DNA from: Halorussus amylolyticus | GTDB taxonomy: Archaea; Halobacteriota; Halobacteria; Halobacteriales; Haladaptataceae | Assembly: GCF_004143485.2 (NCBI RefSeq) | Contig: NZ_ML974130.1 | Coordinates: forward strand, 1 to 64,000 | Direction: 5' to 3' | Length of the DNA stretch: 64,000 nt | Shown here: in pieces, positions 1-64,000 of the stretch | Layout of the letters: each line of letters starts with the position of its first letter | Numbering within the stretch: position 1 is the first letter of the stretch | The notes under the pieces: model-generated | Told to the model about the DNA's origin: nothing | Databases searched by the model: none | The model's input: only the letters and a program-made list of their open reading frames with translations | Position numbers and translations under genes: made by a program

Positions 1-326
1 CCGTAGGGCCCGGATTCTTGTCTCAGAATCCGTCTCCGGGCTCTTGCTCTCACAACCCGTACCGATTATTGGCACGGTGGGCCGTTACCCCACCGTCTAC
101 CTAATCGGCCGCAGCCACACCCTATGGCGCCTGAGCGTTTCCAGCTTCTTTCATTCCAGAGTGGAAGCCTTATTCGAGATTAGCCTCAGTTTCCCGAGGT
201 TGTCTCGATCCATAGGATAGTTTGGCCACGTGTTACTGAGCTTTCCGCCACGAGTCTGAACTCGTGCGACTAGCATGGCTAAATCGAACTCCGATAGCAA
301 TGGCCTCCGGCAGGATCAACCGGAAT
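1..326 (-). rRNA. 16S ribosomal RNA, 5' part only
   Basis: Read on the minus strand, the 5' end begins ATTCCGGTTGATCCTGCCGG at about 326, the universal archaeal 16S start. It continues with conserved segments such as the GCTCAGTAACACGTGG region and the ACGGGTTGTGAGAGCAAGAGC stretch typical of haloarchaea. Only about the first 326 nt of roughly 1470 lie in the window; the rest runs off the left edge. A tandem promoter array lies upstream (630-955). The exact 5' boundary is taken from the conserved start and could shift by a base or two. Confidence 0.97.
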
Positions 327-629
327 GGTTGCCGAGCACAATGGCTCGGTGGGTTTCTGGCGGAGACACATATATCGTGTCTATCTTCTAGGTCCGTCAG
401 TTCGACGACCCCGAGCCGAATCGTTGGTCGGGTGTCACCGAACTGCCAGGGCTAACATCAGATCCCATCGTGTACGGCGGACCGCAGGGGTGGAATCCTC
501 ATTTCCTTCGGACTTGAGCGTAGGTTTCGATGAGTCATAAACCCATCGAAGCTCGTTCGAAGTCCGAGACCGCGGAACGATTTGAACGCTCCGCGAATCG
601 CGTCGAGTCTTTCTTCGCAATTAGGTTCA
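327..629 (-). other. rRNA operon leader (pre-16S spacer)
   Basis: This stretch lies between the nearest rRNA promoter and the 16S start, so it should be the transcribed pre-16S leader carrying the 16S processing stem. Inverted sequences are visible, for example TTCGATG and CATCGAA around 527-551. The pairing 3' half of the processing stem would lie beyond the window. No protein gene is supported: the short ORFs here have no promoter and no haloarchaeal codon pattern. Confidence 0.6.
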
Positions 630-955
630 AAGCACCCCGGTTACTTAAGGGCGTCGAACCAAGACGACCTTCGGCGGGAAGACCCCCGAAGGCTCGTTCA
701 CGTCCAACCCAAGCACCCTATTGCACTTAAAGGCGTCGGATTGGACGTGTTTCGGACGCCCCAATCGCAGGACGCCGCTCACATCCAATCCGAGTGCCCC
801 TATACACTTAAGGGCGTTGGATTAGGAGTGCCACGGGAGAGAGCAGAGACACCTTAAAAAGGCGTCGATTCTCGCCGTCTCCCGGAGGCCCGAACCGCCG
901 GACCTCGTTCACATTCACTCGAATGGCCGGGGTACATTTAAGGCCGTCGGACTGG
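630..955 (-). promoter_or_regulatory. Array of about five tandem rRNA promoters
   Basis: Minus-strand boxes of the form CGACGCC(T/C)TTAAG recur at about 643-657, 724-738, 805-820, 852-868 and 934-950. Spacing is about 80-85 bp, except for a more degenerate fourth unit. Most units are followed by the same context, seen on the plus strand as CTCGTTCAC-TCCAA-CC at 691, 776 and 904. Repeated promoters ending in TTAAGT are known upstream of haloarchaeal rRNA operons. The arrangement implies several start sites feeding one operon. The unit at 643-657 is closest to the gene. Confidence 0.8.
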
Positions 956-1264
956 GAGCGCTTCGGGGTGGGATGACGTGCCAGTCGCGTCGGAGAGTTC
1001 GAAACGACACGCGATACTCGGTGGGGAGTTTGCGACACGCTCGAATTGCTAGTGAAGATATCGCGCGGGAGGAGAGCCATCCGTTCATCCGACGCTCGTA
1101 CGCAACGTCACGGTGTGTGTAGCCCGCGCAAGTACGTGTACGGCCACACGACCACATTAATCCCTGCTATCCGTTACTGGTGGTTCGCCCTCGCGAGCGC
1201 GTACGCGAGTCAAGATACTCTATCGAGTGTGAGAAAAACGAATGCTGATTGGGTGTCGGCCGGC

Positions 1265-1588
1265 CTACTCATCGAGGTGCTCGATGCCTTGCTTCGACAC
1301 GTTGGCCTCGGTAATCTCTCCAGGCATCCAGTCGGGCTTGTCGTCGGGAGCCTGCTCGTGCCACGCCCAGCCCTCGTAGATGTGGACTTTGTCGGTTCCC
1401 TTCTCTCGGAGTCGGAGCTCGGTTTTGTCGGCGGACTCCTCCGAAGATGCAGGGTCGAGCCGACGCGCCGCCTTGAGTGCGGCTTGTCGAGGAGTGTTCC
1501 CGGAGAAGACACTCGACTCGTCACCGCTCGATTCTCGCAGCGCGAAATTTCGCTTACCGTCTTCACGTACCATGATTTTCTCCTCCAT
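1265..1588 (-). CDS. MC1-family non-histone chromosomal protein
   Basis: Small DNA-binding protein of 107 residues that bends and compacts DNA in Methanosarcina and haloarchaea. The family core is plain: FALRE near the N-terminus, the PRQAALKAARR helix at about 32-42, LRLREKGTDKVHIYEGW at about 57-73, and the DKPDWMPGEI block at about 82-91. The ATG at 1588 is preferred over the internal ATG at 1573, because a TATA box (TATATTTATA on the minus strand, 1611-1620) sits about 27 nt upstream. That predicts a leaderless mRNA. It is a stand-alone gene just upstream of the rRNA operon and on the same strand. Confidence 0.93.
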   Translation of the reverse strand: MEEKIMVREDGKRNFALRESSGDESSVFSGNTPRQAALKAARRLDPASSEESADKTELRLREKGTDKVHIYEGWAWHEQAPDDKPDWMPGEITEANVSKQGIEHLDE

Positions 1589-1650
1589 GCCAACCCAGCA
1601 CAGGACCCATTATAAATATATCGCCGATATGAGTCGTCTCCGTCGGAACA

Positions 1651-1660
1651 TTTATATATT
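1651..1660 (+). promoter_or_regulatory. Orphan TATA-like box
   Basis: TTTATATATT at 1651-1660 is a strong archaeal box A pointing rightward, divergent from the MC1 promoter at 1611-1620. It is about 170 nt before the next gene, which has its own closer box at about 1791-1800. Downstream lies a short hairpin (CCGCGCA-GTC-TGCGCGG, 1693-1709). It could start a longer leader for the next gene or a small RNA. Confidence 0.35.
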
Positions 1661-1825
1661 AAGTTTCCGCCGTCGGGTGATTTGCGACGTTTCCGCGCAG
1701 TCTGCGCGGTTTCGACCGCGAAGCGTAAGTTATCGGAGTTCGTACGGCCTATCGAGCGGTTGTGCGTCGGACGGTAGAAAACACTTAAGTATATTCTGTG
1801 GCGAACCTACGGATAGGATACCGCG

Positions 1826-2023
1826 ATGGTACGGAAAAAGAAGCTCAGCCCCAGTGGCGCGAAAGGCGAAGACGGCGAGTACCACAACGTCCACATCAAT
1901 CTGCACGAGGACGAACTGGCCGTTGCCGGGATGGACATCGGTGACGAGGTGTTCGTTCGCGTCCGCGAGGACAAAATCATCATACAAAAGGCTGACAAGG
2001 ACGAGGTCGAACACGAGTTCTAA
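1826..2023 (+). CDS. Small AbrB/SpoVT-like protein
   Basis: A 65-residue protein: basic start (MVRKKKLSPSG), a middle with HVNL-like character (VHINLHEDELAVAGM), and an ending GDEVFVRVREDKIIIQKA. The GMxIGDEVxVRVREDKIIIQ pattern is typical of the swapped-hairpin AbrB/SpoVT DNA-binding fold. Its role may be DNA binding or antitoxin-like, but no toxin partner is adjacent. A TATA-like CTTAAGTATA (about 1791-1800) sits 27-35 nt before the ATG, giving a leaderless start. pyrD follows after 45 bp, so co-transcription is possible. The fold assignment is inference from a short sequence. Confidence 0.75.
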   Translation: MVRKKKLSPSGAKGEDGEYHNVHINLHEDELAVAGMDIGDEVFVRVREDKIIIQKADKDEVEHEF

Positions 2024-2068
2024 ACCGGAGCGAGAGATTTTTATCGCCTCCGAAGGGGTAAACGTACG

Positions 2069-3124
2069 ATGAACGCCTACGAGTTGTCGAAGCCGCTGCT
2101 GTTCTCTCTCCCGCCCGAAACGGCCCACAACGCCGTCCACGGCGGATTGCGGCTTGCACAGGAAACCCCGATAGCCGACGCGCTCGCCGAGCGATACCGG
2201 GTCGAGGACGACAGGCTTCAGGTCGAAGCGTTCGGTCAGGAGTTCCCCAATCCGGTCGGGGTGGCCGCGGGGTTCGATAAGAACGCGCAGGTCCCGGCAG
2301 TGCTCGCAGACCTCGGCTTCGGCGCGGTCGAAGTCGGCGGCGTCACCGCCGAACCACAGTCGGGTAACGCCCGACCGCGGATGTTCCGCCTGCGCGAAGA
2401 CGAAGCCATCATCAACCGAATGGGGCTGAACAACCACGGTGCAGACGCGGTCGGCGACCGACTCGCGCGTACGGACGCTCCGGTCCCGGTAGGAATCAAT
2501 CTCGCCAAGACCGAACGCGTCTCGGCCGAAGATGCGCCCGAGGACTACCGCTACACGTACGAACGAGTCGCCGAGGGCGGCGACTTCTTCGTCGTCAACG
2601 TCTCGTGTCCCAACTCCGAGGGCTTTCGGGACCTTCAGAACCGCGACTCGATGGAGGCCATCCTCACCGAACTCCTCGACGCGGGCGCGAGTCCCCTGCT
2701 CGTCAAACTCTCGCCCGACCTCCCCGACCCGGCAGTCGAGGACGCGCTCGACCTCGTGAACGAACTGGGCCTCGACGGCGTCATCGCCGCGAACACCACG
2801 ACCGACCGGCCCGAGAGCCTAGAAAGCCACAACCGTGCGGAGGACGGCGGCCTCTCTGGCAGGCCCATCGAAGCGCGCGCGACCGAGATGGTCCGGTTCG
2901 TCGCCGAGCGCGTGGACGTGCCGGTCGTCGGCGTCGGTGGCGTCTCCACGGCCGAGGACGCCTACCGGAAAATCCGCGCGGGCGCGCACGTCGTCCAACT
3001 CTACACCGGACTGGTCTACCGCGGCCCCTCCATCGCCCGCGACATCAACGCGGGACTGCTCGACCGCATCGAGCGCGACGGCTTCGACTCCGTCGAGGAC
3101 GCAATCGGTGCCGACTTGGACTGA
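2069..3124 (+). CDS. pyrD: Dihydroorotate dehydrogenase
   Basis: Oxidises dihydroorotate to orotate in pyrimidine synthesis. The 351-residue length and the N-terminal helices (residues 1-30, SLPPETAHNAVH) match the membrane-associated quinone-dependent class 2. FMN and substrate motifs are visible: GVAAGFDKN (64-72), GGVTAEPQSGNARPRMFRL (90-108) and NRMGLNNHG (116-124). The late VVGVGGVSTAEDAYRKI phosphate loop and the VQLYTGLVYRGP ending are also class 2. The active-site loop reads NVSCPNSEG with Cys180, where E. coli class 2 has Ser. The promoter is not distinct and it may share the upstream small gene's transcript. Confidence 0.95.
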   Translation: MNAYELSKPLLFSLPPETAHNAVHGGLRLAQETPIADALAERYRVEDDRLQVEAFGQEFPNPVGVAAGFDKNAQVPAVLADLGFGAVEVGGVTAEPQSGNARPRMFRLREDEAIINRMGLNNHGADAVGDRLARTDAPVPVGINLAKTERVSAEDAPEDYRYTYERVAEGGDFFVVNVSCPNSEGFRDLQNRDSMEAILTELLDAGASPLLVKLSPDLPDPAVEDALDLVNELGLDGVIAANTTTDRPESLESHNRAEDGGLSGRPIEARATEMVRFVAERVDVPVVGVGGVSTAEDAYRKIRAGAHVVQLYTGLVYRGPSIARDINAGLLDRIERDGFDSVEDAIGADLD

Positions 3125-3352
3125 AAAACAGATGCTTCGGTCATCTCCCCGCCTACTGGCGCGCGCTGTCGGCTCCCTGTGAGCCGACAACCGCGCGAGG
3201 GACGAACGAGGGAGCGTCAGCGACCGAGTGAGGAGGCTGGGGAGGTTCGAGGTGCAGTCTTCATTGGCTCAAGGAGTAGCTAGCAACTCTACTGTCGCAC
3301 CCCGAAAGCCAGAGCGGGTGAAAATCCCCGCGGTCGAAGAGCGAACCCAATC

Positions 3353-5083
3353 TTATTCCAACGCGTCCAGACGGAACTCGAAGGCCGCGACGGGCAACTC
3401 CAAGTCGTGTTCGACCAGCACCTCGGGATGCACCTCGCCGAGAACACCGACGCGCTCGCCGTCCATCACGACCGCTGCGGTGCGCCCGTCGATGAACGTC
3501 GGATGGTCGGTCGCGGGCGTCTCCAGTTCCACGTCGAAGTTGCGTGCAACGGTCTGGAGGCGGGCCTTCGCGTCCTCGTAGGACGCGTCGTGGCGCGCGA
3601 GGACGCCAGCCACGGTCCGGTGCTCGGCGACCCCGGTGTTCTCGCTCTCGTCCACTTCAGCGGCGAGACCGATTTCCGCGAGGTCCTGGGGGTACGCCCG
3701 ATGGGTGTTGTTTTCGAGGACCATCATGAGCGACGGGAGCGCCCACGTCCGGAGCATGGTGTAGTCCTCGCTGTACGGTTCGAGGATGCTGGCGGGGTCG
3801 CCGCCGCCGACTGCGTCGTCGCCCGGAGCGATTCGCATCCGCTCGAAGTTCTCTTCCTCGCTTATCATGTGGAAGTTCAGCAGATCCTCGAATCCGAGTC
3901 CCACCAGCACCTCGCGCGCGGCGTCTTCGAGTTTCGACCGGTCGTGGCGACCCCCGACCGTCCCCACGTCGGGGTACCGGGGTTCGAGGTCGTTGAAGCC
4001 GTACGCCCGGCCCACGTCGTCCACGATGTCGAGCGGGTGGAGTACGTCCACGCGATACGGCGGAATCTCGACCTCGTAGGCCAACTCCTCGTCGCCAACT
4101 TCGTTCGTCTCGGCGTCGAGACCCGACCGTTCGAGCAGGTCGAGGACGCGCTCGGCGCTCAGGTCGATGCCGAGCGTGCGCTCGATTCGCTCGTGTGTCA
4201 CGGTCTTCGTCTGCACCCCGAAATCTGGCCGTCGGAGCGTTCGGTCCGAGTATTCGACCTCGACCGCCTCGATTTTCGCGCCGCGGGCGGCGAGCGCGTA
4301 ACACACGATGTTGCACATGTGGTCGATGGTCCACTGGTCGGTGCCCGTCATCTCCACGAACAGGTCGCGCGAGTCGGTCGAAACCTCGGTCCGGCGGCCG
4401 TTGATGACCGGCGGGAACGAGAACAAGCCGATGTCGTCGTAGATGGCCGGGTAACGGTCGTATTCGGAGACCAGCGGCGCGTACGTCTCGCCGGTGGGGT
4501 GGACGCGCAGGACTTCGGCGGGCGTCATCTCGGCGTCCGAGTCGAGCGGAACGAACCGGTCGCCGTCGGGGTCGATACCCCGGTAGGTGATGGAGTTGCC
4601 GACTTCGCCGCCCTCGCCGTCCCCCGTCGCGGCCCGACCTTTCAGCATCGTGAGGTCGTGAATCCCGATGGCACCTTTCGCGCGCTTTCGACCCATCGTG
4701 GCGTGGAGCTTCTCCTGCAACTGAATCAGCGAGTCGAGCGCGTGGTCGTCGAGGTCCACGCCGCGAATCACCGCGCCCGTGACGTACGGTCGCTCGTCGG
4801 GCACCGACTCGTCCACTTCGATGGTCCAGTCGGGGTCGTTGGTTCCGGGGACGTACACGCCCCTGTCGTCGCCGTACTGATAGCGGAGCGAGCGCGCCAC
4901 GCCCTCGACCGAGAGGCGGTCGAGGCGGTCGGGCGCGAACTCCAGTTGGAGGTCGCCGTCCTCGGTTTCGCCCTCGTATTCGAGGCCGAGCGCGAACATG
5001 TCGTCGATGAGTTCGTCGTCGCTCTTCTCGTCGTGGCCGGTCAAGTCCCGAAGTTCGTCGGGATTTACGTCTACGACTGGCAT
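3353..5083 (-). CDS. pheT: Phenylalanyl-tRNA synthetase beta subunit
   Basis: A 576-residue beta chain of the (alpha-beta)2 PheRS, matching the usual archaeal/eukaryotic length and lacking the bacterial EMAP-like extension. Visible parts are the N-terminal MPVVDVNPDELRDLTG, the B3/B4 editing region with TMLKGRAATG and EMTGTDQWTIDHM, the B5 region (RPDFGVQTKTV... PPYRVDVLHPLDIVDDVGRAYGF), and a class II-like core with MLRTWALPSLMMVLENN. The last segment is a short version of the terminal domain. The ATG overlaps the pheS stop by one base (TGATG), so translation is probably coupled. Confidence 0.96.
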   Translation of the reverse strand: MPVVDVNPDELRDLTGHDEKSDDELIDDMFALGLEYEGETEDGDLQLEFAPDRLDRLSVEGVARSLRYQYGDDRGVYVPGTNDPDWTIEVDESVPDERPYVTGAVIRGVDLDDHALDSLIQLQEKLHATMGRKRAKGAIGIHDLTMLKGRAATGDGEGGEVGNSITYRGIDPDGDRFVPLDSDAEMTPAEVLRVHPTGETYAPLVSEYDRYPAIYDDIGLFSFPPVINGRRTEVSTDSRDLFVEMTGTDQWTIDHMCNIVCYALAARGAKIEAVEVEYSDRTLRRPDFGVQTKTVTHERIERTLGIDLSAERVLDLLERSGLDAETNEVGDEELAYEVEIPPYRVDVLHPLDIVDDVGRAYGFNDLEPRYPDVGTVGGRHDRSKLEDAAREVLVGLGFEDLLNFHMISEEENFERMRIAPGDDAVGGGDPASILEPYSEDYTMLRTWALPSLMMVLENNTHRAYPQDLAEIGLAAEVDESENTGVAEHRTVAGVLARHDASYEDAKARLQTVARNFDVELETPATDHPTFIDGRTAAVVMDGERVGVLGEVHPEVLVEHDLELPVAAFEFRLDALE

Positions 5084-6591
5084 CAGTGAAGCACCTCCGT
5101 CTCCCGCAGCAGTTCGAGGTCACACAGCGTCCCGTGAACGTCGCGGATATCCTCGAAGCCGTACATTAACATCAGTAGTCGCTCCAGCGCGAGACCCCAC
5201 GCCATCACGTCGCACTCGACTCCCAACGGAGACAGAACCTCCTCGCGGAACATCCCCGAGTTCCCGATTTCGACCATCTCGCCCGTGGTCGGGTGGGTGC
5301 CAAACAGTTCGAAACTCGGCTCGGTGTAGGGGTTGTAGTGGGGCTTGAACTCGATGTCGGTGATTCCGAACTGAGCGTAGAACTCCTCGAAGGTACCCAT
5401 CAGGTCCCGGACCGAGAGGTCCTCGGCCATCACCCAGCCCTCGATTTGGTAGAACTCCAGCAGGTGCGTCGGGTCGAGCGTGTCGTTTCGGTACACCTTC
5501 TCGACGCTGAAGAACCGCTGGGGCGGTTCGAGGTCACCGACTTCGTGGCCCGAGAGGTACCGCATCGACAGCGAGGTGGTGTGGCCCCGGAGCGCGATGG
5601 AGCGCGCGAACTCCTCGGACCACGGCGAGTGATACCCGTCGCCGTCGTCCCCGACGCCGTTCATGTGAGCGTCGCGCACGCGCTCGACCAAATCCTCGGG
5701 GAGGTCCCGAATCTTCGTCGGTTCCTCCAGCGCGAACCGGTCCCAGTGAGTCCGCGCCGGGTGGTCTTGGGGCATGAACAGACAGTCGTTAATCCAGAAG
5801 TCGGCGTCGGCGTGCGGGCCTTCCATCTCCTCGAAGCCCATTCCGACCAGCGTGTCCTTGACTCGATTCGCGGTCTGGCGGAGGATGTGGGTCTTGCCGC
5901 CCTCGATTCGCTCGGCGTCGGCCTCGACGTTGTACTCCGCGAACTCAACTTCCTTCCACTCGCCGGAGGTCAGCATCTCGGGCGTGAGCTGGCCCACCGT
6001 CTCGGAAACCTCGACGCCCTCCATCAGCGCGGTGACGCCCTCGTCGGTGAGCGTCACCGCCCGGACCGTCGATTCGGCGCGCGTGACGAGTCCTCGGCGC
6101 TCCAGTTGGTCGAGGGTGTCCTCGTCGCCAACTGCCTCGCCCGCGTCGAGGTCCGCAAGCGCGTCGGCCTCGGCGTCTCGCTCGGGGTCGGCGTCGGCGT
6201 CGGTGGTGATTTCGCCGCTCTCGATGGCTCCGTACCCCTTCCGGGCGTAGTTCGAGAGCGCGATATCGACCTCCGGCCCTTCCAGTCCGGATTGACCGAT
6301 GACCTGTCCCATCGAGACCGGGTCGGCGTCGGCCCCCGCGTCGAGTGCGGTTTCGTAGAGGCGAACTTCCGGGAGGCCGTCGGCGAGATACTCGCGGGCC
6401 TCGTCGGTCAGCGTCACCGTCTCCTCGACCGACTCCTCGACCGCGAGGAGGCCCTCGGATTCGAGTTCGAACACCGCGCCCGTGACCGTCTCGGGCTTGA
6501 ATCCGGTGTCGTCGGCCAGTTGGTCTATCGTCCGTGCGTCGTCGGCGCTCGCGGCGTTCAGCACCGCGGCGTGTGATTCGGGTAGTTTCAT
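5083..6591 (-). CDS. pheS: Phenylalanyl-tRNA synthetase alpha subunit
   Basis: The 502-residue catalytic chain that charges tRNA-Phe. The N-terminal part (about 1-210) holds winged-helix tRNA-binding domains typical of archaeal/eukaryotic PheS. The catalytic domain shows HPARTHWDRF (motif 2 region), LRGHTTSLSMRYL, QRFFSVEKVYRNDTLDPTHLLEFYQIEGW, and motif 3 GVECDVMAWGLALERLLML. The minus-strand sequence GGGATAAACGG near 6633-6643 is a plausible box A, giving a short leader before the ATG at 6591. It is first in the pheST operon, overlapping pheT by one base. Confidence 0.96.
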   Translation of the reverse strand: MKLPESHAAVLNAASADDARTIDQLADDTGFKPETVTGAVFELESEGLLAVEESVEETVTLTDEAREYLADGLPEVRLYETALDAGADADPVSMGQVIGQSGLEGPEVDIALSNYARKGYGAIESGEITTDADADPERDAEADALADLDAGEAVGDEDTLDQLERRGLVTRAESTVRAVTLTDEGVTALMEGVEVSETVGQLTPEMLTSGEWKEVEFAEYNVEADAERIEGGKTHILRQTANRVKDTLVGMGFEEMEGPHADADFWINDCLFMPQDHPARTHWDRFALEEPTKIRDLPEDLVERVRDAHMNGVGDDGDGYHSPWSEEFARSIALRGHTTSLSMRYLSGHEVGDLEPPQRFFSVEKVYRNDTLDPTHLLEFYQIEGWVMAEDLSVRDLMGTFEEFYAQFGITDIEFKPHYNPYTEPSFELFGTHPTTGEMVEIGNSGMFREEVLSPLGVECDVMAWGLALERLLMLMYGFEDIRDVHGTLCDLELLRETEVLH

Positions 6592-6987
6592 CGTGCGCGT
6601 AGTACTCTCTTGATGGCTACATCCCTGTGCGGCCGTTTATCCCTTCTGAAGCGTGGCGGCGTCCGCGGTCGCGGACGCCGCCGCGCCCGAGCGGTTTCGT
6701 CCCGGTCGGAGTCGCCCCCTGCCGGAAGTCCACCGACTCGCTCAGGCCGCGAAGAAAAAGCCGAACCCCGCGCGACGGTGCCGTGGCTGGCGAGCGAGAC
6801 CACCTTCGTGGGATTCGGCTGGCATACTCGGGAGTTGTCCGCAATCGTTGAAAAACGTTCGGGGTCACGAGGCAAAATCTCCGAAGTGAAGGCGAAACAC
6901 ATCGAACCACAGTGTTACTGCCGACCGACCAATCCACGAGACAGCGCGCCGCAGGCGCGCGTACGAGAGAAAAGTAGATGCGAACGA

Positions 6988-7014
6988 GGCGCAGGCCGCA
7001 CTGCGGCCTGCGCC
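6988..7014. terminator. GC-rich palindrome downstream of lysC
   Basis: The arms GGCGCAGGCCGCA and TGCGGCCTGCGCC (6988-7000 and 7002-7014) pair perfectly around one base. A T-rich run (7027-7032) follows on the plus strand. It may act as a terminator or an mRNA 3'-end stabiliser. Confidence 0.45.
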
Positions 7015-7051
7015 CGATAAGCATCCTTTTTTGATCCACATTTTTTGAGGA

Positions 7052-7100
7052 GGGTGCGTCAGCAGACCGGGCCGCCTCGCGGCCCGGTCTGCGCGCACCC
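7052..7100. terminator. Long two-part hairpin after lysC
   Basis: The inner stem GCAGACCGGGCCGC / GCGGCCCGGTCTGC (7062-7075 and 7079-7092) has 14 perfect pairs around loop CTC. An outer stem GGGTGCG / CGCACCC (7052-7058 and 7094-7100) is separated by a small 3/1 internal bulge. It starts 18 bp past the lysC stop, so it is the likely lysC transcript end. Confidence 0.6.
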
Positions 7101-7117
7101 GACGAGAAAAAAGGTGG

Positions 7118-8296
7118 TTAGAATTGATTCTGCACGATTTCGAGCGTCTCTTCGCGGTCGTCCCAGTCCACGAAGATGGCGACGCTGGTCGCACTGGTGA
7201 TGAGGTCGTGGATGTTGATGTGGGCGTCGGAAATCGGGTCCACGAGGCCGCGAATAACACCCGGCTGATTCGGGAGTTCGCCGCCGGTCACGCGGACGAC
7301 CGCCACCTCGTCGTCCACGGTGACACTCGACAGCGACTCCTCCTCGATGACCTCGCGGTGGAGGATGTTCTCGGCGCGCTCCGCGACGTCCTCGTCGACG
7401 TAGAAGGTGATGGAGTCCATCCCGCTCGCGGCGGCGTCGATGTTGATGTCGCTGTCGGCGAGCGCCATCGAGAGGTCAGCGAGGATTCCGGGTCGGTTTC
7501 GGATGGCCCGCCCTGCGACCGTGAGACACGCCAGCGACGTCTCTCGCATGTCGATGAGGTTCTCGAACTCGCCGATGATGTCGGTGCCGCCCGCGAGCAG
7601 GTCGCCGTGCTGGTAGTGAACGACCCGAACGTCGAGACCTTCGCCCTTGTACGAGAGCGCGCTCGGTGCGACGACCTCCGCCCCGCGGAACGAGAGGTTT
7701 CGGAGTTCGTCCACGGATATCTTCCCGACGTTGCGCGCGCCCTCCACGACGTGGGGGTCACCGGTCATCACGCCCTCCACGTCGGTCACGATGACAACCT
7801 CGTCGGCGTCCATGTAGTTGCCGAGCATCACTGCGGTCGTGTCGGACCCGCCTCGACCGAGGGTGGTCACGTTGCCCTCGGCGTCCTCGGCGAGGAAGCC
7901 GGTCACGACCGGAACCACGTCGCCGAGTTCGGCCGCGAGTTCGGCCGCGGCGGCTCTGGTGCGCTCGGCGTCCACTTCGCCGTGTTCGTCGGTGTGGATG
8001 GGCCACCGGTCGCTTCCGGGTTCGACGAACACCGCATCGACGCCGCGGGCGCTGAGCGCGGCCTTGAGCATCCGAACGCTGGTGCGCTCGCCCATGCTGA
8101 CGATTTCGGCGCGGTCGGGTTCGTCGGCTTCGAACTGAATCTCCTCTAAGAGTTCGTCGGTCGTGTTGCCCATCGCGCTCGCGACGACCGTGATTTCGTT
8201 GCCTTGGGCGACCGCGTCCGCGATGGAGTCGGCCGCGCGATTGATTCGGTCGCCGCTCCCGAGACTCGTACCGCCGAACTTCGCTACGACGCGCAT
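7118..8296 (-). CDS. lysC: Aspartate kinase
   Basis: Phosphorylates aspartate, the first step to threonine, methionine and homoserine-derived amino acids. The protein has 392 residues. The amino acid kinase domain (1-250) shows KFGGTSLGS (6-14), the GRGGSDTTAVMLG nucleotide/substrate loop at about 147-159, and the VTDVEGVMTGDP loop at about 171-182. Two ACT domains follow, beginning CLTVAGRAIRNRPGILADL and VAVVRVTGGELPNQPGVI, and imply allosteric feedback by an amino acid. It is a single gene with a short leader and strong hairpins just past the stop. Confidence 0.95.
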   Translation of the reverse strand: MRVVAKFGGTSLGSGDRINRAADSIADAVAQGNEITVVASAMGNTTDELLEEIQFEADEPDRAEIVSMGERTSVRMLKAALSARGVDAVFVEPGSDRWPIHTDEHGEVDAERTRAAAAELAAELGDVVPVVTGFLAEDAEGNVTTLGRGGSDTTAVMLGNYMDADEVVIVTDVEGVMTGDPHVVEGARNVGKISVDELRNLSFRGAEVVAPSALSYKGEGLDVRVVHYQHGDLLAGGTDIIGEFENLIDMRETSLACLTVAGRAIRNRPGILADLSMALADSDINIDAAASGMDSITFYVDEDVAERAENILHREVIEEESLSSVTVDDEVAVVRVTGGELPNQPGVIRGLVDPISDAHINIHDLITSATSVAIFVDWDDREETLEIVQNQF

Positions 8297-8465
8297 ACTA
8301 TCACCTGCAAGCTGTCAGTCCCCCGCGTGCGACTAGTGAACATAGAGGGTGGTAGCTCTGGCGCGTAGATAACTGCTTTCATGTCCGGAAAGCTTGCCGC
8401 CGCGACGAGAGAACTGGACGAATATTCGGGAACGTTCGAATCCGGAACCGTTCTTTCGAATCTCC

Positions 8466-9626
8466 TCACTCGTCGTCACCGGTCCGCGGCGGCGTTCCGG
8501 GCTGCGGTTCAGATTCGGAAGGCCCACCGGAAGCCGCGCCGTCGGAACGTTGCGGACGCCCGGCGTCCGGCGGTCGTTCGCGACCGCCGCCCTCGTAGGT
8601 GGTCCGCTCCTCGGGAGCGTCGCGCGCGTCGGGACCGTCCGACTCGGCCGAGTTCTGCATCTCCTCGATGGGGTCGAACGCGACCAGTCCCTTTCCGGCG
8701 GTGAACTCGTAGGCGGTCCACTCGGGAATCGCCAGCACGCCGCTCATCTTCCGGATTCGGATGCGTTTGATGAGCGTGTCCTTCACGAGTTCGCCGTTCA
8801 TCTGCATGTCCACGATGCCGTCTACCGCGTAACCGAGGTCGTGGGGGAAGGTCCGTTCCTCGCGGGCGATTGTCGCGCCCGCGAACACCGGGACGAACCG
8901 TCCCTTGCACACGTCGGCGCGGACGTCCTTCACGCAGTCGTAGGCCCGAATCGGCTGGACGAGCGACCCGAACTCGGTCAGCGAGTCGATGGCGACCATC
9001 CCGCGGTCGCTCATCCCGAGCGCTTCGAGACAGCCGTCGAGTTTGTTCTGGAGTTCGGTCACGTCGCTCGGGTCCCGGACCGTCTCGGTCACCTCGTGGG
9101 TGATGGCGCGGATGTGGCGGTTCCAGTGGTTCATCCGCTCGAACATGCGCGCGCGGTCGCTGACCCGGTAGGTGAAACAGTCCACGATGTGTAGCTGGCC
9201 GGATTCGAGGTACGGCAGGACGTTCCAGTCGAGCGAGAGGAACCCCTCGACCACCGACACCGGGGGTTCGGTGAACGTGACGACCACCGCGGGTTCGTCG
9301 CGCCGGAGCGTCCGCCAGACGAGTTCGGCGAGGAGCGCGTCGTCACGCGCACCCTCGTCGCTCGACACGAGGACGAACGAGTTTCGCGGGAACCCCTGCG
9401 GGAGAAATCTGTCGAGTCCCGAGACGCCCGTCGAAATCCGGCGAAAGCCGTGGTACTCGGTGAACACGCTGTCGCTCTCGACCATCGCCGTCCGACACGA
9501 CTCCGAACAGAATTCGTAGGCGGTCCCCTCGCAGTCCAGCGTGACCGCCCCCTTCGACAGCGGGAGGCGACAGAAGTCACAGAGTCGGCGCGCGTCGTCG
9601 GGAGCGTCCGTGCCAGTCATACCCAT
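8466..9626 (-). CDS. KaiC/RAD55-like ATPase homologue with N-terminal zinc finger, Walker A lost (HTR-like protein)
   Basis: A 386-residue protein of a haloarchaeal group often annotated HTR-like. Residues about 16-50 form a treble-clef or TRASH-like zinc site (CDFCRLPLSKG ... FCSESCRTAM). A RecA/KaiC-like fold follows: ISTGVSGLDRFLPQGFP, beta strands VLVSSDEGA, VVVTFTEPP, HIVDCF and VAIDSLTEF. The Walker A loop is degenerate (SSDEGARDD instead of GxxxxGKT), so ATP hydrolysis is unlikely. The last 70 residues are a low-complexity acidic tail. The minus-strand GGATAGATTC at about 9648-9657, 27 nt upstream, supports the ATG at 9626 as leaderless. Possible signalling or regulatory role. Confidence 0.85.
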   Translation of the reverse strand: MGMTGTDAPDDARRLCDFCRLPLSKGAVTLDCEGTAYEFCSESCRTAMVESDSVFTEYHGFRRISTGVSGLDRFLPQGFPRNSFVLVSSDEGARDDALLAELVWRTLRRDEPAVVVTFTEPPVSVVEGFLSLDWNVLPYLESGQLHIVDCFTYRVSDRARMFERMNHWNRHIRAITHEVTETVRDPSDVTELQNKLDGCLEALGMSDRGMVAIDSLTEFGSLVQPIRAYDCVKDVRADVCKGRFVPVFAGATIAREERTFPHDLGYAVDGIVDMQMNGELVKDTLIKRIRIRKMSGVLAIPEWTAYEFTAGKGLVAFDPIEEMQNSAESDGPDARDAPEERTTYEGGGRERPPDAGRPQRSDGAASGGPSESEPQPGTPPRTGDDE

Positions 9627-9814
9627 CGCGTAGGGAGCGAGCGGAAAAGAATCTATCCCGGCCTCACGAGTCGGTCACCCAACCGTTCGGCCATTCAGTC
9701 GCTCGACCGGCCCCGTCGCTTGACCACCCGCTCTCTCGGCCACCCGTTCGCTCGACCCCCGCTCCGGTCGGAGCGCCCGAGGGGTTTAACTAATCCGTCA
9801 TCGAAATGTGAACA

Positions 9815-10216
9815 ATGCGCGTACGAGACGCTGTCGAGGAGGACGGCGAGGCGCTCGGTACGCTCGCCGACGCCCCGGCGGAGGTGATGCGGAACGTGGT
9901 CCACGACCGGACCGTGCGAATCGCCGAAGACGGCGGGGACGACGCCGAAATCGTCGGCTTCGTGGGGTTCGACGCCACGCCGGGGACGGTCCGCGTGACC
10001 TATCTCCGGGGGTCGCCGAGCGCGTGCGAACGCCTGCTTGACGAACCGGTCCGGTTCGCGCGGAAAGAGGAGATGGCGGTCGAGGCGCTGGTCCCCGAGC
10101 GCGAAACCGAGACGAGGACGGTGGTCGAAGGCGCGGGGTTCGAGCGGACGGGCGACGGCCCGCGATTCGACGGGAGCAGGACGCTGAAGTACCGACTCGC
10201 ACCGCCGAGCGAGTGA
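9815..10216 (+). CDS. GNAT-like acetyltransferase domain protein
   Basis: A 133-residue protein starting MRVRDAVEEDGEALGTLADAP, the usual first strand-helix of GNAT N-acetyltransferases. A central strand (EIVGFVGFDATPGTVRVTYLRG) and a closing VEGAGFERTGDGPRFDG also fit the fold. The acetyl-CoA loop (Q/RxxGxG/A) is not clearly present, so activity is uncertain. GTTTAACTA (about 9783-9791) lies 28 nt before the ATG, giving a leaderless start. The gene stands alone. A GAGT microsatellite overlaps the end of the gene and the following bases. Confidence 0.7.
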   Translation: MRVRDAVEEDGEALGTLADAPAEVMRNVVHDRTVRIAEDGGDDAEIVGFVGFDATPGTVRVTYLRGSPSACERLLDEPVRFARKEEMAVEALVPERETETRTVVEGAGFERTGDGPRFDGSRTLKYRLAPPSE

Positions 10217-10265
10217 GTGAGTGAGTGAACGCGAACGGTCGCCACTCCGTTCCCCCTCGCCGCAG

Positions 10266-10288
10266 AACCCCTCCGTTTCAGGTGGAAC
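10266..10288 (-). promoter_or_regulatory. ORB-like sequence outside the origin
   Basis: On the minus strand this reads GTTCCACCTGAAACGGAGGGG, differing from the origin boxes at 16088 and 16273 at only two of about 20 positions. It lies between two genes, about 100 bp upstream of the asparaginase start and 5.4 kb from orc1. Binding by an Orc1/Cdc6 protein is inferred from sequence alone. Confidence 0.55.
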
Positions 10289-10386
10289 ATTCGGGACCAA
10301 TCCGCACGGAGACACGTTCCGATTCGAATCCGGCAACCCCGTCCCGTGAGCGTGGACTTATGCGGATAGGCGTGCGACCAAATAGC

Positions 10387-11370
10387 ATGACACCGACAGT
10401 CCGGATACTGAGTACCGGCGGCACCATCGCCAGCACCTCCGACGGCGACGACGACGCGAAGTCGCCGTCGAAGTCGGGCGACGACCTCGTGGCCGCCGTG
10501 CCCGAACTCGCCGACCACGCCGACATCGAAGTCGAAGAAATCGCGCAGGTGTCGGGGTTCGACATGGACTTCGAGAAGATGGCGGCGACCGCGAGGGCCG
10601 CCGAGGCGGCCGCCGCCGAGGGCGTGGACGGACTCGTCGTGACCCACGGCACCGACACGATGGAGGAGACCGCCTACTACCTCGACCTCGTGACCGACCT
10701 CGACGTGCCGATTACGCTGACCGGCGCGCAGCGACCGTTCGACCAAGTCGGGACCGACGGCCCGCCGAACCTGCTCGCGTCGGTCCGAACCGTCACGGAC
10801 GACCGCTTCTCCGACGGCGTGTATCTGACCTTCAACGACGCGGTTCACGCCGCCCGCGAGGTGACGAAGAGCCACACCAGCAAACTCGAAACGTTCGCGT
10901 CGCCCGAAACCGGACCGGTCGGCGAGTTCACGCCTTCCGGCCTGCGACTGCTCGGCGACCCCGGTTCGCGCGCGGTCTCGATGCCCGGCACGGAGGTCGA
11001 TGCGGACGTCGCGCTCGTGACGAGCGCGGCGGGCGTGACCGAGCGAGCGGTCGAGCGCGCGCTCGAAGACGGGGCCGACGGTATCGTGGTGGCCGGGACC
11101 GGACTCGGAAACGTGACCGGCGGAATCGGTCGAGCGATGGTCGAAGCGCTCGACGACGGCGTGCCGGTCGTGGACACCTCGCGGTGCTACGCCGGGCGGG
11201 TCGCCGGACTCTACGGCGGCGACGGCGGCGGCCGAACCCTCGAAGACGCTGGCGTGATACAGGGCGGCGACCTCCCGGCGTGGAAGGCGCGCGTGAAGCT
11301 CGCACTCGCCATCACGCACACCGACGACCTCGACGGCGTGCGCGCGTACTTCGAGGACGACGAGCGCTGA
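10387..11370 (+). CDS. L-asparaginase, type I/II family
   Basis: Hydrolyses asparagine to aspartate and ammonia. The 327-residue protein has both catalytic threonine motifs: ILSTGGTIAST at about residues 7-17 and VVTHGTDTMEETAYYL at about 80-95. The C-terminal domain has GIVVAGTGLGNV. A reading frame continues upstream to 10225, but ATG 10387 is chosen because it aligns with the family start. A box-A-like CTTATG lies about 27 nt before it. The neighbours do not suggest an operon. Asparaginase and Glu-tRNA amidotransferase GatD share this fold, but the length and lack of a GatD N-terminal domain favour asparaginase. Confidence 0.9.
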   Translation: MTPTVRILSTGGTIASTSDGDDDAKSPSKSGDDLVAAVPELADHADIEVEEIAQVSGFDMDFEKMAATARAAEAAAAEGVDGLVVTHGTDTMEETAYYLDLVTDLDVPITLTGAQRPFDQVGTDGPPNLLASVRTVTDDRFSDGVYLTFNDAVHAAREVTKSHTSKLETFASPETGPVGEFTPSGLRLLGDPGSRAVSMPGTEVDADVALVTSAAGVTERAVERALEDGADGIVVAGTGLGNVTGGIGRAMVEALDDGVPVVDTSRCYAGRVAGLYGGDGGGRTLEDAGVIQGGDLPAWKARVKLALAITHTDDLDGVRAYFEDDER

Positions 11371-11388
11371 GAAGCAGAGCCGGGCGGA

Positions 11389-12984
11389 TTAGCTGAACTT
11401 TCGAACCGTCATGTCGAGCGTGTCGAGGTCGAGAATCGGCGCGTACCCGGCGTCGGGGTCGATGTTGACCGACTTCTGGAACTCGGTCTGGGACTGCCAG
11501 CACCCGGAGTTGACCGCGAGGACGTTGTGGTACTTCCCCCAGCCGAGTTTGTGGACGTGGCCGGTGTGGAACACGTCGGGCACCGAGTCCATCACGAGGT
11601 AATCGCGGTCCTCGGGCGCGAGGCGGGTCTTCCCGCCGAACTGGGGTGCGACGTGGCGCTTCTTGAGGAGCTGATACATCGCCTTGTGAGGCTCCTCGTA
11701 GCTGGCTTTCTCCTCGGGGAGTTCGGCGATGACCTCGTCGAGCGAGATGCCGTGGTACATCAGCACGTCCACGCCCTCGACGGTGACCGTCGAGGGGTTG
11801 CCCGTGATTTCGGCGTCGTGGGCCGACATGATGTCCCGGAGTTCCTCGTCGAAGGCTGGCTGAGGTTCGGCCAGTCGGACCGCGTCGTGGTTGCCCGGAA
11901 TCATCACGATGTCGAGGTCTCCCGGCACCTCCTTCAGGTACTCCGAGAACTGCTCGTACTGGTCGTAGATGTCGATGATGTCGAGTTCGTCGTCCTGATT
12001 CGGGTAGACGCCGACCCCCTCGACCATGTCGCCCGCGAGGAGCAGGTACTCGACGCGTTCGGCCTCGGGAGTGTGAAGCCAGTCGGCGAACCGCGACCAC
12101 GCGTCGGCCATGAACTCCTGGCTCCCGACGTGGACGTCGCTGATGAGCGCGGCTTGGACGTGGCGGTCGGCGGTCGATGGCTTGTACGTCCGAGGCACGT
12201 CGGGGAAGTACAGCGAGTCCACGAACAGGATACCGTCGCCGTCGTCGTTATCGTTCGAGAGGGTTCCCTCGACCGCGATGACCTCGTCGTGGAGGAGTTC
12301 GTCCACCGCGTCGGCGAACTCGCGGTCCTTCATCACGAGGCAGGGGTAGACGCCGCTGGTGTCCTCCAACTCTATCAGCCAGTGACCGCTCGCGGTCGAG
12401 CGAATGTCGCTGACCATCCCGATGATGGCGGTGTCGCCCCCGCCGGGCATCGCCTGAACGGCCGAAGTGGGGCGGGCGTTGACCCGACCCCGGAGCTGTT
12501 TCGAGAGGCGTTCGAACCGGTCCTGAAACACCGTGACGAAGTCCTTGTACTCGCCGGTCCCCGTGCTCTCGCCGGTCACGTCACCCGAGACATCGAGCGA
12601 ACGGGCGTCGAGGTCGTGGTCCCTGACCGACTCGTCCGGGCGAGTCGAGTCGTCGGAGTGAACCGCATCGTCGGAATCCGCCGAGCCCACCCCCTTTGTT
12701 TCAACTGGAGAACCCGATTCAGTCGGTTCGTCTTCACGATTGACCGCTCCATCCGAAACGGAGCCGCTTCTCGAAGCGGCTCCGTTTCCGTGACGACCCG
12801 ACTCGTCGAGGATGCCTCGCACGTGGTCCGCAGATATTTTCAACGCGTCCGCGGGCGCGCGCTCGACTGCGGCCGCGAGCGCGCCCGCGGGGTCGCTCGC
12901 GCCCGCGAGGAGCGTCACCGCCTCCGGGTCGGCGTTATAGCCGCGGCTTGTGAGTTCGCGAGCGATACGAGCCGGGGTCTCCAT
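11389..12984 (-). CDS. polB: DNA polymerase D small subunit (DP1)
   Basis: Proofreading exonuclease and structural subunit of the archaeal replicative polymerase PolD. The protein has 531 residues from the ATG at 12984 (METPARIARELTSRGY); the in-frame extension upstream looks non-coding. Residues about 60-150 are a low-complexity acidic linker. An OB fold (GMVSDIRSTASGHWLIELEDTSG) precedes the calcineurin-like phosphoesterase domain, with all metal motifs present: SDVHVGS, LAGDMVEGVG, PGNHDAVR, MYHG and TGHVHKLGWG. The partner DP2 is encoded at 32347-37392, as in most haloarchaea not in the same operon. Confidence 0.95.
   Translation of the reverse strand: METPARIARELTSRGYNADPEAVTLLAGASDPAGALAAAVERAPADALKISADHVRGILDESGRHGNGAASRSGSVSDGAVNREDEPTESGSPVETKGVGSADSDDAVHSDDSTRPDESVRDHDLDARSLDVSGDVTGESTGTGEYKDFVTVFQDRFERLSKQLRGRVNARPTSAVQAMPGGGDTAIIGMVSDIRSTASGHWLIELEDTSGVYPCLVMKDREFADAVDELLHDEVIAVEGTLSNDNDDGDGILFVDSLYFPDVPRTYKPSTADRHVQAALISDVHVGSQEFMADAWSRFADWLHTPEAERVEYLLLAGDMVEGVGVYPNQDDELDIIDIYDQYEQFSEYLKEVPGDLDIVMIPGNHDAVRLAEPQPAFDEELRDIMSAHDAEITGNPSTVTVEGVDVLMYHGISLDEVIAELPEEKASYEEPHKAMYQLLKKRHVAPQFGGKTRLAPEDRDYLVMDSVPDVFHTGHVHKLGWGKYHNVLAVNSGCWQSQTEFQKSVNIDPDAGYAPILDLDTLDMTVRKFS
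12687..12713 (-). promoter_or_regulatory. Weak ORB-like sequence inside polB
   Basis: The minus strand reads TCCAGTTGAAACAAAGGGGG followed by TGGG, matching the ORB core GAAACRAAGGGG and its trailing G-rich string. It lies in the low-complexity linker part of the coding sequence, so chance is a real alternative. Confidence 0.3.
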
Positions 12985-13055
12985 CGGCACGTGTGTCACA
13001 TTTCGGGCGCGAATCAAAAGTATGCCGAACCGACTCGGCAATGCGAAGGCGCGCT

Positions 13056-13122
13056 GCGAACCGCGGCACAACAGCTACGAACCACGGCGTGACAGCTACC
13101 GAACCGCGGCGCGACAGCCTTA
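13056..13122. repeat. Three imperfect 22-bp tandem repeats
   Basis: Units begin CGAACCGCGGCACAACAGCTA, CGAACCACGGCGTGACAGCTA and CGAACCGCGGCGCGACAGCC. They lie in the intergenic region between the divergent polB and signal peptidase genes. The near-helical period suggests a protein-binding array or slippage product. Confidence 0.7.
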
Positions 13123-13199
13123 CGTGGAGCGTCCGAGCCGACCAGTTTCGCGCGACTGACCCGGAAAATTGACAACCGCGGAACGGCAACGTGGTGTCG

Positions 13200-13988
13200 A
13201 TGAGTGCTCCCCGAGACGAAACCTCGTCGGACGACGCCGACTCCGACGCCGAGCGCGAACCCCCCGCCGATTCGGCGGGGGGTTCGCGCGACGAGCCTGC
13301 GGACACGCCGCAGGCCGCATCGGACCCTCGCTCGGACGGCGGCGGGCGCGAGCCGGGCACCGGCCCGGTCGCGCTGATTCGCCGATTCCGTCGGAGCGAC
13401 CACGAGGCGGTCGTGTTCGTCCGCGAGATGTTGAGTAGCGCGGCCATCGTCCTCGCCATCGGCCTGCTGCTGTTCGCCATCAGCGGCGTCTGGCCCCCGA
13501 TGGTCGCCATCGAGAGCGGGAGCATGGAACCCCAGATGTACAAGGGCGACCTGGTGTTCGTGATGGACGAGAACCGACTCGTCCCCGACGCCGCGCAGGG
13601 CGACACGGGCATCGTGACCCACACCGCCGGAGCGAGCGCGGGCTACTCGAAGTTCAACAATCCGGGTGACGTGATAATCTACGAGCCCTACGGCGACGAC
13701 CGCCGAGTTCCGATAATCCATCGCGCGATGTTCTGGGTCGAAGAGGGCGAAAACTGGTACGACGAGGCCGACCAGGACCACCTCCGAGCAGATAACTGTT
13801 CGGAGTTGAGCAAGTGCCCCGCTCCTAACTCGGGGTTCATCACGAAGGGAGATAACAATCAGTACTACGACCAGTCGGACCGGATGGGAATCAGCGACCC
13901 CGTCAGGCCGGAGTGGGTCCGCGGCACCGCCGAAATCCGCGTCCCGTGGCTCGGCTGGGTTCGGCTCTACTTCTCGGGCGCGGCGTAG
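13200..13988 (+). CDS. Signal peptidase I (Sec11-like)
   Basis: Membrane serine protease that cleaves Sec signal peptides. The protein has 262 residues from the ATG at 13200; two GTG codons just upstream are alternatives. An acidic, low-complexity cytoplasmic N-terminus (1-60) is followed by a membrane segment (AAIVLAIGLLLFAISGVW), then the catalytic Ser motif VAIESGSMEPQMYKGDLV. The ER/archaeal-type catalytic His is in PIIHRAMF, and the Asp is in FITKGDNNQYYD. The C-terminus WVRLYFSGAA is short. The ATG was preferred as the only nearby ATG in frame. Confidence 0.92.
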   Translation: MSAPRDETSSDDADSDAEREPPADSAGGSRDEPADTPQAASDPRSDGGGREPGTGPVALIRRFRRSDHEAVVFVREMLSSAAIVLAIGLLLFAISGVWPPMVAIESGSMEPQMYKGDLVFVMDENRLVPDAAQGDTGIVTHTAGASAGYSKFNNPGDVIIYEPYGDDRRVPIIHRAMFWVEEGENWYDEADQDHLRADNCSELSKCPAPNSGFITKGDNNQYYDQSDRMGISDPVRPEWVRGTAEIRVPWLGWVRLYFSGAA

Positions 13989-13999
13989 AATTTCCGGCG

Positions 14000-14043
14000 T
14001 TTTCGGTTTCGCTTTTCGTCCTTTTCGGTTTCGCTTTTCGTCC
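14000..14043. repeat. Perfect 22-bp tandem duplication
   Basis: The unit TTTTCGGTTTCGCTTTTCGT plus CC occurs twice with no mismatch at 14000-14021 and 14022-14043. It lies between the convergent signal peptidase and orc1 genes. Its T runs could terminate the rightward transcript. A partial ORB-like sequence (minus strand CACGCGAAACGAGGGG) abuts it at 14042-14057. Confidence 0.75.
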
Positions 14044-14097
14044 CCTCGTTTCGCGTGCGGAGCGGGTCAGGCCGAAGATAGTCAGGTCGAGGGCGAG

Positions 14098-15618
14098 TCA
14101 GTTGTCGAATCGAGCCTGCACGAACGGTTGGACGTTCTCGATGTCGCCGAGTCGGGAGTCGGACATCAGCACCGCCTCGGTCTCGTCGATGGGAACCGAG
14201 AGGCTGATTTCTTTTGTCCGGCCGTATCGGCCCTTGCTCACGACCACAGCGTTGACGATACCGAGCATGTCGAGTTCGCTGATGAGGTCGGTCACGCGGC
14301 GCTGGGTCAGCACGTCGGCGTCGATTTCCTCGCAGAGGCGCTTGTAGATGTTGAACACCTCGCCGGTGTTGATGTTGTGGACGCCGTTCTTTTCGAGCGA
14401 GATGATGGAGAACAGGACGAGTTTCGACTGCGTGGGGAGGGTGCGGACCACCTCGACCACGCGGTCGAGTTCGATTTTCTCCTGTGCCTTCCGAACGTGC
14501 GTCTCGGTCACGCCCTCGGACTGGTCGCGCTCGGCGAGTTCGCCCGCGGTCCGGAGTAGGTCGAGCGCGCGCCGGGCGTCGCCGTGTTCCTGAGCGGCGA
14601 ACGCCGCACAGAGCGGAATCACGTCGTCGCTGAGCGCGTCGGTTTTGAACGCCACGTCGGCGCGATGCTGGAGGATGTCCCGGAGTTGGTTGGCGTCGTA
14701 CGGCGGGAAGACGATTTCCTCCTCGCCGAGCGAGGATTTGACTCGCGGGTCGAGGAAGTCGGTGAACTTCAGGTCGTTCGAGATGCCGATGATGGAGACG
14801 CGGGAGTTTTCGAGTTCCGAGTTCATCCGCGAGAGATTGTAGAGAGTGTCGTCGCCCGATTTCTCGACCAGCTTGTCGATTTCGTCGAGCATGATGACGA
14901 CCACCCGTTCCTCGTAGTCCACCGCGTCGAAGAACGTGCTGTAGACGCGGTCGGTCGGCCACCCGGTCATCGGGACCGGTTCCATCTCCTCGCGGTCGTC
15001 TTCGAGGGCTTCGATTCGCGCGTCGATTTCCTCGGGCGCGTCGAACTCGGTGTCCGCGAGCGAGGACTCCGTGATGGCGTCGAATTCGGCGGTCGTGGAA
15101 TTAGCGGTCGCCTCCTCACGGAGCGCCGATAGCTCGTCGATGCGGTCGGAGACGAACTCGCGGTTGCTCTCGATGAATTTGTTGGCGAGTTGGGCGAGGA
15201 CGCGATACTGGGTGTCGGTCACCTCGCAGTTGATGTACTCGACGTTGCAGGGGACGTCGTACTTCTGAGAAGTGCTTTCGAGTTCCTTGCTCACGAACTT
15301 CGCGCTCGCGGTCTTCCCGGTCCCGGTCTTCCCGTAGATGAGGATGTTCGACGGCGTCTCTCCCCGGAGCGCCGCGACCAGAATCGTCGCCATGTTGTTT
15401 ATCTGGTCCTTTCGATGCGGGAGTTCGTGCGGCGTGTACGACGGACGGAGCACCTCCTTGTTCTCGAAGATAGGCTCTCCCGACAGCAGGTCGTCGAACA
15501 GTCCCTGGTCGTCGCCCTCGTCGTCGAGAACCACGTCGTCCAAATCGACGTTCTCGAAGCTCCGGTCGGGACCGGTCTCGACCCCGTCGTCCGTCGGTTG
15601 CGTGTTTTCGTCAGACAT
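14098..15618 (-). CDS. orc1: Orc1/Cdc6 replication initiator
   Basis: Binds origin recognition boxes and loads MCM. The protein has 506 residues from the ATG at 15618; the longer frame upstream crosses the ORB and is not coding. Walker A is YGKTGTGKTAS (about 95-105), Walker B VVVIMLDEIDKL (about 240-252) and sensor 1 GISNDLKF. The insertion around 150-215 is acidic and long for the family, as in several haloarchaea. The C-terminal winged helix runs from about 400 (EIDADVLTQRRVTDLISELDMLG). It sits beside its likely cognate origin and an ORB overlaps its promoter, suggesting autoregulation. Confidence 0.95.
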   Translation of the reverse strand: MSDENTQPTDDGVETGPDRSFENVDLDDVVLDDEGDDQGLFDDLLSGEPIFENKEVLRPSYTPHELPHRKDQINNMATILVAALRGETPSNILIYGKTGTGKTASAKFVSKELESTSQKYDVPCNVEYINCEVTDTQYRVLAQLANKFIESNREFVSDRIDELSALREEATANSTTAEFDAITESSLADTEFDAPEEIDARIEALEDDREEMEPVPMTGWPTDRVYSTFFDAVDYEERVVVIMLDEIDKLVEKSGDDTLYNLSRMNSELENSRVSIIGISNDLKFTDFLDPRVKSSLGEEEIVFPPYDANQLRDILQHRADVAFKTDALSDDVIPLCAAFAAQEHGDARRALDLLRTAGELAERDQSEGVTETHVRKAQEKIELDRVVEVVRTLPTQSKLVLFSIISLEKNGVHNINTGEVFNIYKRLCEEIDADVLTQRRVTDLISELDMLGIVNAVVVSKGRYGRTKEISLSVPIDETEAVLMSDSRLGDIENVQPFVQARFDN

Positions 15619-15630
15619 GCGTTCGTTACG

Positions 15631-15652
15631 ACCCCTCCGTTTCGGGTGGAAG
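15631..15652 (-). promoter_or_regulatory. ORB overlapping the orc1 promoter
   Basis: The minus strand reads TTCCACCCGAAACGGAGGGG, 13 bp before the orc1 start codon. That is where the start site of a leaderless transcript and its upstream contacts would lie. No TATA box is clear here, so Orc1 binding could repress its own gene. Confidence 0.8.
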
Positions 15653-15864
15653 ACGTGCGGCGCACGACCAAATTCCGACGAAACCGACCGAAAGCGGCGG
15701 TGAGTCGGAGGTAAGAAGTCGCAGACACGTCCAGTTGATGCAGGAGAACCAAAGGTCCAGCAGGCTATTAAAATCTTTCTTCTTTGGCTCACACATGGAC
15801 AAAAGCCCGAGGGCACCGGGGATGTGTCGTACACACCGGGGATATGTCGTACGCTGCCGATTTA

Positions 15865-15887
15865 CCGCCCTCGTTTCGGGTGCGACC
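15865..15887 (-). promoter_or_regulatory. Degenerate ORB in the origin
   Basis: The minus strand reads CGCACCCGAAACGAGGGCGG, keeping the CACCCGAAACGA core but with a broken G string. A related half, TTTTGGGTGCGACCAG, follows at 15897-15912. Confidence 0.5.
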
Positions 15888-16087
15888 AGTTCGTGCTTTT
15901 GGGTGCGACCAGCACGTGATTACGGTAATTCGCGCTTGGCTATATTTTCAAACCAGATGTGAACGTCGGATGAGAACGTCGAATGAGAACGTTCGATGTG
16001 TTAATTTCGGATCGAACACGAAACTGAACTCAAGCGGCGAAGAAAAAGAAGGAGAACCGAGACAAGTGGTACCACGCAACAGTGATG

Positions 16088-16116
16088 CCCCCCACCCCTT
16101 CGTTTCGGGTGGAACG
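16088..16116 (-). promoter_or_regulatory. ORB, left of the unwinding element
   Basis: The minus strand reads TTCCACCCGAAACGAAGGGG followed by TGGGGGG. The first 27 bases are identical to the box at 16273 but in the opposite orientation. The G-rich string faces away from the AT-rich element. Confidence 0.88.
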
Positions 16117-16139
16117 GGAAAACGGTGGGGCGGGGGGAG

Positions 16140-16260
16140 GGTCTATTATGTAGCGGAATACTTAATACTCTGCTACAGAAACAGTATCTGCAAACCATTC
16201 TCCATTGTTAATTTGGTTAGATGTATCCGTGGAATTAGACGCTCGTCTCTCCCCACCACC
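16140..16260. other. AT-rich candidate duplex unwinding element
   Basis: About 60% AT between two inverted ORBs, including TCTATTATGTAG, ATACTTAATACTC and CATTGTTAATTTGG. In haloarchaeal origins the unwinding element is flanked by inverted ORBs in this way. Confidence 0.65.
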
Positions 16261-16272
16261 CGTCTTCTCCTC

Positions 16273-16303
16273 CGTTCCACCCGAAACGAAGGGGTGGGGG
16301 TGG
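16273..16303 (+). promoter_or_regulatory. ORB, right of the unwinding element
   Basis: The plus strand reads TTCCACCCGAAACGAAGGGG followed by TGGGGGTGG. It forms an inverted pair with 16088-16116, with about 156 bp between them. Confidence 0.88.
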
Positions 16304-16940
16304 TGACTCGACGCCGAATTTTGCCTTCGACTGCCGACTTGCTCGACATCTTCACTCCCCCAGTTGTCGTTCATTTGTCGGCGACTCCAAACCCTCCTGA
16401 ACATTCGCTAGCTTTCTCTCCGGTTTTTCTTTTCTCACACTCTCCTACACTCTCTTACACTCGACGACCCATCCCACGACCCTGCTTTGCACTGGACCCC
16501 CCCCTGTTTCGACTGCAACTGCTGCTCCCCCGAGTCGAATGTCCATATTTCACCGATATTCCCACATAGACCGGTTCGTTTCAAGGTATTGGTGGCCTCA
16601 CAAAACAACTTCAAATTTCTCCACTGGTCGAGTTCGGTCGATACTCCGCCAATGGCGCGTACGGTTCGAGGTGAAACAACGGTGTCCCGACAAAGCGATG
16701 AAACGGTCCAGTTAATAGTACTCCAGACGGCAATCACCTGGATGGAGACGACAAGTACCCCGCACGGAGACGACAATCGCCTCGCACAGTCTCCACTCCA
16801 CCACGTTCTTTCCACGATATCGGAAACGTCACTTTTCCCGAGCGTTGTCTGACGTAGGTTTAAGTGGGTGGGATAATGTTGTACGCGCAACAGCCCACAT
16901 ACCGGTACTATCTCCCGGTGTGAGGGACTGGGAGGAAAGG

Positions 16941-17582
16941 ATGGGACTGTTCACGGAACTCAAAGACAGCATATCCCGCGTCACTGACAAGCTATTCTCG
17001 GCACAGGAACCGAAGCGTATCGGCATTTATGGACCGCCAAATGCCGGAAAAACGACGTTAGCGAACCGCATCGCTCGCGATTGGACCGGCGATGCGGTCG
17101 GTCCCGAGAGTCACATTCCACACGAAACTCGCCGGGCCCGCCGAAAGGAGAACGTCGAAATCGAGCGCAACGGAAAGAAGGTCACTATCGACATCGTGGA
17201 CACGCCCGGCGTGACGACGAAAGTCGATTACGAGGAGTTTCTCGACCACGACATGGAAAAGGAGGACGCGGTCCGGCGCTCCCGCGAGGCGACCGAAGGC
17301 GTCGCGGAGGCGATGCACTGGCTCCGCGAGGACGTGGACGGGGTCATCTACGTGCTCGATAGCAGTACCGACCCGTTCACGCAGGTAAACACCATGCTCA
17401 TCGGCATCATCGAGAGCCAAGACCTCCCGGTCCTGATTCTCGCCAACAAGACCGACCTCGAAGAGTCGAGCGTCCAGCGCATTCGGAACGCCTTCCCCCA
17501 GCACGAGACCATCCCGCTCTCCGCGCTCGAAGGCGACAACATGGACGAAGTGTACGCGAAAATCGCGGAGTACTTCGGGTGA
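16941..17582 (+). CDS. oapA: Origin-associated GTPase OapA (Era-like)
   Basis: A small TRAFAC GTPase of 213 residues. G1 is YGPPNAGKTTLANR (about 29-42), G3 is DTPGVTTK (about 96-103), and G4 is LANKTDLEE near residue 173, with G5 PLSALEGD near 193. The frame is open upstream to 16845, but the ATG at 16941 is preceded by GGAGG at 16931-16935, a good Shine-Dalgarno match. A box A (GTTTAAGTGG) is about 75 nt upstream, so this mRNA has a leader, unlike most neighbours. First gene of the oapABC operon described beside the main origin of Haloferax volcanii; the molecular role is not established. Confidence 0.9.
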   Translation: MGLFTELKDSISRVTDKLFSAQEPKRIGIYGPPNAGKTTLANRIARDWTGDAVGPESHIPHETRRARRKENVEIERNGKKVTIDIVDTPGVTTKVDYEEFLDHDMEKEDAVRRSREATEGVAEAMHWLREDVDGVIYVLDSSTDPFTQVNTMLIGIIESQDLPVLILANKTDLEESSVQRIRNAFPQHETIPLSALEGDNMDEVYAKIAEYFG

Positions 17583-17586
17583 TATC

Positions 17587-17985
17587 ATGCCGGAAGTGAA
17601 AGAGGACGGACCGAACGACGGTGGTGGCGGCGTCCAGATAGACCTCATCGGCGCGGACCGGATGGCGAACATGGCGGGGATGGAGAAGATACGGATGATT
17701 CTCGACGGCGTCCGCGACGGCAACATCGTCATCCTCGAAAAGGGGCTGTCGCCCGACGAGGAGAGCAAGCTCATCGAGGTCACGATGACCGAAATCAGCC
17801 CCGACGAGTTCAACGGCATCGAAATCGAGACGTATCCCCGGTCGGAGACCTCAGACCAGAGTTTCCTCGACCGATTGATGGGCAAGGAGTCGTCGGCGAA
17901 GCTCACCGTCATCGGCCCAGCGAATCAGATAGAAACCCTCCACAAGGACGAGAACCTCATCAGCGCGCTCGTCTCCCGGAAATAA
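17587..17985 (+). CDS. oapB: Origin-associated protein OapB (DUF2073)
   Basis: A 132-residue protein of the DUF2073 family: IDLIGADRMANMAGMEKIRMIL near the start and a conserved NIVILEKGLSPDEESKLIEVTM middle. A later LTVIGPANQIETLHKDENLISAL segment resembles a KH-like end. In archaea this family almost always sits next to an Era-like GTPase and a zinc-ribbon protein, as here. It begins 4 bp after oapA and is followed after 12 bp by oapC, so the three are one transcript. Function unknown; association with RNA or with the GTPase is plausible. Confidence 0.9.
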   Translation: MPEVKEDGPNDGGGGVQIDLIGADRMANMAGMEKIRMILDGVRDGNIVILEKGLSPDEESKLIEVTMTEISPDEFNGIEIETYPRSETSDQSFLDRLMGKESSAKLTVIGPANQIETLHKDENLISALVSRK

Positions 17986-17997
17986 TCCACAGCACCG

Positions 17998-18864
17998 ATG
18001 CCTCACCAGTGTACCAACTGCGGACGGGCGTTCGAGGACGGGTCGAAGGAGATGCTCTCGGGGTGTCCCGACTGCGGCGGAAACAAGTTCCAGTTTCTGC
18101 CCGCGAGCGCGATGGACGGGGCCGAACCCGCGAACGGAGGTGCCGGAGCGACGAGTGCGTCCGCCGGAGTCGGAGCGACGACCGGCGGAACCGCCCCGAA
18201 GAAAGCTCCCGAGGACTCCGCAGGCGCACAATCGGGCGCGAACCCGAGCGCCGACGCGTCGGCCTCGACCGGAGCCGAGTCGTCCGCATCCAAAACGGGG
18301 TCGTCCGCATCCAAAACCGAGGAGGAGGACCGACCGGGCGCGATGAACCGCGCGGCCAAGACCGTCCGCGACTGGGTTCGCACTGGAAGCGAGGAGACCG
18401 AAAACGGCCGGAAGGCAACCGAAAACGGCCGAAAGACGACCGAGAGACCGAACGCGTCCGAAAACGGAACGTCCGAACCGGCACCCGAGGACACCGCGCA
18501 GGCGAGCGCGCGAAGTGACATCGTCACCGAAGCCGAACTTCCGGACGACGCCTCGCGGGCCTCGACCGCGGAGACCGAGAGTTCGACGGCTGCCGGAACT
18601 TCCGAGACCGCCGAAACTCCCGCGGCCGCAGACCCCCCAGAAGACGCTGAGGTCATCGACACGCCCGACGAGAACGCACCCGGGCTGAAGGAACTCCGCG
18701 AGGAACTCAACAGCCAGTTCGAGAGCATCCGAATCGCGGAGCCCGGCCAGTACGAACTCAATCTGATGGAACTGTTCGAGCGCGAGGAGTACATCATTGC
18801 GCTCCAGGAGGACGGCAAGTACGTCATCGAAGTGCCGGACGGCTGGGAGACGCCGGACAGATAG
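17998..18864 (+). CDS. oapC: Origin-associated zinc-ribbon protein OapC
   Basis: A 288-residue protein. The N-terminus is a zinc ribbon with two CxxC pairs (HQCTNCGRAF at 3-12 and SGCPDCGGNKF at 20-30). Residues about 40-220 are low-complexity, rich in Ala, Ser, Thr and Glu, and probably disordered. The conserved end LKELREELNSQFESIRIAEP through YELNLMELFEREEYIIALQ to the closing DGKYVIEVPDGWE is the second folded part. Third gene of oapABC. A 21-bp perfect hairpin follows 24 bp past the stop, marking the operon end. Confidence 0.88.
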   Translation: MPHQCTNCGRAFEDGSKEMLSGCPDCGGNKFQFLPASAMDGAEPANGGAGATSASAGVGATTGGTAPKKAPEDSAGAQSGANPSADASASTGAESSASKTGSSASKTEEEDRPGAMNRAAKTVRDWVRTGSEETENGRKATENGRKTTERPNASENGTSEPAPEDTAQASARSDIVTEAELPDDASRASTAETESSTAAGTSETAETPAAADPPEDAEVIDTPDENAPGLKELREELNSQFESIRIAEPGQYELNLMELFEREEYIIALQEDGKYVIEVPDGWETPDR

Positions 18865-18888
18865 TTCCGGATTCGACAGATAATTTCA

Positions 18889-18933
18889 GATAGCCGATTC
18901 GAGGTCGCACATTGCGACCTCGAATCGGCTATC
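18889..18933 (+). terminator. Perfect 21-bp hairpin after oapC
   Basis: Arms 18889-18909 and 18913-18933 pair without mismatch around loop CAT (left arm begins GATAGCCGATTCGAGG). A further partial copy (GAATCAGCTATCC) follows at about 18944-18957. It probably ends or stabilises the oapABC mRNA. Confidence 0.65.
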
Positions 18934-19015
18934 GGGAGGGTTTCGAATCAGCTATCCGGAGAGTCTCGAATCGAGAACTGGAGGGTTTTAAACGCTCGCG
19001 CTCGAACCACGGACC

Positions 19016-19108
19016 ATGAGCAAAGAAACCAAAATTGTGGTCGGAACGGTCGGAATCACGACGGTGCTGGCGGTCGCGGTACTCGTCAATCTCTGGCTCC
19101 TCGCGTGA
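19016..19108 (+). CDS. 30-residue single-span membrane protein
   Basis: A very short gene: MSKETK head, then about 22 hydrophobic residues (VVGTVGITTVLAVAVLVNLW) ending LLA. The TATA-like GGTTTTAAAC (18984-18993) lies about 25 nt before the ATG, giving a leaderless start. Its TGA overlaps the ATG of the next gene (TGATG), so the pair is translationally coupled. This context, more than its length, argues it is real. Function unknown; it may anchor or regulate its neighbour. Confidence 0.7.
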   Translation: MSKETKIVVGTVGITTVLAVAVLVNLWLLA

Positions 19109-19878
19109 TGTTCGAGGAACGCACACTCCCCGAGGACGTGGACGCGGTGCGCGAGCGCAACGCACCCGACGCGCTCGTGCTCGACTGCGCGAGCGATTTC
19201 GAGTCGCTCGCGCCCGCGCAGGCCGAGGACCTCGGCCTGCTCGCCGAGTCGCTCGACCCGCTCTCGTACCCCGCAGAGTGGCTTCCCGACGACGCGCCCG
19301 AACTTCTCCGGCGGTTCGCCTCGTCGGACTTCGTCGTCGGGATGCCGGGCGACGGGAGCGTGGCGTGGACTCGTCAGACCGTCCCGCCGACGGTGTTGGT
19401 CAAAGCTCGTGTGCAGGGGTCGCCCGACGACTTCGTGGACTTCCTGATTGCGGAGGCGCTGGTCGAAGTCGGGTCGGGCGACCCGGAACACTTCCTCGAA
19501 TTCTTCGGCCAGCGCTATCTCGAACTCGACGCCGCACTCCCGTTCGACTCGGGGAGCGTCTACCAAATCGCCGCGGCGCTGTACGACGCGTATCTCGGCC
19601 TCTACACCCGCGAGGCGTTCGCCGACTGGGAGGACGAGCGCCCGCGACTGTTCGAGGCGTGGCGCGACGCGGGCGAGCGAATCGAACCCCGACTGGAGGG
19701 GCTTCCGGGAGCGATGGCCCGCGACGAGACCGACTTCGCCGACGTCGCGGAGTTCGCCTGCAGCGCGGTCAAACACGGTCTCGACCTCCCCGCGCCGTTC
19801 GCCGCGCTCGACACGTTGGCCTACCGCGACCACGGCGCGGCATATGCGGTCAAATGGGCCGAGAAGACGTTCGAGTGA
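19108..19878 (+). CDS. Conserved haloarchaeal hypothetical protein
   Basis: A 256-residue acidic soluble protein with no motif I recognise with certainty. It has RERNAPDALVLDCASDFESL near the start and a Trp/Phe-rich middle (WTRQTVPPTVLVKARVQGSP). A helical second half follows (FLIAEALVEVG... HFLEFFGQRYLELDAAL) and the end is AYAVKWAEKTFE. Codon use is fully haloarchaeal. Translation is coupled to the 30-residue membrane protein upstream. No enzyme active site stands out. Confidence 0.75.
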   Translation: MFEERTLPEDVDAVRERNAPDALVLDCASDFESLAPAQAEDLGLLAESLDPLSYPAEWLPDDAPELLRRFASSDFVVGMPGDGSVAWTRQTVPPTVLVKARVQGSPDDFVDFLIAEALVEVGSGDPEHFLEFFGQRYLELDAALPFDSGSVYQIAAALYDAYLGLYTREAFADWEDERPRLFEAWRDAGERIEPRLEGLPGAMARDETDFADVAEFACSAVKHGLDLPAPFAALDTLAYRDHGAAYAVKWAEKTFE

Positions 19879-19977
19879 GGAGTCGTATCCTATGAGGAGT
19901 CGTATCCCATCTCGAACAGGTCTCGAAGCGTTACGTAACCATTTTGAGCCTCCGCGTCGAGTTTCTAATCAGGAATC

Positions 19978-20085
19978 ATGAGCGACTTCTGGGATGTCCG
20001 AGGGGACGCAGACGGTTGGGAGGAACAGCTCTACCCCGACGCCGACGACTCGGACGACGGCGTCGAGGTACGAACGACAGAGTGA
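19978..20085 (+). CDS. Small acidic protein, 35 residues
   Basis: ATG 19978 opens a 35-codon frame starting MSDFWDVRGDADGWEEQ, with an Asp-rich end. Codons are GAC-rich and match the genome style. No clear TATA box lies at the leaderless distance, so support is codon use and acidic composition only. It could be a chance frame. Confidence 0.4.
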   Translation: MSDFWDVRGDADGWEEQLYPDADDSDDGVEVRTTE

Positions 20086-20239
20086 AACGCTGCAGTTCGA
20101 GCGAATCGACCGCGACCCGTGCGGACGCGCCGCCGCAGTTTCGACTCTTACTTCGTCGTGGCTTCGACGCGTATTTCGAATCCCTAATGAAGCTATCTTC
20201 TCTAGCGCCAGCACCACCAGCCGCGCCTTCGCTCTACGA

Positions 20240-20262
20240 CCCCCTCGTTTCACTTGCAGAAT
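20240..20262 (-). promoter_or_regulatory. ORB-like sequence upstream of ferredoxin 3' end
   Basis: The minus strand reads CTGCAAGTGAAACGAGGGGG, with the GTGAAACGA core and G string of haloarchaeal ORBs. It is intergenic, 3.4 kb from oapA. It is weaker than the 10266 and 26411 copies. Confidence 0.4.
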
Positions 20263-20285
20263 GTCTCACCGACTGACGGGGCGAT

Positions 20286-20531
20286 TTAGGGGATTATCTG
20301 CTCGCCGTCGTCGTCGTACACCGCGATGGCGTCCACGGGGCAGACGCGGGCCGCCATCTTGGCGTCGAACTCGGCGTCGTCGGGGATTTCGCGGACGAAC
20401 ACGCTCTCGTCTTCCTCCTCTGAATCTCGGAGGTCGGCTTTCCCCTCGTCGCGGTTCTCCTCGAAAGCGTCCCACTCGGCGGTACACTGAAACATTCCGG
20501 TGCAGACATCGCGGTCGAATTCGATTCGCAT
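20286..20531 (-). CDS. 3Fe-4S-type ferredoxin
   Basis: An 81-residue acidic electron carrier. Cluster residues are Cys10 and Cys16 (DVCTGMFQC, spacing C-x5-C) and a late CPVDAI. Three cysteines with the fourth replaced match small [3Fe-4S] ferredoxins that serve cytochromes P450 and similar enzymes. Residues 27-55 are a very acidic insertion. It is a single gene; the redox partner is not evident nearby. Confidence 0.85.
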   Translation of the reverse strand: MRIEFDRDVCTGMFQCTAEWDAFEENRDEGKADLRDSEEEDESVFVREIPDDAEFDAKMAARVCPVDAIAVYDDDGEQIIP

Positions 20532-20616
20532 GACTGTCGATTGGTCCGGGAGTACCTAATCCCTGCCGGAGTCGGTGCTTGGTGAGTCGATATCTCCGCG
20601 GTTCTGCACGCGAGGC

Positions 20617-21504
20617 CTACCACACGAACGAAATCACGGATGCGGCTATCAGGAGCGTCATTCCGATTCCAAAGCCGTACGAGAGAACGACGTAGACGGC
20701 CGGAAGCGACACCGTCCGCTGTCTGAGGTGTTCGATACCGGTCGTGCGCACGTCGGTCATCTCGAACGCATCTACCAGCAGCAGGTAGCCGTCGCCGTGA
20801 ATCAACGGATTGAGCACGAATATCGTCCCGACCACCATGGCGACGACGAACGTACTCAGGAGGGCGCTTTCGGGGAAGACGAGATAGTAAACCGTGGCGA
20901 CCGACAGCGTCCAGAGTATCTGTGCGAACGGACCCGCCAACGTTATCCAGAGCCGATGGTTTCGCGGGAGAATCCATGCCTGTGTCGTCTCGGTTATCAC
21001 GGACGGAAGCGTGCCGTTCACGAGACCCACCCGAACGGACGGGTCGAAGTACGGTTTGCTCGCCAGATAGTGCCCGCCCTCGTGGATTGCGATTGTCGCG
21101 ACGACGAGACCCGCGAACGGGACGAGCCGGGAGGGTCTCGCCAGTTCGTTCGGGGCGAGCATCGTCGGAAACTCGGCCCACGCCACCGACAGGCCGATAG
21201 CCACGAGACCCACGAATAAGAGTAGCCTCGGCCACAGTCGAATCGGGTCCGGCTGGCGAAGTTCGACGACCGGTTCGTTCGAATGGAGATACCCCTCGGA
21301 TTCGAGATTCTCGACGACCTCCCGAGCCGTTCCGTCGAGGTCTCCTTTCGAGACCTCTCCGTCGGCGAGCGCTCGAAGAAGCCGCCAGCCGTCGTCCGAA
21401 AGTCGCCTGAGTTCGCCGTCCGTACTCTTCAGGTAGTGCTCGCCGTCCGACTTCCCCCAAGTGAATCCGACCGGGGGGTCGGCGACTTCGACGTCTCGCT
21501 TCAT
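20617..21504 (-). CDS. PqqD/RRE-like domain fused to M50 membrane metalloprotease
   Basis: A 295-residue protein from the ATG at 21504, which overlaps the stop of the ATP-grasp gene (ATGA); a GTG at 21513 is an alternative. Residues about 14-78 look like a PqqD-type peptide-binding winged helix (GELRRLSDDGWRLLRALADG, then VVENLESEGYL). From about 92 it is a multi-span membrane protein with the zinc motif AIHEGGHYLASK (His141, Glu142, His145) and the third-ligand region LNPLIHGDGYLLL (Asp238). This NPLxxxDGY form occurs in M50 proteases of peptide maturation loci such as the YydH group. Probably cleaves or releases the peptide encoded at 22624. Confidence 0.8.
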   Translation of the reverse strand: MKRDVEVADPPVGFTWGKSDGEHYLKSTDGELRRLSDDGWRLLRALADGEVSKGDLDGTAREVVENLESEGYLHSNEPVVELRQPDPIRLWPRLLLFVGLVAIGLSVAWAEFPTMLAPNELARPSRLVPFAGLVVATIAIHEGGHYLASKPYFDPSVRVGLVNGTLPSVITETTQAWILPRNHRLWITLAGPFAQILWTLSVATVYYLVFPESALLSTFVVAMVVGTIFVLNPLIHGDGYLLLVDAFEMTDVRTTGIEHLRQRTVSLPAVYVVLSYGFGIGMTLLIAASVISFVW

Positions 21505-22469
21505 TTCGGCCACGGTCGTTGGGCCCCACCGTCCAACAGGTAGTCGGCGAGCGCTCCGGCAACGTTCTGCCCGCAGAGCCTATCGGCTCCGGTGAAGACC
21601 GGCGTCTCGTTGACTTCGAAGACGACGTGCCGGCCGTCGGGTCGTCGCCGCACGTCTACGGCACCGAATCTCAGTTCGACGGCGTCCACCGCTCGGACCG
21701 CGCTCGCTTCGACGGCTTCGGACACCGACGCGCCTTCGATGCCGACGTCCTTCCCTTCCTCTTGGTCGATTTTGAACGAGAACGTCTCGCTCTCGTACCG
21801 AATCGCGCCGACGACTTTCCCGTCTAACACGTACACCCGGAGGTCCTCGCCCGGAACGAACGCTTGGAATTGGACCGGCGCACTCGCGAGCGCTTCGAGT
21901 CGCTCCTCACGTAGGTCGTCCGCGGTGAGTTCCGACGGCGGAGCGCCGTTCGTCGTCGGCTTGTATATCACTCGCTCGTGAGAACGGTGAAAATCGACGA
22001 CGGTTTCCGGGTCGTTGGTGAAGAGACTCGGCGGTGTCGGCACGCCTTCGCGTTCGAACTGGCTCAACTGCCAGGGTTTCTGGGCTTGGAGGTAGTGATT
22101 TCGGACTCTGGGTACCACCCGCGTTCCGTCGGATTCGAGTCGTCTGGCGAGACTCTCGAAGACGCTCCGGTGGTCTCGAATCTGGGCTAGCATCCGCTCG
22201 AAATCGTCTCGTCCTTCGAAGGCGTCTTTCTGTAACTCGGGAATCGGGTGAAAGAGGACGTTCGATTGGAAGTAAGCACCCGTAATTTCGTCGTGGGCGA
22301 GCGACTCACCGAGAACGGTTTCGTCCGCGCCGGGTCGGAATCGAATGAGGGCTTCGCCCGGCCACTCGTCGATGTGACACGCGACGAACTCACCGCCTCG
22401 GCTGTCGATTTCGTCGGCAAGCAGTTCCAGTTCGTTCATCCAAGAAGGACCACACAGTAGGACGCTCAT
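21501..22469 (-). CDS. ATP-grasp ligase, RimK/graspetide-ligase-like
   Basis: A 322-residue ligase-like protein. ATP-grasp features are RVIYKPTTNGAPPSE (about 167-180, phosphate loop), FQAFVPGEDLRVYVLDGKVVG (201-221), FGAVDVR (269-275) and the metal-binding FEVNETP (284-290). Such enzymes join a carboxylate to an amine or hydroxyl, and relatives build macrocyclic peptides or add residues to peptides. The minus-strand TTTATTTTTG box (22490-22500) is about 27 nt before ATG 22469, so leaderless; a GTG at 22478 is less likely. The protease gene overlaps its end by 4 nt, and a short peptide gene diverges 154 bp away. Confidence 0.82.
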   Translation of the reverse strand: MSVLLCGPSWMNELELLADEIDSRGGEFVACHIDEWPGEALIRFRPGADETVLGESLAHDEITGAYFQSNVLFHPIPELQKDAFEGRDDFERMLAQIRDHRSVFESLARRLESDGTRVVPRVRNHYLQAQKPWQLSQFEREGVPTPPSLFTNDPETVVDFHRSHERVIYKPTTNGAPPSELTADDLREERLEALASAPVQFQAFVPGEDLRVYVLDGKVVGAIRYESETFSFKIDQEEGKDVGIEGASVSEAVEASAVRAVDAVELRFGAVDVRRRPDGRHVVFEVNETPVFTGADRLCGQNVAGALADYLLDGGAQRPWPK

Positions 22470-22623
22470 AGAAACCACTTCTCACACCATCAAAAATAAA
22501 TCGCGTGGTATCGGGATACACTCTGAAATAGAATAATTTTATTGAAATATTTAGATAGATATAGATAAATATTTATATGAATAATACGTCCGTCATGGTA
22601 CCCCATCACAGGGGACGAGACCA
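22470..22623. promoter_or_regulatory. AT-rich divergent promoter of the peptide locus
   Basis: About 70% AT in a GC-rich genome. Leftward box A for the ATP-grasp gene is at about 22490-22500. The rightward box AAATATTTATAT (about 22568-22579) is about 45-55 nt before the peptide start, which leaves a short leader with GGGGA near 22612-22616. The low GC could mean acquisition by transfer or a regulated promoter. Confidence 0.6.
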
Positions 22624-22722
22624 ATGGAACACTTCATCGAGAACATCAACGAGGAAGACTTCGCGGAAGTCGAAGAGCGCGAAAACACCTACTACACCGG
22701 CGGCTGCATCGCGTACTGCTGA
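22624..22722 (+). CDS. Candidate precursor peptide (32 residues, GG-CIAYC end)
   Basis: The N-terminal part MEHFIENINEEDF and the following acidic helix look like a leader. The end TYYTGGCIAYC has a double glycine (26-27) just before a five-residue Cys-x3-Cys tail that stops the protein. This is the shape of a ribosomally made peptide with a GG-type leader and a tiny core. It diverges from the ATP-grasp and RRE-protease genes, and hairpins follow (22731-22750 and 22804-22829). It has no RimK/MvdD-type PFFARFL leader motif. Function as precursor is inference; no homologue was searched. Confidence 0.65.
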   Translation: MEHFIENINEEDFAEVEERENTYYTGGCIAYC

Positions 22723-22803
22723 CTCCGACTTCACACAGTCGATAGTGTGAGCCACGCTCGGGCGCACCCCGGTCCGCTCGGGCATCCCGCTTTCGAGAAG
22801 TGA

Positions 22804-22829
22804 AGTGCGCGATTTTTCCCTCGCGCACT
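22804..22829 (+). terminator. Hairpin with T-rich loop after the peptide gene
   Basis: Arms AGTGCGCGA and TCGCGCACT (22804-22812 and 22821-22829) pair perfectly around TTTTTCCC. A weaker hairpin (TCACAC/GTGTGA, 22731-22750) precedes it. Likely end of the peptide transcript. Confidence 0.5.
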
Positions 22830-23067
22830 CGTGTCACTCTTTCCGGCCCATTCGTGTCGTTTTCCGATAGATACTCGCACGACCGACGGTGTCCAAACTG
22901 CGTCGTCGAACCGACGTGTCGAGTGGACGATTAAAACCGAGTGGACGACTCCGTTACCTACCAACGCTACGCCTCGACCCGACAGTTTAAACCAGAAGAC
23001 GCGCCAACCTCGGGGTAATGAGTACGTTCGTCTCCCGACGGGCCGCCTCCCGGTGGGCCGCCCTCCG

Positions 23068-25389
23068 ATGGACCGCCCCTCGGCGGCGGTGGTCGGCGTG
23101 ACCGTCGAAATATCTGACATCCCCGACCTCCCCGAGGGCGTCGCCGAACACTTCCGCGAGCAGGGTATCGAGGAACTCTACCCCCCGCAGGGCGAGGCGG
23201 TCGAGGCCGGAATCGCCGACGGCGAGAGCGTGGTCGCCAGCGTTCCCACCGCGAGCGGCAAGACGCTCATCGCCGAACTCGCCATGCTCACCAGCGTCGC
23301 CCGCGGCGGCAAGGCGCTCTACATCGTTCCCCTGCGCGCGCTCGCGAGCGAGAAACGGGCCGAGTTCGAGGAGTTCGAGGAGTACGGAATCTCGGTCGGC
23401 GTCTCGACCGGCAACTACGACAGCGACGGCGACTGGCTCGCGCAGAAGGACATCATCGTCGCCACCAGCGAGAAGGTGGACTCGCTCGTCCGGAACGGCG
23501 CGCAGTGGGTCGGCGACCTGACCTGCGTGGTCGCCGACGAGGTCCACCTCGTGGACGACTCGAACCGCGGTCCGACCCTCGAAGTCACCCTCGCAAAACT
23601 CCGGAAACTGAACGAGAATCTTCAGACCGTCGCGCTCTCTGCGACGGTCGGCAACGCCGACGAAATTGCCGACTGGCTCGACGCGACGCTCGTGGACTCG
23701 ACGTGGCGACCAATCGACCTCCGGAAGGGCGTCCTCTACGGCCAAGCCCTCCACTTCGACGACGGCTCGAAGACCCAGATTTCGAGGGGCAACGAGAAGG
23801 CGACCGCCGCGCTCGTCGAGGACACCTTGACCGACGAAGGCTCCTCGCTGGTGTTCGTGAACTCCCGGCGGAACGCCGAGGCCGCCGCGCGGCGACTCGG
23901 CGACGTGACCCGCGACTACCTCGCATCCGACGAACGCGACGAACTCCGAGACATCGCGGCTCAAATCCGGGACGCGAGCGACACCCAGACCAGCGACGAC
24001 CTCGCGGACGCCGTCGAGAAGGGCGCGGCGTTCCACCACGCCGGACTCTCCAGCGAGAGTCGCGCGCTCGTGGAGGACGCCTTTCGCGACCGACTCGTGA
24101 AGGTCATCTCCGCGACGCCGACGCTCGCGGCGGGCGTCAACACCCCTTCCCGCCGGGTCATCGTCCGCGACTGGCGGCGCTACGACGGCGACGTGGGCGG
24201 AATGGCTCCGCTCGACGTGCTGGAGGTCCACCAGATGTTTGGCCGGGCGGGTCGCCCGGGACTCGACCCCTACGGCGAGGCGGTCCTCATCGCGAACAGC
24301 CACGACGAACTCGACGAACTGTTCGAGCGCTACGTCTGGGCCGAACCCGAAGCCGTCCGGTCGAAGCTCGCGGCCGAGCCAGCCCTGCGCACCCACATCC
24401 TCGCGACCGTGGCCTCCGGATTCGCCGACACCGAGGACGAACTTGTCTCGTTCCTCGAACGCACCCTCTACGCGACTCAGACCGACGAGACGGGCCGACT
24501 CGAAACCGTGACGGACAACGTCCTCGAATATCTCGAACGGAACGAGTTCCTCGAACGCGGGGACGGGGTCTCCGCGAGCGAAGCGAGCGGAGGCTCGTCG
24601 GACTTGTCCGACGGCGGATTGCGAGCGACCGGTCTCGGCCACCGCGTTTCGCAACTCTACGTGGACCCGATGAGCGCGGCCGAAATCATCCACGGCCTGC
24701 GCGCTGCCGGGGACCGCCCGACCCCGCTCGGTCTCTACCACCTCGTCGCGCGCACGCCGGACATGTACGAACTCTACCTCCGGTCGGGCGACCGCGAGGA
24801 GTACACCGAACTCGCCTACGAGCGCGAATCCGAGTTCCTCGGGTCGATGCCCTCGGAGTTCGAGGACAACGTCTTCGAGGACTGGCTCTCCGCGCTCAAA
24901 ACCGCTCGCCTGCTCGAAGACTGGGCTTCGGAACTGGACGAGGACGACATCACCGAGCGGTACGGCGTCGGACCGGGCGACATCCGCGGGAAGGTCGAGA
25001 CCGGCGAGTGGCTCCTCAACGCGGCCGAGCGACTCGCTGGCGAACTCGACTTGGAGTGGGGTCCGGCCATCCGCGAGGCCAGAAAGCGCGTCGAGTACGG
25101 CGTCGACGAGGAACTGCTCGACCTCGCCGGAGTTCGGAACGTCGGCCGCAAGCGCGCCCGCCGACTCTACGAGGCTGGCATCGAATCGCGGGCCGACCTC
25201 CGGGAGGCCGACAAGTCGGTCGTCCTCGGCGCGCTCCGGGGCCGCCGGAAGACCACCGAGACCATCCTCGAAAACGTCGGCCGGAAGGACCCCGACCTGA
25301 CGGGCGTGGAAGCCGACGGCGAGACGCGCGCCGCCGCGACCGCCGACTCGGACGACAGCGGCCAGCAGAGTCTGGGTGATTTCGAGTGA
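23068..25389 (+). CDS. hel308: Hel308 DNA helicase
   Basis: Ski2-like 3'-5' helicase that acts at stalled forks. The protein has 773 residues. Motif I is SVPTASGKT (58-66), motif [11 protein letters not shown], motif III LSATVGN, motif [10 protein letters not shown], and motif [12 protein letters not shown]. The HhH end ([17 protein letters not shown]) and the QQSLGDFE tail resemble a clamp-interaction (PIP) motif. The start is uncertain: ATG 23068 is the only nearby in-frame ATG, but GTG 23098 would sit closer to the usual start and overlaps a short upstream frame. cgi121 follows within 22 bp, a common pairing. Confidence 0.93.
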
Positions 25390-25411
25390 TTGCGGAGGAG
25401 GGAACCCGACC

Positions 25412-25954
25412 ATGAAGGTCGTCGAAGGCCGAGCCGACATCGACGACCTCGATAGCTTCCTCGCCGACCTCGGCGAGGTCGGCGAGGAGTTCGACTGCGC
25501 GATACAGGCGTTCGACGCCAACCTCGTGGTCGGCCGGGACCACCTCCGGGTCGCGGTCGAGCGCGCGAGTCGCGCGCTCGACCGCGGGGAGAACGTCGCC
25601 CGGGACCCCGCGGTCGAGATTCTGCTGTACGCCGCGGGCCGCCGCCAGATTAATCGCGCGCTCCGGATGGGCGTCGGCGAAGGGGAATCGGCGGTTGCGG
25701 TCGCGGTCCACCATTTCGGCGACGATAACGACGGCGATAACGGCGACAACGGCGACGACAACGAAGCCGCCGCGGCCGACGCGGTCCGGGACCTGCTCGC
25801 ACCGACCGAGACAGACGCCGCTTCGGCCGACCGCATCGACCGCGGTGCAGTCCGGGACTTTTTCGAGGTGACCGACGCCGAACTCGCCGCGACCGACGCC
25901 AGCCTCGCCGACCTCGTCAGAGAACGGGTCGCCTTGCTCGACGTGGAGAAGTAA
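25412..25954 (+). CDS. cgi121: KEOPS complex subunit Cgi121
   Basis: A 180-residue protein. Cgi121 binds the tRNA 3' CCA end and presents tRNA to the KEOPS t6A-synthesis complex. Family features are the start MKVVEGRADIDDLDSFLADL, then CAIQAFDANLVVGRDHLRVAVERA, and the conserved ILLYAAGRRQINRALRMG block, with a C-terminal LADLVRERVALLDVEK. An acidic DGDNGDNGD insertion is species-specific. ATG 25412 is chosen over an upstream in-frame codon within the hel308 end. Probably cotranscribed with hel308. Confidence 0.92.
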   Translation: MKVVEGRADIDDLDSFLADLGEVGEEFDCAIQAFDANLVVGRDHLRVAVERASRALDRGENVARDPAVEILLYAAGRRQINRALRMGVGEGESAVAVAVHHFGDDNDGDNGDNGDDNEAAAADAVRDLLAPTETDAASADRIDRGAVRDFFEVTDAELAATDASLADLVRERVALLDVEK

Positions 25955-26011
25955 CCCACTCCACTTCGATAGCCAGCAGGATTACGTGATTTTCGCTCCT
26001 ACTTCGTGCGC

Positions 26012-26392
26012 ATGACCGACTACGACCCTGACCCCGAAACGGAGCAACAGCACGCCCGAGAACGACAGCGCGAACGCGCCGAGAGCGTCGAGGAGACGCT
26101 CGGCGAGGCGGGCCGGATGCTCGGCGAACACAAGTACCCAGCGACGAGCGAGGAACTCGCCGCGGAGTACGGCGACCAGCCCCTCGACCTGACGAACGAG
26201 ACCGAATCGCTCGGTAGCGTGTTCGACCGCCTCGTGGACGAGCGATTCGAATCCGCTGAAGAGGCTCGGGAAGCGGTCTACGGCGAGATTACCGGCGACG
26301 CCGCGGGACCCGAGGAGTACAACAAAGAGCGCGACCTCGGCGAACTCGCCGACTCGGAATCCGACAGCGAATCGGACGTGAACTCACACTGA
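26012..26392 (+). CDS. DUF5789-type haloarchaeal protein
   Basis: A 126-residue, highly charged protein with a coiled N-terminus (QQHARERQRERAESVEETLG). The conserved block KYPATSEELAAEYGDQPLDL is followed by ESLGSVFDRLVDERFESAEEAREAVYGEI, matching the small DUF5789 family common in haloarchaea. The end is a low-complexity SDSESD tail. Function unknown. ATG 26012 is preferred to the GTG two codons earlier. Confidence 0.8.
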   Translation: MTDYDPDPETEQQHARERQRERAESVEETLGEAGRMLGEHKYPATSEELAAEYGDQPLDLTNETESLGSVFDRLVDERFESAEEAREAVYGEITGDAAGPEEYNKERDLGELADSESDSESDVNSH

Positions 26393-26410
26393 GGCCCGCG
26401 CTCGCGTCGG

Positions 26411-26434
26411 GTTCCAGTCGAAACGAAGGGGTTG
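26411..26434 (+). promoter_or_regulatory. ORB-like sequence outside the origin
   Basis: TTCCAGTCGAAACGAAGGGG followed by TTG matches the origin boxes at 18 of 20 positions. It is intergenic, before the MOSC gene and 9.5 kb from oapA. Binding by an Orc1 protein is inferred. Confidence 0.55.
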
Positions 26435-26638
26435 AATCGAGAGACAGGGCAGGGGCTATCGAGTGGGTTTAAGACCCCATCTCGCTCGGACAATTGCGCC
26501 TTCTCGGCTTCGAAAGAGACCGATTTAATTATTTTGGTTCTCCGTCGCTGCGGCGACTCGGAACCGTCGCTCGCCTCCTCGCGTTCGCGCTGTGGCTCTC
26601 CTGTGTATTTATGATTCCGCGACGGCTTGCGTGTAGCC

Positions 26639-27139
26639 ATGAGTCACACAGACGAGGATTCCGTCCTCGGGAGTCGTGTCGGCGCGGTCGAGCGGATTCA
26701 CATCGCACCGGGCACGGGCGGCGACCTCGAACCGCGGGATTTCGTCGAAGCGGTCGCCGACCGCGGTATCGAGGAGGACCGATACTACAAGGGCGAAGGC
26801 ATCTACAACGAGCAGGATGACCTCGAACCGAGCGACGTGACGCTCATCGAAGCCGAAGCGCTCGAAGCCGTCGCGGAAGATTACGACGTGGACCTCGACC
26901 CCGGTGCCCACCGCCGGAACATCACGACGCGAGGGGTCGCGCTCAATCACCTCGTCGGCGAACGGTTCCGAGTCGGCGAGGCGGTTATCGAGGGTACGGC
27001 GCTCTGTGAACCCTGTGAGTACATGCAGTCGCTCGCCCACCAGCCCGACGCCGCGGAGGCGCTCAAACACCGGGGCGGACTCGACGCTCGAATCGTCGAA
27101 TCGGGGAGCGTCAGCGTCGGCGACGACATCGTTTGGTGA
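26639..27139 (+). CDS. MOSC domain protein
   Basis: A 166-residue single-domain MOSC protein, a sulfur-carrier fold related to the C-terminus of molybdenum cofactor sulfurase. The start LGSRVGAVERIHIAPGTGG matches the MOSC entry. The RRNITTRGVALNHLVGERFRVG segment is the domain signature, and the conserved Cys lies in GTALCEPCEYMQ. Box A (GTATTTATGA, about 26602-26611) is about 30 nt before ATG 26639. No molybdoenzyme gene is adjacent. Confidence 0.88.
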   Translation: MSHTDEDSVLGSRVGAVERIHIAPGTGGDLEPRDFVEAVADRGIEEDRYYKGEGIYNEQDDLEPSDVTLIEAEALEAVAEDYDVDLDPGAHRRNITTRGVALNHLVGERFRVGEAVIEGTALCEPCEYMQSLAHQPDAAEALKHRGGLDARIVESGSVSVGDDIVW

Positions 27140-27174
27140 GCGGAGAATTCGACGACGGTCGAGCGCCGAGACGC

Positions 27175-27666
27175 TCACGCGGAGTCTTCGACCACGACGG
27201 CGCCTTTCATCCCGGTCGATTCGTGTGGTTCGCAGACGTATCTGTGGGTCGCCTCCCCGTCGAACGTCTGCTCGAAGGTGTGGCCCTCCGAGGAGGTGGT
27301 TTCGGATTCGAACGCGCCGTCTTCGGCGACGACGTTGTGACCTCCGCCGTCGCCGGTCCACTTCCAGACGACGGTCGTTCCGGTCGTCACCGCAACTGCG
27401 GGCGGGTCGAAGCTCATCCCTCGACTCCCCGCCCCGACGTTGACGGTCACTTCCTCGCGGTCCCGCCAGTCCACCGTCCCTTCGTAGTTTCCGACGCCGT
27501 CGAACCACCCGTCGTAATCGGGTTCGGTATCGACGTACGCGCTGTTGGGACGCTCGCTTTCTTCAGCCCCATCGGTCGCACATCCAGCGAGACTGGTGCC
27601 GAGCGCGAGTGCGCCAATCGTTCGAAGCACGGTTCTCCGAGGTCGAGTCGTGGATTTTCGAGTCAT
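27175..27666 (-). CDS. Halocyanin (blue copper lipoprotein)
   Basis: A 163-residue membrane-anchored copper electron carrier. A twin-arginine-like signal (RPRRTVLRTIGALALG) is followed by a lipobox TSLAGC with Cys29. The plastocyanin-like domain shows FDPPAVAVTTGTTVVWKW and the first copper ligand in GGGHNVV. The Cys-His-Met cluster is RYVCEPHESTGMKG. Its ATG overlaps the stop of the upstream membrane protein (ATGA), so the two are coupled. It probably accepts or donates electrons for the linked oxidative functions. Confidence 0.92.
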   Translation of the reverse strand: MTRKSTTRPRRTVLRTIGALALGTSLAGCATDGAEESERPNSAYVDTEPDYDGWFDGVGNYEGTVDWRDREEVTVNVGAGSRGMSFDPPAVAVTTGTTVVWKWTGDGGGHNVVAEDGAFESETTSSEGHTFEQTFDGEATHRYVCEPHESTGMKGAVVVEDSA

Positions 27667-28160
27667 GTCTTCGTCTCCGTCTCGGGCGACGGCGGTCTCC
27701 CGACGGCCAGTGGCCACGCGCGCCGCACGGCGACCGTCGCCAGCCAGAAAATCACCAGTGCGTTGACCGGGTGAATCGCGCCGACCAGCGACCCGAATCG
27801 GTGCGCCGTGCTGAACTGGACGAAGAACAGCGCGAATATCCCGACCGGGAGGAGTTTGAGCGCTCGCGGGAGCTTCCCGACCAGCGCGAGTGCGAACATC
27901 GCCGCGAGGAAAATCGGGAGCGTGGTCCCGAACGAGACGTGGGAACTCCACCGCGCGGAGTCCACGAACACTGCCATTCCCGCGATGTACACCTGTACGA
28001 GCACGCCGACGGTGAACAGCACCGACGCGAGGAGGTAGCCGCTTTGACTCCACGCGACGAGGGTCGAACGCTCGCTCGTCCGGTCGGATTCGGCTGTCGC
28101 AGTAGCGAAATTCACGGTCGTTCGGTGGCCCGGAGCGGGGGAGAACGTTGGCGTGAACAT
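27663..28160 (-). CDS. DUF6220-like membrane protein
   Basis: A 165-residue membrane protein with four spans (about SGYLLASVLFTVGVLVQVYI, then a LPIFLAAMFALALVG segment, LLPVGIFALFFVQF, and VNALVIFWLATVAVRR). The layout and the HxxxG/IHPVNA signature resemble DUF6220. Its role may be electron transfer support or membrane anchoring of the halocyanin encoded next. The start at 28160 is not certain; an internal start near residue 15 is possible. An operator-like palindrome overlaps the start codon. Confidence 0.75.
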   Translation of the reverse strand: MFTPTFSPAPGHRTTVNFATATAESDRTSERSTLVAWSQSGYLLASVLFTVGVLVQVYIAGMAVFVDSARWSSHVSFGTTLPIFLAAMFALALVGKLPRALKLLPVGIFALFFVQFSTAHRFGSLVGAIHPVNALVIFWLATVAVRRAWPLAVGRPPSPETETKT

Positions 28161-28166
28161 GTTGGC
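28154..28166 (-). promoter_or_regulatory. Operator-like site 1 (ACATGTTCAC core)
   Basis: The minus strand reads GCCAACATGTTCA, continuing CGCC. It shares the core ACATGTTCAC with the sites at 28211 and 29880, and its ATG is the proposed DUF6220 start. Confidence 0.5.
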
Positions 28167-28210
28167 CTGACCGTGGGGTCGCGGACACTGAACGACATTA
28201 TGATTACGAA

Positions 28211-28225
28211 GTGAACATGTGGTCC
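28211..28225 (-). promoter_or_regulatory. Operator-like site 2 (ACATGTTCAC core)
   Basis: The minus strand reads GGACCACATGTTCAC. It lies in the divergent intergenic region between the halocyanin operon and the 28263 operon, 38 bp before the 28263 start. Confidence 0.5.
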
Positions 28226-28262
28226 TCAACCCTGATTCTCCGGTAACTGCTACTCGGTAGCG

Positions 28263-28670
28263 ATGACGACAGCATCACACTGGCAGTGGAAGCGAATCGT
28301 CGCGGGCGGCGTCGCGCCGCACGCGATTTCGGTCGGAGTACTCGTCGTTGCCATCGTCGGCTACACCGTCGTCGCGTCGTTCGTGGCGCTCGGCGAACCC
28401 GACCAAGCCGCGTTCGGACAGTGGAACGCGGTCCTCGCCACGTGGGTCTTTCCCGCGCTGACGATTCTCCTGACGGCCGCGGCCGCGGCGTGGGTCGTTC
28501 GGAGTGTCGAGCCACAGGCTGCGCTCGCTCACGGTTTCGCAGTCGGCCTTCTGGCCGCCGGAATCGGACTCGCGTTCGGCGCGGCCGACTCCGCCATGGC
28601 GCTTCGATTCGTCGGCACGGTCGCGGCCGGACTCGTCGGTGCCAAACTGGGGACGGTGATTCGACCGTGA
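28263..28670 (+). CDS. Four-span membrane protein of unknown function
   Basis: A 135-residue hydrophobic protein. Spans are APHAISVGVLVVAIVGYTVV, VLATWVFPALTILLTAAAAAW, HGFAVGLLAAGIGLAFGAAD and LRFVGTVAAGLVGAKLG. Glycines and alanines dominate and no catalytic residues stand out. The stop overlaps the GTG of the monooxygenase gene (GTGA), so the two are translationally coupled. Operator-like site 2 lies upstream. Confidence 0.75.
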   Translation: MTTASHWQWKRIVAGGVAPHAISVGVLVVAIVGYTVVASFVALGEPDQAAFGQWNAVLATWVFPALTILLTAAAAAWVVRSVEPQAALAHGFAVGLLAAGIGLAFGAADSAMALRFVGTVAAGLVGAKLGTVIRP

Positions 28671-29860
28671 CCGAAACGCAGTCCGGACGAAAGGCACTCA
28701 TCGTCGGATGTGGCGTCGCCGGACCCGTCCTCGCCATGTTCTTGCAACGGGTGGGAATCACCCCCGTAATCTACGAGGGCCGCCCCGAACCTCGCGACGA
28801 GGCTGGATTCTTCCTCAACCTCGCGGCCAACGGGACGGACGTGCTCGCTACGCTGGGTCTCGAAGACGATATCCTCGAACTCGGCCACAGAACCGACAGC
28901 CTCGTCTTCCAGAACCACGACGAGAAGCGACTCGGCGAGAATCCGACGCCGACGACGCTCGTCAAGCGGGGTCTCCTCACCAAGACGCTCCGCGAGGCCG
29001 CAATCGACCGGGGCGTGACCGTCGAGTTCGGCAAGCGACTCACCGATGTCGAAACGCCCAACGACGACGTAGCTATCGCGTACTTCGACGACGGAACCGA
29101 AGCCCACGGCGATTTCCTCATCGGTTGTGACGGCATCCACTCCCGGACCCGACGCTCGATTCTGCCGAGCGCGCCCGACCCCGAGTACACGGGCATCGTG
29201 GACTCGGGTGCGTTCGCGCGGAACGACTCGATTCCAGACTCCGACGGCGTCATGCGGATGACGTTCGGCGTGGACGGCTTCTTCGGCTATCAGAAGGTCC
29301 CGGCCGGCGAAATCTACTGGTTCGAGAACCACGAGCGCTCGCCCGAACCCGACCGGGCGGCACTCGACGCGATTTCGACCGACGAGTGGCGGGCCGAACT
29401 GCTCGAACGCCACCGCGACGACCACGATTCCGTCGCCGAAATCATCCGTTCGACCGACGGCGAAATCGGTCGGTGGCCGATTTACGACCTCCCATCGCTC
29501 CCGGCGTGGCACCGGAAGTCGGCGTGTCTCGTCGGTGACGCCGCGCACGCGACCTCGCCGCACGTCGGGCAGGGTGCGTCGCTCGCGATGGAGGACGCAA
29601 TCGTGCTGACGAAGTGTTTGCGCGACGTTGGAGACGTTCCGGCCGCGTTCGAGGCCTTCGAACAACTTCGCAAGAAGCGCGTCGAGGACATCGTGGAGAT
29701 GTCGCGACGGACGGGCAATCAGAAAGCGCCCTCGAACGCGGTTACTCGGAAGGTTCGGGACCTCGTGCTTCCGTTCTTTCTCAAACGCGGCGTCGAGGAG
29801 TTCGACCAAATTTACTCCTATCGGGTGGACTGGGACGAACCGGTGAGCGTTCGAAGCTGA
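28667..29860 (+). CDS. FAD-dependent monooxygenase (UbiH / salicylate hydroxylase type)
   Basis: A 397-residue flavoprotein hydroxylase-like enzyme. The FAD dinucleotide site is KALIVGCGVAGPVLAMFLQRVG (from about residue 9). The DG motif is FLIGCDGIHSRTRR (about 146-159), and the GD motif is ACLVGDAAHATSPHVGQGASLAMEDA. The start is GTG 28667, overlapping the previous stop; ATG starts in other frames are not supported. Substrate unknown. It is in the same regulon as halocyanin, suggesting an oxidative or pigment/aromatic pathway. Confidence 0.88.
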   Translation: MTETQSGRKALIVGCGVAGPVLAMFLQRVGITPVIYEGRPEPRDEAGFFLNLAANGTDVLATLGLEDDILELGHRTDSLVFQNHDEKRLGENPTPTTLVKRGLLTKTLREAAIDRGVTVEFGKRLTDVETPNDDVAIAYFDDGTEAHGDFLIGCDGIHSRTRRSILPSAPDPEYTGIVDSGAFARNDSIPDSDGVMRMTFGVDGFFGYQKVPAGEIYWFENHERSPEPDRAALDAISTDEWRAELLERHRDDHDSVAEIIRSTDGEIGRWPIYDLPSLPAWHRKSACLVGDAAHATSPHVGQGASLAMEDAIVLTKCLRDVGDVPAAFEAFEQLRKKRVEDIVEMSRRTGNQKAPSNAVTRKVRDLVLPFFLKRGVEEFDQIYSYRVDWDEPVSVRS

Positions 29861-29879
29861 TAGGCGTCCAGCGGTGGGG

Positions 29880-29897
29880 GTAAACATGTTCACCTCC
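29880..29897 (+). promoter_or_regulatory. Operator-like site 3 (ACATGTTCAC core)
   Basis: The plus strand reads GTAAACATGTTCACCTCC, the best palindromic copy (GTAAACATGTTCAC). It lies 33-50 nt before the ATG of the HTH regulator, over the likely box A, so the regulator may control itself. Confidence 0.5.
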
Positions 29898-29929
29898 ATC
29901 TCTAATGCCCTCGGCTCCGAATCGGTGGT

Positions 29930-30574
29930 ATGCCCCGCGTGCGTCTCAAAGTCGGTCCGATGCCCGACATGGTCGCGATAGCCGACGAATTTCCGGACAC
30001 GGTCATCCGATTCGTCGCGAACTACCCCTCTGAGGACGGCGTCACGAGCGTGTTGGAAGTCCGAACCGACGACCCCGGCCGCTTCGTGACGGAAACCGAG
30101 CAGTGGTTCTCGGGTTCGTCGAGCGTCCTGCACAGCGACGACGACACCGTAGTCATCATGATAGAGGGCCGACCGCCCGACGGCTACTTCGTCTCCGAGG
30201 ACATCGAGTATCATCCGACGACGCCGGTCGTCGCGCGCGAGGGGTACCTCTTCATCGAGTTCGTGATGCCCGAATCGAAGATGGCCGCGATGTGGGACGC
30301 TCTCGACGAGCGCGATGTCGAGTACGAAGTGCTGTCGATTACGGACGGCTACGACGTGGTCGATACCCTCACCTCCCGTCAGCGCGAGATTCTCGCGACC
30401 GCAGTCGAACGCGGCTACTACGACAGTCCGCGAGGCTGTTCGCTCACCGATATCGCGGACCATCTCGACGTGAACAAGTCGGTGGTGAGCGGCGTCCTCC
30501 ACCGCGCCGAAGGCGAGATTATCAAAGACGCCGTCGGCGACCCGAGAGACGAGCGCGCGACTACGGAGTCGTAG
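29930..30574 (+). CDS. HTH-10 (bacterio-opsin activator-type) regulator
   Basis: A 214-residue regulator. The N-terminal part (1-145) is a ligand-sensing region typical of Bat-like proteins, and the end carries the HTH_10 helix-turn-helix: TLTSRQREILATAVERGYYD, then RGCSLTDIADHLDVNKSVVS. It is downstream of the monooxygenase gene. It probably controls the halocyanin/monooxygenase units through the shared ACATGTTCAC sites, but that link is inference. Confidence 0.88.
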   Translation: MPRVRLKVGPMPDMVAIADEFPDTVIRFVANYPSEDGVTSVLEVRTDDPGRFVTETEQWFSGSSSVLHSDDDTVVIMIEGRPPDGYFVSEDIEYHPTTPVVAREGYLFIEFVMPESKMAAMWDALDERDVEYEVLSITDGYDVVDTLTSRQREILATAVERGYYDSPRGCSLTDIADHLDVNKSVVSGVLHRAEGEIIKDAVGDPRDERATTES

Positions 30575-30592
30575 TTCGTCGAAAAACGGATA

Positions 30593-30665
30593 TAGTCCCA
30601 CCAGGATTCGAACCTGGGTCGAAGCCCCCAGAAGGCTTCAGGATTGGCCACTACCCCATGGGACT
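30593..30665 (-). tRNA. tRNA-Gln (CTG anticodon)
   Basis: A 73-nt minus-strand gene starting AGTCCCATGGGGTAGTGG. The acceptor pairs AGTCCCA/TGGGACT, the T arm is CCAGG-TTCGAAT-CCTGG, and the anticodon stem is AAGCC/GGCTT with loop TTCTGGG. CTG occupies positions 34-36, read as CAG codons for glutamine. No intron. CCA is not encoded. It sits between the HTH regulator and purO. Confidence 0.95.
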
Positions 30666-30807
30666 CTGCACTCCTGCGTACTTTCCCAGTGCTTGTAAGC
30701 GTTGCGCGTTCGGCCCGCTGTGCGAACATTTCGCATTCTCCCACAACGGGTTCGACGAGCGTGCATAAACCAACACCTTCTTAGCTCCGAACTACGCACG
30801 TTCGTGT

Positions 30808-31383
30808 ATGTACGTCGGACGATTTCTGGTCGTCGCCCCGGACGTGGCGGCCTACCGCGTCTCGTCGCGGTCGTTCCCGAACCGGCAGGTAATCGAGCGC
30901 GACGGCGCGTTGACTGTTTCGCCGACTCCGGACGCTCCCGAGACCGACAACCCCTACATCTCGTACAACTGCGTTCGGACGACCGACGATTCGGCGGTCG
31001 TCGGAAACGGCTCGCAGGTGGACCCGATAACCGAGAAACTCGAACTCGGCTACCCCGCGCGAGACGCGCTCGCCGAGAGTCTGCTCGCGCTCGACTACGA
31101 GAAGGACGATTACGACACGCCCCGAATCGCGGGGGTCCTCACGAGCGATTCAGCCTCCATCGGCATCGTGCGCCGGGATGCTCTCCTCGTCCGCGAAGTC
31201 GAGGAACCGACGCTCGTGGCGACCTACGAGAAGGATACGCCAGAGTCGTTCGCGTTCGGGGCCGAGACCGCGGCCGAGGCCGCGAGAGAAGCCTACGACC
31301 TCGACTTCGAACACGCGGTCTGTGCGGCCGGTGTCGCTCGCACCGACGATGGATTTTCGCTCGCAATCGAGAACGGGAATTAA
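30808..31383 (+). CDS. purO: IMP cyclohydrolase, archaeal type
   Basis: Closes the purine ring, converting FAICAR to IMP; this is the archaeal replacement for the PurH C-terminal domain. The protein has 191 residues and the family hallmarks: [50 protein letters not shown] and the C-terminal [11 protein letters not shown]. The ATG follows the tRNA-Gln by about 140 bp. A phosphoesterase follows 26 bp downstream in the same direction. Confidence 0.95.
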
Positions 31384-31408
31384 GTCAATAGCGACCCAAG
31401 ACTGGGTC

Positions 31409-32068
31409 ATGAAGGTCGGTGTTCTCTCGGACATTCACTCGAACGAGGTCGCACTGGACGCGGTTCTCTCGGACGCGAGCGACGTGGACGCGCTCGTCTG
31501 TGCGGGCGACGTGGTGGGGTACAATCCGTGGCCCGCCGAGTGCGTCAAGGTAGTCCGCGACCGCGAGATTGCTTCGGTGATGGGAAACCACGACCGCGCG
31601 GTCGCGTCGGGAACCTCGTTCAGATTCAATTCGATGGCGCAGGCCGGGGTCGAACACGCCCGCGAGCGACTTTCTGACGAACACCTCGCGTGGCTGGCCG
31701 ACCTCCCCGACGAGCGCCGGGAGTTCGACGACCGGGTGAAAATCGTCCACGGCCACCCGAACGACCCCGACCACTACACGACGCCCGACGAGTTCGCCCC
31801 TGACCTCCTCGGCGACGAGGACGTGCTCGTGATGGGTCACACGCACGTCCAGCACCACGAGGTGTACGACGAGGGCGTCGTGATGAATCCCGGAAGCGTG
31901 GGCCAACCGCGCGACCGCGACCCGCGCGCGGCCTACGCGGTCCTCGACCTCGACGCCCTCACGGTGGAAGAACGCCGCGTCGAGTACGACATCGAGACGG
32001 TCCAGCGTGCAATCGATGAGGTCGGACTTCCGGCAAAAGTCGGAGCGCGGCTTTCTGAGGGACGGTAG
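31409..32068 (+). CDS. Metallophosphoesterase, YfcE/MJ0936 type
   Basis: A 219-residue single-domain calcineurin-like phosphodiesterase. All metal-binding motifs are visible: SDIHSNEVAL (7-16), AGDVVGYNPWP (about 32-42), MGNHDRAV (about 57-64), VHGHPND and MGHTHVQ. The substrate is unknown; related archaeal enzymes split phosphodiesters in vitro. It is probably cotranscribed with purO. Confidence 0.9.
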   Translation: MKVGVLSDIHSNEVALDAVLSDASDVDALVCAGDVVGYNPWPAECVKVVRDREIASVMGNHDRAVASGTSFRFNSMAQAGVEHARERLSDEHLAWLADLPDERREFDDRVKIVHGHPNDPDHYTTPDEFAPDLLGDEDVLVMGHTHVQHHEVYDEGVVMNPGSVGQPRDRDPRAAYAVLDLDALTVEERRVEYDIETVQRAIDEVGLPAKVGARLSEGR

Positions 32069-32084
32069 CGAGCGCGTAGTGCGG

Positions 32085-32170
32085 TCGTTGTGCTGTGGCG
32101 GTACGGTTGCTCTGCGGTGGCGGTGCGGTAGTGGTACAGTGGCGGTGCGGTCGCGGTGCGGTAGCCGAGC
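32085..32170. repeat. Low-complexity GCGGT-rich repeat
   Basis: Degenerate tandem units of the form GCGGT(G/A)(C/G) run through about 85 bp (for example GTGGCGGTGCGGT). They follow the phosphoesterase stop. No gene is here. It could be slippage or a G-rich structure. Confidence 0.55.
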
Positions 32171-32237
32171 GGAGACCTCAGGAGTTCTACCGCGAGCGAA
32201 CGCAGTGAGCGAGCGGACCGAGGAACCCCCGACTGAA

Positions 32238-32267
32238 GAGATGTGGCGGCTTTGCAGCCACATCTCC
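32238..32267 (-). terminator. Hairpin downstream of polC (outer)
   Basis: Arms GAGATGTGGC and GCCACATCTC pair perfectly over ten bases around a nine-base loop. It lies about 80 bp past the polC stop. Confidence 0.5.
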
Positions 32268-32306
32268 GAAGGAGGGGGTGACGAAGTGTTTTTCATGAAC
32301 GTTTTG

Positions 32307-32334
32307 CAAGGGCGCGCCTCTCGGGGCGCGCCCG
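32307..32334 (-). terminator. Hairpin downstream of polC (inner)
   Basis: Arms GGGCGCGCC and GGCGCGCCC pair around a TCTCG loop, 13-40 bp past the polC stop, with T-rich sequence before it. Likely 3' end of the polC transcript. Confidence 0.5.
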
Positions 32335-32346
32335 CAGCAAAAGGTT

Positions 32347-35300
32347 CTACATGAAGTCCCCGAGACTCGATGGTCGATTCTTATCGTTCTCGAAGATGCT
32401 CGTCAGCCTGCGGTCCATGATTTCCAGTCGCTGCTTCGTGTAGTCTCGGCAGTCGTACGTCTCGGCCACCTGAATCGCAGTCTCCATGTACTTGTTGACC
32501 GAGCCTTGGTGAACCGTGAGGTTCACCCGACCGCCACACACCCGGCAGTCGCCCGTAAGCGGCATCCGCCGGTACTTCTCGCCGCAGTCGAGACACCGGG
32601 TCTCTTGACGCGAAAAGGCGCGGAGATTCCCGATGAGGTCGGGCAGGAAGTGGTACTCGATGACGCGCTCGGCCACGTCGGTTTCGTCCACCGCGTATAG
32701 CTTTCGAGCGAGTTCGAGCTGGGCATCCATCTTGTCCATCATCGACCCGAGCGTCTTGTACGCCGAGAGGTCGGGTCCGAGCGCGATGTTCGAGGTGTCG
32801 TGGCTGTGGTGGAAGTCGGTGTACTCGCGGTCGGTGCCGAGGTTCTCCTCGGCGATGGTCATCACGTCCTCTACTTCGCCGGGGTCTGCCATCTCGCGGG
32901 TCGCCTCGTAGAACTCCCGGGGGTACTGCCGGACGATGTCCATGTTGTGCGCCTCGTCGTCGATTTCCGAGGGGTCGATGCGCGAGGACATCACAAGGGG
33001 TGCGTCCATCTGCCCGCCGCGCTGGTCGGGGAGGAACTCCTTGCTGAAGTTCAGGAGACCGTCCATGAGGAGCATCACGCAGTCCTCGTCGCCGTCGCAC
33101 TGGCCGGTAAAGAGGTCGTTCGCGACGAGCGTGTGGGTGTCTTCGACAGTGAGTGAGTAAGTGTAGTCAATGTCGGATTGGACCACTTCGACTGACTCTA
33201 CCTCATCTAACCAGAGGTCGCCGCCATCACCGAAGATACGCTGAGACCGAATCGGGATAGAGTCCAGTGAATCCTCTAACGTCTCAGCCTTTCTATCAAG
33301 GTCGAAGCCGATTCGGTCATTGAAGAGAGCACCATTCTCCGAGGTGATCTTGAGAACCCAAGATTCGAATTCGGGAGTCGGCTCTTCATCGTAGAACTCG
33401 GCAATTGCTCCAGTCGAAGGACAACGAGTCTCAGTGTAGACCTTGCTAGCAATGCCGAATCGCTTGAGCATTGCGACGAGGTCGTTCTTCAGCTCGTCAC
33501 TGACGGTGTGTGCCCGAATATCAATTCTATCACTTGCTACACTCCCATCGCCACTGAAGTAAGACCGAAGGAACTCTTTGACAATACACTTTGGAGAGTT
33601 TACGATACATTCCGGAATTCGCTTCTCTCCGGCAGAACTCCCAGCGTCAAAGACTTCGGTGAAGAGCGAGGCGACAAGACGACTCGAAGTCGTGACTTTC
33701 CACTCGCTTTCTTCGTACGGCGTCACTGAGAGTTCGTCTTCTAGAGTTTCGATAATATGTTTCCGTGGTTCGTCATCCGGCGTGCAGATGGTCATCTGAT
33801 AGAACCCGCCTTCTTCAGAGCGGGTGAAACCTTCAGCAGTGTAGTAGCCGAGAACTTTCGCCATCTCGGGCCCGACAGTAAGGGTCCTACTTACCGAAGC
33901 GGTATCACGGCGAATCCCAAGTTCAAGGGCGTGAGGGAGTTCTTCGATGACTTCTTCAATTTCGAATAGTTCAACGAACACGGAGGCTGGGACACTATCT
34001 CGGTTAACCCAGTTGTAGACCGACGAATCGCTCTTACCAAGCTTTTCTGCAACTGGCTTGAGATACCCGCTATCATCAGTCGCAGAGTCGAAAAGATTCT
34101 TGATTCTCTCCTCGCCAAGTCCTCGTATCATCAAGTCCTCGTTCGGAATGGAGTTGAGGTTCAAGAATTCTTCGAGAAGATCGATTGAAGCACATTCGCC
34201 CTTGAACCCAATCTCTTTTGCGGACGGAATCTCGTCACCAGTAGCTAAATTGCGTGCTTCGACTTTTTCCACACCGTTTGGTGTCCATCGACGCATCGAA
34301 TGATCCGGAGTAACCGTAATCTCTCGCCCGCTCCGCGTCTCGATTTCGACGAGGTGGTCCGGCGAGGGGTGTTTCGAGACCGCTTCGACCGGCTTCTGAA
34401 CGACGTTACCGTCATCGTCAATCGATGGCACCCAAACGTCATCATCGAGCTCCTCGACTAACGCGCCGAAGTCGTCTTCTCGCGGGTCTTTCAGTCGCTC
34501 CTCGACCAGCGTCCGAATTTCATCGTAGCGCCACTCCCCATCCTCATTTTCGAACCACACCTTCGTCTCGGGGTGGAAGCAATTCCGGCGTTTCGCGGCG
34601 TGAAAGTACGGATGAGCGTATCCGACAGCCGCTGAGGTGAACCCCACCACTCGCCCCACCACGGCCGCGGAGGTGTGCGGAGCCATCCCGAAGACGAGTT
34701 CGCCGACCAATTCCTCGCGCTCGTCCATCTCGTAGAACGGTTCGAGTCCGTAGTAGCTCTCCAGCAGGTCGTCCACGAAATCGGCGGTCTTGAGGAGGTG
34801 TTCCGCAGACCCGTCCGAGAGGACGATGTCCTGCACTTTGAGTTCGACCAGTTGGTCGTCGTGGCGGAGGGGGTCGCCGCGCACGTCCTCCTCGTAGCCG
34901 AGTGCGTGAAACTGTCCGACGGTCACGTCGAGCTCCTCGGGCCGAACTGCGGTCACGGGCAGGTCCGTCATGTCGTAGCGCACCGTCCCGTCCTTGAACG
35001 TCGAGACGCCGTGTTTGGCCCGGAGGATGCCCTTCTCGATTGGCTCGGGCGTCTTGTACGACGACGACAGCCCCTTGACGCCTTTGAGCGTGTCGAAGGC
35101 GTTCTCGCGCTCGCCGACCGATTCGAGCGCCGACCGGAGTTCGTCGTTCAGGTCGATGGTTCGGTGCTCGACCGGCGTGGCTTCGACCTCGCAGCGCGAG
35201 CAGACGGCGCGCCCGGATTCGTCGAGTTCGACCACCGAATCACAGCTCGGACACTCGAAGTGGGGGAAGGTGTTGCCCCCGCATTCCGGGCACTTCGTCT

Positions 35301-37392
35301 TGTAGGTGTGTTCGCCGCAGTCCTCGCACTCGCGGCGGCCGACTTGGGCTTCGATTTCGCCGCGGACGCCAGACATTCCTTCGGTGTGAGAGGCGGCCGC
35401 GACCACGTCGCGCTGATTACCGCCCGCCTCGCCGATGGGGAATAGGGTGTGAACTGCAGGCGAGAGTTCGCGCGATTCTGACTTCTCGGGGCGGCCCATC
35501 CGGTTCCCGATGCGGGTCGGCGCGCGCTCGCGAATCTCGAACGGTGCGACCTCGTTGACCGCCTTCATCGCGTTGTCTCCGGGTTCGTCTTCGCCCCACT
35601 CGCGGGCGTCGGTCGAGAGGTCGTCCCACGTCGTTTCGAGGCCTCCGGAATCGCTGTCGGTCGAATCGCCGTCTTCGGCGACCCCGAGCGAGCGCGCGAG
35701 GGGTCGCCAGTCGGGAATCCGGATTCGGTCGTCGCCCTGCGAGTGGCGGACGAGGAGCTTTTCGAGCGCCAGCCGAACCGACTCGGTCTTCTCGATTACG
35801 AGGTCGCCGTCTTCGACTTCTCCCGCGACGACCGCCTCGGCCAGCGCCTCGAACTGCGCTACCGTGATGTCGTGCCAGAGGTAGGTGTACTTCGGGTGGA
35901 GCGGACAGTCGTAGTCGGTCGCCCACTCGACGGCCTCCTCGGCGGTCGGGTCTTCGAGGTCCACGTGCGGCGAGTCTCGCAGGGCCTGCACGTCCCCTCC
36001 CGCGGCTTCGAAGTCCTGCACCCACCACTCGACCGTGTAGGAGGCGGGCGCGAGCGGGTGATTGTTCTCCACGAACTCGCCGTAGTTGACCAGATACTCT
36101 CCGAGGTCGAGAATCGCTTCGACCCCGTTCCGGAGTTCGAGGGCGGTCTCGGGGTCGTCGATGCGCCGAACGTCGCCGTTCGCGAGTTTGACGGTCGGCC
36201 CTTCGATGGAGTCAACGGGGACGACGCCCGCGGCCTTGCCGGGGCGCTCGGTCTTTATCTGCGTCCCGGTGGCGAGGAAGTCGTCCACGAGGTGCATCGT
36301 CGCGGGATGGACCCCCGCGGTCGCGAAGCCGTGGTTGCGCGCCCGGCCGTAGCGCAGGCGGAAGCCGCCCGCTTCGCTCGGGTGGCCGAAGACCGGGCGG
36401 CCCGCGATGAGGTCCCGGAGGAATTTCGTCGCGGGTTCGACGCGGGGCGGTCCGGTTTCGACAGGTTCGTCGGCGTCGTCACCGTCTTCGTTGGCGTCCT
36501 CACCGTCTCCATCCTCGCTGTCCGTATCGCCCTCGCTCTCGCCGTCGTCCTTGCCGATGGTACCGTCGATGAGGTCCTGGAGCCACGGCCAATCGACTTC
36601 GTCCAGATTCCGAGTGTAGCGCTGAATCTTCGGCGCTTTGAGCGCGATACCCTCCGCGAGGACGAGACACATGCCGCCCCGAGCGTTGTTGGTATCGACG
36701 CGTTCGAGGTCCCGAAAGCCCGACACTTCCTCGTCGCCCGTGGCCTCGCCGTCGAGCATGATGGGGATGTGCTCGGCGATGAACTTCGATTCCTTGTCCT
36801 TCGGCGTGTACTGGAGACCGGTCTCCTTGTCGTAGAGTCCGATTTCCTCGGCGTAGCGCTCGATTTCCTCGTCGCGGGCGTCGTACTCCGACAGGCCGAT
36901 GAGCGCGCGAGTGTAGTCGGCCACGAGGACCGAGAGAGCCTGGGCGGTCCCGCCCGCCGACCGAATCGGCCCGGCGTAGTAGACGTTGACGAACTCCGTG
37001 CCGTCGCTGTTTTCGAGAATCTCCACCCGGTCGATGCCCTCGATGGGTGCGGCGACGACACCCTCGGTCAGGAGCGCGACCGCAGTTCTGACCGCGCCCT
37101 CGACCTTGCCAGCCTTGCTCTCGTAATCGCCGACCCGTCCCTCCGCGAAGTCCTCCGCGAGCGCGAGCGCGGCCTCTTCGCGGCTCATCTCGCCCTCCAG
37201 CTCGCGGACGCGCTCTGCCACGCCGTCGATGCCGAGGATGTTCTCGACCCGGTCGGCCATGTCCTTGGCGACCGGAATCTCGACCTCGGGCTTCGGGTCG
37301 CCGCTGTCGGCGCGGGCGGCCTGTGCGACCTCGAACGCGTCGTCGAGGTCGGATTCGAGGCGTTCGAAGTACTGCTCGTCTTGCTCGCGCAT
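32347..37392 (-). CDS. polC: DNA polymerase D large subunit (DP2) with intein
   Basis: Catalytic subunit of PolD, 1681 residues as translated: about 1187 mature plus a 494-residue intein. The N-terminal MREQDEQYFERLESDLDDAF is the family start. Visible parts are NVYYAGPIRSAGGTAQALSV, a zinc-binding cluster (CEDCGEHTYKTKCPECGG, then CPSCDSVVE), HPYFHAAKRRN before the intein, and CDGDEDCVMLLMDGLLNFS carrying the metal-binding acidic loop. A last zinc pair (CLDCGEKYRRM and GDCRVCGG) precedes the end SLGDFM. The short tail resembles a clamp-binding motif. It directly abuts a PPC-domain gene upstream (TAG then ATG). Confidence 0.96.
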   Translation of the reverse strand: MREQDEQYFERLESDLDDAFEVAQAARADSGDPKPEVEIPVAKDMADRVENILGIDGVAERVRELEGEMSREEAALALAEDFAEGRVGDYESKAGKVEGAVRTAVALLTEGVVAAPIEGIDRVEILENSDGTEFVNVYYAGPIRSAGGTAQALSVLVADYTRALIGLSEYDARDEEIERYAEEIGLYDKETGLQYTPKDKESKFIAEHIPIMLDGEATGDEEVSGFRDLERVDTNNARGGMCLVLAEGIALKAPKIQRYTRNLDEVDWPWLQDLIDGTIGKDDGESEGDTDSEDGDGEDANEDGDDADEPVETGPPRVEPATKFLRDLIAGRPVFGHPSEAGGFRLRYGRARNHGFATAGVHPATMHLVDDFLATGTQIKTERPGKAAGVVPVDSIEGPTVKLANGDVRRIDDPETALELRNGVEAILDLGEYLVNYGEFVENNHPLAPASYTVEWWVQDFEAAGGDVQALRDSPHVDLEDPTAEEAVEWATDYDCPLHPKYTYLWHDITVAQFEALAEAVVAGEVEDGDLVIEKTESVRLALEKLLVRHSQGDDRIRIPDWRPLARSLGVAEDGDSTDSDSGGLETTWDDLSTDAREWGEDEPGDNAMKAVNEVAPFEIRERAPTRIGNRMGRPEKSESRELSPAVHTLFPIGEAGGNQRDVVAAASHTEGMSGVRGEIEAQVGRRECEDCGEHTYKTKCPECGGNTFPHFECPSCDSVVELDESGRAVCSRCEVEATPVEHRTIDLNDELRSALESVGERENAFDTLKGVKGLSSSYKTPEPIEKGILRAKHGVSTFKDGTVRYDMTDLPVTAVRPEELDVTVGQFHALGYEEDVRGDPLRHDDQLVELKVQDIVLSDGSAEHLLKTADFVDDLLESYYGLEPFYEMDEREELVGELVFGMAPHTSAAVVGRVVGFTSAAVGYAHPYFHAAKRRNCFHPETKVWFENEDGEWRYDEIRTLVEERLKDPREDDFGALVEELDDDVWVPSIDDDGNVVQKPVEAVSKHPSPDHLVEIETRSGREITVTPDHSMRRWTPNGVEKVEARNLATGDEIPSAKEIGFKGECASIDLLEEFLNLNSIPNEDLMIRGLGEERIKNLFDSATDDSGYLKPVAEKLGKSDSSVYNWVNRDSVPASVFVELFEIEEVIEELPHALELGIRRDTASVSRTLTVGPEMAKVLGYYTAEGFTRSEEGGFYQMTICTPDDEPRKHIIETLEDELSVTPYEESEWKVTTSSRLVASLFTEVFDAGSSAGEKRIPECIVNSPKCIVKEFLRSYFSGDGSVASDRIDIRAHTVSDELKNDLVAMLKRFGIASKVYTETRCPSTGAIAEFYDEEPTPEFESWVLKITSENGALFNDRIGFDLDRKAETLEDSLDSIPIRSQRIFGDGGDLWLDEVESVEVVQSDIDYTYSLTVEDTHTLVANDLFTGQCDGDEDCVMLLMDGLLNFSKEFLPDQRGGQMDAPLVMSSRIDPSEIDDEAHNMDIVRQYPREFYEATREMADPGEVEDVMTIAEENLGTDREYTDFHHSHDTSNIALGPDLSAYKTLGSMMDKMDAQLELARKLYAVDETDVAERVIEYHFLPDLIGNLRAFSRQETRCLDCGEKYRRMPLTGDCRVCGGRVNLTVHQGSVNKYMETAIQVAETYDCRDYTKQRLEIMDRRLTSIFENDKNRPSSLGDFM
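33100..34581 (-). mobile_element. Intein in PolC with homing endonuclease
   Basis: 494 residues lie between exteins KRRN and CDGDED. Splicing blocks are the N-terminal CFHPETKVWF, block B ITVTPDHSMRRW, and block F near YTYSLTVEDTHTLVAN, ending DLFTGQ then Cys of the extein. The last intein residue is Gln instead of Asn, known for PolII inteins at this site. Two LAGLIDADG helices remain: LGYYTAEGF and LRSYFSGDGSV, with Glu and Asp intact, so the endonuclease may be active. Base composition of the interior is AT-richer than the exteins. The insertion is in the conserved PolII site. Confidence 0.92.
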
Positions 37393-37812
37393 CTATAGCC
37401 AGAGGTCGAGGTCGGTCGGTTCGTCGCGCTCGCGGGCCAGTTCGGTTTCGAAGGTCCGCATGTAGAGTTCGCCCGCGAACACCGTCGCGGCGTCGAGGTG
37501 TCCCGCGAGCGTCTGGCCGCTCCGACGCGACAGGACCGCGTGGGTGTGGGCGAACCGCTCCCCGTCGAGCCACGAGACGTTGCCGACACACGACGCGACT
37601 TCGAGCGGTTCGTCGAACGTCACCTCGCGGTACTCCAGTTCGGACTGGTCGTAGTACCAGACCGTGGCGTCCTGTACCGCGCCCATCGCGACGAACCACG
37701 CCGAATCGACCCCTTCGTCGTCGGCGAGCGATTCGATTTCGCTCCGCCAGTCCTCGCCGTGTCCGAGTCGGGCGACGAACTCGCGGTCCCCTGAGACCTC
37801 CCTGTAGTTCAT
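37393..37812 (-). CDS. PPC-domain (DUF296) DNA-binding protein
   Basis: A 139-residue protein of the PPC/AT-hook-associated fold. Signatures are MNYREVSGDREFVARLGHGEDW, then AWFVAMGAVQDATVWYYDQ, EVASCVGNVSW, and the conserved HTHAVLSRRSGQTLAGHLDAA metal-like site. ATG 37812 is preferred to the one at 37839, because a box A (AACCTTTTTG, near 37840) fits the leaderless distance. It ends directly before polC (no gap), so it is probably transcribed with PolD. Confidence 0.88.
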   Translation of the reverse strand: MNYREVSGDREFVARLGHGEDWRSEIESLADDEGVDSAWFVAMGAVQDATVWYYDQSELEYREVTFDEPLEVASCVGNVSWLDGERFAHTHAVLSRRSGQTLAGHLDAATVFAGELYMRTFETELARERDEPTDLDLWL

Positions 37813-37909
37813 ACCCACGGGAACGTACACCTCCGGCAAAAAGGTTGAGTATTGGCTCGTTATCGTCGGGCGATAGCCGACACTCGACTGTCGAAAAGCG
37901 GAACGGCCG

Positions 37910-38080
37910 CTACTGCCACTCGGGGAGGGAAACGCTTCCGGATACCGCGACCGAGAGCCACGCGCCGTCGTCGGTCATATCCGCGATGATGAGTCGCTCG
38001 GTCTGCCCATCATCGTCCAGCGAGGCCATGACCTCACACTCTCCGACCGAATTGGTCGCTGTGGCCGTGTTCGGGACCAT
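37910..38080 (-). CDS. DUF7556-like small protein, 56 residues
   Basis: A 56-residue protein on the minus strand starting MVPNTATATNS, with GECEVMASLDDDG, IIADMTDDGAWLSV and the ending LPEWQ. The pattern EVMAS... IADxxxDxAWxS is recognisable as a small haloarchaeal family (DUF7556). The box CGTTTATAATCC (about 38100-38111) is 25-30 nt before the ATG, so leaderless. Function unknown. Confidence 0.75.
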   Translation of the reverse strand: MVPNTATATNSVGECEVMASLDDDGQTERLIIADMTDDGAWLSVAVSGSVSLPEWQ

Positions 38081-38226
38081 ATGTGGTAATTGGTATCACG
38101 GATTATAAACGCTCCGAAACTGGGCGAACTCGCCGGGGAATCGGCCGTTACTGGCGAGGAGCTGACGTCTTCACCGGACGCGAATCTGTTCAACCGCTCC
38201 GCCCGAGTGCTGCTTTTCGTGACGAG

Positions 38227-38258
38227 GTACCGTGGGTCTAGTTCTGACGCACCACGGT
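38227..38258. promoter_or_regulatory. Inverted repeat upstream of the oligopeptide transporter
   Basis: TACCGTGG and CCACGGTA face each other with 16 bp between, about 110 bp before the transporter operon. A second small inverted repeat, CCGTTAATAAACGG, is at 38330-38343. Either could be an operator for the transport genes. Confidence 0.35.
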
Positions 38259-38368
38259 AGTTATTCGCTCTCAGCTAAAAACACGTACACGAATTCTAAA
38301 TGTAATTATGTATCTGAAACAGATAGTCCCCCGTTAATAAACGGTAATTTTATCCGCACTGATTCACA

Positions 38369-40222
38369 ATGACCCGTTGGATGACAGATACTGACAACCT
38401 GAGCCGCCGTCGCTTCCTGCAGGCGACTGGCGGTGCCGCATCGGCCGTCGCCCTCGCCGGGTGTACGGGGGACAGCGACGACGGTGGGAACGAGACCACC
38501 GAGTCCGGTGCTGACACCGAGGAGACGACCGCGGAAGACGAAACGACCGAGGTGGGCGATAACTATCTCCGCCGAATGAACTCGACGATGACCACGCTCG
38601 ACCCGATAGAGGCGACCGACACCGCCTCCGGGGAGGTCATCCAGCAGCTCTTCGACGGGCTGATGAACTATCCGAACGCGGAAGTCGAGCCTGAGACGCA
38701 GATTGCTTCCGACTACGAGGTTTCCGACGACTTCACGACGTACACGTTCACGCTCAAAGAGGGTGCGACGTACCACAACGGCGACGAAGTGACCGCACAG
38801 GACTTCGTCTACGCGTGGGAGCGCCTCGCGGCCTCCGAGAATTCGAGTCGGGCGTACTTCATCCTCGACTCTATCGGCGTCGTTCACGAGACCGACGACG
38901 AGGATGCCTACCAGCCCGAGTCGATGGCGGTCGACGCGACCGACGACTACACCATCGAGATGGAGCTCGACGGACCGTTCCACGCCACGCTCCCGATGCT
39001 GGCGTACACCTCGTTCGCCGCGATTCCCGAGGGCATCCTCGGCGATATCGACGGCTACGACGGCGAGATGGAACACGAGGAGTTCGCGACCGAGTCCCCG
39101 GTCGGTGCCGGCCCGTTCGAGTTCGACACCTGGGAGTCCGACACCGAGTGTATCGTCACCGCGTACGGCGACTACCACGGCGACGCCGCCAGCATCGACG
39201 GCGTTCACTGGAACATCTCCTCCGACGCGAACGCCAAGTACACCTACGCCGTGGTCAACCAGAACGCCGACCTGTTCAGCGACTTCCAGACGTCGCAGTA
39301 CGACCCCGACAAGGTCAGCGTCGAGAACACCGACGACCTCGGCCGCGAGACCGGAACGTACGGTCCCACGACGAGCGACGCCACGCTCAACTACGAGGCT
39401 GTCTCGACCATCAACGCCTACTACGTCGGCTTCAACACCGATGCGGTCGAGAAGCCCGCGCGTCAGGCCGCCGCGTACGCGATGAACCAAGAGGAAGTCG
39501 TCGCACAAATCTTCAAGGACCGCGGCACGCCCGCGTACCACTTCACCCCGCCGAACGCCTACCCCGGCGGAGCGCCCGAGTACGACGCCCACGCCGAGGA
39601 AAGCTACCCCTACGGCTACAACGAGTCCCAGCTCGACCAGGCTCGACAGGTCATGGAAGAGGCTGGCTACAGCGACAACGAACGCTACGAGTTCACGATG
39701 ACGGTGTACGAGTCCTCGGACACGTGGGAGGACGTCGCCGTTCTCCTGCGCGACCAGCTCGCGAGCGCGTACATCGACATGGAAGTCGACAGCGCGCCGT
39801 TCTCGACCCTGCTCGAACGCGGTCGAAACGGAAACCTCGAAGCCTACTCGCTCGGCTGGGTGATGGACTGGCCCGCACCGGACAACTTCCTGCAGTTGCT
39901 GAACCCGCCCCAAACCGACACCGACCTCGACGCGCCCATCTCGTACCTCAACTGGATGGACACCGACGCGGCCGACACCGCCGAGGAAGCGTGGGCGACG
40001 GTTCAGGACAACCTCGCGCCGACCGACGAGGCCGAACAGGCGCGTAACGAGGCCTACGTCCAGATGGAAGAGGCCAACTGGGAAGACGTGGCTCTCCTCC
40101 CCACTTACCACCTGCTCGAAGAGCGGTTCAGCTACGACTGGGTCGATGTGCCCCAGTTCGGTGGTGGCGGATACAGCCGTCAGATGTACAACAACGTCGA
40201 ACTCAGCGAACGCGACAACTAA
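38369..40222 (+). CDS. Oligopeptide ABC transporter, substrate-binding lipoprotein
   Basis: A 617-residue family 5 extracellular solute-binding protein. A twin-arginine signal (LSRRRFLQATGGAAS) and lipobox ALAGC anchor it outside the membrane. An acidic linker precedes the domain, which shows DPIEATDTASGEVIQQLFDGL, EGATYHNGDEVTAQDFVYAWE and SPVGAGPFEFD. The box TAATTTTATCCG (about 38343-38354) lies about 20 nt before ATG 38369; an ATG at 38381 is the alternative. It is followed by two permeases and two ATPases, so it probably binds di- or oligopeptides, but nickel or sugar cannot be excluded. Confidence 0.93.
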   Translation: MTRWMTDTDNLSRRRFLQATGGAASAVALAGCTGDSDDGGNETTESGADTEETTAEDETTEVGDNYLRRMNSTMTTLDPIEATDTASGEVIQQLFDGLMNYPNAEVEPETQIASDYEVSDDFTTYTFTLKEGATYHNGDEVTAQDFVYAWERLAASENSSRAYFILDSIGVVHETDDEDAYQPESMAVDATDDYTIEMELDGPFHATLPMLAYTSFAAIPEGILGDIDGYDGEMEHEEFATESPVGAGPFEFDTWESDTECIVTAYGDYHGDAASIDGVHWNISSDANAKYTYAVVNQNADLFSDFQTSQYDPDKVSVENTDDLGRETGTYGPTTSDATLNYEAVSTINAYYVGFNTDAVEKPARQAAAYAMNQEEVVAQIFKDRGTPAYHFTPPNAYPGGAPEYDAHAEESYPYGYNESQLDQARQVMEEAGYSDNERYEFTMTVYESSDTWEDVAVLLRDQLASAYIDMEVDSAPFSTLLERGRNGNLEAYSLGWVMDWPAPDNFLQLLNPPQTDTDLDAPISYLNWMDTDAADTAEEAWATVQDNLAPTDEAEQARNEAYVQMEEANWEDVALLPTYHLLEERFSYDWVDVPQFGGGGYSRQMYNNVELSERDN

Positions 40223-40449
40223 CGACTCACCGATTTCCTTTATTGACACGCTCGGCGGCACACCGATAGCGGCGGATACGGCGTCCGTTCGCGAACCGTC
40301 ACCCGACAAAACGCAAGACACAATGAGAAACCGGTCAACGAAGCGCAAGACATAATGATACGTCCCGCAAATTCATCACGCATGTGCGCGGTCCAGTTTG
40401 GGAACATACAATTCGACGCGCGTAGCCGCATCCACGGCGGTGGTTCGCC
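40223..40449. other. Gap between binding protein and permease genes
   Basis: This 227-bp gap holds a direct repeat CGCAAGACA(C/T)AATGA at about 40313-40327 and 40344-40358. No gene was found. It may hold a processing or termination signal that lets the binding protein be made in excess. Confidence 0.4.
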
Positions 40450-41481
40450 GTGAGCAGGTGGCGGTACTTCGCGAAGCGTGTGTTATTGTCCATCCCGGTC
40501 TTGGTGTTCGGGGCTTCGATTACGTTTCTGGTCATCAGAGCCGGACCACTCGACCCGGTCTCGGCGATTCTCGGCCCGCAGGGTGACCCGCAGGCGTACG
40601 AGGCCATCGAACGGCGACTGGGATTGAACCAACCGCTCTGGCAACAGTACATCGACTACATGGTTCGGCTGTTCACCTTCGACCTCGGTCAGTCATGGGT
40701 GGTCCAGCCCAACACCAGCGTGTACGAACTCGTGCTCAGCTACGCGCCCAGAACCATCTGGCTGGGCTTCTGGTCGGTGCTCATCGCCATCTTCATCGGC
40801 ATCCCGCTCGGCTTCTACGCGGGACTCAATCCGAACACGTTCAGCGACTACGTCGCGTCGTTCGGTGGTATCGTGTGGCGTGCGATGCCGAACTTCTGGC
40901 TCGCGGTCATCCTGATGAGCGTCCTCTCACAGTCCGAGAAGATACTGTTCGGATTCGACTGGGAGGCGTGGCTCGTCCCGACCATCGTGACGGGACCGCC
41001 GCCGCTTCCGGACCCCATCTGGGGGCTGTTCACCAACCCCGACCAGTTCCTTCGGGCACTGAAGAAAATCGCCCCGGCCGCAATCGTTCTCGGCTCGGCG
41101 TCGATGGGTAACGAGATGCGTATCGGCCGAACCGCGGTCCTCGAAACCATCAACTCCAACTACATCGAGACCGCGAAGGCGAAGGGCGTCCCGCCGCGGT
41201 CGCTCGTGTGGAAACACATCTTCCGGAACGCGCTCATCCCGCTGGTGCCAATCATCACCGGCGAGGCGTTCCTCCTCATCGGCGGGTCGGTCCTCGTCGA
41301 GACGGTGTTCGACATCAGCGGCATCGGATTCCTGTTCTTCCAGGGCATCACGAACGGTGACATGCCCCTCGTCGGGTCGCTGATGTTCATCTTCATCCTG
41401 CTGGTCGTGGTGATAAACATCGTTCAGGACCTGCTGTACACGATAATCGACCCGCGAGTCGGCTACGACGGAGGTAACTAA
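40450..41481 (+). CDS. Oligopeptide ABC transporter permease (DppB-like)
   Basis: A 343-residue inner membrane permease with six spans. The start SRWRYFAKRVLLSIPVLVFG is the usual DppB/OppB opening. The EAA-type cytoplasmic loop reads METAKAKG-like, here SNYIETAKAKGVPPRSLVWKHIFRNA. It starts with GTG 40450, the only good start. The next permease follows one base later. Confidence 0.93.
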   Translation: MSRWRYFAKRVLLSIPVLVFGASITFLVIRAGPLDPVSAILGPQGDPQAYEAIERRLGLNQPLWQQYIDYMVRLFTFDLGQSWVVQPNTSVYELVLSYAPRTIWLGFWSVLIAIFIGIPLGFYAGLNPNTFSDYVASFGGIVWRAMPNFWLAVILMSVLSQSEKILFGFDWEAWLVPTIVTGPPPLPDPIWGLFTNPDQFLRALKKIAPAAIVLGSASMGNEMRIGRTAVLETINSNYIETAKAKGVPPRSLVWKHIFRNALIPLVPIITGEAFLLIGGSVLVETVFDISGIGFLFFQGITNGDMPLVGSLMFIFILLVVVINIVQDLLYTIIDPRVGYDGGN

Positions 41482-41482
41482 T

Positions 41483-42874
41483 ATGAGCGGAGTCAACGAC
41501 GACGCCGACGCATCGCTCGTCGAACGCATTCGAGAAACGCCCCAGCCAGCGATGCGGTGGCTCGCGGGCGCGCTGGCGCTGTTCGTCCTCGAAGCCGGTG
41601 CGGTCGTCAATGCGGTCACCGGACTGTTCGGCTCTCCGGTCGATATCCCGACGCTGCTCTCGCGGGACGTCATCCCGAACAACGGCTATCAGACGCCAGC
41701 GGGTGTCTGGGAGGAGACGTTCCTCGGTCTCTCGGCCGGACAGGCGTGGGCGTTCCGCGTCGTCCTCATCTACCTGTACGCGTTCATCGTGGCGTGGTGG
41801 GTCTGGCGGGGCTATCTCGTCTTCCGAAAACACTACCGTCACGCCGACTGGACGCCCCGCGACGACATGGTGGACCGACTTCGGGGCCACCGATGGGGGC
41901 AGTTCGGCGCGATTATTGTGTTCATGTTCGTCGTGATGGCGCTGTTCGCGCCTGCGCTCGGCCCGACGACGGTCGAACGGACCATCTCCGACCCGTACTC
42001 GTATCACGTCGAGTACTACGAGGACGGCGAACTCCAGAACACCACGGTCGGACAGGCGAACCTCGGTTCGCGGTCGCAGGGCAACCCCGACCGAAACGTC
42101 GGTCCGATGCAGTACGACGACTTCGGTCGGTTCCATCCGTTCGGAACGATACCGAGCGGGAAGGACATGTTCACGTTCATGGCCGCGGGGGCGCGGGTGT
42201 CGCTGTTCATCGGTCTGGTGTCAATCGGCATCAGCGGGTTCATCGCCGCGGCCTTCGCGTTGCTGACCGCCTACTACAAGGGACTGGTCGACCTCGTGGT
42301 CGTCATCACCGGCGACTCGATAATGTCGCTCCCGAGACTGCTGTTCGTGATGCTGTTGTCGGTGGTGCTCGGCGGGTCGTGGATATCGAGCATCTACAAC
42401 GGCGGCTTCCTGTTGGCGCTCATCTTCGCCGGGACGGGTTGGCCGTTCCTCTGGCGGTCGGTCCGCGGTCCGGCGTTTCAGGTGGCCGAACAGGAGTGGA
42501 TAGACGCCGCCAAGAGCTTCGGTCAGAAACCGCGGGTGACGATGCAAAAGCACATGGCACCGTACATCCTCGGCTATCTGTTGGTGTACGCCTCGATGAG
42601 CCTCGGCGGCATCATCGTCGCGGTCGCGGGCCTCTCGTTCCTCGGACTCGGAATCAGCCCGCCGACGCCCGAGTGGGGCCGCGCCATCGACATGGGGCAG
42701 GCGTACGTCACCACTTCCTCGTGGCACATCTCGTTCATCCCGGGCGTGATGATTGTGCTGGTCGTAACCGCGTTCAACGCGCTGGGCGACGGTATCCGTG
42801 ACGCCGTTGACCCGCAGAGCGAGGGCGGCGACACGAGTACTGAGGCCACCGCGGGCACCGGAGGTGGTGCCTGA
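41483..42874 (+). CDS. Oligopeptide ABC transporter permease (DppC-like), long N-terminus
   Basis: The 463-residue second permease is longer than the usual 290-310 because of about 150 N-terminal residues with two extra spans (ALALFVLEAGAVVNAV and AWAFRVVLIYLYAFIVAWWVW). The conserved core begins near RLRGHRWGQFGAIIVFMFVV. The EAA loop is EQEWIDAAKSFGQKPRVTM. Its end overlaps the start of the next gene (TGATG). Haloarchaeal relatives often share this extension. Confidence 0.92.
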   Translation: MSGVNDDADASLVERIRETPQPAMRWLAGALALFVLEAGAVVNAVTGLFGSPVDIPTLLSRDVIPNNGYQTPAGVWEETFLGLSAGQAWAFRVVLIYLYAFIVAWWVWRGYLVFRKHYRHADWTPRDDMVDRLRGHRWGQFGAIIVFMFVVMALFAPALGPTTVERTISDPYSYHVEYYEDGELQNTTVGQANLGSRSQGNPDRNVGPMQYDDFGRFHPFGTIPSGKDMFTFMAAGARVSLFIGLVSIGISGFIAAAFALLTAYYKGLVDLVVVITGDSIMSLPRLLFVMLLSVVLGGSWISSIYNGGFLLALIFAGTGWPFLWRSVRGPAFQVAEQEWIDAAKSFGQKPRVTMQKHMAPYILGYLLVYASMSLGGIIVAVAGLSFLGLGISPPTPEWGRAIDMGQAYVTTSSWHISFIPGVMIVLVVTAFNALGDGIRDAVDPQSEGGDTSTEATAGTGGGA

Positions 42875-43952
42875 TGGCACAGACCGAACGCACCGAGACT
42901 CGCAGCGAGCAGGAGCCGCTGCTCTCGGTGGAGAACCTGCAGACGGCGTTCTTCACGGATAAGGAGGTGATTCGGGCGGTAGACGGCATCAGCTTCGACA
43001 TCCGGCGGGGCGAGACCGTCGGCATCGTCGGCGAGTCCGGGTCCGGAAAGAGCGTCACCGCCCGGTCCATCATGGGACTGGTCGATACGCCCGGTCGAAT
43101 CCTCGACGGTAGCAGCATCCGGTTCGACGGCGAGGAACTCACCGACAAAACCGAAAAGGAGTACCGCAACATTCGGGGCGGCGACATCGCGATGGTGTTC
43201 CAGGACCCGCTCACCAGTCTGAACCCCGTCTACTCGGTGGGCAACCAAATCAAGGAAGCCCTCCGACTTCATCAGGGGATGAAGGGCGCGCAAGCCACGG
43301 AGGAAGCCATCGACCTCTTGGAGGCGGTGGGCATCCCGGACGCCTCGCGGCGGGTCAAAGAGTACCCCCACGAGTTCTCGGGCGGGATGCGCCAGCGCGC
43401 GGTCATCGCGATGGCGCTGGCGTGTGACCCCGAACTCCTCATCTGCGACGAGCCAACGACCGCGCTCGACGTCACGATTCAGGCCCAGATTCTCGAACTG
43501 CTCGACGACCTGCAGGAGAAGCGCGACCTCGCTATCATGTTCATCACCCACGACATGGGCGTCATCGCCGAGACGTCCGACCGAGTCAACGTGATGTACG
43601 CGGGCGAAGTCGTCGAGAGCGCGCCCGTCGAGGAACTGTTCGCGAATCCACGCCACCCCTACACCCAGGGACTCCTCAAGTCAATTCCGGGCAATCAGCC
43701 CGACGCCGACCGCCTCGAAACCATCGAGGGCGACGTGCCGACACCGAACGAACCCGCGACGTACTGCCGGTTCGAACCCCGATGTCCCAAGGCGTTCGAC
43801 GACTGCACTCGGGTCCACCCCGAAGGGGTCGAAGTCAACGCCGACGCCGACGACCACACCGCCGCCTGCCTGCTGTATCCCGAAGACGAGTCTCGGGAGG
43901 AGGCGGTCGCAGTCCACGACCGACGCGGCAACGACGAGGAGGTGACCAACGA

Positions 43953-43956
<4 letters not shown>
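42874..43956 (+). CDS. Oligopeptide ABC transporter ATPase (DppD-like)
   Basis: A 360-residue ATP-binding subunit. Walker A is [13 protein letters not shown] (about 53-65), the signature is [13 protein letters not shown], Walker B is [12 protein letters not shown], and the switch His is in FITHDMGV. The C-terminal oligopeptide domain has cysteines in YCRFEPRCP and AACLLYPE. Its stop overlaps the next ATG (ATGA). Confidence 0.94.
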
Positions 43957-45280
<1,324 letters not shown>

Positions 45281-45281
<1 letters not shown>

Positions 45282-45727
45282 TGTCTTCGACCGCCTCGCG
45301 CCGCGCTCGGCAGGCGCTCGACGCGCTCGCGTACGCCCTCGCGGTTGCGGCAGTCGTGTTCGCTGGCGGCGCTGTCGTCGGGTTTGCGGCGGGAGGCGGT
45401 CTGGTGACCGCGAAGTTCGTGATGTTCGTCGTGGGGTTGTTGCTGTTCGGATACGGGACGTTTCAGTTGCGTCCGAGTCCGCCGTGGGGGACCGAATCGA
45501 CCGAAGACGGCGAACTGAAGGTGACGCGAAACACCTCGAACGGGAGGGTGGTCGGGTCGCGCGACGAGACCCGATTTCAGGCGGCGGTCCAGCAGATTCC
45601 GCCGGTGTCGCGCTACCCGCTCGCGCCCGACGATAGGCTCTCGGACGGCGCGAAGTTGTTCCTCGCCAGCCTCGCGGTGCTCGCGTGGTCGTTCGTCATG
45701 GAGACCGTCTTCGGTGTCGGGGTGTGA
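45281..45727 (+). CDS. DUF7555-like membrane protein
   Basis: A 148-residue protein with spans ALAYALAVAAVVFAGGAVVG, AKFVMFVVGLLLFGYGTF and FLASLAVLAWSFVMETVFG. The middle has a PWGTESTEDGELKVTRNTSNG loop and RYPLAPDDRLSDGAKLF. ATG 45281 overlaps the DppF stop (TGATG), so it may be read from the transporter transcript. Function unknown; a haloarchaeal family. Confidence 0.75.
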
Positions 45728-45790
45728 CTCGGCCGCCGTGACGACCGCCAAGCAACAAATTTTACCGCCAGCAGGTAGACAGACACACGT

Positions 45791-46369
45791 ATGCCAGAGA
45801 CCGGGGCCGGGGACGACACCGACTACGCCGAGCAGATTGCGGCCAGCGCCGACGTTCACAAGAACGCGTGGCAGCGCACCATCGAGGACATGCAGACGAT
45901 GGCCGACGACCTCGAAGCCGAGGGGTGGGATGTTCTGCCCATCGGCGCGGGCCACACCGCACCCACCAACCCCGACGCGGGCGAGACCGACCGCTTCGGA
46001 CTCGTCCACGTCGTGCCGGGCAACAAGGCCGAGGCGTTCGCCGACGCGGTGGAGACCGGGAAATTCCCGAAGTATCAGGTGTTCCGCAACGAGATGCAGG
46101 GCCGAGTCTTTCTGGTGACCCAACTGCTCGACCCCGATACCGAGCAGGCCATCCTCATCGCGGGCAACTTCGAGGTCCGCCACGCGGCCGGTCTGGTCAA
46201 GAACGCGCTCGAAGAGGACGTGATGTACACTCACGTCCAGAAACTCGACAAGACGCACTTGGGGTCGTTCCGCCACGACGACGTGGAGAAGTTCTTCCCG
46301 AATCCGGAGAAGTACACGGGCTACGGCGTGGAGTTCGAGGTCGATTCGGACGGGGACGACTCGGAGTAA
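45791..46369 (+). CDS. Conserved haloarchaeal protein (DUF7529-like)
   Basis: A 192-residue acidic soluble protein. Recognisable family segments are WQRTIEDMQTMADDLEAEGW, then VLPIGAGHTAPTNPDAGETD, FGLVHVVPGNKAEAF, FKYQVFRNE-like (here KYQVFRNEMQGRVFLVTQLL), and THLGSFRHDDVEKFFPNP. No catalytic site recognised. The box CAAATTTTACC (about 45757-45766) is about 30 nt before the ATG. Function unknown. Confidence 0.8.
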   Translation: MPETGAGDDTDYAEQIAASADVHKNAWQRTIEDMQTMADDLEAEGWDVLPIGAGHTAPTNPDAGETDRFGLVHVVPGNKAEAFADAVETGKFPKYQVFRNEMQGRVFLVTQLLDPDTEQAILIAGNFEVRHAAGLVKNALEEDVMYTHVQKLDKTHLGSFRHDDVEKFFPNPEKYTGYGVEFEVDSDGDDSE

Positions 46370-46625
46370 TCACTTCGCGAAAGCTATTGTTCCAGGGACG
46401 TTTCGGGCAGGGTCTTCGCTCGCTTTAGGTACTTTTCCAAGTCGAGTGTTCCACCGGTATTTGGCGGGTGGATATAAATACCTCTATACATAAGACCGCG
46501 GAATTTTGGCCTGTCGAGGGTTTGAACGGAGGTATTGACGGTGTTAGAAATCGCAGTGGATTCGTTGATTGTTCCACCCTATTTTTGCGTCCGCATATAT
46601 TACCAGGGGCCGTTTTTACGGAACC
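46370..46625. other. AT-rich spacer with a promoter
   Basis: Lower GC than either flank. It holds TATAAATA (46473-46480) and a second box CATATATTA (about 46593-46601), 25-33 nt before the small gene at 46626. Partial ORB-like halves (TGTTCCACC) occur at about 46449 and 46567, with TTCCACC...GGGTGGA as an inverted pair at about 46451-46473. No gene is seen. Confidence 0.55.
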
Positions 46626-46715
46626 ATGAGAAAGAGAAGCTTAGATGGTGAAAAACTCAGCCCCGCAGATCAGAATGTCTGGTACGGTCTCAACAAACAG
46701 GTGAGCACAGAATGA
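46626..46715 (+). CDS. 29-residue peptide, first of an overlapping pair
   Basis: A short basic start (MRKRSLDGEKLS) followed by PADQNVWYGLNKQVSTE. The box CATATATTA at about 46593-46601 is at the leaderless distance, and the stop overlaps the ATG of the next gene (ATGA). Codon use is AT-richer than the genome. The overlap and promoter make it more likely than chance, but no homologue is known to me. Confidence 0.55.
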   Translation: MRKRSLDGEKLSPADQNVWYGLNKQVSTE

Positions 46716-46888
46716 CTGTGGGTTCTGCATTTTTTATCGGCCTAATTGGACTGATTGGTCTGATAGCCGTGATGGTAATTATTGCATCAAAAGATTGGTC
46801 CTGCTTTAGCCTGACAATGGAGTTGGGCGAGTTTATCAAGGCCGAACTGTCAGCAGAGCGCCCTGACGACGAGTACCGTCAACGGTAG
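46712..46888 (+). CDS. 58-residue single-span membrane peptide
   Basis: ATG 46712 overlaps the upstream stop. A hydrophobic helix (GSAFFIGLIGLIGLIAVMV) is followed by a charged C-terminus (KDWSC, then LGEFIKAELSAERPDDEYRQR). Codon use is AT-rich (ATT, TTT, GCA), unlike neighbours, suggesting acquired DNA. It might be a small toxin, signalling or transport-associated peptide; the family is unknown. An inverted repeat AGCTAGCTT...AAGCTAGCT (46891-46943) follows and may terminate the pair. Confidence 0.6.
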   Translation: MTVGSAFFIGLIGLIGLIAVMVIIASKDWSCFSLTMELGEFIKAELSAERPDDEYRQR

Positions 46889-47236
46889 CTAGCTAGCTTC
46901 GTAGTAGTGGCCGCGTCCACTGGAGGACGACACAAAGCTAGCTGTTGCTTCCACCAATGAGAAACCGCACAGCACCGCGACCGCACCTCGCCCTCCCCAA
47001 CCGCCTGCGTTGCTCGCTTCGCTGTGCTACTCGGCCCTCGCGCGGTTCGGCGCGGCCACTGACGGGCCGCGCCAGCGCGCGCCGGGATTGGTGTCCCACC
47101 GAGCGCGTCGTGGTTTGGTTCGCTCTAGACCGATTTCAACGACCGACGACCACCGCGTACTCCCGGTCCAAATTTCCCACCGCTACGAGTGTTCGCTTCG
47201 TAGACTACAAGAAGGCCCAACACGTACGCGCCGAAC
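46889..47236. other. Spacer before the CBS gene
   Basis: Contains the inverted repeat AGCTAGCTT/AAGCTAGCT (46891-46899 and 46935-46943), then a GC-rich stretch with a perfect hairpin GGCGCGGCC-ACTGACG-GGCCGCGCC (47049-47073). The ORFs here have no promoter or recognisable product. Confidence 0.45.
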
Positions 47237-48085
47237 ATGAACGTCGGCGAAGCCATGACGCCACGCTCGGAAGTCGTCACCGCGACCATTCCGGGCACCC
47301 GTGACGACGTGCTCGAATACCTACAGGAACGCTCGTTCTCCTCGGTCCCCGTAGTCAAGGAGACCGACGACGGCGAGGAGTTTCAGGGACTCGTCTCCCG
47401 AGACGACCTCATCGAGAACCCCGACGAAGACCAACTCGCCATTCTGATGCGCGAGGTCCCGACCACGACTCAGGACACGACCATCGAGGAGGTCGCGGCG
47501 CTGATGGTCACCGAGGGAACCCGGCGCGTGCCGGTCGTGGACGGCACGCTAGAGGGCATCGTCACCGTGACCGACGTGGTCCGGGCCATCGCCGACGGGG
47601 ACGCCGACGGCGAGACGCAGGTCGCCGAGTTGGCGGCCCGCGACGTGAACACCACCTACGACGAGGTGCCGCTCACGGTCGCCGAGCGCGAACTCTACTA
47701 CGCCAACCTCCCCTACGCGGTCGTGCTGGACGCCGACGGCGAGATGGACGGCGTGCTGACCGAGGTGGACATCATCGACGTGGCGCGCGTGGTCGAAGGC
47801 GAAGCCGACACCGGCGACTCCATCGCCGACGACGACGACGACTGGAAGTGGGAGTCCATCAAGGCCGTCGGCAAGCGCTACCTGCCGACCCGGAACGTCG
47901 AGATTCCGGCCGCGCCCGTCCGGGAGTTCATGACCCACGACGTGGTGACGGTCTCGGGGACCAAGACCGCGAAGGAGGTCGCCCAGATGATGCTCCGCCA
48001 CGACATCGAACAGATTCCGCTGGTCAACGGCGACGAACTCACGGGCATCGTCCGCGACATCAATCTCCTGGAGGCGCTCCGATGA
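47237..48085 (+). CDS. Four-CBS-domain protein
   Basis: A 282-residue regulatory protein made of tandem CBS domains that usually bind adenine nucleotides. Repeats begin near VGEAMTPRSEVVTATIPGTR, LMREVPTTTQDTTIEEVAALM, a middle with LAARDVNTTYDEVPLTVAERE, and FMTHDVVTVSGTKTAKEVAQMM. Each repeat ends in a GIV- or GLV-type strand (FQGLVSRDDL, GIVTVTDVVRA, GVLTEVDIID, GIVRDINLL). Its stop overlaps the glyS start (ATGA), suggesting coupling to glycyl-tRNA synthetase. Confidence 0.93.
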   Translation: MNVGEAMTPRSEVVTATIPGTRDDVLEYLQERSFSSVPVVKETDDGEEFQGLVSRDDLIENPDEDQLAILMREVPTTTQDTTIEEVAALMVTEGTRRVPVVDGTLEGIVTVTDVVRAIADGDADGETQVAELAARDVNTTYDEVPLTVAERELYYANLPYAVVLDADGEMDGVLTEVDIIDVARVVEGEADTGDSIADDDDDWKWESIKAVGKRYLPTRNVEIPAAPVREFMTHDVVTVSGTKTAKEVAQMMLRHDIEQIPLVNGDELTGIVRDINLLEALR

Positions 48086-49830
48086 GCCGCGACCTCGTGG
48101 AACTCGCCAAGCGCCGGGGTTACTTCTTCCAGTCGGCGAGTGCGTACGGCGGCGTCTCGGGCTTCTACACCTACGGCCCGGAGGGCGCGACCCTGAAGGA
48201 CAACGTCGAGGACGCGTGGCGCGAGCGGTTCCAAGTTCGGGAGGGTCACCGCGAAATCGACGCCCCGACCGTGATGCCCGAACCCGTCTTCGAGGCGTCG
48301 GGTCACCTCGACACCTTCGACGACATGCTCGTTGAGTGCCCCGAGTGCGGCGAGAGCCACCGCGCCGACCACCTCATCGAGGACAACACCGACATCGAGG
48401 AGGCCGAGAGCATCCCGATTTCCGAGGTCGAGGACCTCATCGCGGACCACGACCTCCGGTGTCCGAACTGCGACGCCGAACTCGCCGGGGTACCGGTCGA
48501 GGACTTCAACCTCATGTTCGAGACCAACATCGGTCCGGGCGACTCCTCGCCGGGCTACCTCCGGCCCGAGACCGCGCAGGGCATCTTCGTGGAGTTCCCC
48601 CAGCTCGCGGAGTACGCCCGGAATCAGCTCCCGTTCGGTATCACGCAAATCGGCAAGGCCTACCGGAACGAAATCAGCCCCCGGAAGTCCATCATCCGGG
48701 TCCGGGAGTTCACGCAGGCCGAGTTGGAACACTTCATCGACCCCACCGAGGACGAACCCCCGCTCGACCGCGTGGCCGACGTGGAACTCACGCTCTATTC
48801 CGCCGAGGAACAGGAGAAAGACGACGGCGAGTACGTCACGAAGACCGTCCGAGAAGCCGTCGATGAGGGCATCGTCCACGAGTGGATAGCCTACTACCTC
48901 GGCGTCGGCAAGCAGTGGTACGAGTCCATCGGCGTGGACATGGACCGGTTCCGCTACCGCCAGCACCTCCCGGGCGAGCGCGCCCACTACTCGGCGGACT
49001 GCTGGGACGCCGAGAGCGAGGTGGACGGCGACTGGATAGAGATTACGGGCTACTCCTACCGGAGCGACTACGACCTCGGCAAGCACGACGAGTACTCCGA
49101 CGACGACTTCACCGTGTTCAAGCAGTACGACGAGCCGAAAGTGGTCGAGCGCGCCACCGTGGACCCCGACATGAGCTACCTCGGTCCGGAGTTCGGCGGC
49201 GCGGCGGGCGACATCGCTGACGCGCTCGAAACGCTCGCCGAACGCGACCGCAAAGCCTTCGACGGCGAGGAAGTCGCCGTCGAAGTTGGCGGTGAGGAGT
49301 ACGCCATCCCGACCGAGAAGACCGGCTTCTCCGTCGAGGAGGTCAAGGAGACGGGCGAACACGTCCTCCCCCACGTGGTCGAACCGTCCATCGGTATCGA
49401 CCGCGTCGTCTACACCGTCCTCGACCACGCCTACGAAACTGACGAAATCGAGGGCGAGACGCGAACGCGTCTCGCGCTCGAACCCGCGGTCGCGCCCACC
49501 TTCGTCGGCGTGTTCCCGCTGATGGACAAGGACGGCATGGGCGAGGTCGCCCGCGAAATCACCGACGACCTGCGCGCGGCGGGTCTCGACGTGACCTACG
49601 ACGACTCGGGTAACATCGGTCGGCGCTACCGCCGACAGGACGAGGTCGGCACCCCGTTCTGCGTCACGGTGGATTACGAGAGTCTGGAAGACGACGCAGT
49701 CACGCTCCGCGAGCGCGACTCGACCGAACAGGTCCGGGTGCCGATTTCGGACCTCGACGACCTCCTCGCCGACCTGCAGGCGGGCGAAACGACCTTCGCG
49801 GAACTCGACGCGCCAGCGCCCGAGCAGTGA
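48082..49830 (+). CDS. glyS: Glycyl-tRNA synthetase
   Basis: A 582-residue alpha2 eukaryotic/archaeal type enzyme. It starts MSRDLVELAKRRGYFFQSAS, the family opening. Motif 1 lies near GYFTYGPEG-like FYTYGPEGATLKDN. A zinc pair is seen in VECPECGESH and RCPNCDAELAG. Motif 2 is GKAYRNEISPRKSIIRVREF, and motif 3 follows VEPSIGIDRVVYTVLDHAYE. The C-terminal anticodon domain is present (LEPAVAPTFVGVFPL). The start overlaps the CBS gene, and the dolichol-kinase-like gene overlaps the stop (GTGA). Confidence 0.96.
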   Translation: MSRDLVELAKRRGYFFQSASAYGGVSGFYTYGPEGATLKDNVEDAWRERFQVREGHREIDAPTVMPEPVFEASGHLDTFDDMLVECPECGESHRADHLIEDNTDIEEAESIPISEVEDLIADHDLRCPNCDAELAGVPVEDFNLMFETNIGPGDSSPGYLRPETAQGIFVEFPQLAEYARNQLPFGITQIGKAYRNEISPRKSIIRVREFTQAELEHFIDPTEDEPPLDRVADVELTLYSAEEQEKDDGEYVTKTVREAVDEGIVHEWIAYYLGVGKQWYESIGVDMDRFRYRQHLPGERAHYSADCWDAESEVDGDWIEITGYSYRSDYDLGKHDEYSDDDFTVFKQYDEPKVVERATVDPDMSYLGPEFGGAAGDIADALETLAERDRKAFDGEEVAVEVGGEEYAIPTEKTGFSVEEVKETGEHVLPHVVEPSIGIDRVVYTVLDHAYETDEIEGETRTRLALEPAVAPTFVGVFPLMDKDGMGEVAREITDDLRAAGLDVTYDDSGNIGRRYRRQDEVGTPFCVTVDYESLEDDAVTLRERDSTEQVRVPISDLDDLLADLQAGETTFAELDAPAPEQ

Positions 49831-50411
49831 CCGTGGCAGGGGAACTCAAGCGCCGACTCGTCCACGTCAGCGGCACCGGCTACCCGGCGCTGTTCCTGCT
49901 CGGTCTCGCGAGCTACGACCAACTCCGCCTCCTGCTCGTCGCGAGTTCGGTCGCCGCGCTCGCGCTCGAAGCGGTGCGTTTACTCGTCGGTCTCGACTGG
50001 CGAATCTTCGACGAACTCACCCGCGAGTACGAGCAGGACAACGTCGCGGGCTACGCGCTCTACATGTTCGGGATGACCGTGGCCGCGCTCGCGTTCGAAC
50101 CCCGCGTTGCGATTCCCGCGATGTTGATGCTCACCATCGCCGACCCCATCAGCGGCCTCGTCGGGTCGGGCGAACTCGGCGTGAAAGCCGCCCACACCCT
50201 CCTGCTCACGTTCGGCGTCTGCGTCCTCATCGCCAGTCTCTCCGGGCTTCCCGTGATTGCGGCCATCCTCGGCGCGCTCGCGGCGACGTTGGCTGACGGC
50301 GCGAAGCCGGTCATCTCGGGCTACGTCGTCGACGACAATCTCACGATTCCGGTGGGCGCGGCGGTCGCGATTTATCTGTCGCTGCAGTACCTGCCGACGG
50401 TGACATTCTGA
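49827..50411 (+). CDS. Dolichol kinase / CTP:phosphatidate cytidylyltransferase-like membrane protein
   Basis: A 194-residue polytopic membrane protein. LKRRLVHVSGTGYPALFLLG at the start, an LGAxxADGxKP-like segment (LAATLADGAKPVISGYVVDDN) and the DP motif (TIADPISGLVGSGELG) match the dolichol/phytol kinase family, which uses CTP to phosphorylate isoprenoid alcohols. In archaea this supplies dolichyl phosphate for N-glycosylation or recycling. GTG 49827 overlaps the glyS stop; GTG 49833 is an alternative. Confidence 0.85.
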   Translation: MTVAGELKRRLVHVSGTGYPALFLLGLASYDQLRLLLVASSVAALALEAVRLLVGLDWRIFDELTREYEQDNVAGYALYMFGMTVAALAFEPRVAIPAMLMLTIADPISGLVGSGELGVKAAHTLLLTFGVCVLIASLSGLPVIAAILGALAATLADGAKPVISGYVVDDNLTIPVGAAVAIYLSLQYLPTVTF

Positions 50412-50520
50412 GAACGCGCGAGTTCACCGCGGCCGGGCCGAAACTGGCTTTTTCGCCTTCGTTTCACTTTCACCCCGCAACGCGAACCCTTTAATCGCTT
50501 GCCGACGAACCTCTCCACGA

Positions 50521-52947
50521 ATGGCGACGACCGGCGAGCAGCAGTACGTCGAACACGAACTCCTCGTCCCGGAGTTCATCGAGCGCCGACTCTACCAGCT
50601 ACAGCTGGCGGGGTCGGCCAAGGACACCCACACGCTGGTCTGTCTGCCGACCGGTCTCGGCAAGACCACGGTCAGCCTGCTCGTGACCGCCGAGCGACTC
50701 GCCGACGTGGGGGGAAAGGTGCTATTTCTCGCGCCGACGAAACCGCTGGTCCAGCAACACACCGACTTCTACCGCGAGGCGCTCGACGTACCCGACGACG
50801 ACATCGTGATGTTCACCGGCGAGGTGAGTCCCGACGACCGGGCCGAACTCTGGCAGAGCGCGCGAGTCGTCATCGCCACGCCGCAGGTGGTCGAGAACGA
50901 CCTCGTCGGGAGTCGGGTCGATTTGGGCGACGTAACCCACCTTACCTTCGACGAGTGCCACCGTGCGACCGGCGACTACGCCTACAACTACATCGCCGAG
51001 CGATACCATCAGGACGCGGCCGACCCCCTGATAACCGGGATGAGCGCCTCGCCGGGCGGCGACGAGGAGGAGATTCTCGACGTGTGCGAGAACCTCGGCA
51101 TCCGGAACGTCGAGGTGATGACCGAGGAGGACAGCGACGTGGACGAGTTCACCCACGACACCGAAGTCGAGTGGGAGCGCGTGGAGTTACCCGACGAGAT
51201 TCTGGAGATTCGAGACGCTTTGAACGAGGTCATCGAGGACCGACTGGAGAAACTCAAGACCCTCGGCATCACGCGCAAGACCAGCGCCGACCTCTCGGAG
51301 ACCGACCTCAAGAAGATGCGGGCGGAACTTCAACAGCTCATCGACAACGACCAGTCGGAGGGGTTCAAAGGCATGTCGGCGCTCGCGGAAATTCGGAAGC
51401 TCCGGACCGCGGTGACCTACGTCGAGACCCAGAGCGTCGAGGCGCTCGGACGGTACTTCGAGCGCCAGCGCAACGCCGCCCGGAGTTCCGGCGCGTCGAA
51501 GGCGAGCCAGCGGTTCGTGAGCGAACCCAAGGTCAAGGAGGCGATGCGTCGGTGCGAGGAGTACGACGGCCTCCACCCGAAGTACTCGCGCGCTCGCATC
51601 CGCATCGCCGAGACGCTCGGCATCGAGAACGGCGAGCGCGTCATCGTGTTCACCGAGTCCCGCGACACCGCCGAGGCGCTCACCGACTTCCTCGGCGCGC
51701 ACTTCGACACCCAGCGGTTCGTCGGACAGGGCGACAAGGACGGGAGCGACGGCATGACCCAGAAACAACAGCAGGAGACGCTCGACCGCTTCCGGGCCGG
51801 GGAGTTCGAGGTGCTTGTCTCGACTTCGGTCGCCGAGGAGGGCCTCGACGTGCCCGAGGTGGACCTCGTGCTGTTCTACGAACCCGTCCCGACCGCCATC
51901 CGGTCAATCCAGCGCAAGGGTCGGACCGGCCGACAGGCCGAGGGGAAGGTCGCGGTCCTGCTCGCCGAGGACACCCGCGACGAGGCGTACTTCTGGATTT
52001 CGAAGCGACGCGAGGACGAGATGGAGGACGAACTCCGGAAACTCAAGGGGGTCGCCAGCGAGATGGAGGACGAACTCGACGACTCGCAACGACAGTTGGG
52101 CGACTTCGGGAGCGACCCGAAAGCGACCGCCGAAGCGTCCACGAGCGAGGTCGAACACGGCTTGCAGGAATTCGATACCGGGGAAGCTAACACCGGGGAC
52201 GCCGACGCCGAGGACGCCTCGGCGTCGGCGTCCAGCGAGAGCGAAGATACTGACGAAACCACCGATGGCGAAACCGAGACCTCCGAGTCGGGCGAGACGG
52301 TCGAAATCGTGGCCGACCAGCGCGAACTCGACTCGACCATCGCCCGCGACCTCTCGACCCGCGAGGGAATCGAGACACGACTCGAAACCCTCGCGGTCGG
52401 CGACTACGTGCTGAGCGACCGCGTGGTGGTCGAGCGCAAGTCGGTCTCGGACTTCCTCGACACCCTGACCGGCGGAGACAGGTCCCTGTTCGACCAGATT
52501 CGGGACGCGACCCGCCACTACGCCCGGCCGATTCTGATTCTGGAGGGCGGCGACCTCTACGAGGAGCGCAACGTCCACCCGAACGCGGTTCGCGGAGCCT
52601 TGGCATCGCTCGCGGTCGATTTCGGCGCGAGCGTCCTCCGGACCCGAGACGAGGCCGACACCGCCGACCTGCTGGAGGTCGTAGCGACTCGCGAACAGGA
52701 GAAAGACGACCGCGAGGTGTCGGTCCACGGTGAGAAGGCGAGCAAGACGCTCGCCGAACAGCAGGAGTACGTGGTCGGGTCCATCGCCGACATCGGCCCC
52801 GTCACGGCTCGCGCCCTGCTGGAGGAGTTCAGAACGGTCGAATCGGTGATGACCGCGCGCGAGGACGACCTGCTGGAGGTTCAGGGCGTCGGGCAAGTCA
52901 CCGCCGAGCGAATTCGGGAAGTCGTCGGGAGCGATTACGACGAGTAA
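50521..52947 (+). CDS. hef: Hef helicase/nuclease (FANCM/XPF-like)
   Basis: An 808-residue fork-processing enzyme. The N-terminal SF2 helicase has VCLPTGLGKTTVSLL (Walker A), FLAPTKPLVQQH, LTFDECHRATGDYAYN (motif II), MSASPGG, IVFTESRDTAEAL and the QRKGRTGRQ motif VI. The region from about 520 to 600 is an acidic linker. The XPF-type nuclease has VADQREL and VVERKSVSDF (ERK motif), and the end is a helix-hairpin-helix (IADIGPVTARALLEEF and EVQGVGQVTAERI). CTTTAATCG, about 25 nt upstream, gives a leaderless start. Stops and restarts forks in archaea lacking RecQ-type systems. Confidence 0.95.
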   Translation: MATTGEQQYVEHELLVPEFIERRLYQLQLAGSAKDTHTLVCLPTGLGKTTVSLLVTAERLADVGGKVLFLAPTKPLVQQHTDFYREALDVPDDDIVMFTGEVSPDDRAELWQSARVVIATPQVVENDLVGSRVDLGDVTHLTFDECHRATGDYAYNYIAERYHQDAADPLITGMSASPGGDEEEILDVCENLGIRNVEVMTEEDSDVDEFTHDTEVEWERVELPDEILEIRDALNEVIEDRLEKLKTLGITRKTSADLSETDLKKMRAELQQLIDNDQSEGFKGMSALAEIRKLRTAVTYVETQSVEALGRYFERQRNAARSSGASKASQRFVSEPKVKEAMRRCEEYDGLHPKYSRARIRIAETLGIENGERVIVFTESRDTAEALTDFLGAHFDTQRFVGQGDKDGSDGMTQKQQQETLDRFRAGEFEVLVSTSVAEEGLDVPEVDLVLFYEPVPTAIRSIQRKGRTGRQAEGKVAVLLAEDTRDEAYFWISKRREDEMEDELRKLKGVASEMEDELDDSQRQLGDFGSDPKATAEASTSEVEHGLQEFDTGEANTGDADAEDASASASSESEDTDETTDGETETSESGETVEIVADQRELDSTIARDLSTREGIETRLETLAVGDYVLSDRVVVERKSVSDFLDTLTGGDRSLFDQIRDATRHYARPILILEGGDLYEERNVHPNAVRGALASLAVDFGASVLRTRDEADTADLLEVVATREQEKDDREVSVHGEKASKTLAEQQEYVVGSIADIGPVTARALLEEFRTVESVMTAREDDLLEVQGVGQVTAERIREVVGSDYDE

Positions 52948-53149
52948 TCGCGGCTGACCGCCGTAAACGGTTCTGAACGATGCCCGGGAATGCTCCGATT
53001 ACTCGGTAGGATACTGCCACCCCCGCACATGCGTAATGCTACCTTGGAACGTGGTAACACGGTTTTACGCTCGCGTTGTCGGGTGAAACTCGGCGAAACG
53101 GCTGTTACCAATTAAACTCCCGGCTATCGTCAGGTAGGTACTGAGTAAC

Positions 53150-53449
53150 ATGACGTACGACTTCCCCTCCGCCCGAACCTCGGAATTCGACGATTCGCGA
53201 TACGACGGGTCGAGCGACGGACCCCACGCCGCGGACGAGCGGCGGTTGTACGGTGAGCCGCACCACGAACCTCGAACCGAGTACGACGAGCAGGCGCTCT
53301 ACGGCGACCCGCAGCACGAACCCCGCGACGAGAACGACGACTCCCGCGACATCGAAGTGCTGTTCGCGCGGATGCAGGCCGCGCCGGTCATCCGACCGCG
53401 AACGCTCGGACCGCGGACGCCCTCGGCGGTCGAGACGACCGAACGATAG
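53150..53449 (+). CDS. Acidic hypothetical protein with an internal repeat
   Basis: A 99-residue protein with two related blocks, LYGEPHHEPRTEYDEQA and LYGDPQHEPRDENDDS, separated by only a few residues. The start MTYDFPSARTSEFDD is followed by acidic residues. The end RDIEVLFARMQAAPVIRPR is amphipathic. CAATTAAACTC (about 53109-53119) is at the leaderless distance. No known domain; a likely disordered protein. Confidence 0.6.
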   Translation: MTYDFPSARTSEFDDSRYDGSSDGPHAADERRLYGEPHHEPRTEYDEQALYGDPQHEPRDENDDSRDIEVLFARMQAAPVIRPRTLGPRTPSAVETTER

Positions 53450-53495
53450 CGAGAGACCGGCCGACAGCGACGGCCCGGCCGACAGGGGCCGGACC

Positions 53496-54152
53496 CTACC
53501 GATTCGCCCGGTCGAGCGCCGCAAGCGCCTCGGCGGCCTCGCGCGTGGCTGCGAGCAGGTCGCGCGCCCGAGCCACGTCGTCGGTCTCCTCGGCGCGGCG
53601 CGCGAGGTCGGTCAGCGTCCGGACCAGCGATTCGCGGGCCGGGGAGAGGTCGGCCGTCCCCGCTTTGCTACCGGAAGCCGACCGCCCGGAGTGGTCGTGA
53701 TTTCGGCCCCGCTGTGAGGGCGGGTCGCGCAGATTCGAGCGGTCGGCGTGTCGGTCCGCGACCCGAACGCCGTCGATTTCGACGCGGGGCTCGTCGGTGC
53801 TTGCTCCCTCGGGTTCGTCGGTCGTTCGGTTCGCGGCTTCGGTTTGGGTGGTCGGGTCGGTCGGCTCGCCTCGGTCGTCGTCGGCCGACTCGGTCTCGTT
53901 TTTCCCGGCGTCTGCAGCTTCGCCCCGTCCCCCATCGACTTCGCGCTGGCAGGTCGGACAGAACTCCTGACCGTCGTACCGGAAGATGGGGTCGCCACAC
54001 TCGTTGCAGTGCTTGCCGGTCATCGTCGCGCCCTGCAAGAGGAGTTCGCTCATCCGCTGGGTGTTCTCGCGGTCCTTCTTGTCCTGCTCGTACTTCTCGC
54101 GGAGCTTCTCTCGCTCGGCCTCCTTGTCGAAGCCCGAATCGTCGCTGCTCAT
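53496..54152 (-). CDS. Sjogren syndrome/scleroderma autoantigen 1 (p27)-family zinc-ribbon protein
   Basis: A 218-residue protein. The N-terminus is a charged coiled coil (EREKLREKYEQDKKDREN). It is followed by the family core SELLLQGATMTGKHCNECGDPIFRYDGQEFCPTCQRE, two CxxC pairs of a zinc ribbon. The middle is low-complexity, rich in Asp, Glu, Thr and Arg, and the end is helical (LVRTLTDLARRAEETDDVARA). Archaeal members are widespread; their molecular role is unclear. It stands between mdh and a small gene, divergent from mdh. Confidence 0.88.
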   Translation of the reverse strand: MSSDDSGFDKEAEREKLREKYEQDKKDRENTQRMSELLLQGATMTGKHCNECGDPIFRYDGQEFCPTCQREVDGGRGEAADAGKNETESADDDRGEPTDPTTQTEAANRTTDEPEGASTDEPRVEIDGVRVADRHADRSNLRDPPSQRGRNHDHSGRSASGSKAGTADLSPARESLVRTLTDLARRAEETDDVARARDLLAATREAAEALAALDRANR

Positions 54153-54293
54153 GTCGGGTAGATGGTGCCGATTGCCGAAAAAGGTCGTGTTCTCGGGCGT
54201 TCGACGCGCCGGAAGCGTCCCCTGCCGTCTCTCCCTCTGTTTTTCGGGATTTCCGAAGGGCTTAACAGATTTGCGGGCGGGGATTCACGTGGT

Positions 54294-55208
54294 ATGACGA
54301 AAATCAGCGTGGTCGGCGCGGCCGGAACCGTCGGGGCCGCGGCGGCGTACAACATCGCGCTTCGGGACATCGCGGACGAACTCGTTCTCGTAGACATCCC
54401 GGACAAGGAGGAAGACACCGTCGGGCAGGCCGCCGACGTGAACCACGGCGCGGCGTACGACGCCAACACGACCGTCCGACAGGGCGGCTACGAGGCGACC
54501 GAGGGGTCGGACGTGGTGGTCATCACCGCCGGAATCCCGCGCCAGCCCGGCCAGACCCGAATCGACCTCGCGGGCGACAACGCGCCCATCATGGCGGACA
54601 TCGGGTCGTCGCTCGCGGAGTACAACGACGACTACGTCACGATTACGACCTCGAACCCGGTGGATCTCCTGAACCGCCACCTCTACGAGACCGGCGACCG
54701 GTCGCGCGAGCAGGTCATCGGCTTCGGCGGCCGACTCGACTCCGCGCGGTTCCGGTACGTCCTCGGCCAGCGATTCGACGCCCCCGTTCAGAACGTCGAG
54801 GCGACGATTCTCGGCGAGCACGGCGACGCGCAGGTCCCCGTCTTCTCGAAGGTCCGCGTGAACGGCAACGACCCCGAGTTCGGCGACGACGAGAAGGACG
54901 AGATTCTCGACGAACTCAAGACCAGCGCGATGAACGTCATCGAGAAGAAGGGCGCGACCGAGTGGGGTCCCGCCACGGGCGTCGGCCACATGGTCGAAGC
55001 TGTGGTCCGGGACACCGGCGAGGTCCTGCCCGGCTCCATCGCGCTCGACGGCGAGTACGGCCACGACGACGTGGCGCTCGGCGTCCCCCTCAAACTCGGC
55101 TCGGACGGCGTCGAGGAAGTCGTGGAGTGGGACCTGACCGAGTTCGAGCGCGAACAACTCGGTGAGGCCGCCGACAAGCTCGCAGAGCAGTACGAGAAAA
55201 TCGCCTGA
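54294..55208 (+). CDS. mdh: Malate dehydrogenase
   Basis: A 304-residue NAD(P)-dependent enzyme of the LDH-like MDH type found in haloarchaea, interconverting malate and oxaloacetate. The nucleotide loop is [15 protein letters not shown] (6-20). The substrate loop is [13 protein letters not shown] with the Arg that favours malate. The catalytic His is in [21 protein letters not shown] about 26-33 nt upstream supports ATG 54294 as leaderless rather than the long open frame before it. Confidence 0.94.
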
Positions 55209-55289
55209 GGACTTCTCTCCGAACGACTTTTCGACTCTTTTCGACGACCGTCGCCAAAGTATATCGGTACGGAGGTACAAGACCCGCGC

Positions 55290-55694
55290 ATGTCCCGTGA
55301 GCAGACTCTCTCCCGCGAGCGAACCCGCTCGTCCACCCGAGACCAGCCCAACACCTTCGTGAACGCGCTGGTCGGTGCCGTCGTCACCGTCGTCACTGCG
55401 CCGCTCCTCCCATTCGCCGCCATCATCGGCGGCGGCGTCGCGGGCTTCCTCCAGCGCGGCGACCTCGCTGAGGGCGCGAAGGTCGGCGCGTTCGCGGGAG
55501 CCGTCGCCAGCATTCCGGCCGCGCTGGTCGCGTGGCTCGTGGTCGGCTTCTTCGGTCTCGGCTTGGGCCTCGACCCGCTCTTCGGACTCTCCATCGTCTT
55601 CGCTGGTCTGTTGTTGCTCGTCGTCGCGGGCTATCTCGTCGGCGCTGGTGCGCTCGGGGGCGCGCTCGGCGCGTACCTGCGTCAGGAAATATAA
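55290..55694 (+). CDS. DUF5518-type membrane protein
   Basis: A 134-residue protein. A basic N-terminus (SREQTLSRERTRSSTRDQ) is followed by four hydrophobic helices rich in Gly and Ala: NALVGAVVTVVTAPLLPFAA, IIGGGVAGFLQRGDLAEGAK (the conserved GGxxAGFLQRGD of DUF5518), VASIPAALVAWLVVGFFGLG and FAGLLLLVVAGYLVGAGALG. Function unknown; small DUF5518 proteins are common in haloarchaea. It lies 80 bp after mdh, with its own weak promoter. Confidence 0.85.
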   Translation: MSREQTLSRERTRSSTRDQPNTFVNALVGAVVTVVTAPLLPFAAIIGGGVAGFLQRGDLAEGAKVGAFAGAVASIPAALVAWLVVGFFGLGLGLDPLFGLSIVFAGLLLLVVAGYLVGAGALGGALGAYLRQEI

Positions 55695-55763
55695 GTTATT
55701 TTGCGTTTGTGCGGTGCGAACGTACCACTTTTATCAACTGGTACTGAAACTCTCTCAAGAACA

Positions 55764-56411
55764 GTGTCCCACGAAGCCGGGATAGAACTGCCTCTCTCGC
55801 CAGAATCGCTCGACAGCGGAACGAGCGTCCTCGTCACCGGGGAGCCGCTGACGGGAAAGCGAGCCGTGATGCTGGAGCTGTTGGACACGCCGGACCGTGG
55901 AGCCATCCTCGCGACGACCAAACAAGATGGGACACGGTTGCGCCGAATCTTCGACCAGCGATACGACCTCGACGCGTGGGACCTCCGCTTGGTAGACTGT
56001 GTGAGCAAGGGCCAGTCTCTCGACGGCGTTCGAGACACCGACACGGTGCGCTACGTCACCGACTCGGGCGACCTCACCGGAATCGGCATCGAGCTTTCGG
56101 GGTTCATGCGGGAGTTCTATCACGACGAGGACATCGAACACGCGCGTCTCGGATTCGATTCGCTGTCGCCCGTCCTCATGTACGCCGACCTCCGACGGGT
56201 CTATCAGTTCCTCCACGTCGTCACCGGGCGAATCGCGAGTTCGGGGTTCACGGGCGTCTTCACCCTCGATACGGTCGGCGGCGACCGCCAAATCTCCGGG
56301 CAACTGACGCAGTTGTTCGACGCGCTCGTGGAGGTCAGAGAAACAGACGACGCCACCGAACTACGCGTCCGCGGCGGCGATTTCGGCCCACGGACGTGGA
56401 CGGCGTTCTGA
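55764..56411 (+). CDS. RAD55/KaiC-like protein (DUF7504 type)
   Basis: A 215-residue RecA-like protein. GTG 55764 is chosen because ACTTTTATCAA (about 55726-55736) lies 28-35 nt upstream; the frame is open to 55701. The loop after the first strand, [19 protein letters not shown], keeps a GxxxxGK-like Walker A. Later strands are [19 protein letters not shown], and the [31 protein letters not shown] region. This short group occurs near haloarchaeal regulators and may be a signalling ATPase. It is 69 bp after the DUF5518 gene. Confidence 0.75.
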
Positions 56412-56457
56412 GCAGTCCTTCGCTCGCCTCGAAATCCCTCGCTCGCGCAGGAGACCG

Positions 56458-56898
56458 TCACTCGTCTTGGAGATACCGCTTCGCCAAATCGACCACGGGG
56501 GATTCGCGCCGGTCGAACACGAACGCGAGACCCGACCACTCGCGGTACGGGAAGTGGGCGACCTGCACGTTCTCGTACCACCGAATCGTCGCGTCGAGCG
56601 TCCCGAAATCGAATAGCGGTCGCTCTCGCGGCGGGTCTCCCAGCCCCTTCATCACGATGGTCTCGATGCGCTCTTCGAGTTCGTCGTCGGTGTACTGCTC
56701 GCGAACGTCCTCTCTGATGAACAGCACCTTTGAGTCGTCGGCAGTGAATCGGACCGCGAGACGGAGCGGTGCGTCCGTCTGCTCGCGGAGCTGGCTGATG
56801 AGGTCTCGAATGTCGTCGTTCACGTCGCGCAGTTCGTCGGATATCTCGTCGAGTTCCTCGTCGAGATTCTCCCGCGGTTCCTGTGGCGTATCGACCAT
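56458..56898 (-). CDS. DUF7522-like hypothetical protein
   Basis: A 146-residue acidic protein. A coiled start ([20 protein letters not shown]) leads into [20 protein letters not shown] and a soluble domain with [20 protein letters not shown], then [21 protein letters not shown] and a C-terminal [18 protein letters not shown]. No enzyme motif recognised. The GTTATACATC box (about 56925-56934) fits ATG 56898. It faces the DUF7504 gene tail to tail. Confidence 0.75.
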
Positions 56899-57004
56899 GT
56901 TCTCGAACGGACCGAAGTGCGGTCGATGTATAACAGTTAGTGAAATCGGCGTCTGCGTTACCCAGACAGAAATCGACTTCACGGAGGAGTCCGAATCGCC
57001 GAGC

Positions 57005-58345
57005 ATGCACGACGAACGCTCCCGCGAACTGTACGACCGGGCGCTCTCGGTTCTCCCCGGCGGCGTCAACTCCCCCGTCCGAGCGACCCGACCCTACCCG
57101 TTCTTCGTCGAGCGCGGGGACGGCGCGCACGTCGTCGACGCCGACGGCAACAAGTACGTCGATTACGTGATGGGGTACGGCCCGCTCCTGCTCGGCCATG
57201 ACCTGCCCCAGCAGGTCGAATCGGCCGTCCAGTCGCGACTCGCCGACGGCCCGATGTACGGCGCGCCCGCCGAGGTCGAGGTCGAACTCGCGGAGTTCAT
57301 CGCCCGCCACGTCCAGAGCGTCGAGATGGTGCGGTTCGTCAATTCGGGCACCGAGGCGACCACCTCGGCTGTTCGACTCGCGCGCGGGCACACCGGCCGC
57401 GACAAAATCGTCGTCATGCAGGGCGGCTACCACGGCGCGCAGGAATCGACCCTCGTTCAGGGCGAGACCGGCGCGGTCGCGTCCCCGAGTTCGAACGGCA
57501 TCCCCGACGCCTTCGCGGCCGAGACCATCACCGTCCCGTTCAATGACGAGGAGGCGGTTCGCAACGTGTTCGAGGAGCGCGGCGACGAGATTGCCGCGGT
57601 CCTCGCCGAACCCATTCTCGGCAACTGCGCTTCGGTGGGGCCGGTCGAGGGCTACCTCGAAACGCTCCGGGAGGTCACCGACGACCACGGCGCGCTCCTG
57701 ATTTTCGACGAGGTGATGACCGGGTTCCGAATCGGCGGACTTCAGTGCGCCCAAGGAAAGTTCGGCGTCGCGCCAGACCTGACCACCTTCGCGAAGGTCA
57801 TCGGCGGCGGCTTCCCGGTCGGTGCGGTCGGCGGTCCCGCCGAGATTCTGGAGCAGTTCGCGCCCACCGGCGACGTGTTCCAGGCCGGAACGTACTCGGG
57901 CCACCCGCTGTCGCTCACGGCCGGACTGGAGATGCTCCGGTTCGCGGCCGAGAACGACGTGTACGACCACCTCAGCGATTTGGGCGACAAAATGCGGTCG
58001 GGCCTCACGGACATCCTCGAAGACCGCGCGCCGGAGTACACCGTCCTCGGCCACGACAGCATGTTCAAGGTCGTGTTCACCCGCGAGGGGCCGCGCGACA
58101 CCGAGGGCCAGTGCGAGGCCGGATGCCGCCAGAACCCCGACTGCCCGCGATTCGGCTACTGCCCGAAGAACCGGGCCGACGTGGCGGCCGCCGAGACCGA
58201 GCGGTGGGAACGCCTGTTCTGGCCCGCGATGCGCGAGCAGGGGGTGTTCCTCACCGCGAATCAGTTCGAATCGCAGTTCCTGAGCTACGCGCATACTGAG
58301 GAAGACGTGGAGGAGACGCTGGAAGCGTACAAGGAAGCGTTGTAG
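57005..58345 (+). CDS. hemL: Glutamate-1-semialdehyde 2,1-aminomutase
   Basis: A 446-residue PLP enzyme making 5-aminolevulinate in the C5 heme pathway. It starts [20 protein letters not shown]. Key parts are the [10 protein letters not shown] entry, the [20 protein letters not shown] block, [12 protein letters not shown]-like [14 protein letters not shown], and the PLP lysine in [15 protein letters not shown]. Near residue 370 there is an extra Cys-rich loop ([20 protein letters not shown]) absent from the E. coli enzyme. The promoter (GTATAACAG, 56928-56936) gives a leader that contains GGAGG. Confidence 0.94.
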
Positions 58346-58429
58346 CGAGCGAGAACGCTCCCAGTTATCAACACATATAATCTCCGACACCTATTTTAAA
58401 TCATCGTTTGAACTGGATTTCGTACATAC

Positions 58430-59107
58430 ATGTCGTTCGGAGAATCTGGTCCGGCTGTCGAATCGAAATGGATGACGGTCCTCGAATACTCGATGTTCGG
58501 TTTCCCCGCGATGGTGGGGCTCGTCGGTCTGTTCCTGCTATACTCGTTTCGGGCACCTACCTTGGGAGAGCCACTGCTTGCAGGGTTGGGGGTGGTCCTC
58601 GTTGCGAGCACGCTCGGAGGATTCGTACTCGCGATTCTCATCGCCGTGAGCGTGTACGGCGATGCGAAGGCGGTCGCGAGCGCGGACGGAGAGTGGAACC
58701 CCTCACCGATACTGTACGGACTCGGCGGATTTTTCCTCTCCGGACTCGTCGGTGCTCACTACCTCTACAATCGGTATCGGTACACCACCACGCCGTCGAA
58801 CGACTGGAACGGTTGGTGGTACGGCGTCGTCGCCTGTTTCGCGGTCGTCGTCGTGTCTGGTGTGGCGTCGGTTCTCGCGCTTCCGTTCACCGTCGGAATG
58901 TTCGGTGTCCTCTTCGTCGGTGGGGGCGTGCTCCCAATCGCGATTTACAAGGACGCGGTCAGCGTCCGAGCGACCGACAGCGACTGGGTTCCCAATCCGA
59001 TTAATTACTTCTTCGTCATCCTCGTTTGCGCCGTCACCGTCGTCGTCCCGGCGGCCGTGAGCGGTTACTACCTGTTCAAGCGCCACCGACACGTCGGTGC
59101 TCCCTGA
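58430..59107 (+). CDS. Membrane protein with a duplicated domain
   Basis: A 225-residue protein with about six spans. Two copies of a unit are visible: AVSVYGDAKAVASADGEWNP ... AHYLYNRYRYTTTP and PIAIYKDAVSVRATDSDWVP ... GYYLFKRHRHVGAP. The gene at 60059 carries a third copy. Box A CTATTTTAAATC (about 58391-58402) is about 30 nt before the ATG. Function unknown. Confidence 0.8.
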   Translation: MSFGESGPAVESKWMTVLEYSMFGFPAMVGLVGLFLLYSFRAPTLGEPLLAGLGVVLVASTLGGFVLAILIAVSVYGDAKAVASADGEWNPSPILYGLGGFFLSGLVGAHYLYNRYRYTTTPSNDWNGWWYGVVACFAVVVVSGVASVLALPFTVGMFGVLFVGGGVLPIAIYKDAVSVRATDSDWVPNPINYFFVILVCAVTVVVPAAVSGYYLFKRHRHVGAP

Positions 59108-59125
59108 GAGCGCTTTCGGCGCGCT

Positions 59126-59857
59126 CTACTCCTCGGCGACCTCGACTCGCTCGCGGAGCCACGCGACCGCATCCGCCACCTCCTGGGCAGTCGTCCCGCT
59201 CACTTTCAGCCGATTCCGGGCCTCCGTGGCGGGGTAGCTCCCGACCGTCACGTCGAACCGCTCGCGGACGCCCGCGAGCGGTTCGACGACCGACGCCTCT
59301 GGTTGGGGCGTGTAGAGCGTGGTCGAGACGGTGTCGCCGCCGAACTCCCCGGCGACCTGCTCGAACAGCGCGCGCATCTCGGCCGGGACGCCCGGAAAGG
59401 CGTAGACGTTGTCGAGGACGCACCCGGGGCACAGCCCCTCGGGATTTATCAAGGCTCGACTTCCCGCCGGGAGCGCGGCCCACGCGTCCACATCCAAGCT
59501 TACGTCGTGGGCCTCGACCGTCTCGGGGTTCTCGTCGCGGTACGCCGCCACGGTTGCGAGCACGTCGTCGTGGACCGCGCCGTCCACCACGAGGTCGCGG
59601 CCGAACGCGTCGGCGATTGCGTCCCCGGTCACGTCGTCGTGCGTGCCGCCGAGTCCGCCCGTGACGACCACCGCATCGAAGGCGTCGGCCCACTCGCTGA
59701 CGGTCTCGGCGATGAGTTCGCGGTCGTCGGGCACCGTAAGGATGCGCGCGACGGTCGCGCCGCTGTCGGTGAGTCGTCGGGCGAGCCACGACGCGTTCGT
59801 GTTCTCGGTGTCGCCCGCGAGCACCTCGTCGCCGACGGTGAGAATGGCGACTTCCAT
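59126..59857 (-). CDS. CinA-type molybdopterin-binding-fold protein
   Basis: A 243-residue protein of the MoCF_biosynth (CinA N-terminal) group. The family start is MEVAILTVGDEVLAGDTENTNASWLARRL. The substrate loop is VVVTGGLGGTHDDVTGDAIADAFGRDL. Later AFPGVPAEMRALFEQVAGEF is conserved. The C-terminal amidase domain of bacterial CinA is absent. The minus-strand box CTTTTATTTGGG (about 59880-59891) supports ATG 59857. Likely substrate binding rather than cofactor synthesis; relatives act in NAD or pterin metabolism. Confidence 0.88.
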   Translation of the reverse strand: MEVAILTVGDEVLAGDTENTNASWLARRLTDSGATVARILTVPDDRELIAETVSEWADAFDAVVVTGGLGGTHDDVTGDAIADAFGRDLVVDGAVHDDVLATVAAYRDENPETVEAHDVSLDVDAWAALPAGSRALINPEGLCPGCVLDNVYAFPGVPAEMRALFEQVAGEFGGDTVSTTLYTPQPEASVVEPLAGVRERFDVTVGSYPATEARNRLKVSGTTAQEVADAVAWLRERVEVAEE

Positions 59858-59904
59858 CGACGGAAGGAATGCGATTCCCAAATAAAAGCCGTCCGGTCGG
59901 CGAG

Positions 59905-59982
59905 GCGTCGAGGGTGCCACACGGCGGACCGTCGAGGGCGTCACACGGCGGACGAGCGTTCGCACGCGAACGCTCGTCCGCC
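59905..59982. repeat. Direct and inverted repeats between cinA and a membrane gene
   Basis: CGTCGAGGG(T/C)G(C/T)CACACGGC recurs at about 59905-59926 and 59929-59950. Overlapping the second, a 17-bp perfect inverted repeat with a two-base centre runs 59947-59982 (arms GGCGGACGAGCGTTCGC and its complement). No gene is present. Confidence 0.6.
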
Positions 59983-60058
59983 ACCGCGCTCGCCCGCGTT
60001 CGTCCGTACGCTCGCCCGCGTGCGACACTCGTTTATCGGTGCGCTCCCAACGCCGACT

Positions 60059-60529
60059 ATGAGCAGTTCCGGCTACGCACGCGGAACCGACGGCTCACAC
60101 CACTGGTACTGGGTGGCGGCCATCCCCGGCGCGTTCGTCCTCTGGGTGGCGACCCTCGCGTGGCTCGCGCTCGCGGCGTCGTTCGAGGCGTTCTCGTTCG
60201 GTGCGAGAGTGGTCGAACTCTCGATGGTCGCGCTCGGCATTCCGTTCGCGTTCCTCACCGCGTACTTCCCGGTCGCGGTGTATCGGGACGCTAACTACGT
60301 GAACCGGACGAGCGGGAAGTGGGCACCCGAGCCGATGCGCCAGGCGCTCGTCGCGCTCGCCGGTCTCGTCGTGCTGGTCGCGGTCGGAGCGGTCCTGTTG
60401 GTCCTCCGATTTCCGGTCAGTCCCGTCGTGCCGATTATCGCGGGCTTCGTCGCGAGCGTCCCGTTCGCGGTGTACTACCTCCGAAAGCGCGGGCGGTACG
60501 TCGGCGTCCCGAGCGCGCCGTGGACGTAG
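60059..60529 (+). CDS. Membrane protein paralogous to the 58430 product
   Basis: A 156-residue protein with about four spans. The segment PVAVYRDANYVNRTSGKWAP ... FAVYYLRKRGRYVGVP repeats the unit of the 58430 protein. The N-terminus has a WYWVAAIPGAFVLWVATLAWLAL helix. CGTTTATCGG (about 60028-60037) lies about 27 nt before ATG 60059, so leaderless. Function unknown. Confidence 0.8.
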   Translation: MSSSGYARGTDGSHHWYWVAAIPGAFVLWVATLAWLALAASFEAFSFGARVVELSMVALGIPFAFLTAYFPVAVYRDANYVNRTSGKWAPEPMRQALVALAGLVVLVAVGAVLLVLRFPVSPVVPIIAGFVASVPFAVYYLRKRGRYVGVPSAPWT

Positions 60530-60551
60530 TTCGAGTGTGTCGTGAACGCAC

Positions 60552-61724
60552 TCACAAACCGAGTCTGAGCGCGCGATTCGCCGTCAGAACCGCGAACCCG
60601 ACGGCCATCACGCCCGCGAGGAGACCGAACCCGACCGTCCACCCCGCGGTGTCGGCCAGCACGCCGACCACGACGCTCCCCGTCGCGCCGAGCAGCATGT
60701 AGACGGTCCGGACCAGTCCGAAGCCAGCGCCGCGTTCTTCGGCCGAGAGCTTGTCGATGAACCGGGACTGAAGCGGCGCGCCCCAGCTCATCGCTACGCC
60801 TGCGAGACACACCCCGGCGACGAACGTCGAGAGACCCGACCCCCACGCGAGCGCGCCGTACCCGAGTACGCCGAGTCCCATCGACAGCGAGGCGGCGGCG
60901 TCTCTGTCGAAGCGGTCCGAGAGCCACCCCATCACGGGCTGAGTCGAGCCGTGGACGACGAAGTAGAGCGAGAACAGGCCGCTCGCGGTCGTGGCCCTCA
61001 GCCCGTGATGCTCGGCCAGAAACGTCGGCAGGAACGACGCGGTCGCCTGCCACGTGAACGCACCGGCCACCGCGAGAACCGTGGTGTAGACGATTTCCGG
61101 CCGGGAGAGGAGTCGGACCAGCGGGCCGAGCGCGAATCGCTCGCGCATCCGCTGGTCCGGTCGCTCGGGTTCGGTGGGCCGCACTCGCAGGGAGAACGCG
61201 ACGAACGTGGGTGCGGCCACCACCGCGCCGAGCAGGAGTGCGGGCCGCCAGCCGTACCGGGTCGCGACCGCGGCGGCGGCGACCGGAACGAGCAACCCTG
61301 CGAGCGGACCGCCCGCGACGTGGACGCCGATGACCCGGCCGATGTCGTCGAAGTGCTTCGAGATAAACGTGGTCGCCACGCTGTAGTGGAGGCCCGCCCC
61401 CGCGCCGAGCGCGACGGCGAAGAGTGCGAACGTCGGGTACGACGGCGACACCGCGAGCAGGAGGCTCGCGACTGCGGTGAGTCCGACCGCGGTCAGGATG
61501 ACCCGGCGCTCGCCGAATCGGTCGCCGAGGACGCCGCTCGGGAACTGCGCGAGCGCGTAGGCCGCCCACATTCCGGTGAGTGCGATTCCCACGGTTCCGG
61601 TCGTGACCTCGAACGACTCGGTGATTCGGGGCACGACCGGGCTAATGGCGATTCGCGCGGCCATCGTGGCGAAGAAGGCGACCGTGGCGAGCGCGAGAAC
61701 CGTGTGTCTGTATCGCCACTTCAC
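60552..61724 (-). CDS. Major facilitator superfamily transporter
   Basis: A 390-residue transporter with 12 predicted spans. The start KWRYRHTVLALATVAFFATM is followed by the MFS loop motif GVLGDRFGERRVIL (loop 2-3) and a later GWLSDRFDRDAAASLS in the second half. The substrate is unknown. GTG 61724 is preferred because the upstream frame to 61856 has no hydrophobic content. It reads divergently from the 61866 gene. Confidence 0.9.
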   Translation of the reverse strand: MKWRYRHTVLALATVAFFATMAARIAISPVVPRITESFEVTTGTVGIALTGMWAAYALAQFPSGVLGDRFGERRVILTAVGLTAVASLLLAVSPSYPTFALFAVALGAGAGLHYSVATTFISKHFDDIGRVIGVHVAGGPLAGLLVPVAAAAVATRYGWRPALLLGAVVAAPTFVAFSLRVRPTEPERPDQRMRERFALGPLVRLLSRPEIVYTTVLAVAGAFTWQATASFLPTFLAEHHGLRATTASGLFSLYFVVHGSTQPVMGWLSDRFDRDAAASLSMGLGVLGYGALAWGSGLSTFVAGVCLAGVAMSWGAPLQSRFIDKLSAEERGAGFGLVRTVYMLLGATGSVVVGVLADTAGWTVGFGLLAGVMAVGFAVLTANRALRLGL

Positions 61725-61865
61725 TACCGAGCGTTGGCGGAGTCGAACGAAGTGGCTTTGGGGTCCGGCAATCTCGGTGGCGGTGTCTACCGCTCGACGG
61801 GAGTGATGCGAGCCGAAAGTGTTCACGCGCCAATATTTATGTGGGAGCGAAAACACTATCTGACA

Positions 61866-62432
61866 ATGAAACCTCGACGCATCGGTGTGTTAGCAGGCGT
61901 TATCAGCGCGCTCGGACTCGTCGCCCAGTTCGCCCCCTCGGCCATCGTCACCAGATGGGTCAACAACGGGCTGGAAGGGGCAGTTCCGGTAATCGGTACC
62001 ACAGGTCAATCTGTCGCTATCTACACTCTCATCGTCGAGAGTGCGGGACCGCTCTCGGCGCTCCTGTTGGCAATCGGATTCGGATACTACGCCGCCCGCC
62101 ACCTCGACGTGGCTCGCGAGTACCGTCGATTTGGTGCGGCGGTCGTCGTCGGCAGTCTGGTCAGTGTCGGGAGTATCTGGGCGGTTTGGCTGTACGTCGG
62201 TCAGTCCATGTCGCCGAATGCAAACAGCGTCTTGCTGGCTCTCCTTGTCCTCGTGCGGATGATTGCCGAGGTTTCGCTCGTTGTCGTCGGTGTCTTCGCC
62301 GGAGCGGCGCTGTCTCACTTCCGGACGAACGAGAAGATGCCCGCTCGGCCGACCGACGCCGATACGGAGGAGTCCTCGGTGACGCGAGAGTCTACGACCG
62401 ACAGTGCGGACGCTCAGTCGGCCTCTGCGTGA
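61866..62432 (+). CDS. Four-span membrane protein of unknown function
   Basis: A 188-residue protein. Spans are RIGVLAGVISALGLVAQFA, AIYTLIVESAGPLSALLLAIG, GAAVVVGSLVSVGSIWAVWL and LLALLVLVRMIAEVSLVVVGV. It ends in a Thr/Ser/Asp-rich cytoplasmic tail. The box AATATTTATG (61831-61840) is about 26-35 nt before ATG 61866; an ATG at 61841 lies too close to the box. Function unknown. Confidence 0.75.
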   Translation: MKPRRIGVLAGVISALGLVAQFAPSAIVTRWVNNGLEGAVPVIGTTGQSVAIYTLIVESAGPLSALLLAIGFGYYAARHLDVAREYRRFGAAVVVGSLVSVGSIWAVWLYVGQSMSPNANSVLLALLVLVRMIAEVSLVVVGVFAGAALSHFRTNEKMPARPTDADTEESSVTRESTTDSADAQSASA

Positions 62433-62515
62433 GAACTCGGTAAATCGGTTCGGCGACGGAGACGCCAGCCACAAAAACGGACAAGTGTTTCAACCTCGGC
62501 CGCCGACTCCCGGGT

Positions 62516-63652
62516 ATGACTACACGAGGGACGAAGGTGCGCCTCGCCACGCGAGGGTCGGACCTCGCGCTCCGGCAGGCGTCCGAAGTGAAGGCCGCAT
62601 TGGAGGACCGGCGGCTCGAAGTGGAGTTGGTAGAGGTCGAGACCACCGGCGACGAGATTCAGGACGAACTCATCCACCGACTCGGCAAGACCGGCGCGTT
62701 CGTCCGGAGCCTCGACGAGAAGGTGCTGTCGGGCGACCTCGACGGCGCGATTCACTCGATGAAGGACATGCCGACCGAACACCCCGACGAACTCATCGTG
62801 GCCGCGATTCCCGAGCGCGCGAGCGCGAACGACGTGCTCGTCACGCCCGACGGGAAATCGCTCGACGACCTGCCCGAGGGCGCGGTGGTCGGCACGTCGA
62901 GCCTCCGCCGGAAGGCCCAACTCTTGAACGCCCGGCCCGACCTTAATGTCGAACCGCTCCGGGGGAACGTCGATACGCGCGCCGAGAAGCTCCTCGCCCC
63001 CGCGCTTCAGGCCGAACACGAGGCCCGAACCGAGGCCGAGAAGGAGCGCAAGGCGAAGACCAACGAGGCCCGGAAAGGTCACAAGCGCGACTACGAACCC
63101 GAGTTCGACCGGACCGTCGAGGAGTGGTTCAACGACCTCGCGGAGGTCGAGCGTCGAGCGATGGAGCGAGAGGTCGAAACCGAGTACGACGCAATCGTGC
63201 TCGCGCAGGCCGGACTCGAACGGAGCGGGCTGGCCCACCACCTCGAATACGTCGAACTCCCGGCGGGGAAGTTCGTTCCCGCGCCCGGACAGGGCGCGCT
63301 CGCGGTCACGTCGCTCGACAGCGAACTCGCACGGGACCTCCACACCGTCCTCGACCACCCCCGGACGCGGGTCGAGACGACCACCGAGCGCACCATCCTC
63401 GCGGAACTCGGCGGTGGGTGTGTCGCGCCAATGGGCGTCCACGGCCTGATTCAGGGCGAACACGTCCACGTGGACGTGCAGGTGTTCTCCCAGGACGGCA
63501 CCGAGAAGATAGAAGCGACCCGTGACGTGCCCGTCGAGAACCACGTCGCGGCCGCCAAGGAAGTCGCCGCGGAACTCCGCGAGAAGGGTGCGGCCGAACT
63601 CATCGAGGCCGCCCAGCGCGACGACCCCGAGACGGAGGGCAAGCGAGAATGA
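62516..63652 (+). CDS. hemC: Hydroxymethylbilane synthase (porphobilinogen deaminase)
   Basis: A 378-residue enzyme that polymerises four porphobilinogens. It starts KVRLATRGSDLALRQASEVK. It has FVRSLDEKVLSGDLDGAIHSMKDMPTE, a GTSSLRRKAQ block, and the dipyrromethane cofactor cysteine in ELGGGCVAPMGVHG. About 50 extra charged residues (EARTEAEKERKAKTNEARK, then EFDRTVEEWFNDLAEVERR) interrupt the region after LRGNVDTRAEKL. hemD overlaps the stop by ATGA. Confidence 0.95.
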   Translation: MTTRGTKVRLATRGSDLALRQASEVKAALEDRRLEVELVEVETTGDEIQDELIHRLGKTGAFVRSLDEKVLSGDLDGAIHSMKDMPTEHPDELIVAAIPERASANDVLVTPDGKSLDDLPEGAVVGTSSLRRKAQLLNARPDLNVEPLRGNVDTRAEKLLAPALQAEHEARTEAEKERKAKTNEARKGHKRDYEPEFDRTVEEWFNDLAEVERRAMEREVETEYDAIVLAQAGLERSGLAHHLEYVELPAGKFVPAPGQGALAVTSLDSELARDLHTVLDHPRTRVETTTERTILAELGGGCVAPMGVHGLIQGEHVHVDVQVFSQDGTEKIEATRDVPVENHVAAAKEVAAELREKGAAELIEAAQRDDPETEGKRE

Positions 63653-64000
63653 ACAGGGATGTTCGGGTCGCGCTGTTCCGCCCGGACGACGAGCGACTCG
63701 CCGAGGGGGTCGAACTCCTCGACTCGCTCGGTGCCGACCCCGTCCCGGACCCGATGCTCGAAGTCCGACCGACCGGAAACGCGCCGAAGGACGGCGAGTA
63801 CGTGATTCTGACGAGCAAGACCGGCGTGGAGTTGGCCGCAGAAGCCGGGTGGGACCCCGGCGACGCGACCGTCTGCGCTATCGGTTCGAGCACGGCCGAC
63901 GCCCTCCGCGAACACGGCTACGAGGTCGATATGGTGCCCGAGGAGTACACCTCGGCAGGACTGGTCGAGGCGCTCGAAGCAGAAGTCGAAGGCGTGCGAG
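63649..64000 (+). CDS. hemD: Uroporphyrinogen-III synthase, 5' part
   Basis: ATG 63649 overlaps the hemC stop. The 117 codons in the window read MNRDVRVALFRPDDERLAEG, then LLDSLGADPVPDPMLEVRPTG, EYVILTSKTGVELAAEAGW and VCAIGSSTADALREHGYEVD. The VILTSKTGVE and AIGSSTADALREHGY segments fit HemD, which closes and rearranges hydroxymethylbilane. The rest runs off the right edge. Confidence 0.9.
   Translation, partial: MNRDVRVALFRPDDERLAEGVELLDSLGADPVPDPMLEVRPTGNAPKDGEYVILTSKTGVELAAEAGWDPGDATVCAIGSSTADALREHGYEVDMVPEEYTSAGLVEALEAEVEGVR

Follow-up and report, generated by a model that had tools for sequence, protein, structure and literature searches.

Organisation of the locus

Three genes make up the locus, which lies in the window (the whole stretch of DNA that was analysed, 64,000 nucleotides long): a gene for an M50-type membrane metalloprotease, a gene for an ATP-grasp ligase overlapping it by 4 nt and, divergent from both, an open reading frame of 32 codons (Table 1). 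The verified coordinates, the overlap and the divergent frame all match those given in the earlier note on this DNA. The same note had contrasted an AT-rich divergent promoter with GC-rich surroundings, and the GC content of the intergenic region is indeed 34%, against 64% for the window, the most AT-rich 100 bp of which lie inside it. 

Table 1. Features of the window locus and of the second ATP-grasp locus in the same genome (positions in the window, or in the contig piece named).
Feature	Position	Strand	Remarks
M50-type membrane metalloprotease with amino-terminal RRE-like domain	20617-21504	-	295 aa
RRE-like domain (first 84 residues of the M50 protein)	21253-21504	-	beta-beta-beta-alpha-alpha fold predicted
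ATP-grasp ligase, PsnB-like	21501-22469	-	322 aa; family profile against the PDB
Divergent intergenic AT-rich promoter region	22470-22623		154 bp; composition
TATA-like element AAATATTTATA	about 22567-22577		within the divergent promoter region; read from the sequence
Precursor peptide gene, product MEHFIENINEEDFAEVEERENTYYTGGCIAYC	22624-22722	+	32 aa; held-out leader profile, homologues, core statistics
Leader MEHFIENINEEDFAEVEEREN and putative core TYYTGGCIAYC of the precursor	22624-22722	+	Thr25 is at -8 from the carboxy-terminus
L032, ATP-grasp gene (contig piece C9:126000-140000)	6192-7130	+	no M50 gene
L032, peptide gene, product MEHFVEDLNESDVEQTDRKADEAPPTPITWFGG (same piece)	7234-7335	-	

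The window neighbours that were tested are housekeeping genes (for a ferredoxin, a Hel308-type helicase, OapB/OapC and Orc1/Cdc6). Near the homologous loci conservation is limited to the trio, with no conserved transporter or immunity gene. A search of a defence-system library gave no match, and phage records gave a single weak match, to the ATP-grasp gene. Elsewhere in the window, two perfect 29-nt inverted repeats (16089-16117 and 16272-16300) that resemble origin recognition boxes adjoin the Orc1/Cdc6 gene (14098-15834) and OapB/OapC, and a third, similar site is located at 26411-26430; a replication origin is probable there, near Orc1/Cdc6 and the repeats.

The ATP-grasp ligase

When the profile of the ATP-grasp family is searched against the PDB, the top match is entry 7drm (206 bits, E=7.5e-60), which we take to be PsnB, the bacterial plesiocin synthetase, the entry itself being titled only ATP-grasp protein. 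In the same search CdnC scores 79 bits, other ATP-grasp peptide ligases about 75 and RimK-type enzymes no more than 48. The window ligase matches the ATP-grasp ribosomal peptide maturase profile TIGR04187 with E=5e-22, below the curated cut-off, and also matches RimK-like profiles. The ATP-binding lysine and the GxDxR, DVR and E-x-N motifs are all kept. The enzyme is PsnB-like and is predicted to activate a carboxylate of the precursor as an acyl phosphate and to close a ring. In the ligase tree two clades are seen, one of the Halorussus type, which includes the window, and an outgroup clade, which groups with PsnB under a midpoint root and has precursors with TTxxxxE[EC] cores.

The M50 protease and its amino-terminal domain

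The M50 protein is a membrane protein with the two motifs of M50/site-2 proteases, HExxH (residues 141-145) and NPxxxGDG (residues 232-239), both of which show little or no variation among 19 homologues. Its best NCBIfam match is daptide_HExxH (E=1.6e-14, 53.8 bits against a cut-off of 300), and the YydH/LiaK profile is matched with E=6.5e-7, below the curated cut-off. Pfam M50 is found in 10 of the 11 relatives tested (best 8e-6), the window copy falling below the gathering cut-off, and a search of PDB sequences with the M50 profile gave nothing significant.

The amino-terminal 84 residues, modelled with AlphaFold2 from the single sequence without an alignment of homologues, form three beta-strands followed by two alpha-helices, with a pLDDT of about 75-80 over residues 11-70. 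The best PDB match of this model in Foldseek is the TbiB1 RRE (entry 5v1u; probability 0.97, TM-score 0.58, E 0.14), an RRE from a lasso-peptide system, whose structure includes the bound leader. Comparison with a profile of haloarchaeal PqqD domains gives a weak match (Prob 36%, score 25 against a shuffled maximum of 16), and Pfam PqqD is found in none of the M50 proteins of 11 relatives. With a Foldseek E of 0.14, no Pfam PqqD match and a weak profile comparison, the domain is called RRE-like here and not a proven RRE; of the PqqD-like/M50 fusion first proposed, the M50 part is borne out by its motifs, and the amino-terminal part is RRE-like in its modelled fold and weak by sequence. The model of the full-length protein has a pLDDT of 50, too low for use. 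The protein is predicted to bind the leader and to cleave or release the product.

The precursor peptide

The leaders of the precursors are conserved ([DEKV]HF[IV]E[DE]L...ER.N) and their cores are hypervariable. At nearly all homologous ATP-grasp loci of the genus and the class, six-frame scans revealed a short peptide that shares this leader. In most cases its gene is convergent with the ligase and protease genes, facing their 3' end; in the window it is divergent. No convincing candidate was found near L045 or near L085 and L086, the most distant of the ATP-grasp loci. For a leader profile, 16 peptides from other genomes were used and those of the window's own genome held out; the profile was then searched against that genome. 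The window peptide is the top match (E=1.5e-6), followed by a peptide on contig C9, beside a second ATP-grasp gene (E=2.1e-6), and the third-ranked match reaches only 0.22. Because a profile that excludes the genome's own peptides matches it at this level, the 32-codon frame is, on the sequence evidence, more than a chance one.

Its mere 32 codons, and the fact that homologues lack annotation in related records (the peptide is annotated in neither of the two relatives' RefSeq records examined), would suit a chance open reading frame inside a divergent promoter. We give that explanation practically no credence, as it is already refuted by the held-out match, by the exact co-occurrence described below and by a synonymous bias: the peptide frames of L064 and L066 differ by eight synonymous and two non-synonymous codon changes, with an identity of 91% in the frame and 28% in the sequence downstream. 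The peptide frame is thus conserved beside ligase and protease, the point on which the earlier note had staked its reading. A PDB search with the precursor of a relative gave zero matches.

Core sequences

Core boundaries were set by hand. In the outgroup clade the cores are 20-29 residues long and contain TTxxxxEE or TTxxxxEC (such as TTLAVGEE, TTMAMGEE and TTLATGEC), so that an acid follows the nucleophile in all seven of these relatives; TTxxxxEE is the plesiocin motif. The cores of the Halorussus-type clade, the window included, have 9-18 residues (median 12, mostly 9-14), and a serine or threonine is located exactly at position -8 from the carboxy-terminus in 13 of 16. After de-duplication this holds for nine of 12 cores, with P=5e-5 in shuffles, or 4.5e-4 if any position is allowed, values that are indicative, the sequences having been taken as independent, the core starts set by hand and the position noticed before testing. 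Half of the cores (8/16) contain [ST]x4[DE], mostly followed by two residues and then the end; [ST]x4[DE]xx at the very end is present in 4 of the 12 de-duplicated cores and in 0 of 20,000 shuffles, subject to the same reading. The cores of L039, L042 and L038 break the -8 rule, and the carboxy-terminal residues vary freely.

In the window core no Asp or Glu follows any Ser, Thr or Lys. The same applies to L032, L040, L039, L042 and, provisionally, L001, and the serine or threonine at -8 is kept in four of these six acid-free cores. The acidic residue that is normally needed for such rings has apparently been lost in the window and in several relatives. Graspetide bonds join Ser, Thr or Lys to Asp or Glu (PMC9576775), and in characterised graspetides the nucleophile lies upstream of the acid (PMC7823629). 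Because it has no acid after a possible nucleophile, the window precursor, as far as its sequence tells, is unable to form this standard bond, and a textbook side-chain ester is impossible. The carboxy-terminal carboxylate would be the simplest acid-free acceptor, since the distance from the Ser/Thr to the carboxy-terminus is fixed with or without an acid.

The Cys-x3-Cys motif, by which the earlier note had described the core, is private to the window peptide. As a hallmark of the family it is ruled out, the core being hypervariable and most relatives lacking the motif.

Distribution and variants of the locus

The distribution of the locus is patchy. Profile searches of 392 haloarchaeal genomes found the precursor and the M50 protein in an identical set of 13, a result of which the absence from the other 379 is the informative part, most peptides of the 13 having entered the profile. 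The ATP-grasp profile matches the same 13 genomes and two more distant ones. Within the genus Halorussus, the ligase is present in 10 of 18 genomes.

The M50 gene is absent beside four ATP-grasp loci (L032, L041, L043 and L001), and in genome G004 ligase and peptide are present, with M50 absent genome-wide. L032 is the second locus of the window's own genome, and its core shares the ending PITWFGG with that of L040, where the M50 gene is kept; a TnpB/OrfB-like gene (4746-6113) adjoins the L032 ATP-grasp locus. The genome therefore has one M50 protein for two peptide loci, and processing may take place in trans. The description of a self-contained system thus holds for the window, where the trio is complete, but not for this second locus, nor for the relative that has no M50 protein at all. 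L044 looks like a locus in decay, as judged from an internal deletion in its M50 homologue (6293-6805, minus strand) next to an intact ATP-grasp gene, with no precursor detected. Three genomes have tandem pairs of ATP-grasp genes. The leading member of every pair (L033, L035 and L036) forms a long branch and has glutamine in place of the ATP-binding lysine (KP to QP), which suggests that these proteins are likely non-catalytic partners.

Proposed mechanism and alternatives

Leader homology, co-occurrence, the PsnB-like enzyme, the serine or threonine at -8 and the intact catalytic motifs make it probable that this is a leader-guided RiPP locus with a ring-closing ATP-grasp enzyme. The peptide synthesis, modification and processing locus proposed earlier is thereby upheld, with a leader-bearing precursor, an ATP-grasp ligase and an RRE-like/M50 protease. 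The 32-residue precursor would be translated from its own divergent promoter, and the PsnB-like ligase would recognise the amino-terminal leader (HFIExxxE...ERxN), phosphorylate a carboxylate with ATP and close a ring onto the Ser/Thr hydroxyl at -8, which is Thr25 in the window. In relatives the acceptor is plausibly the Asp or Glu side chain five residues downstream, [ST]x4[DE] corresponding to one plesiocin-spaced ring. In the window we infer that it would be the carboxy-terminal carboxylate, leading to an eight-residue depsipeptide, TGGCIAYC, whose two cysteines may in addition be joined by a disulfide. The same leader would be bound by the RRE-like amino-terminus of the M50 protein, which would bring the peptide, once modified, to the catalytic site in the membrane, where the protease would cut, presumably near the ERxN motif. 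The small hydrophobic product thus freed may be exported as a secreted signal or antagonist. 

Closure of the ring onto the carboxy-terminal carboxylate of the window peptide, a lactone, is put forward tentatively. Equally speculative is its extension to the acid-free clade, in which the ATP-grasp enzymes might make lactones or thiolactones from a Ser/Thr (or Cys) side chain and the peptide's own carboxy-terminal carboxylate, an archaeal counterpart of autoinducing peptides with a graspetide ancestor, the RRE-fused membrane protease freeing the ring.

Instead, the window product might be an ordinary graspetide with a side-chain ester whose acid is supplied by the ERE segment, on the amino-terminal side of the threonine, with donor and acceptor in reversed order, the acid-free core being a small topological variant. 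The enzyme family would fit, as would the sister loci with [ST]x4[DE] and TTxxxxEE cores, and leader Glu residues do adjoin Thr22 and Thr25. Characterised graspetides, however, have the nucleophile ahead of the acid (PMC7823629), and the ER-N segment is leader-like and common to every clade, even where acids lie downstream; we consider this version unlikely. A poorer prospect is that the ligase joins an external amine (an amino acid or amide) to the carboxy-terminus of the precursor, in the manner of RimK or of pearlin scaffolds, and that the M50 protease cleaves near the carboxy-terminus like TglG/TmoG. The RimK-like profile matches, the constant distance from Ser/Thr to the carboxy-terminus and the action of M50 proteases on pearlin scaffolds (PMC10885120) speak for it. 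Against it are the bit scores, far higher for PsnB than for RimK-type enzymes, and the free variation of the carboxy-terminal residues, and it leaves the conservation of Ser/Thr at -8 unexplained.

The acid-free loci may, lastly, be decaying or neofunctionalised remnants, in which the ligase has ceased to close rings and a linear or disulfide-bonded peptide is set free. Real decay is seen at L044 and the M50 gene is missing at several loci, but in the window both enzymes have their full length and every catalytic motif, and most of the acid-free cores keep the Ser/Thr at -8, so that this reading too has a low probability. Among the related enzymes, the cores grade naturally from plesiocin-like ones with two acids, by way of those with one, to acid-free ones, which makes a change of acceptor by a graspetide synthetase testable. 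The RRE-like domain fused to an M50 protease would provide a route for leader removal in a class where the native protease has often escaped identification.

Relation to known systems

The window locus has an ATP-grasp ligase of the PsnB/MdnC/CdnC kind and an adjacent precursor with a conserved leader, as graspetides do. The Ser/Thr/Lys followed by Asp/Glu was looked for in its core and not found, and because this is a defining feature, we do not class the peptide among the graspetides; it is graspetide-like at the level of the enzyme. Similarity is greatest to the plesiocin/PsnB system (group 2 graspetides), the closest solved enzyme being 7drm and the outgroup haloarchaeal cores containing TTxxxxE[EC]; the haloarchaeal leader (HFIEEL/HFVEDL) also recalls what we take to be the plesiocin leader motif. 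Unlike plesiocin, the haloarchaeal precursors have no multi-core repeats, their cores are mostly 9-14 residues long and that of the window is acid-free. Group 2 graspetides are accompanied by an NHLM-type transporter (PMC13097080), in whose place the haloarchaeal loci have the M50 protease with its RRE-like domain.

Archaeal graspetides have already been predicted, in group 36 of the Thermoprotea (PMC13097080), which is set apart from our locus, by its description only, in having a segregation-protein-like partner and no mention of M50. Epipeptides (YydF/EpeX with the M50 protease YydH/EpeP) share the small precursor and the M50 membrane protease, in agreement with the aforementioned YydH/LiaK match, but here the modification enzyme is an ATP-grasp ligase, and no radical-SAM epimerase is present among the scanned window neighbours. 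Similarly, the daptide HExxH protease is the best NCBIfam match of the M50 protein, far below its cut-off, and no daptide modification genes are found among the tested neighbours. In pearlin systems, M50 proteases (TglG, TmoG) act on a small scaffold peptide (PMC10885120), but no PEARL ligase occurs among the conserved or tested neighbours. The haloarchaeal lanthipeptides, RiPPs that are abundant in Halorussus (PMC12144867, PMC10105419), are made by enzymes of a different class, LanM.

A survey of archaeal RiPPs makes no mention of graspetides (PMC12144867), and in the open literature searched no description was found of a graspetide-like trio from haloarchaea whose protease has an RRE-like domain and an M50 part. 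The haloarchaea would thus gain a graspetide-like RiPP family undescribed in that literature, with very short precursors absent from two RefSeq annotations. The novelty claimed for the combination is lessened in respect of the enzyme, which is nearest to PsnB.

A different arrangement is seen at L086, where a haloarchaeal MvdD-like ATP-grasp gene (5542-6534, plus strand) lies directly 3' of a gene for a trypsin-like protease (3663-5417, plus strand). The tail of this protease contains repeated motifs, KFTDEPGG and DRRKATGLDK among them, and the protease may carry graspetide-like cores of its own.
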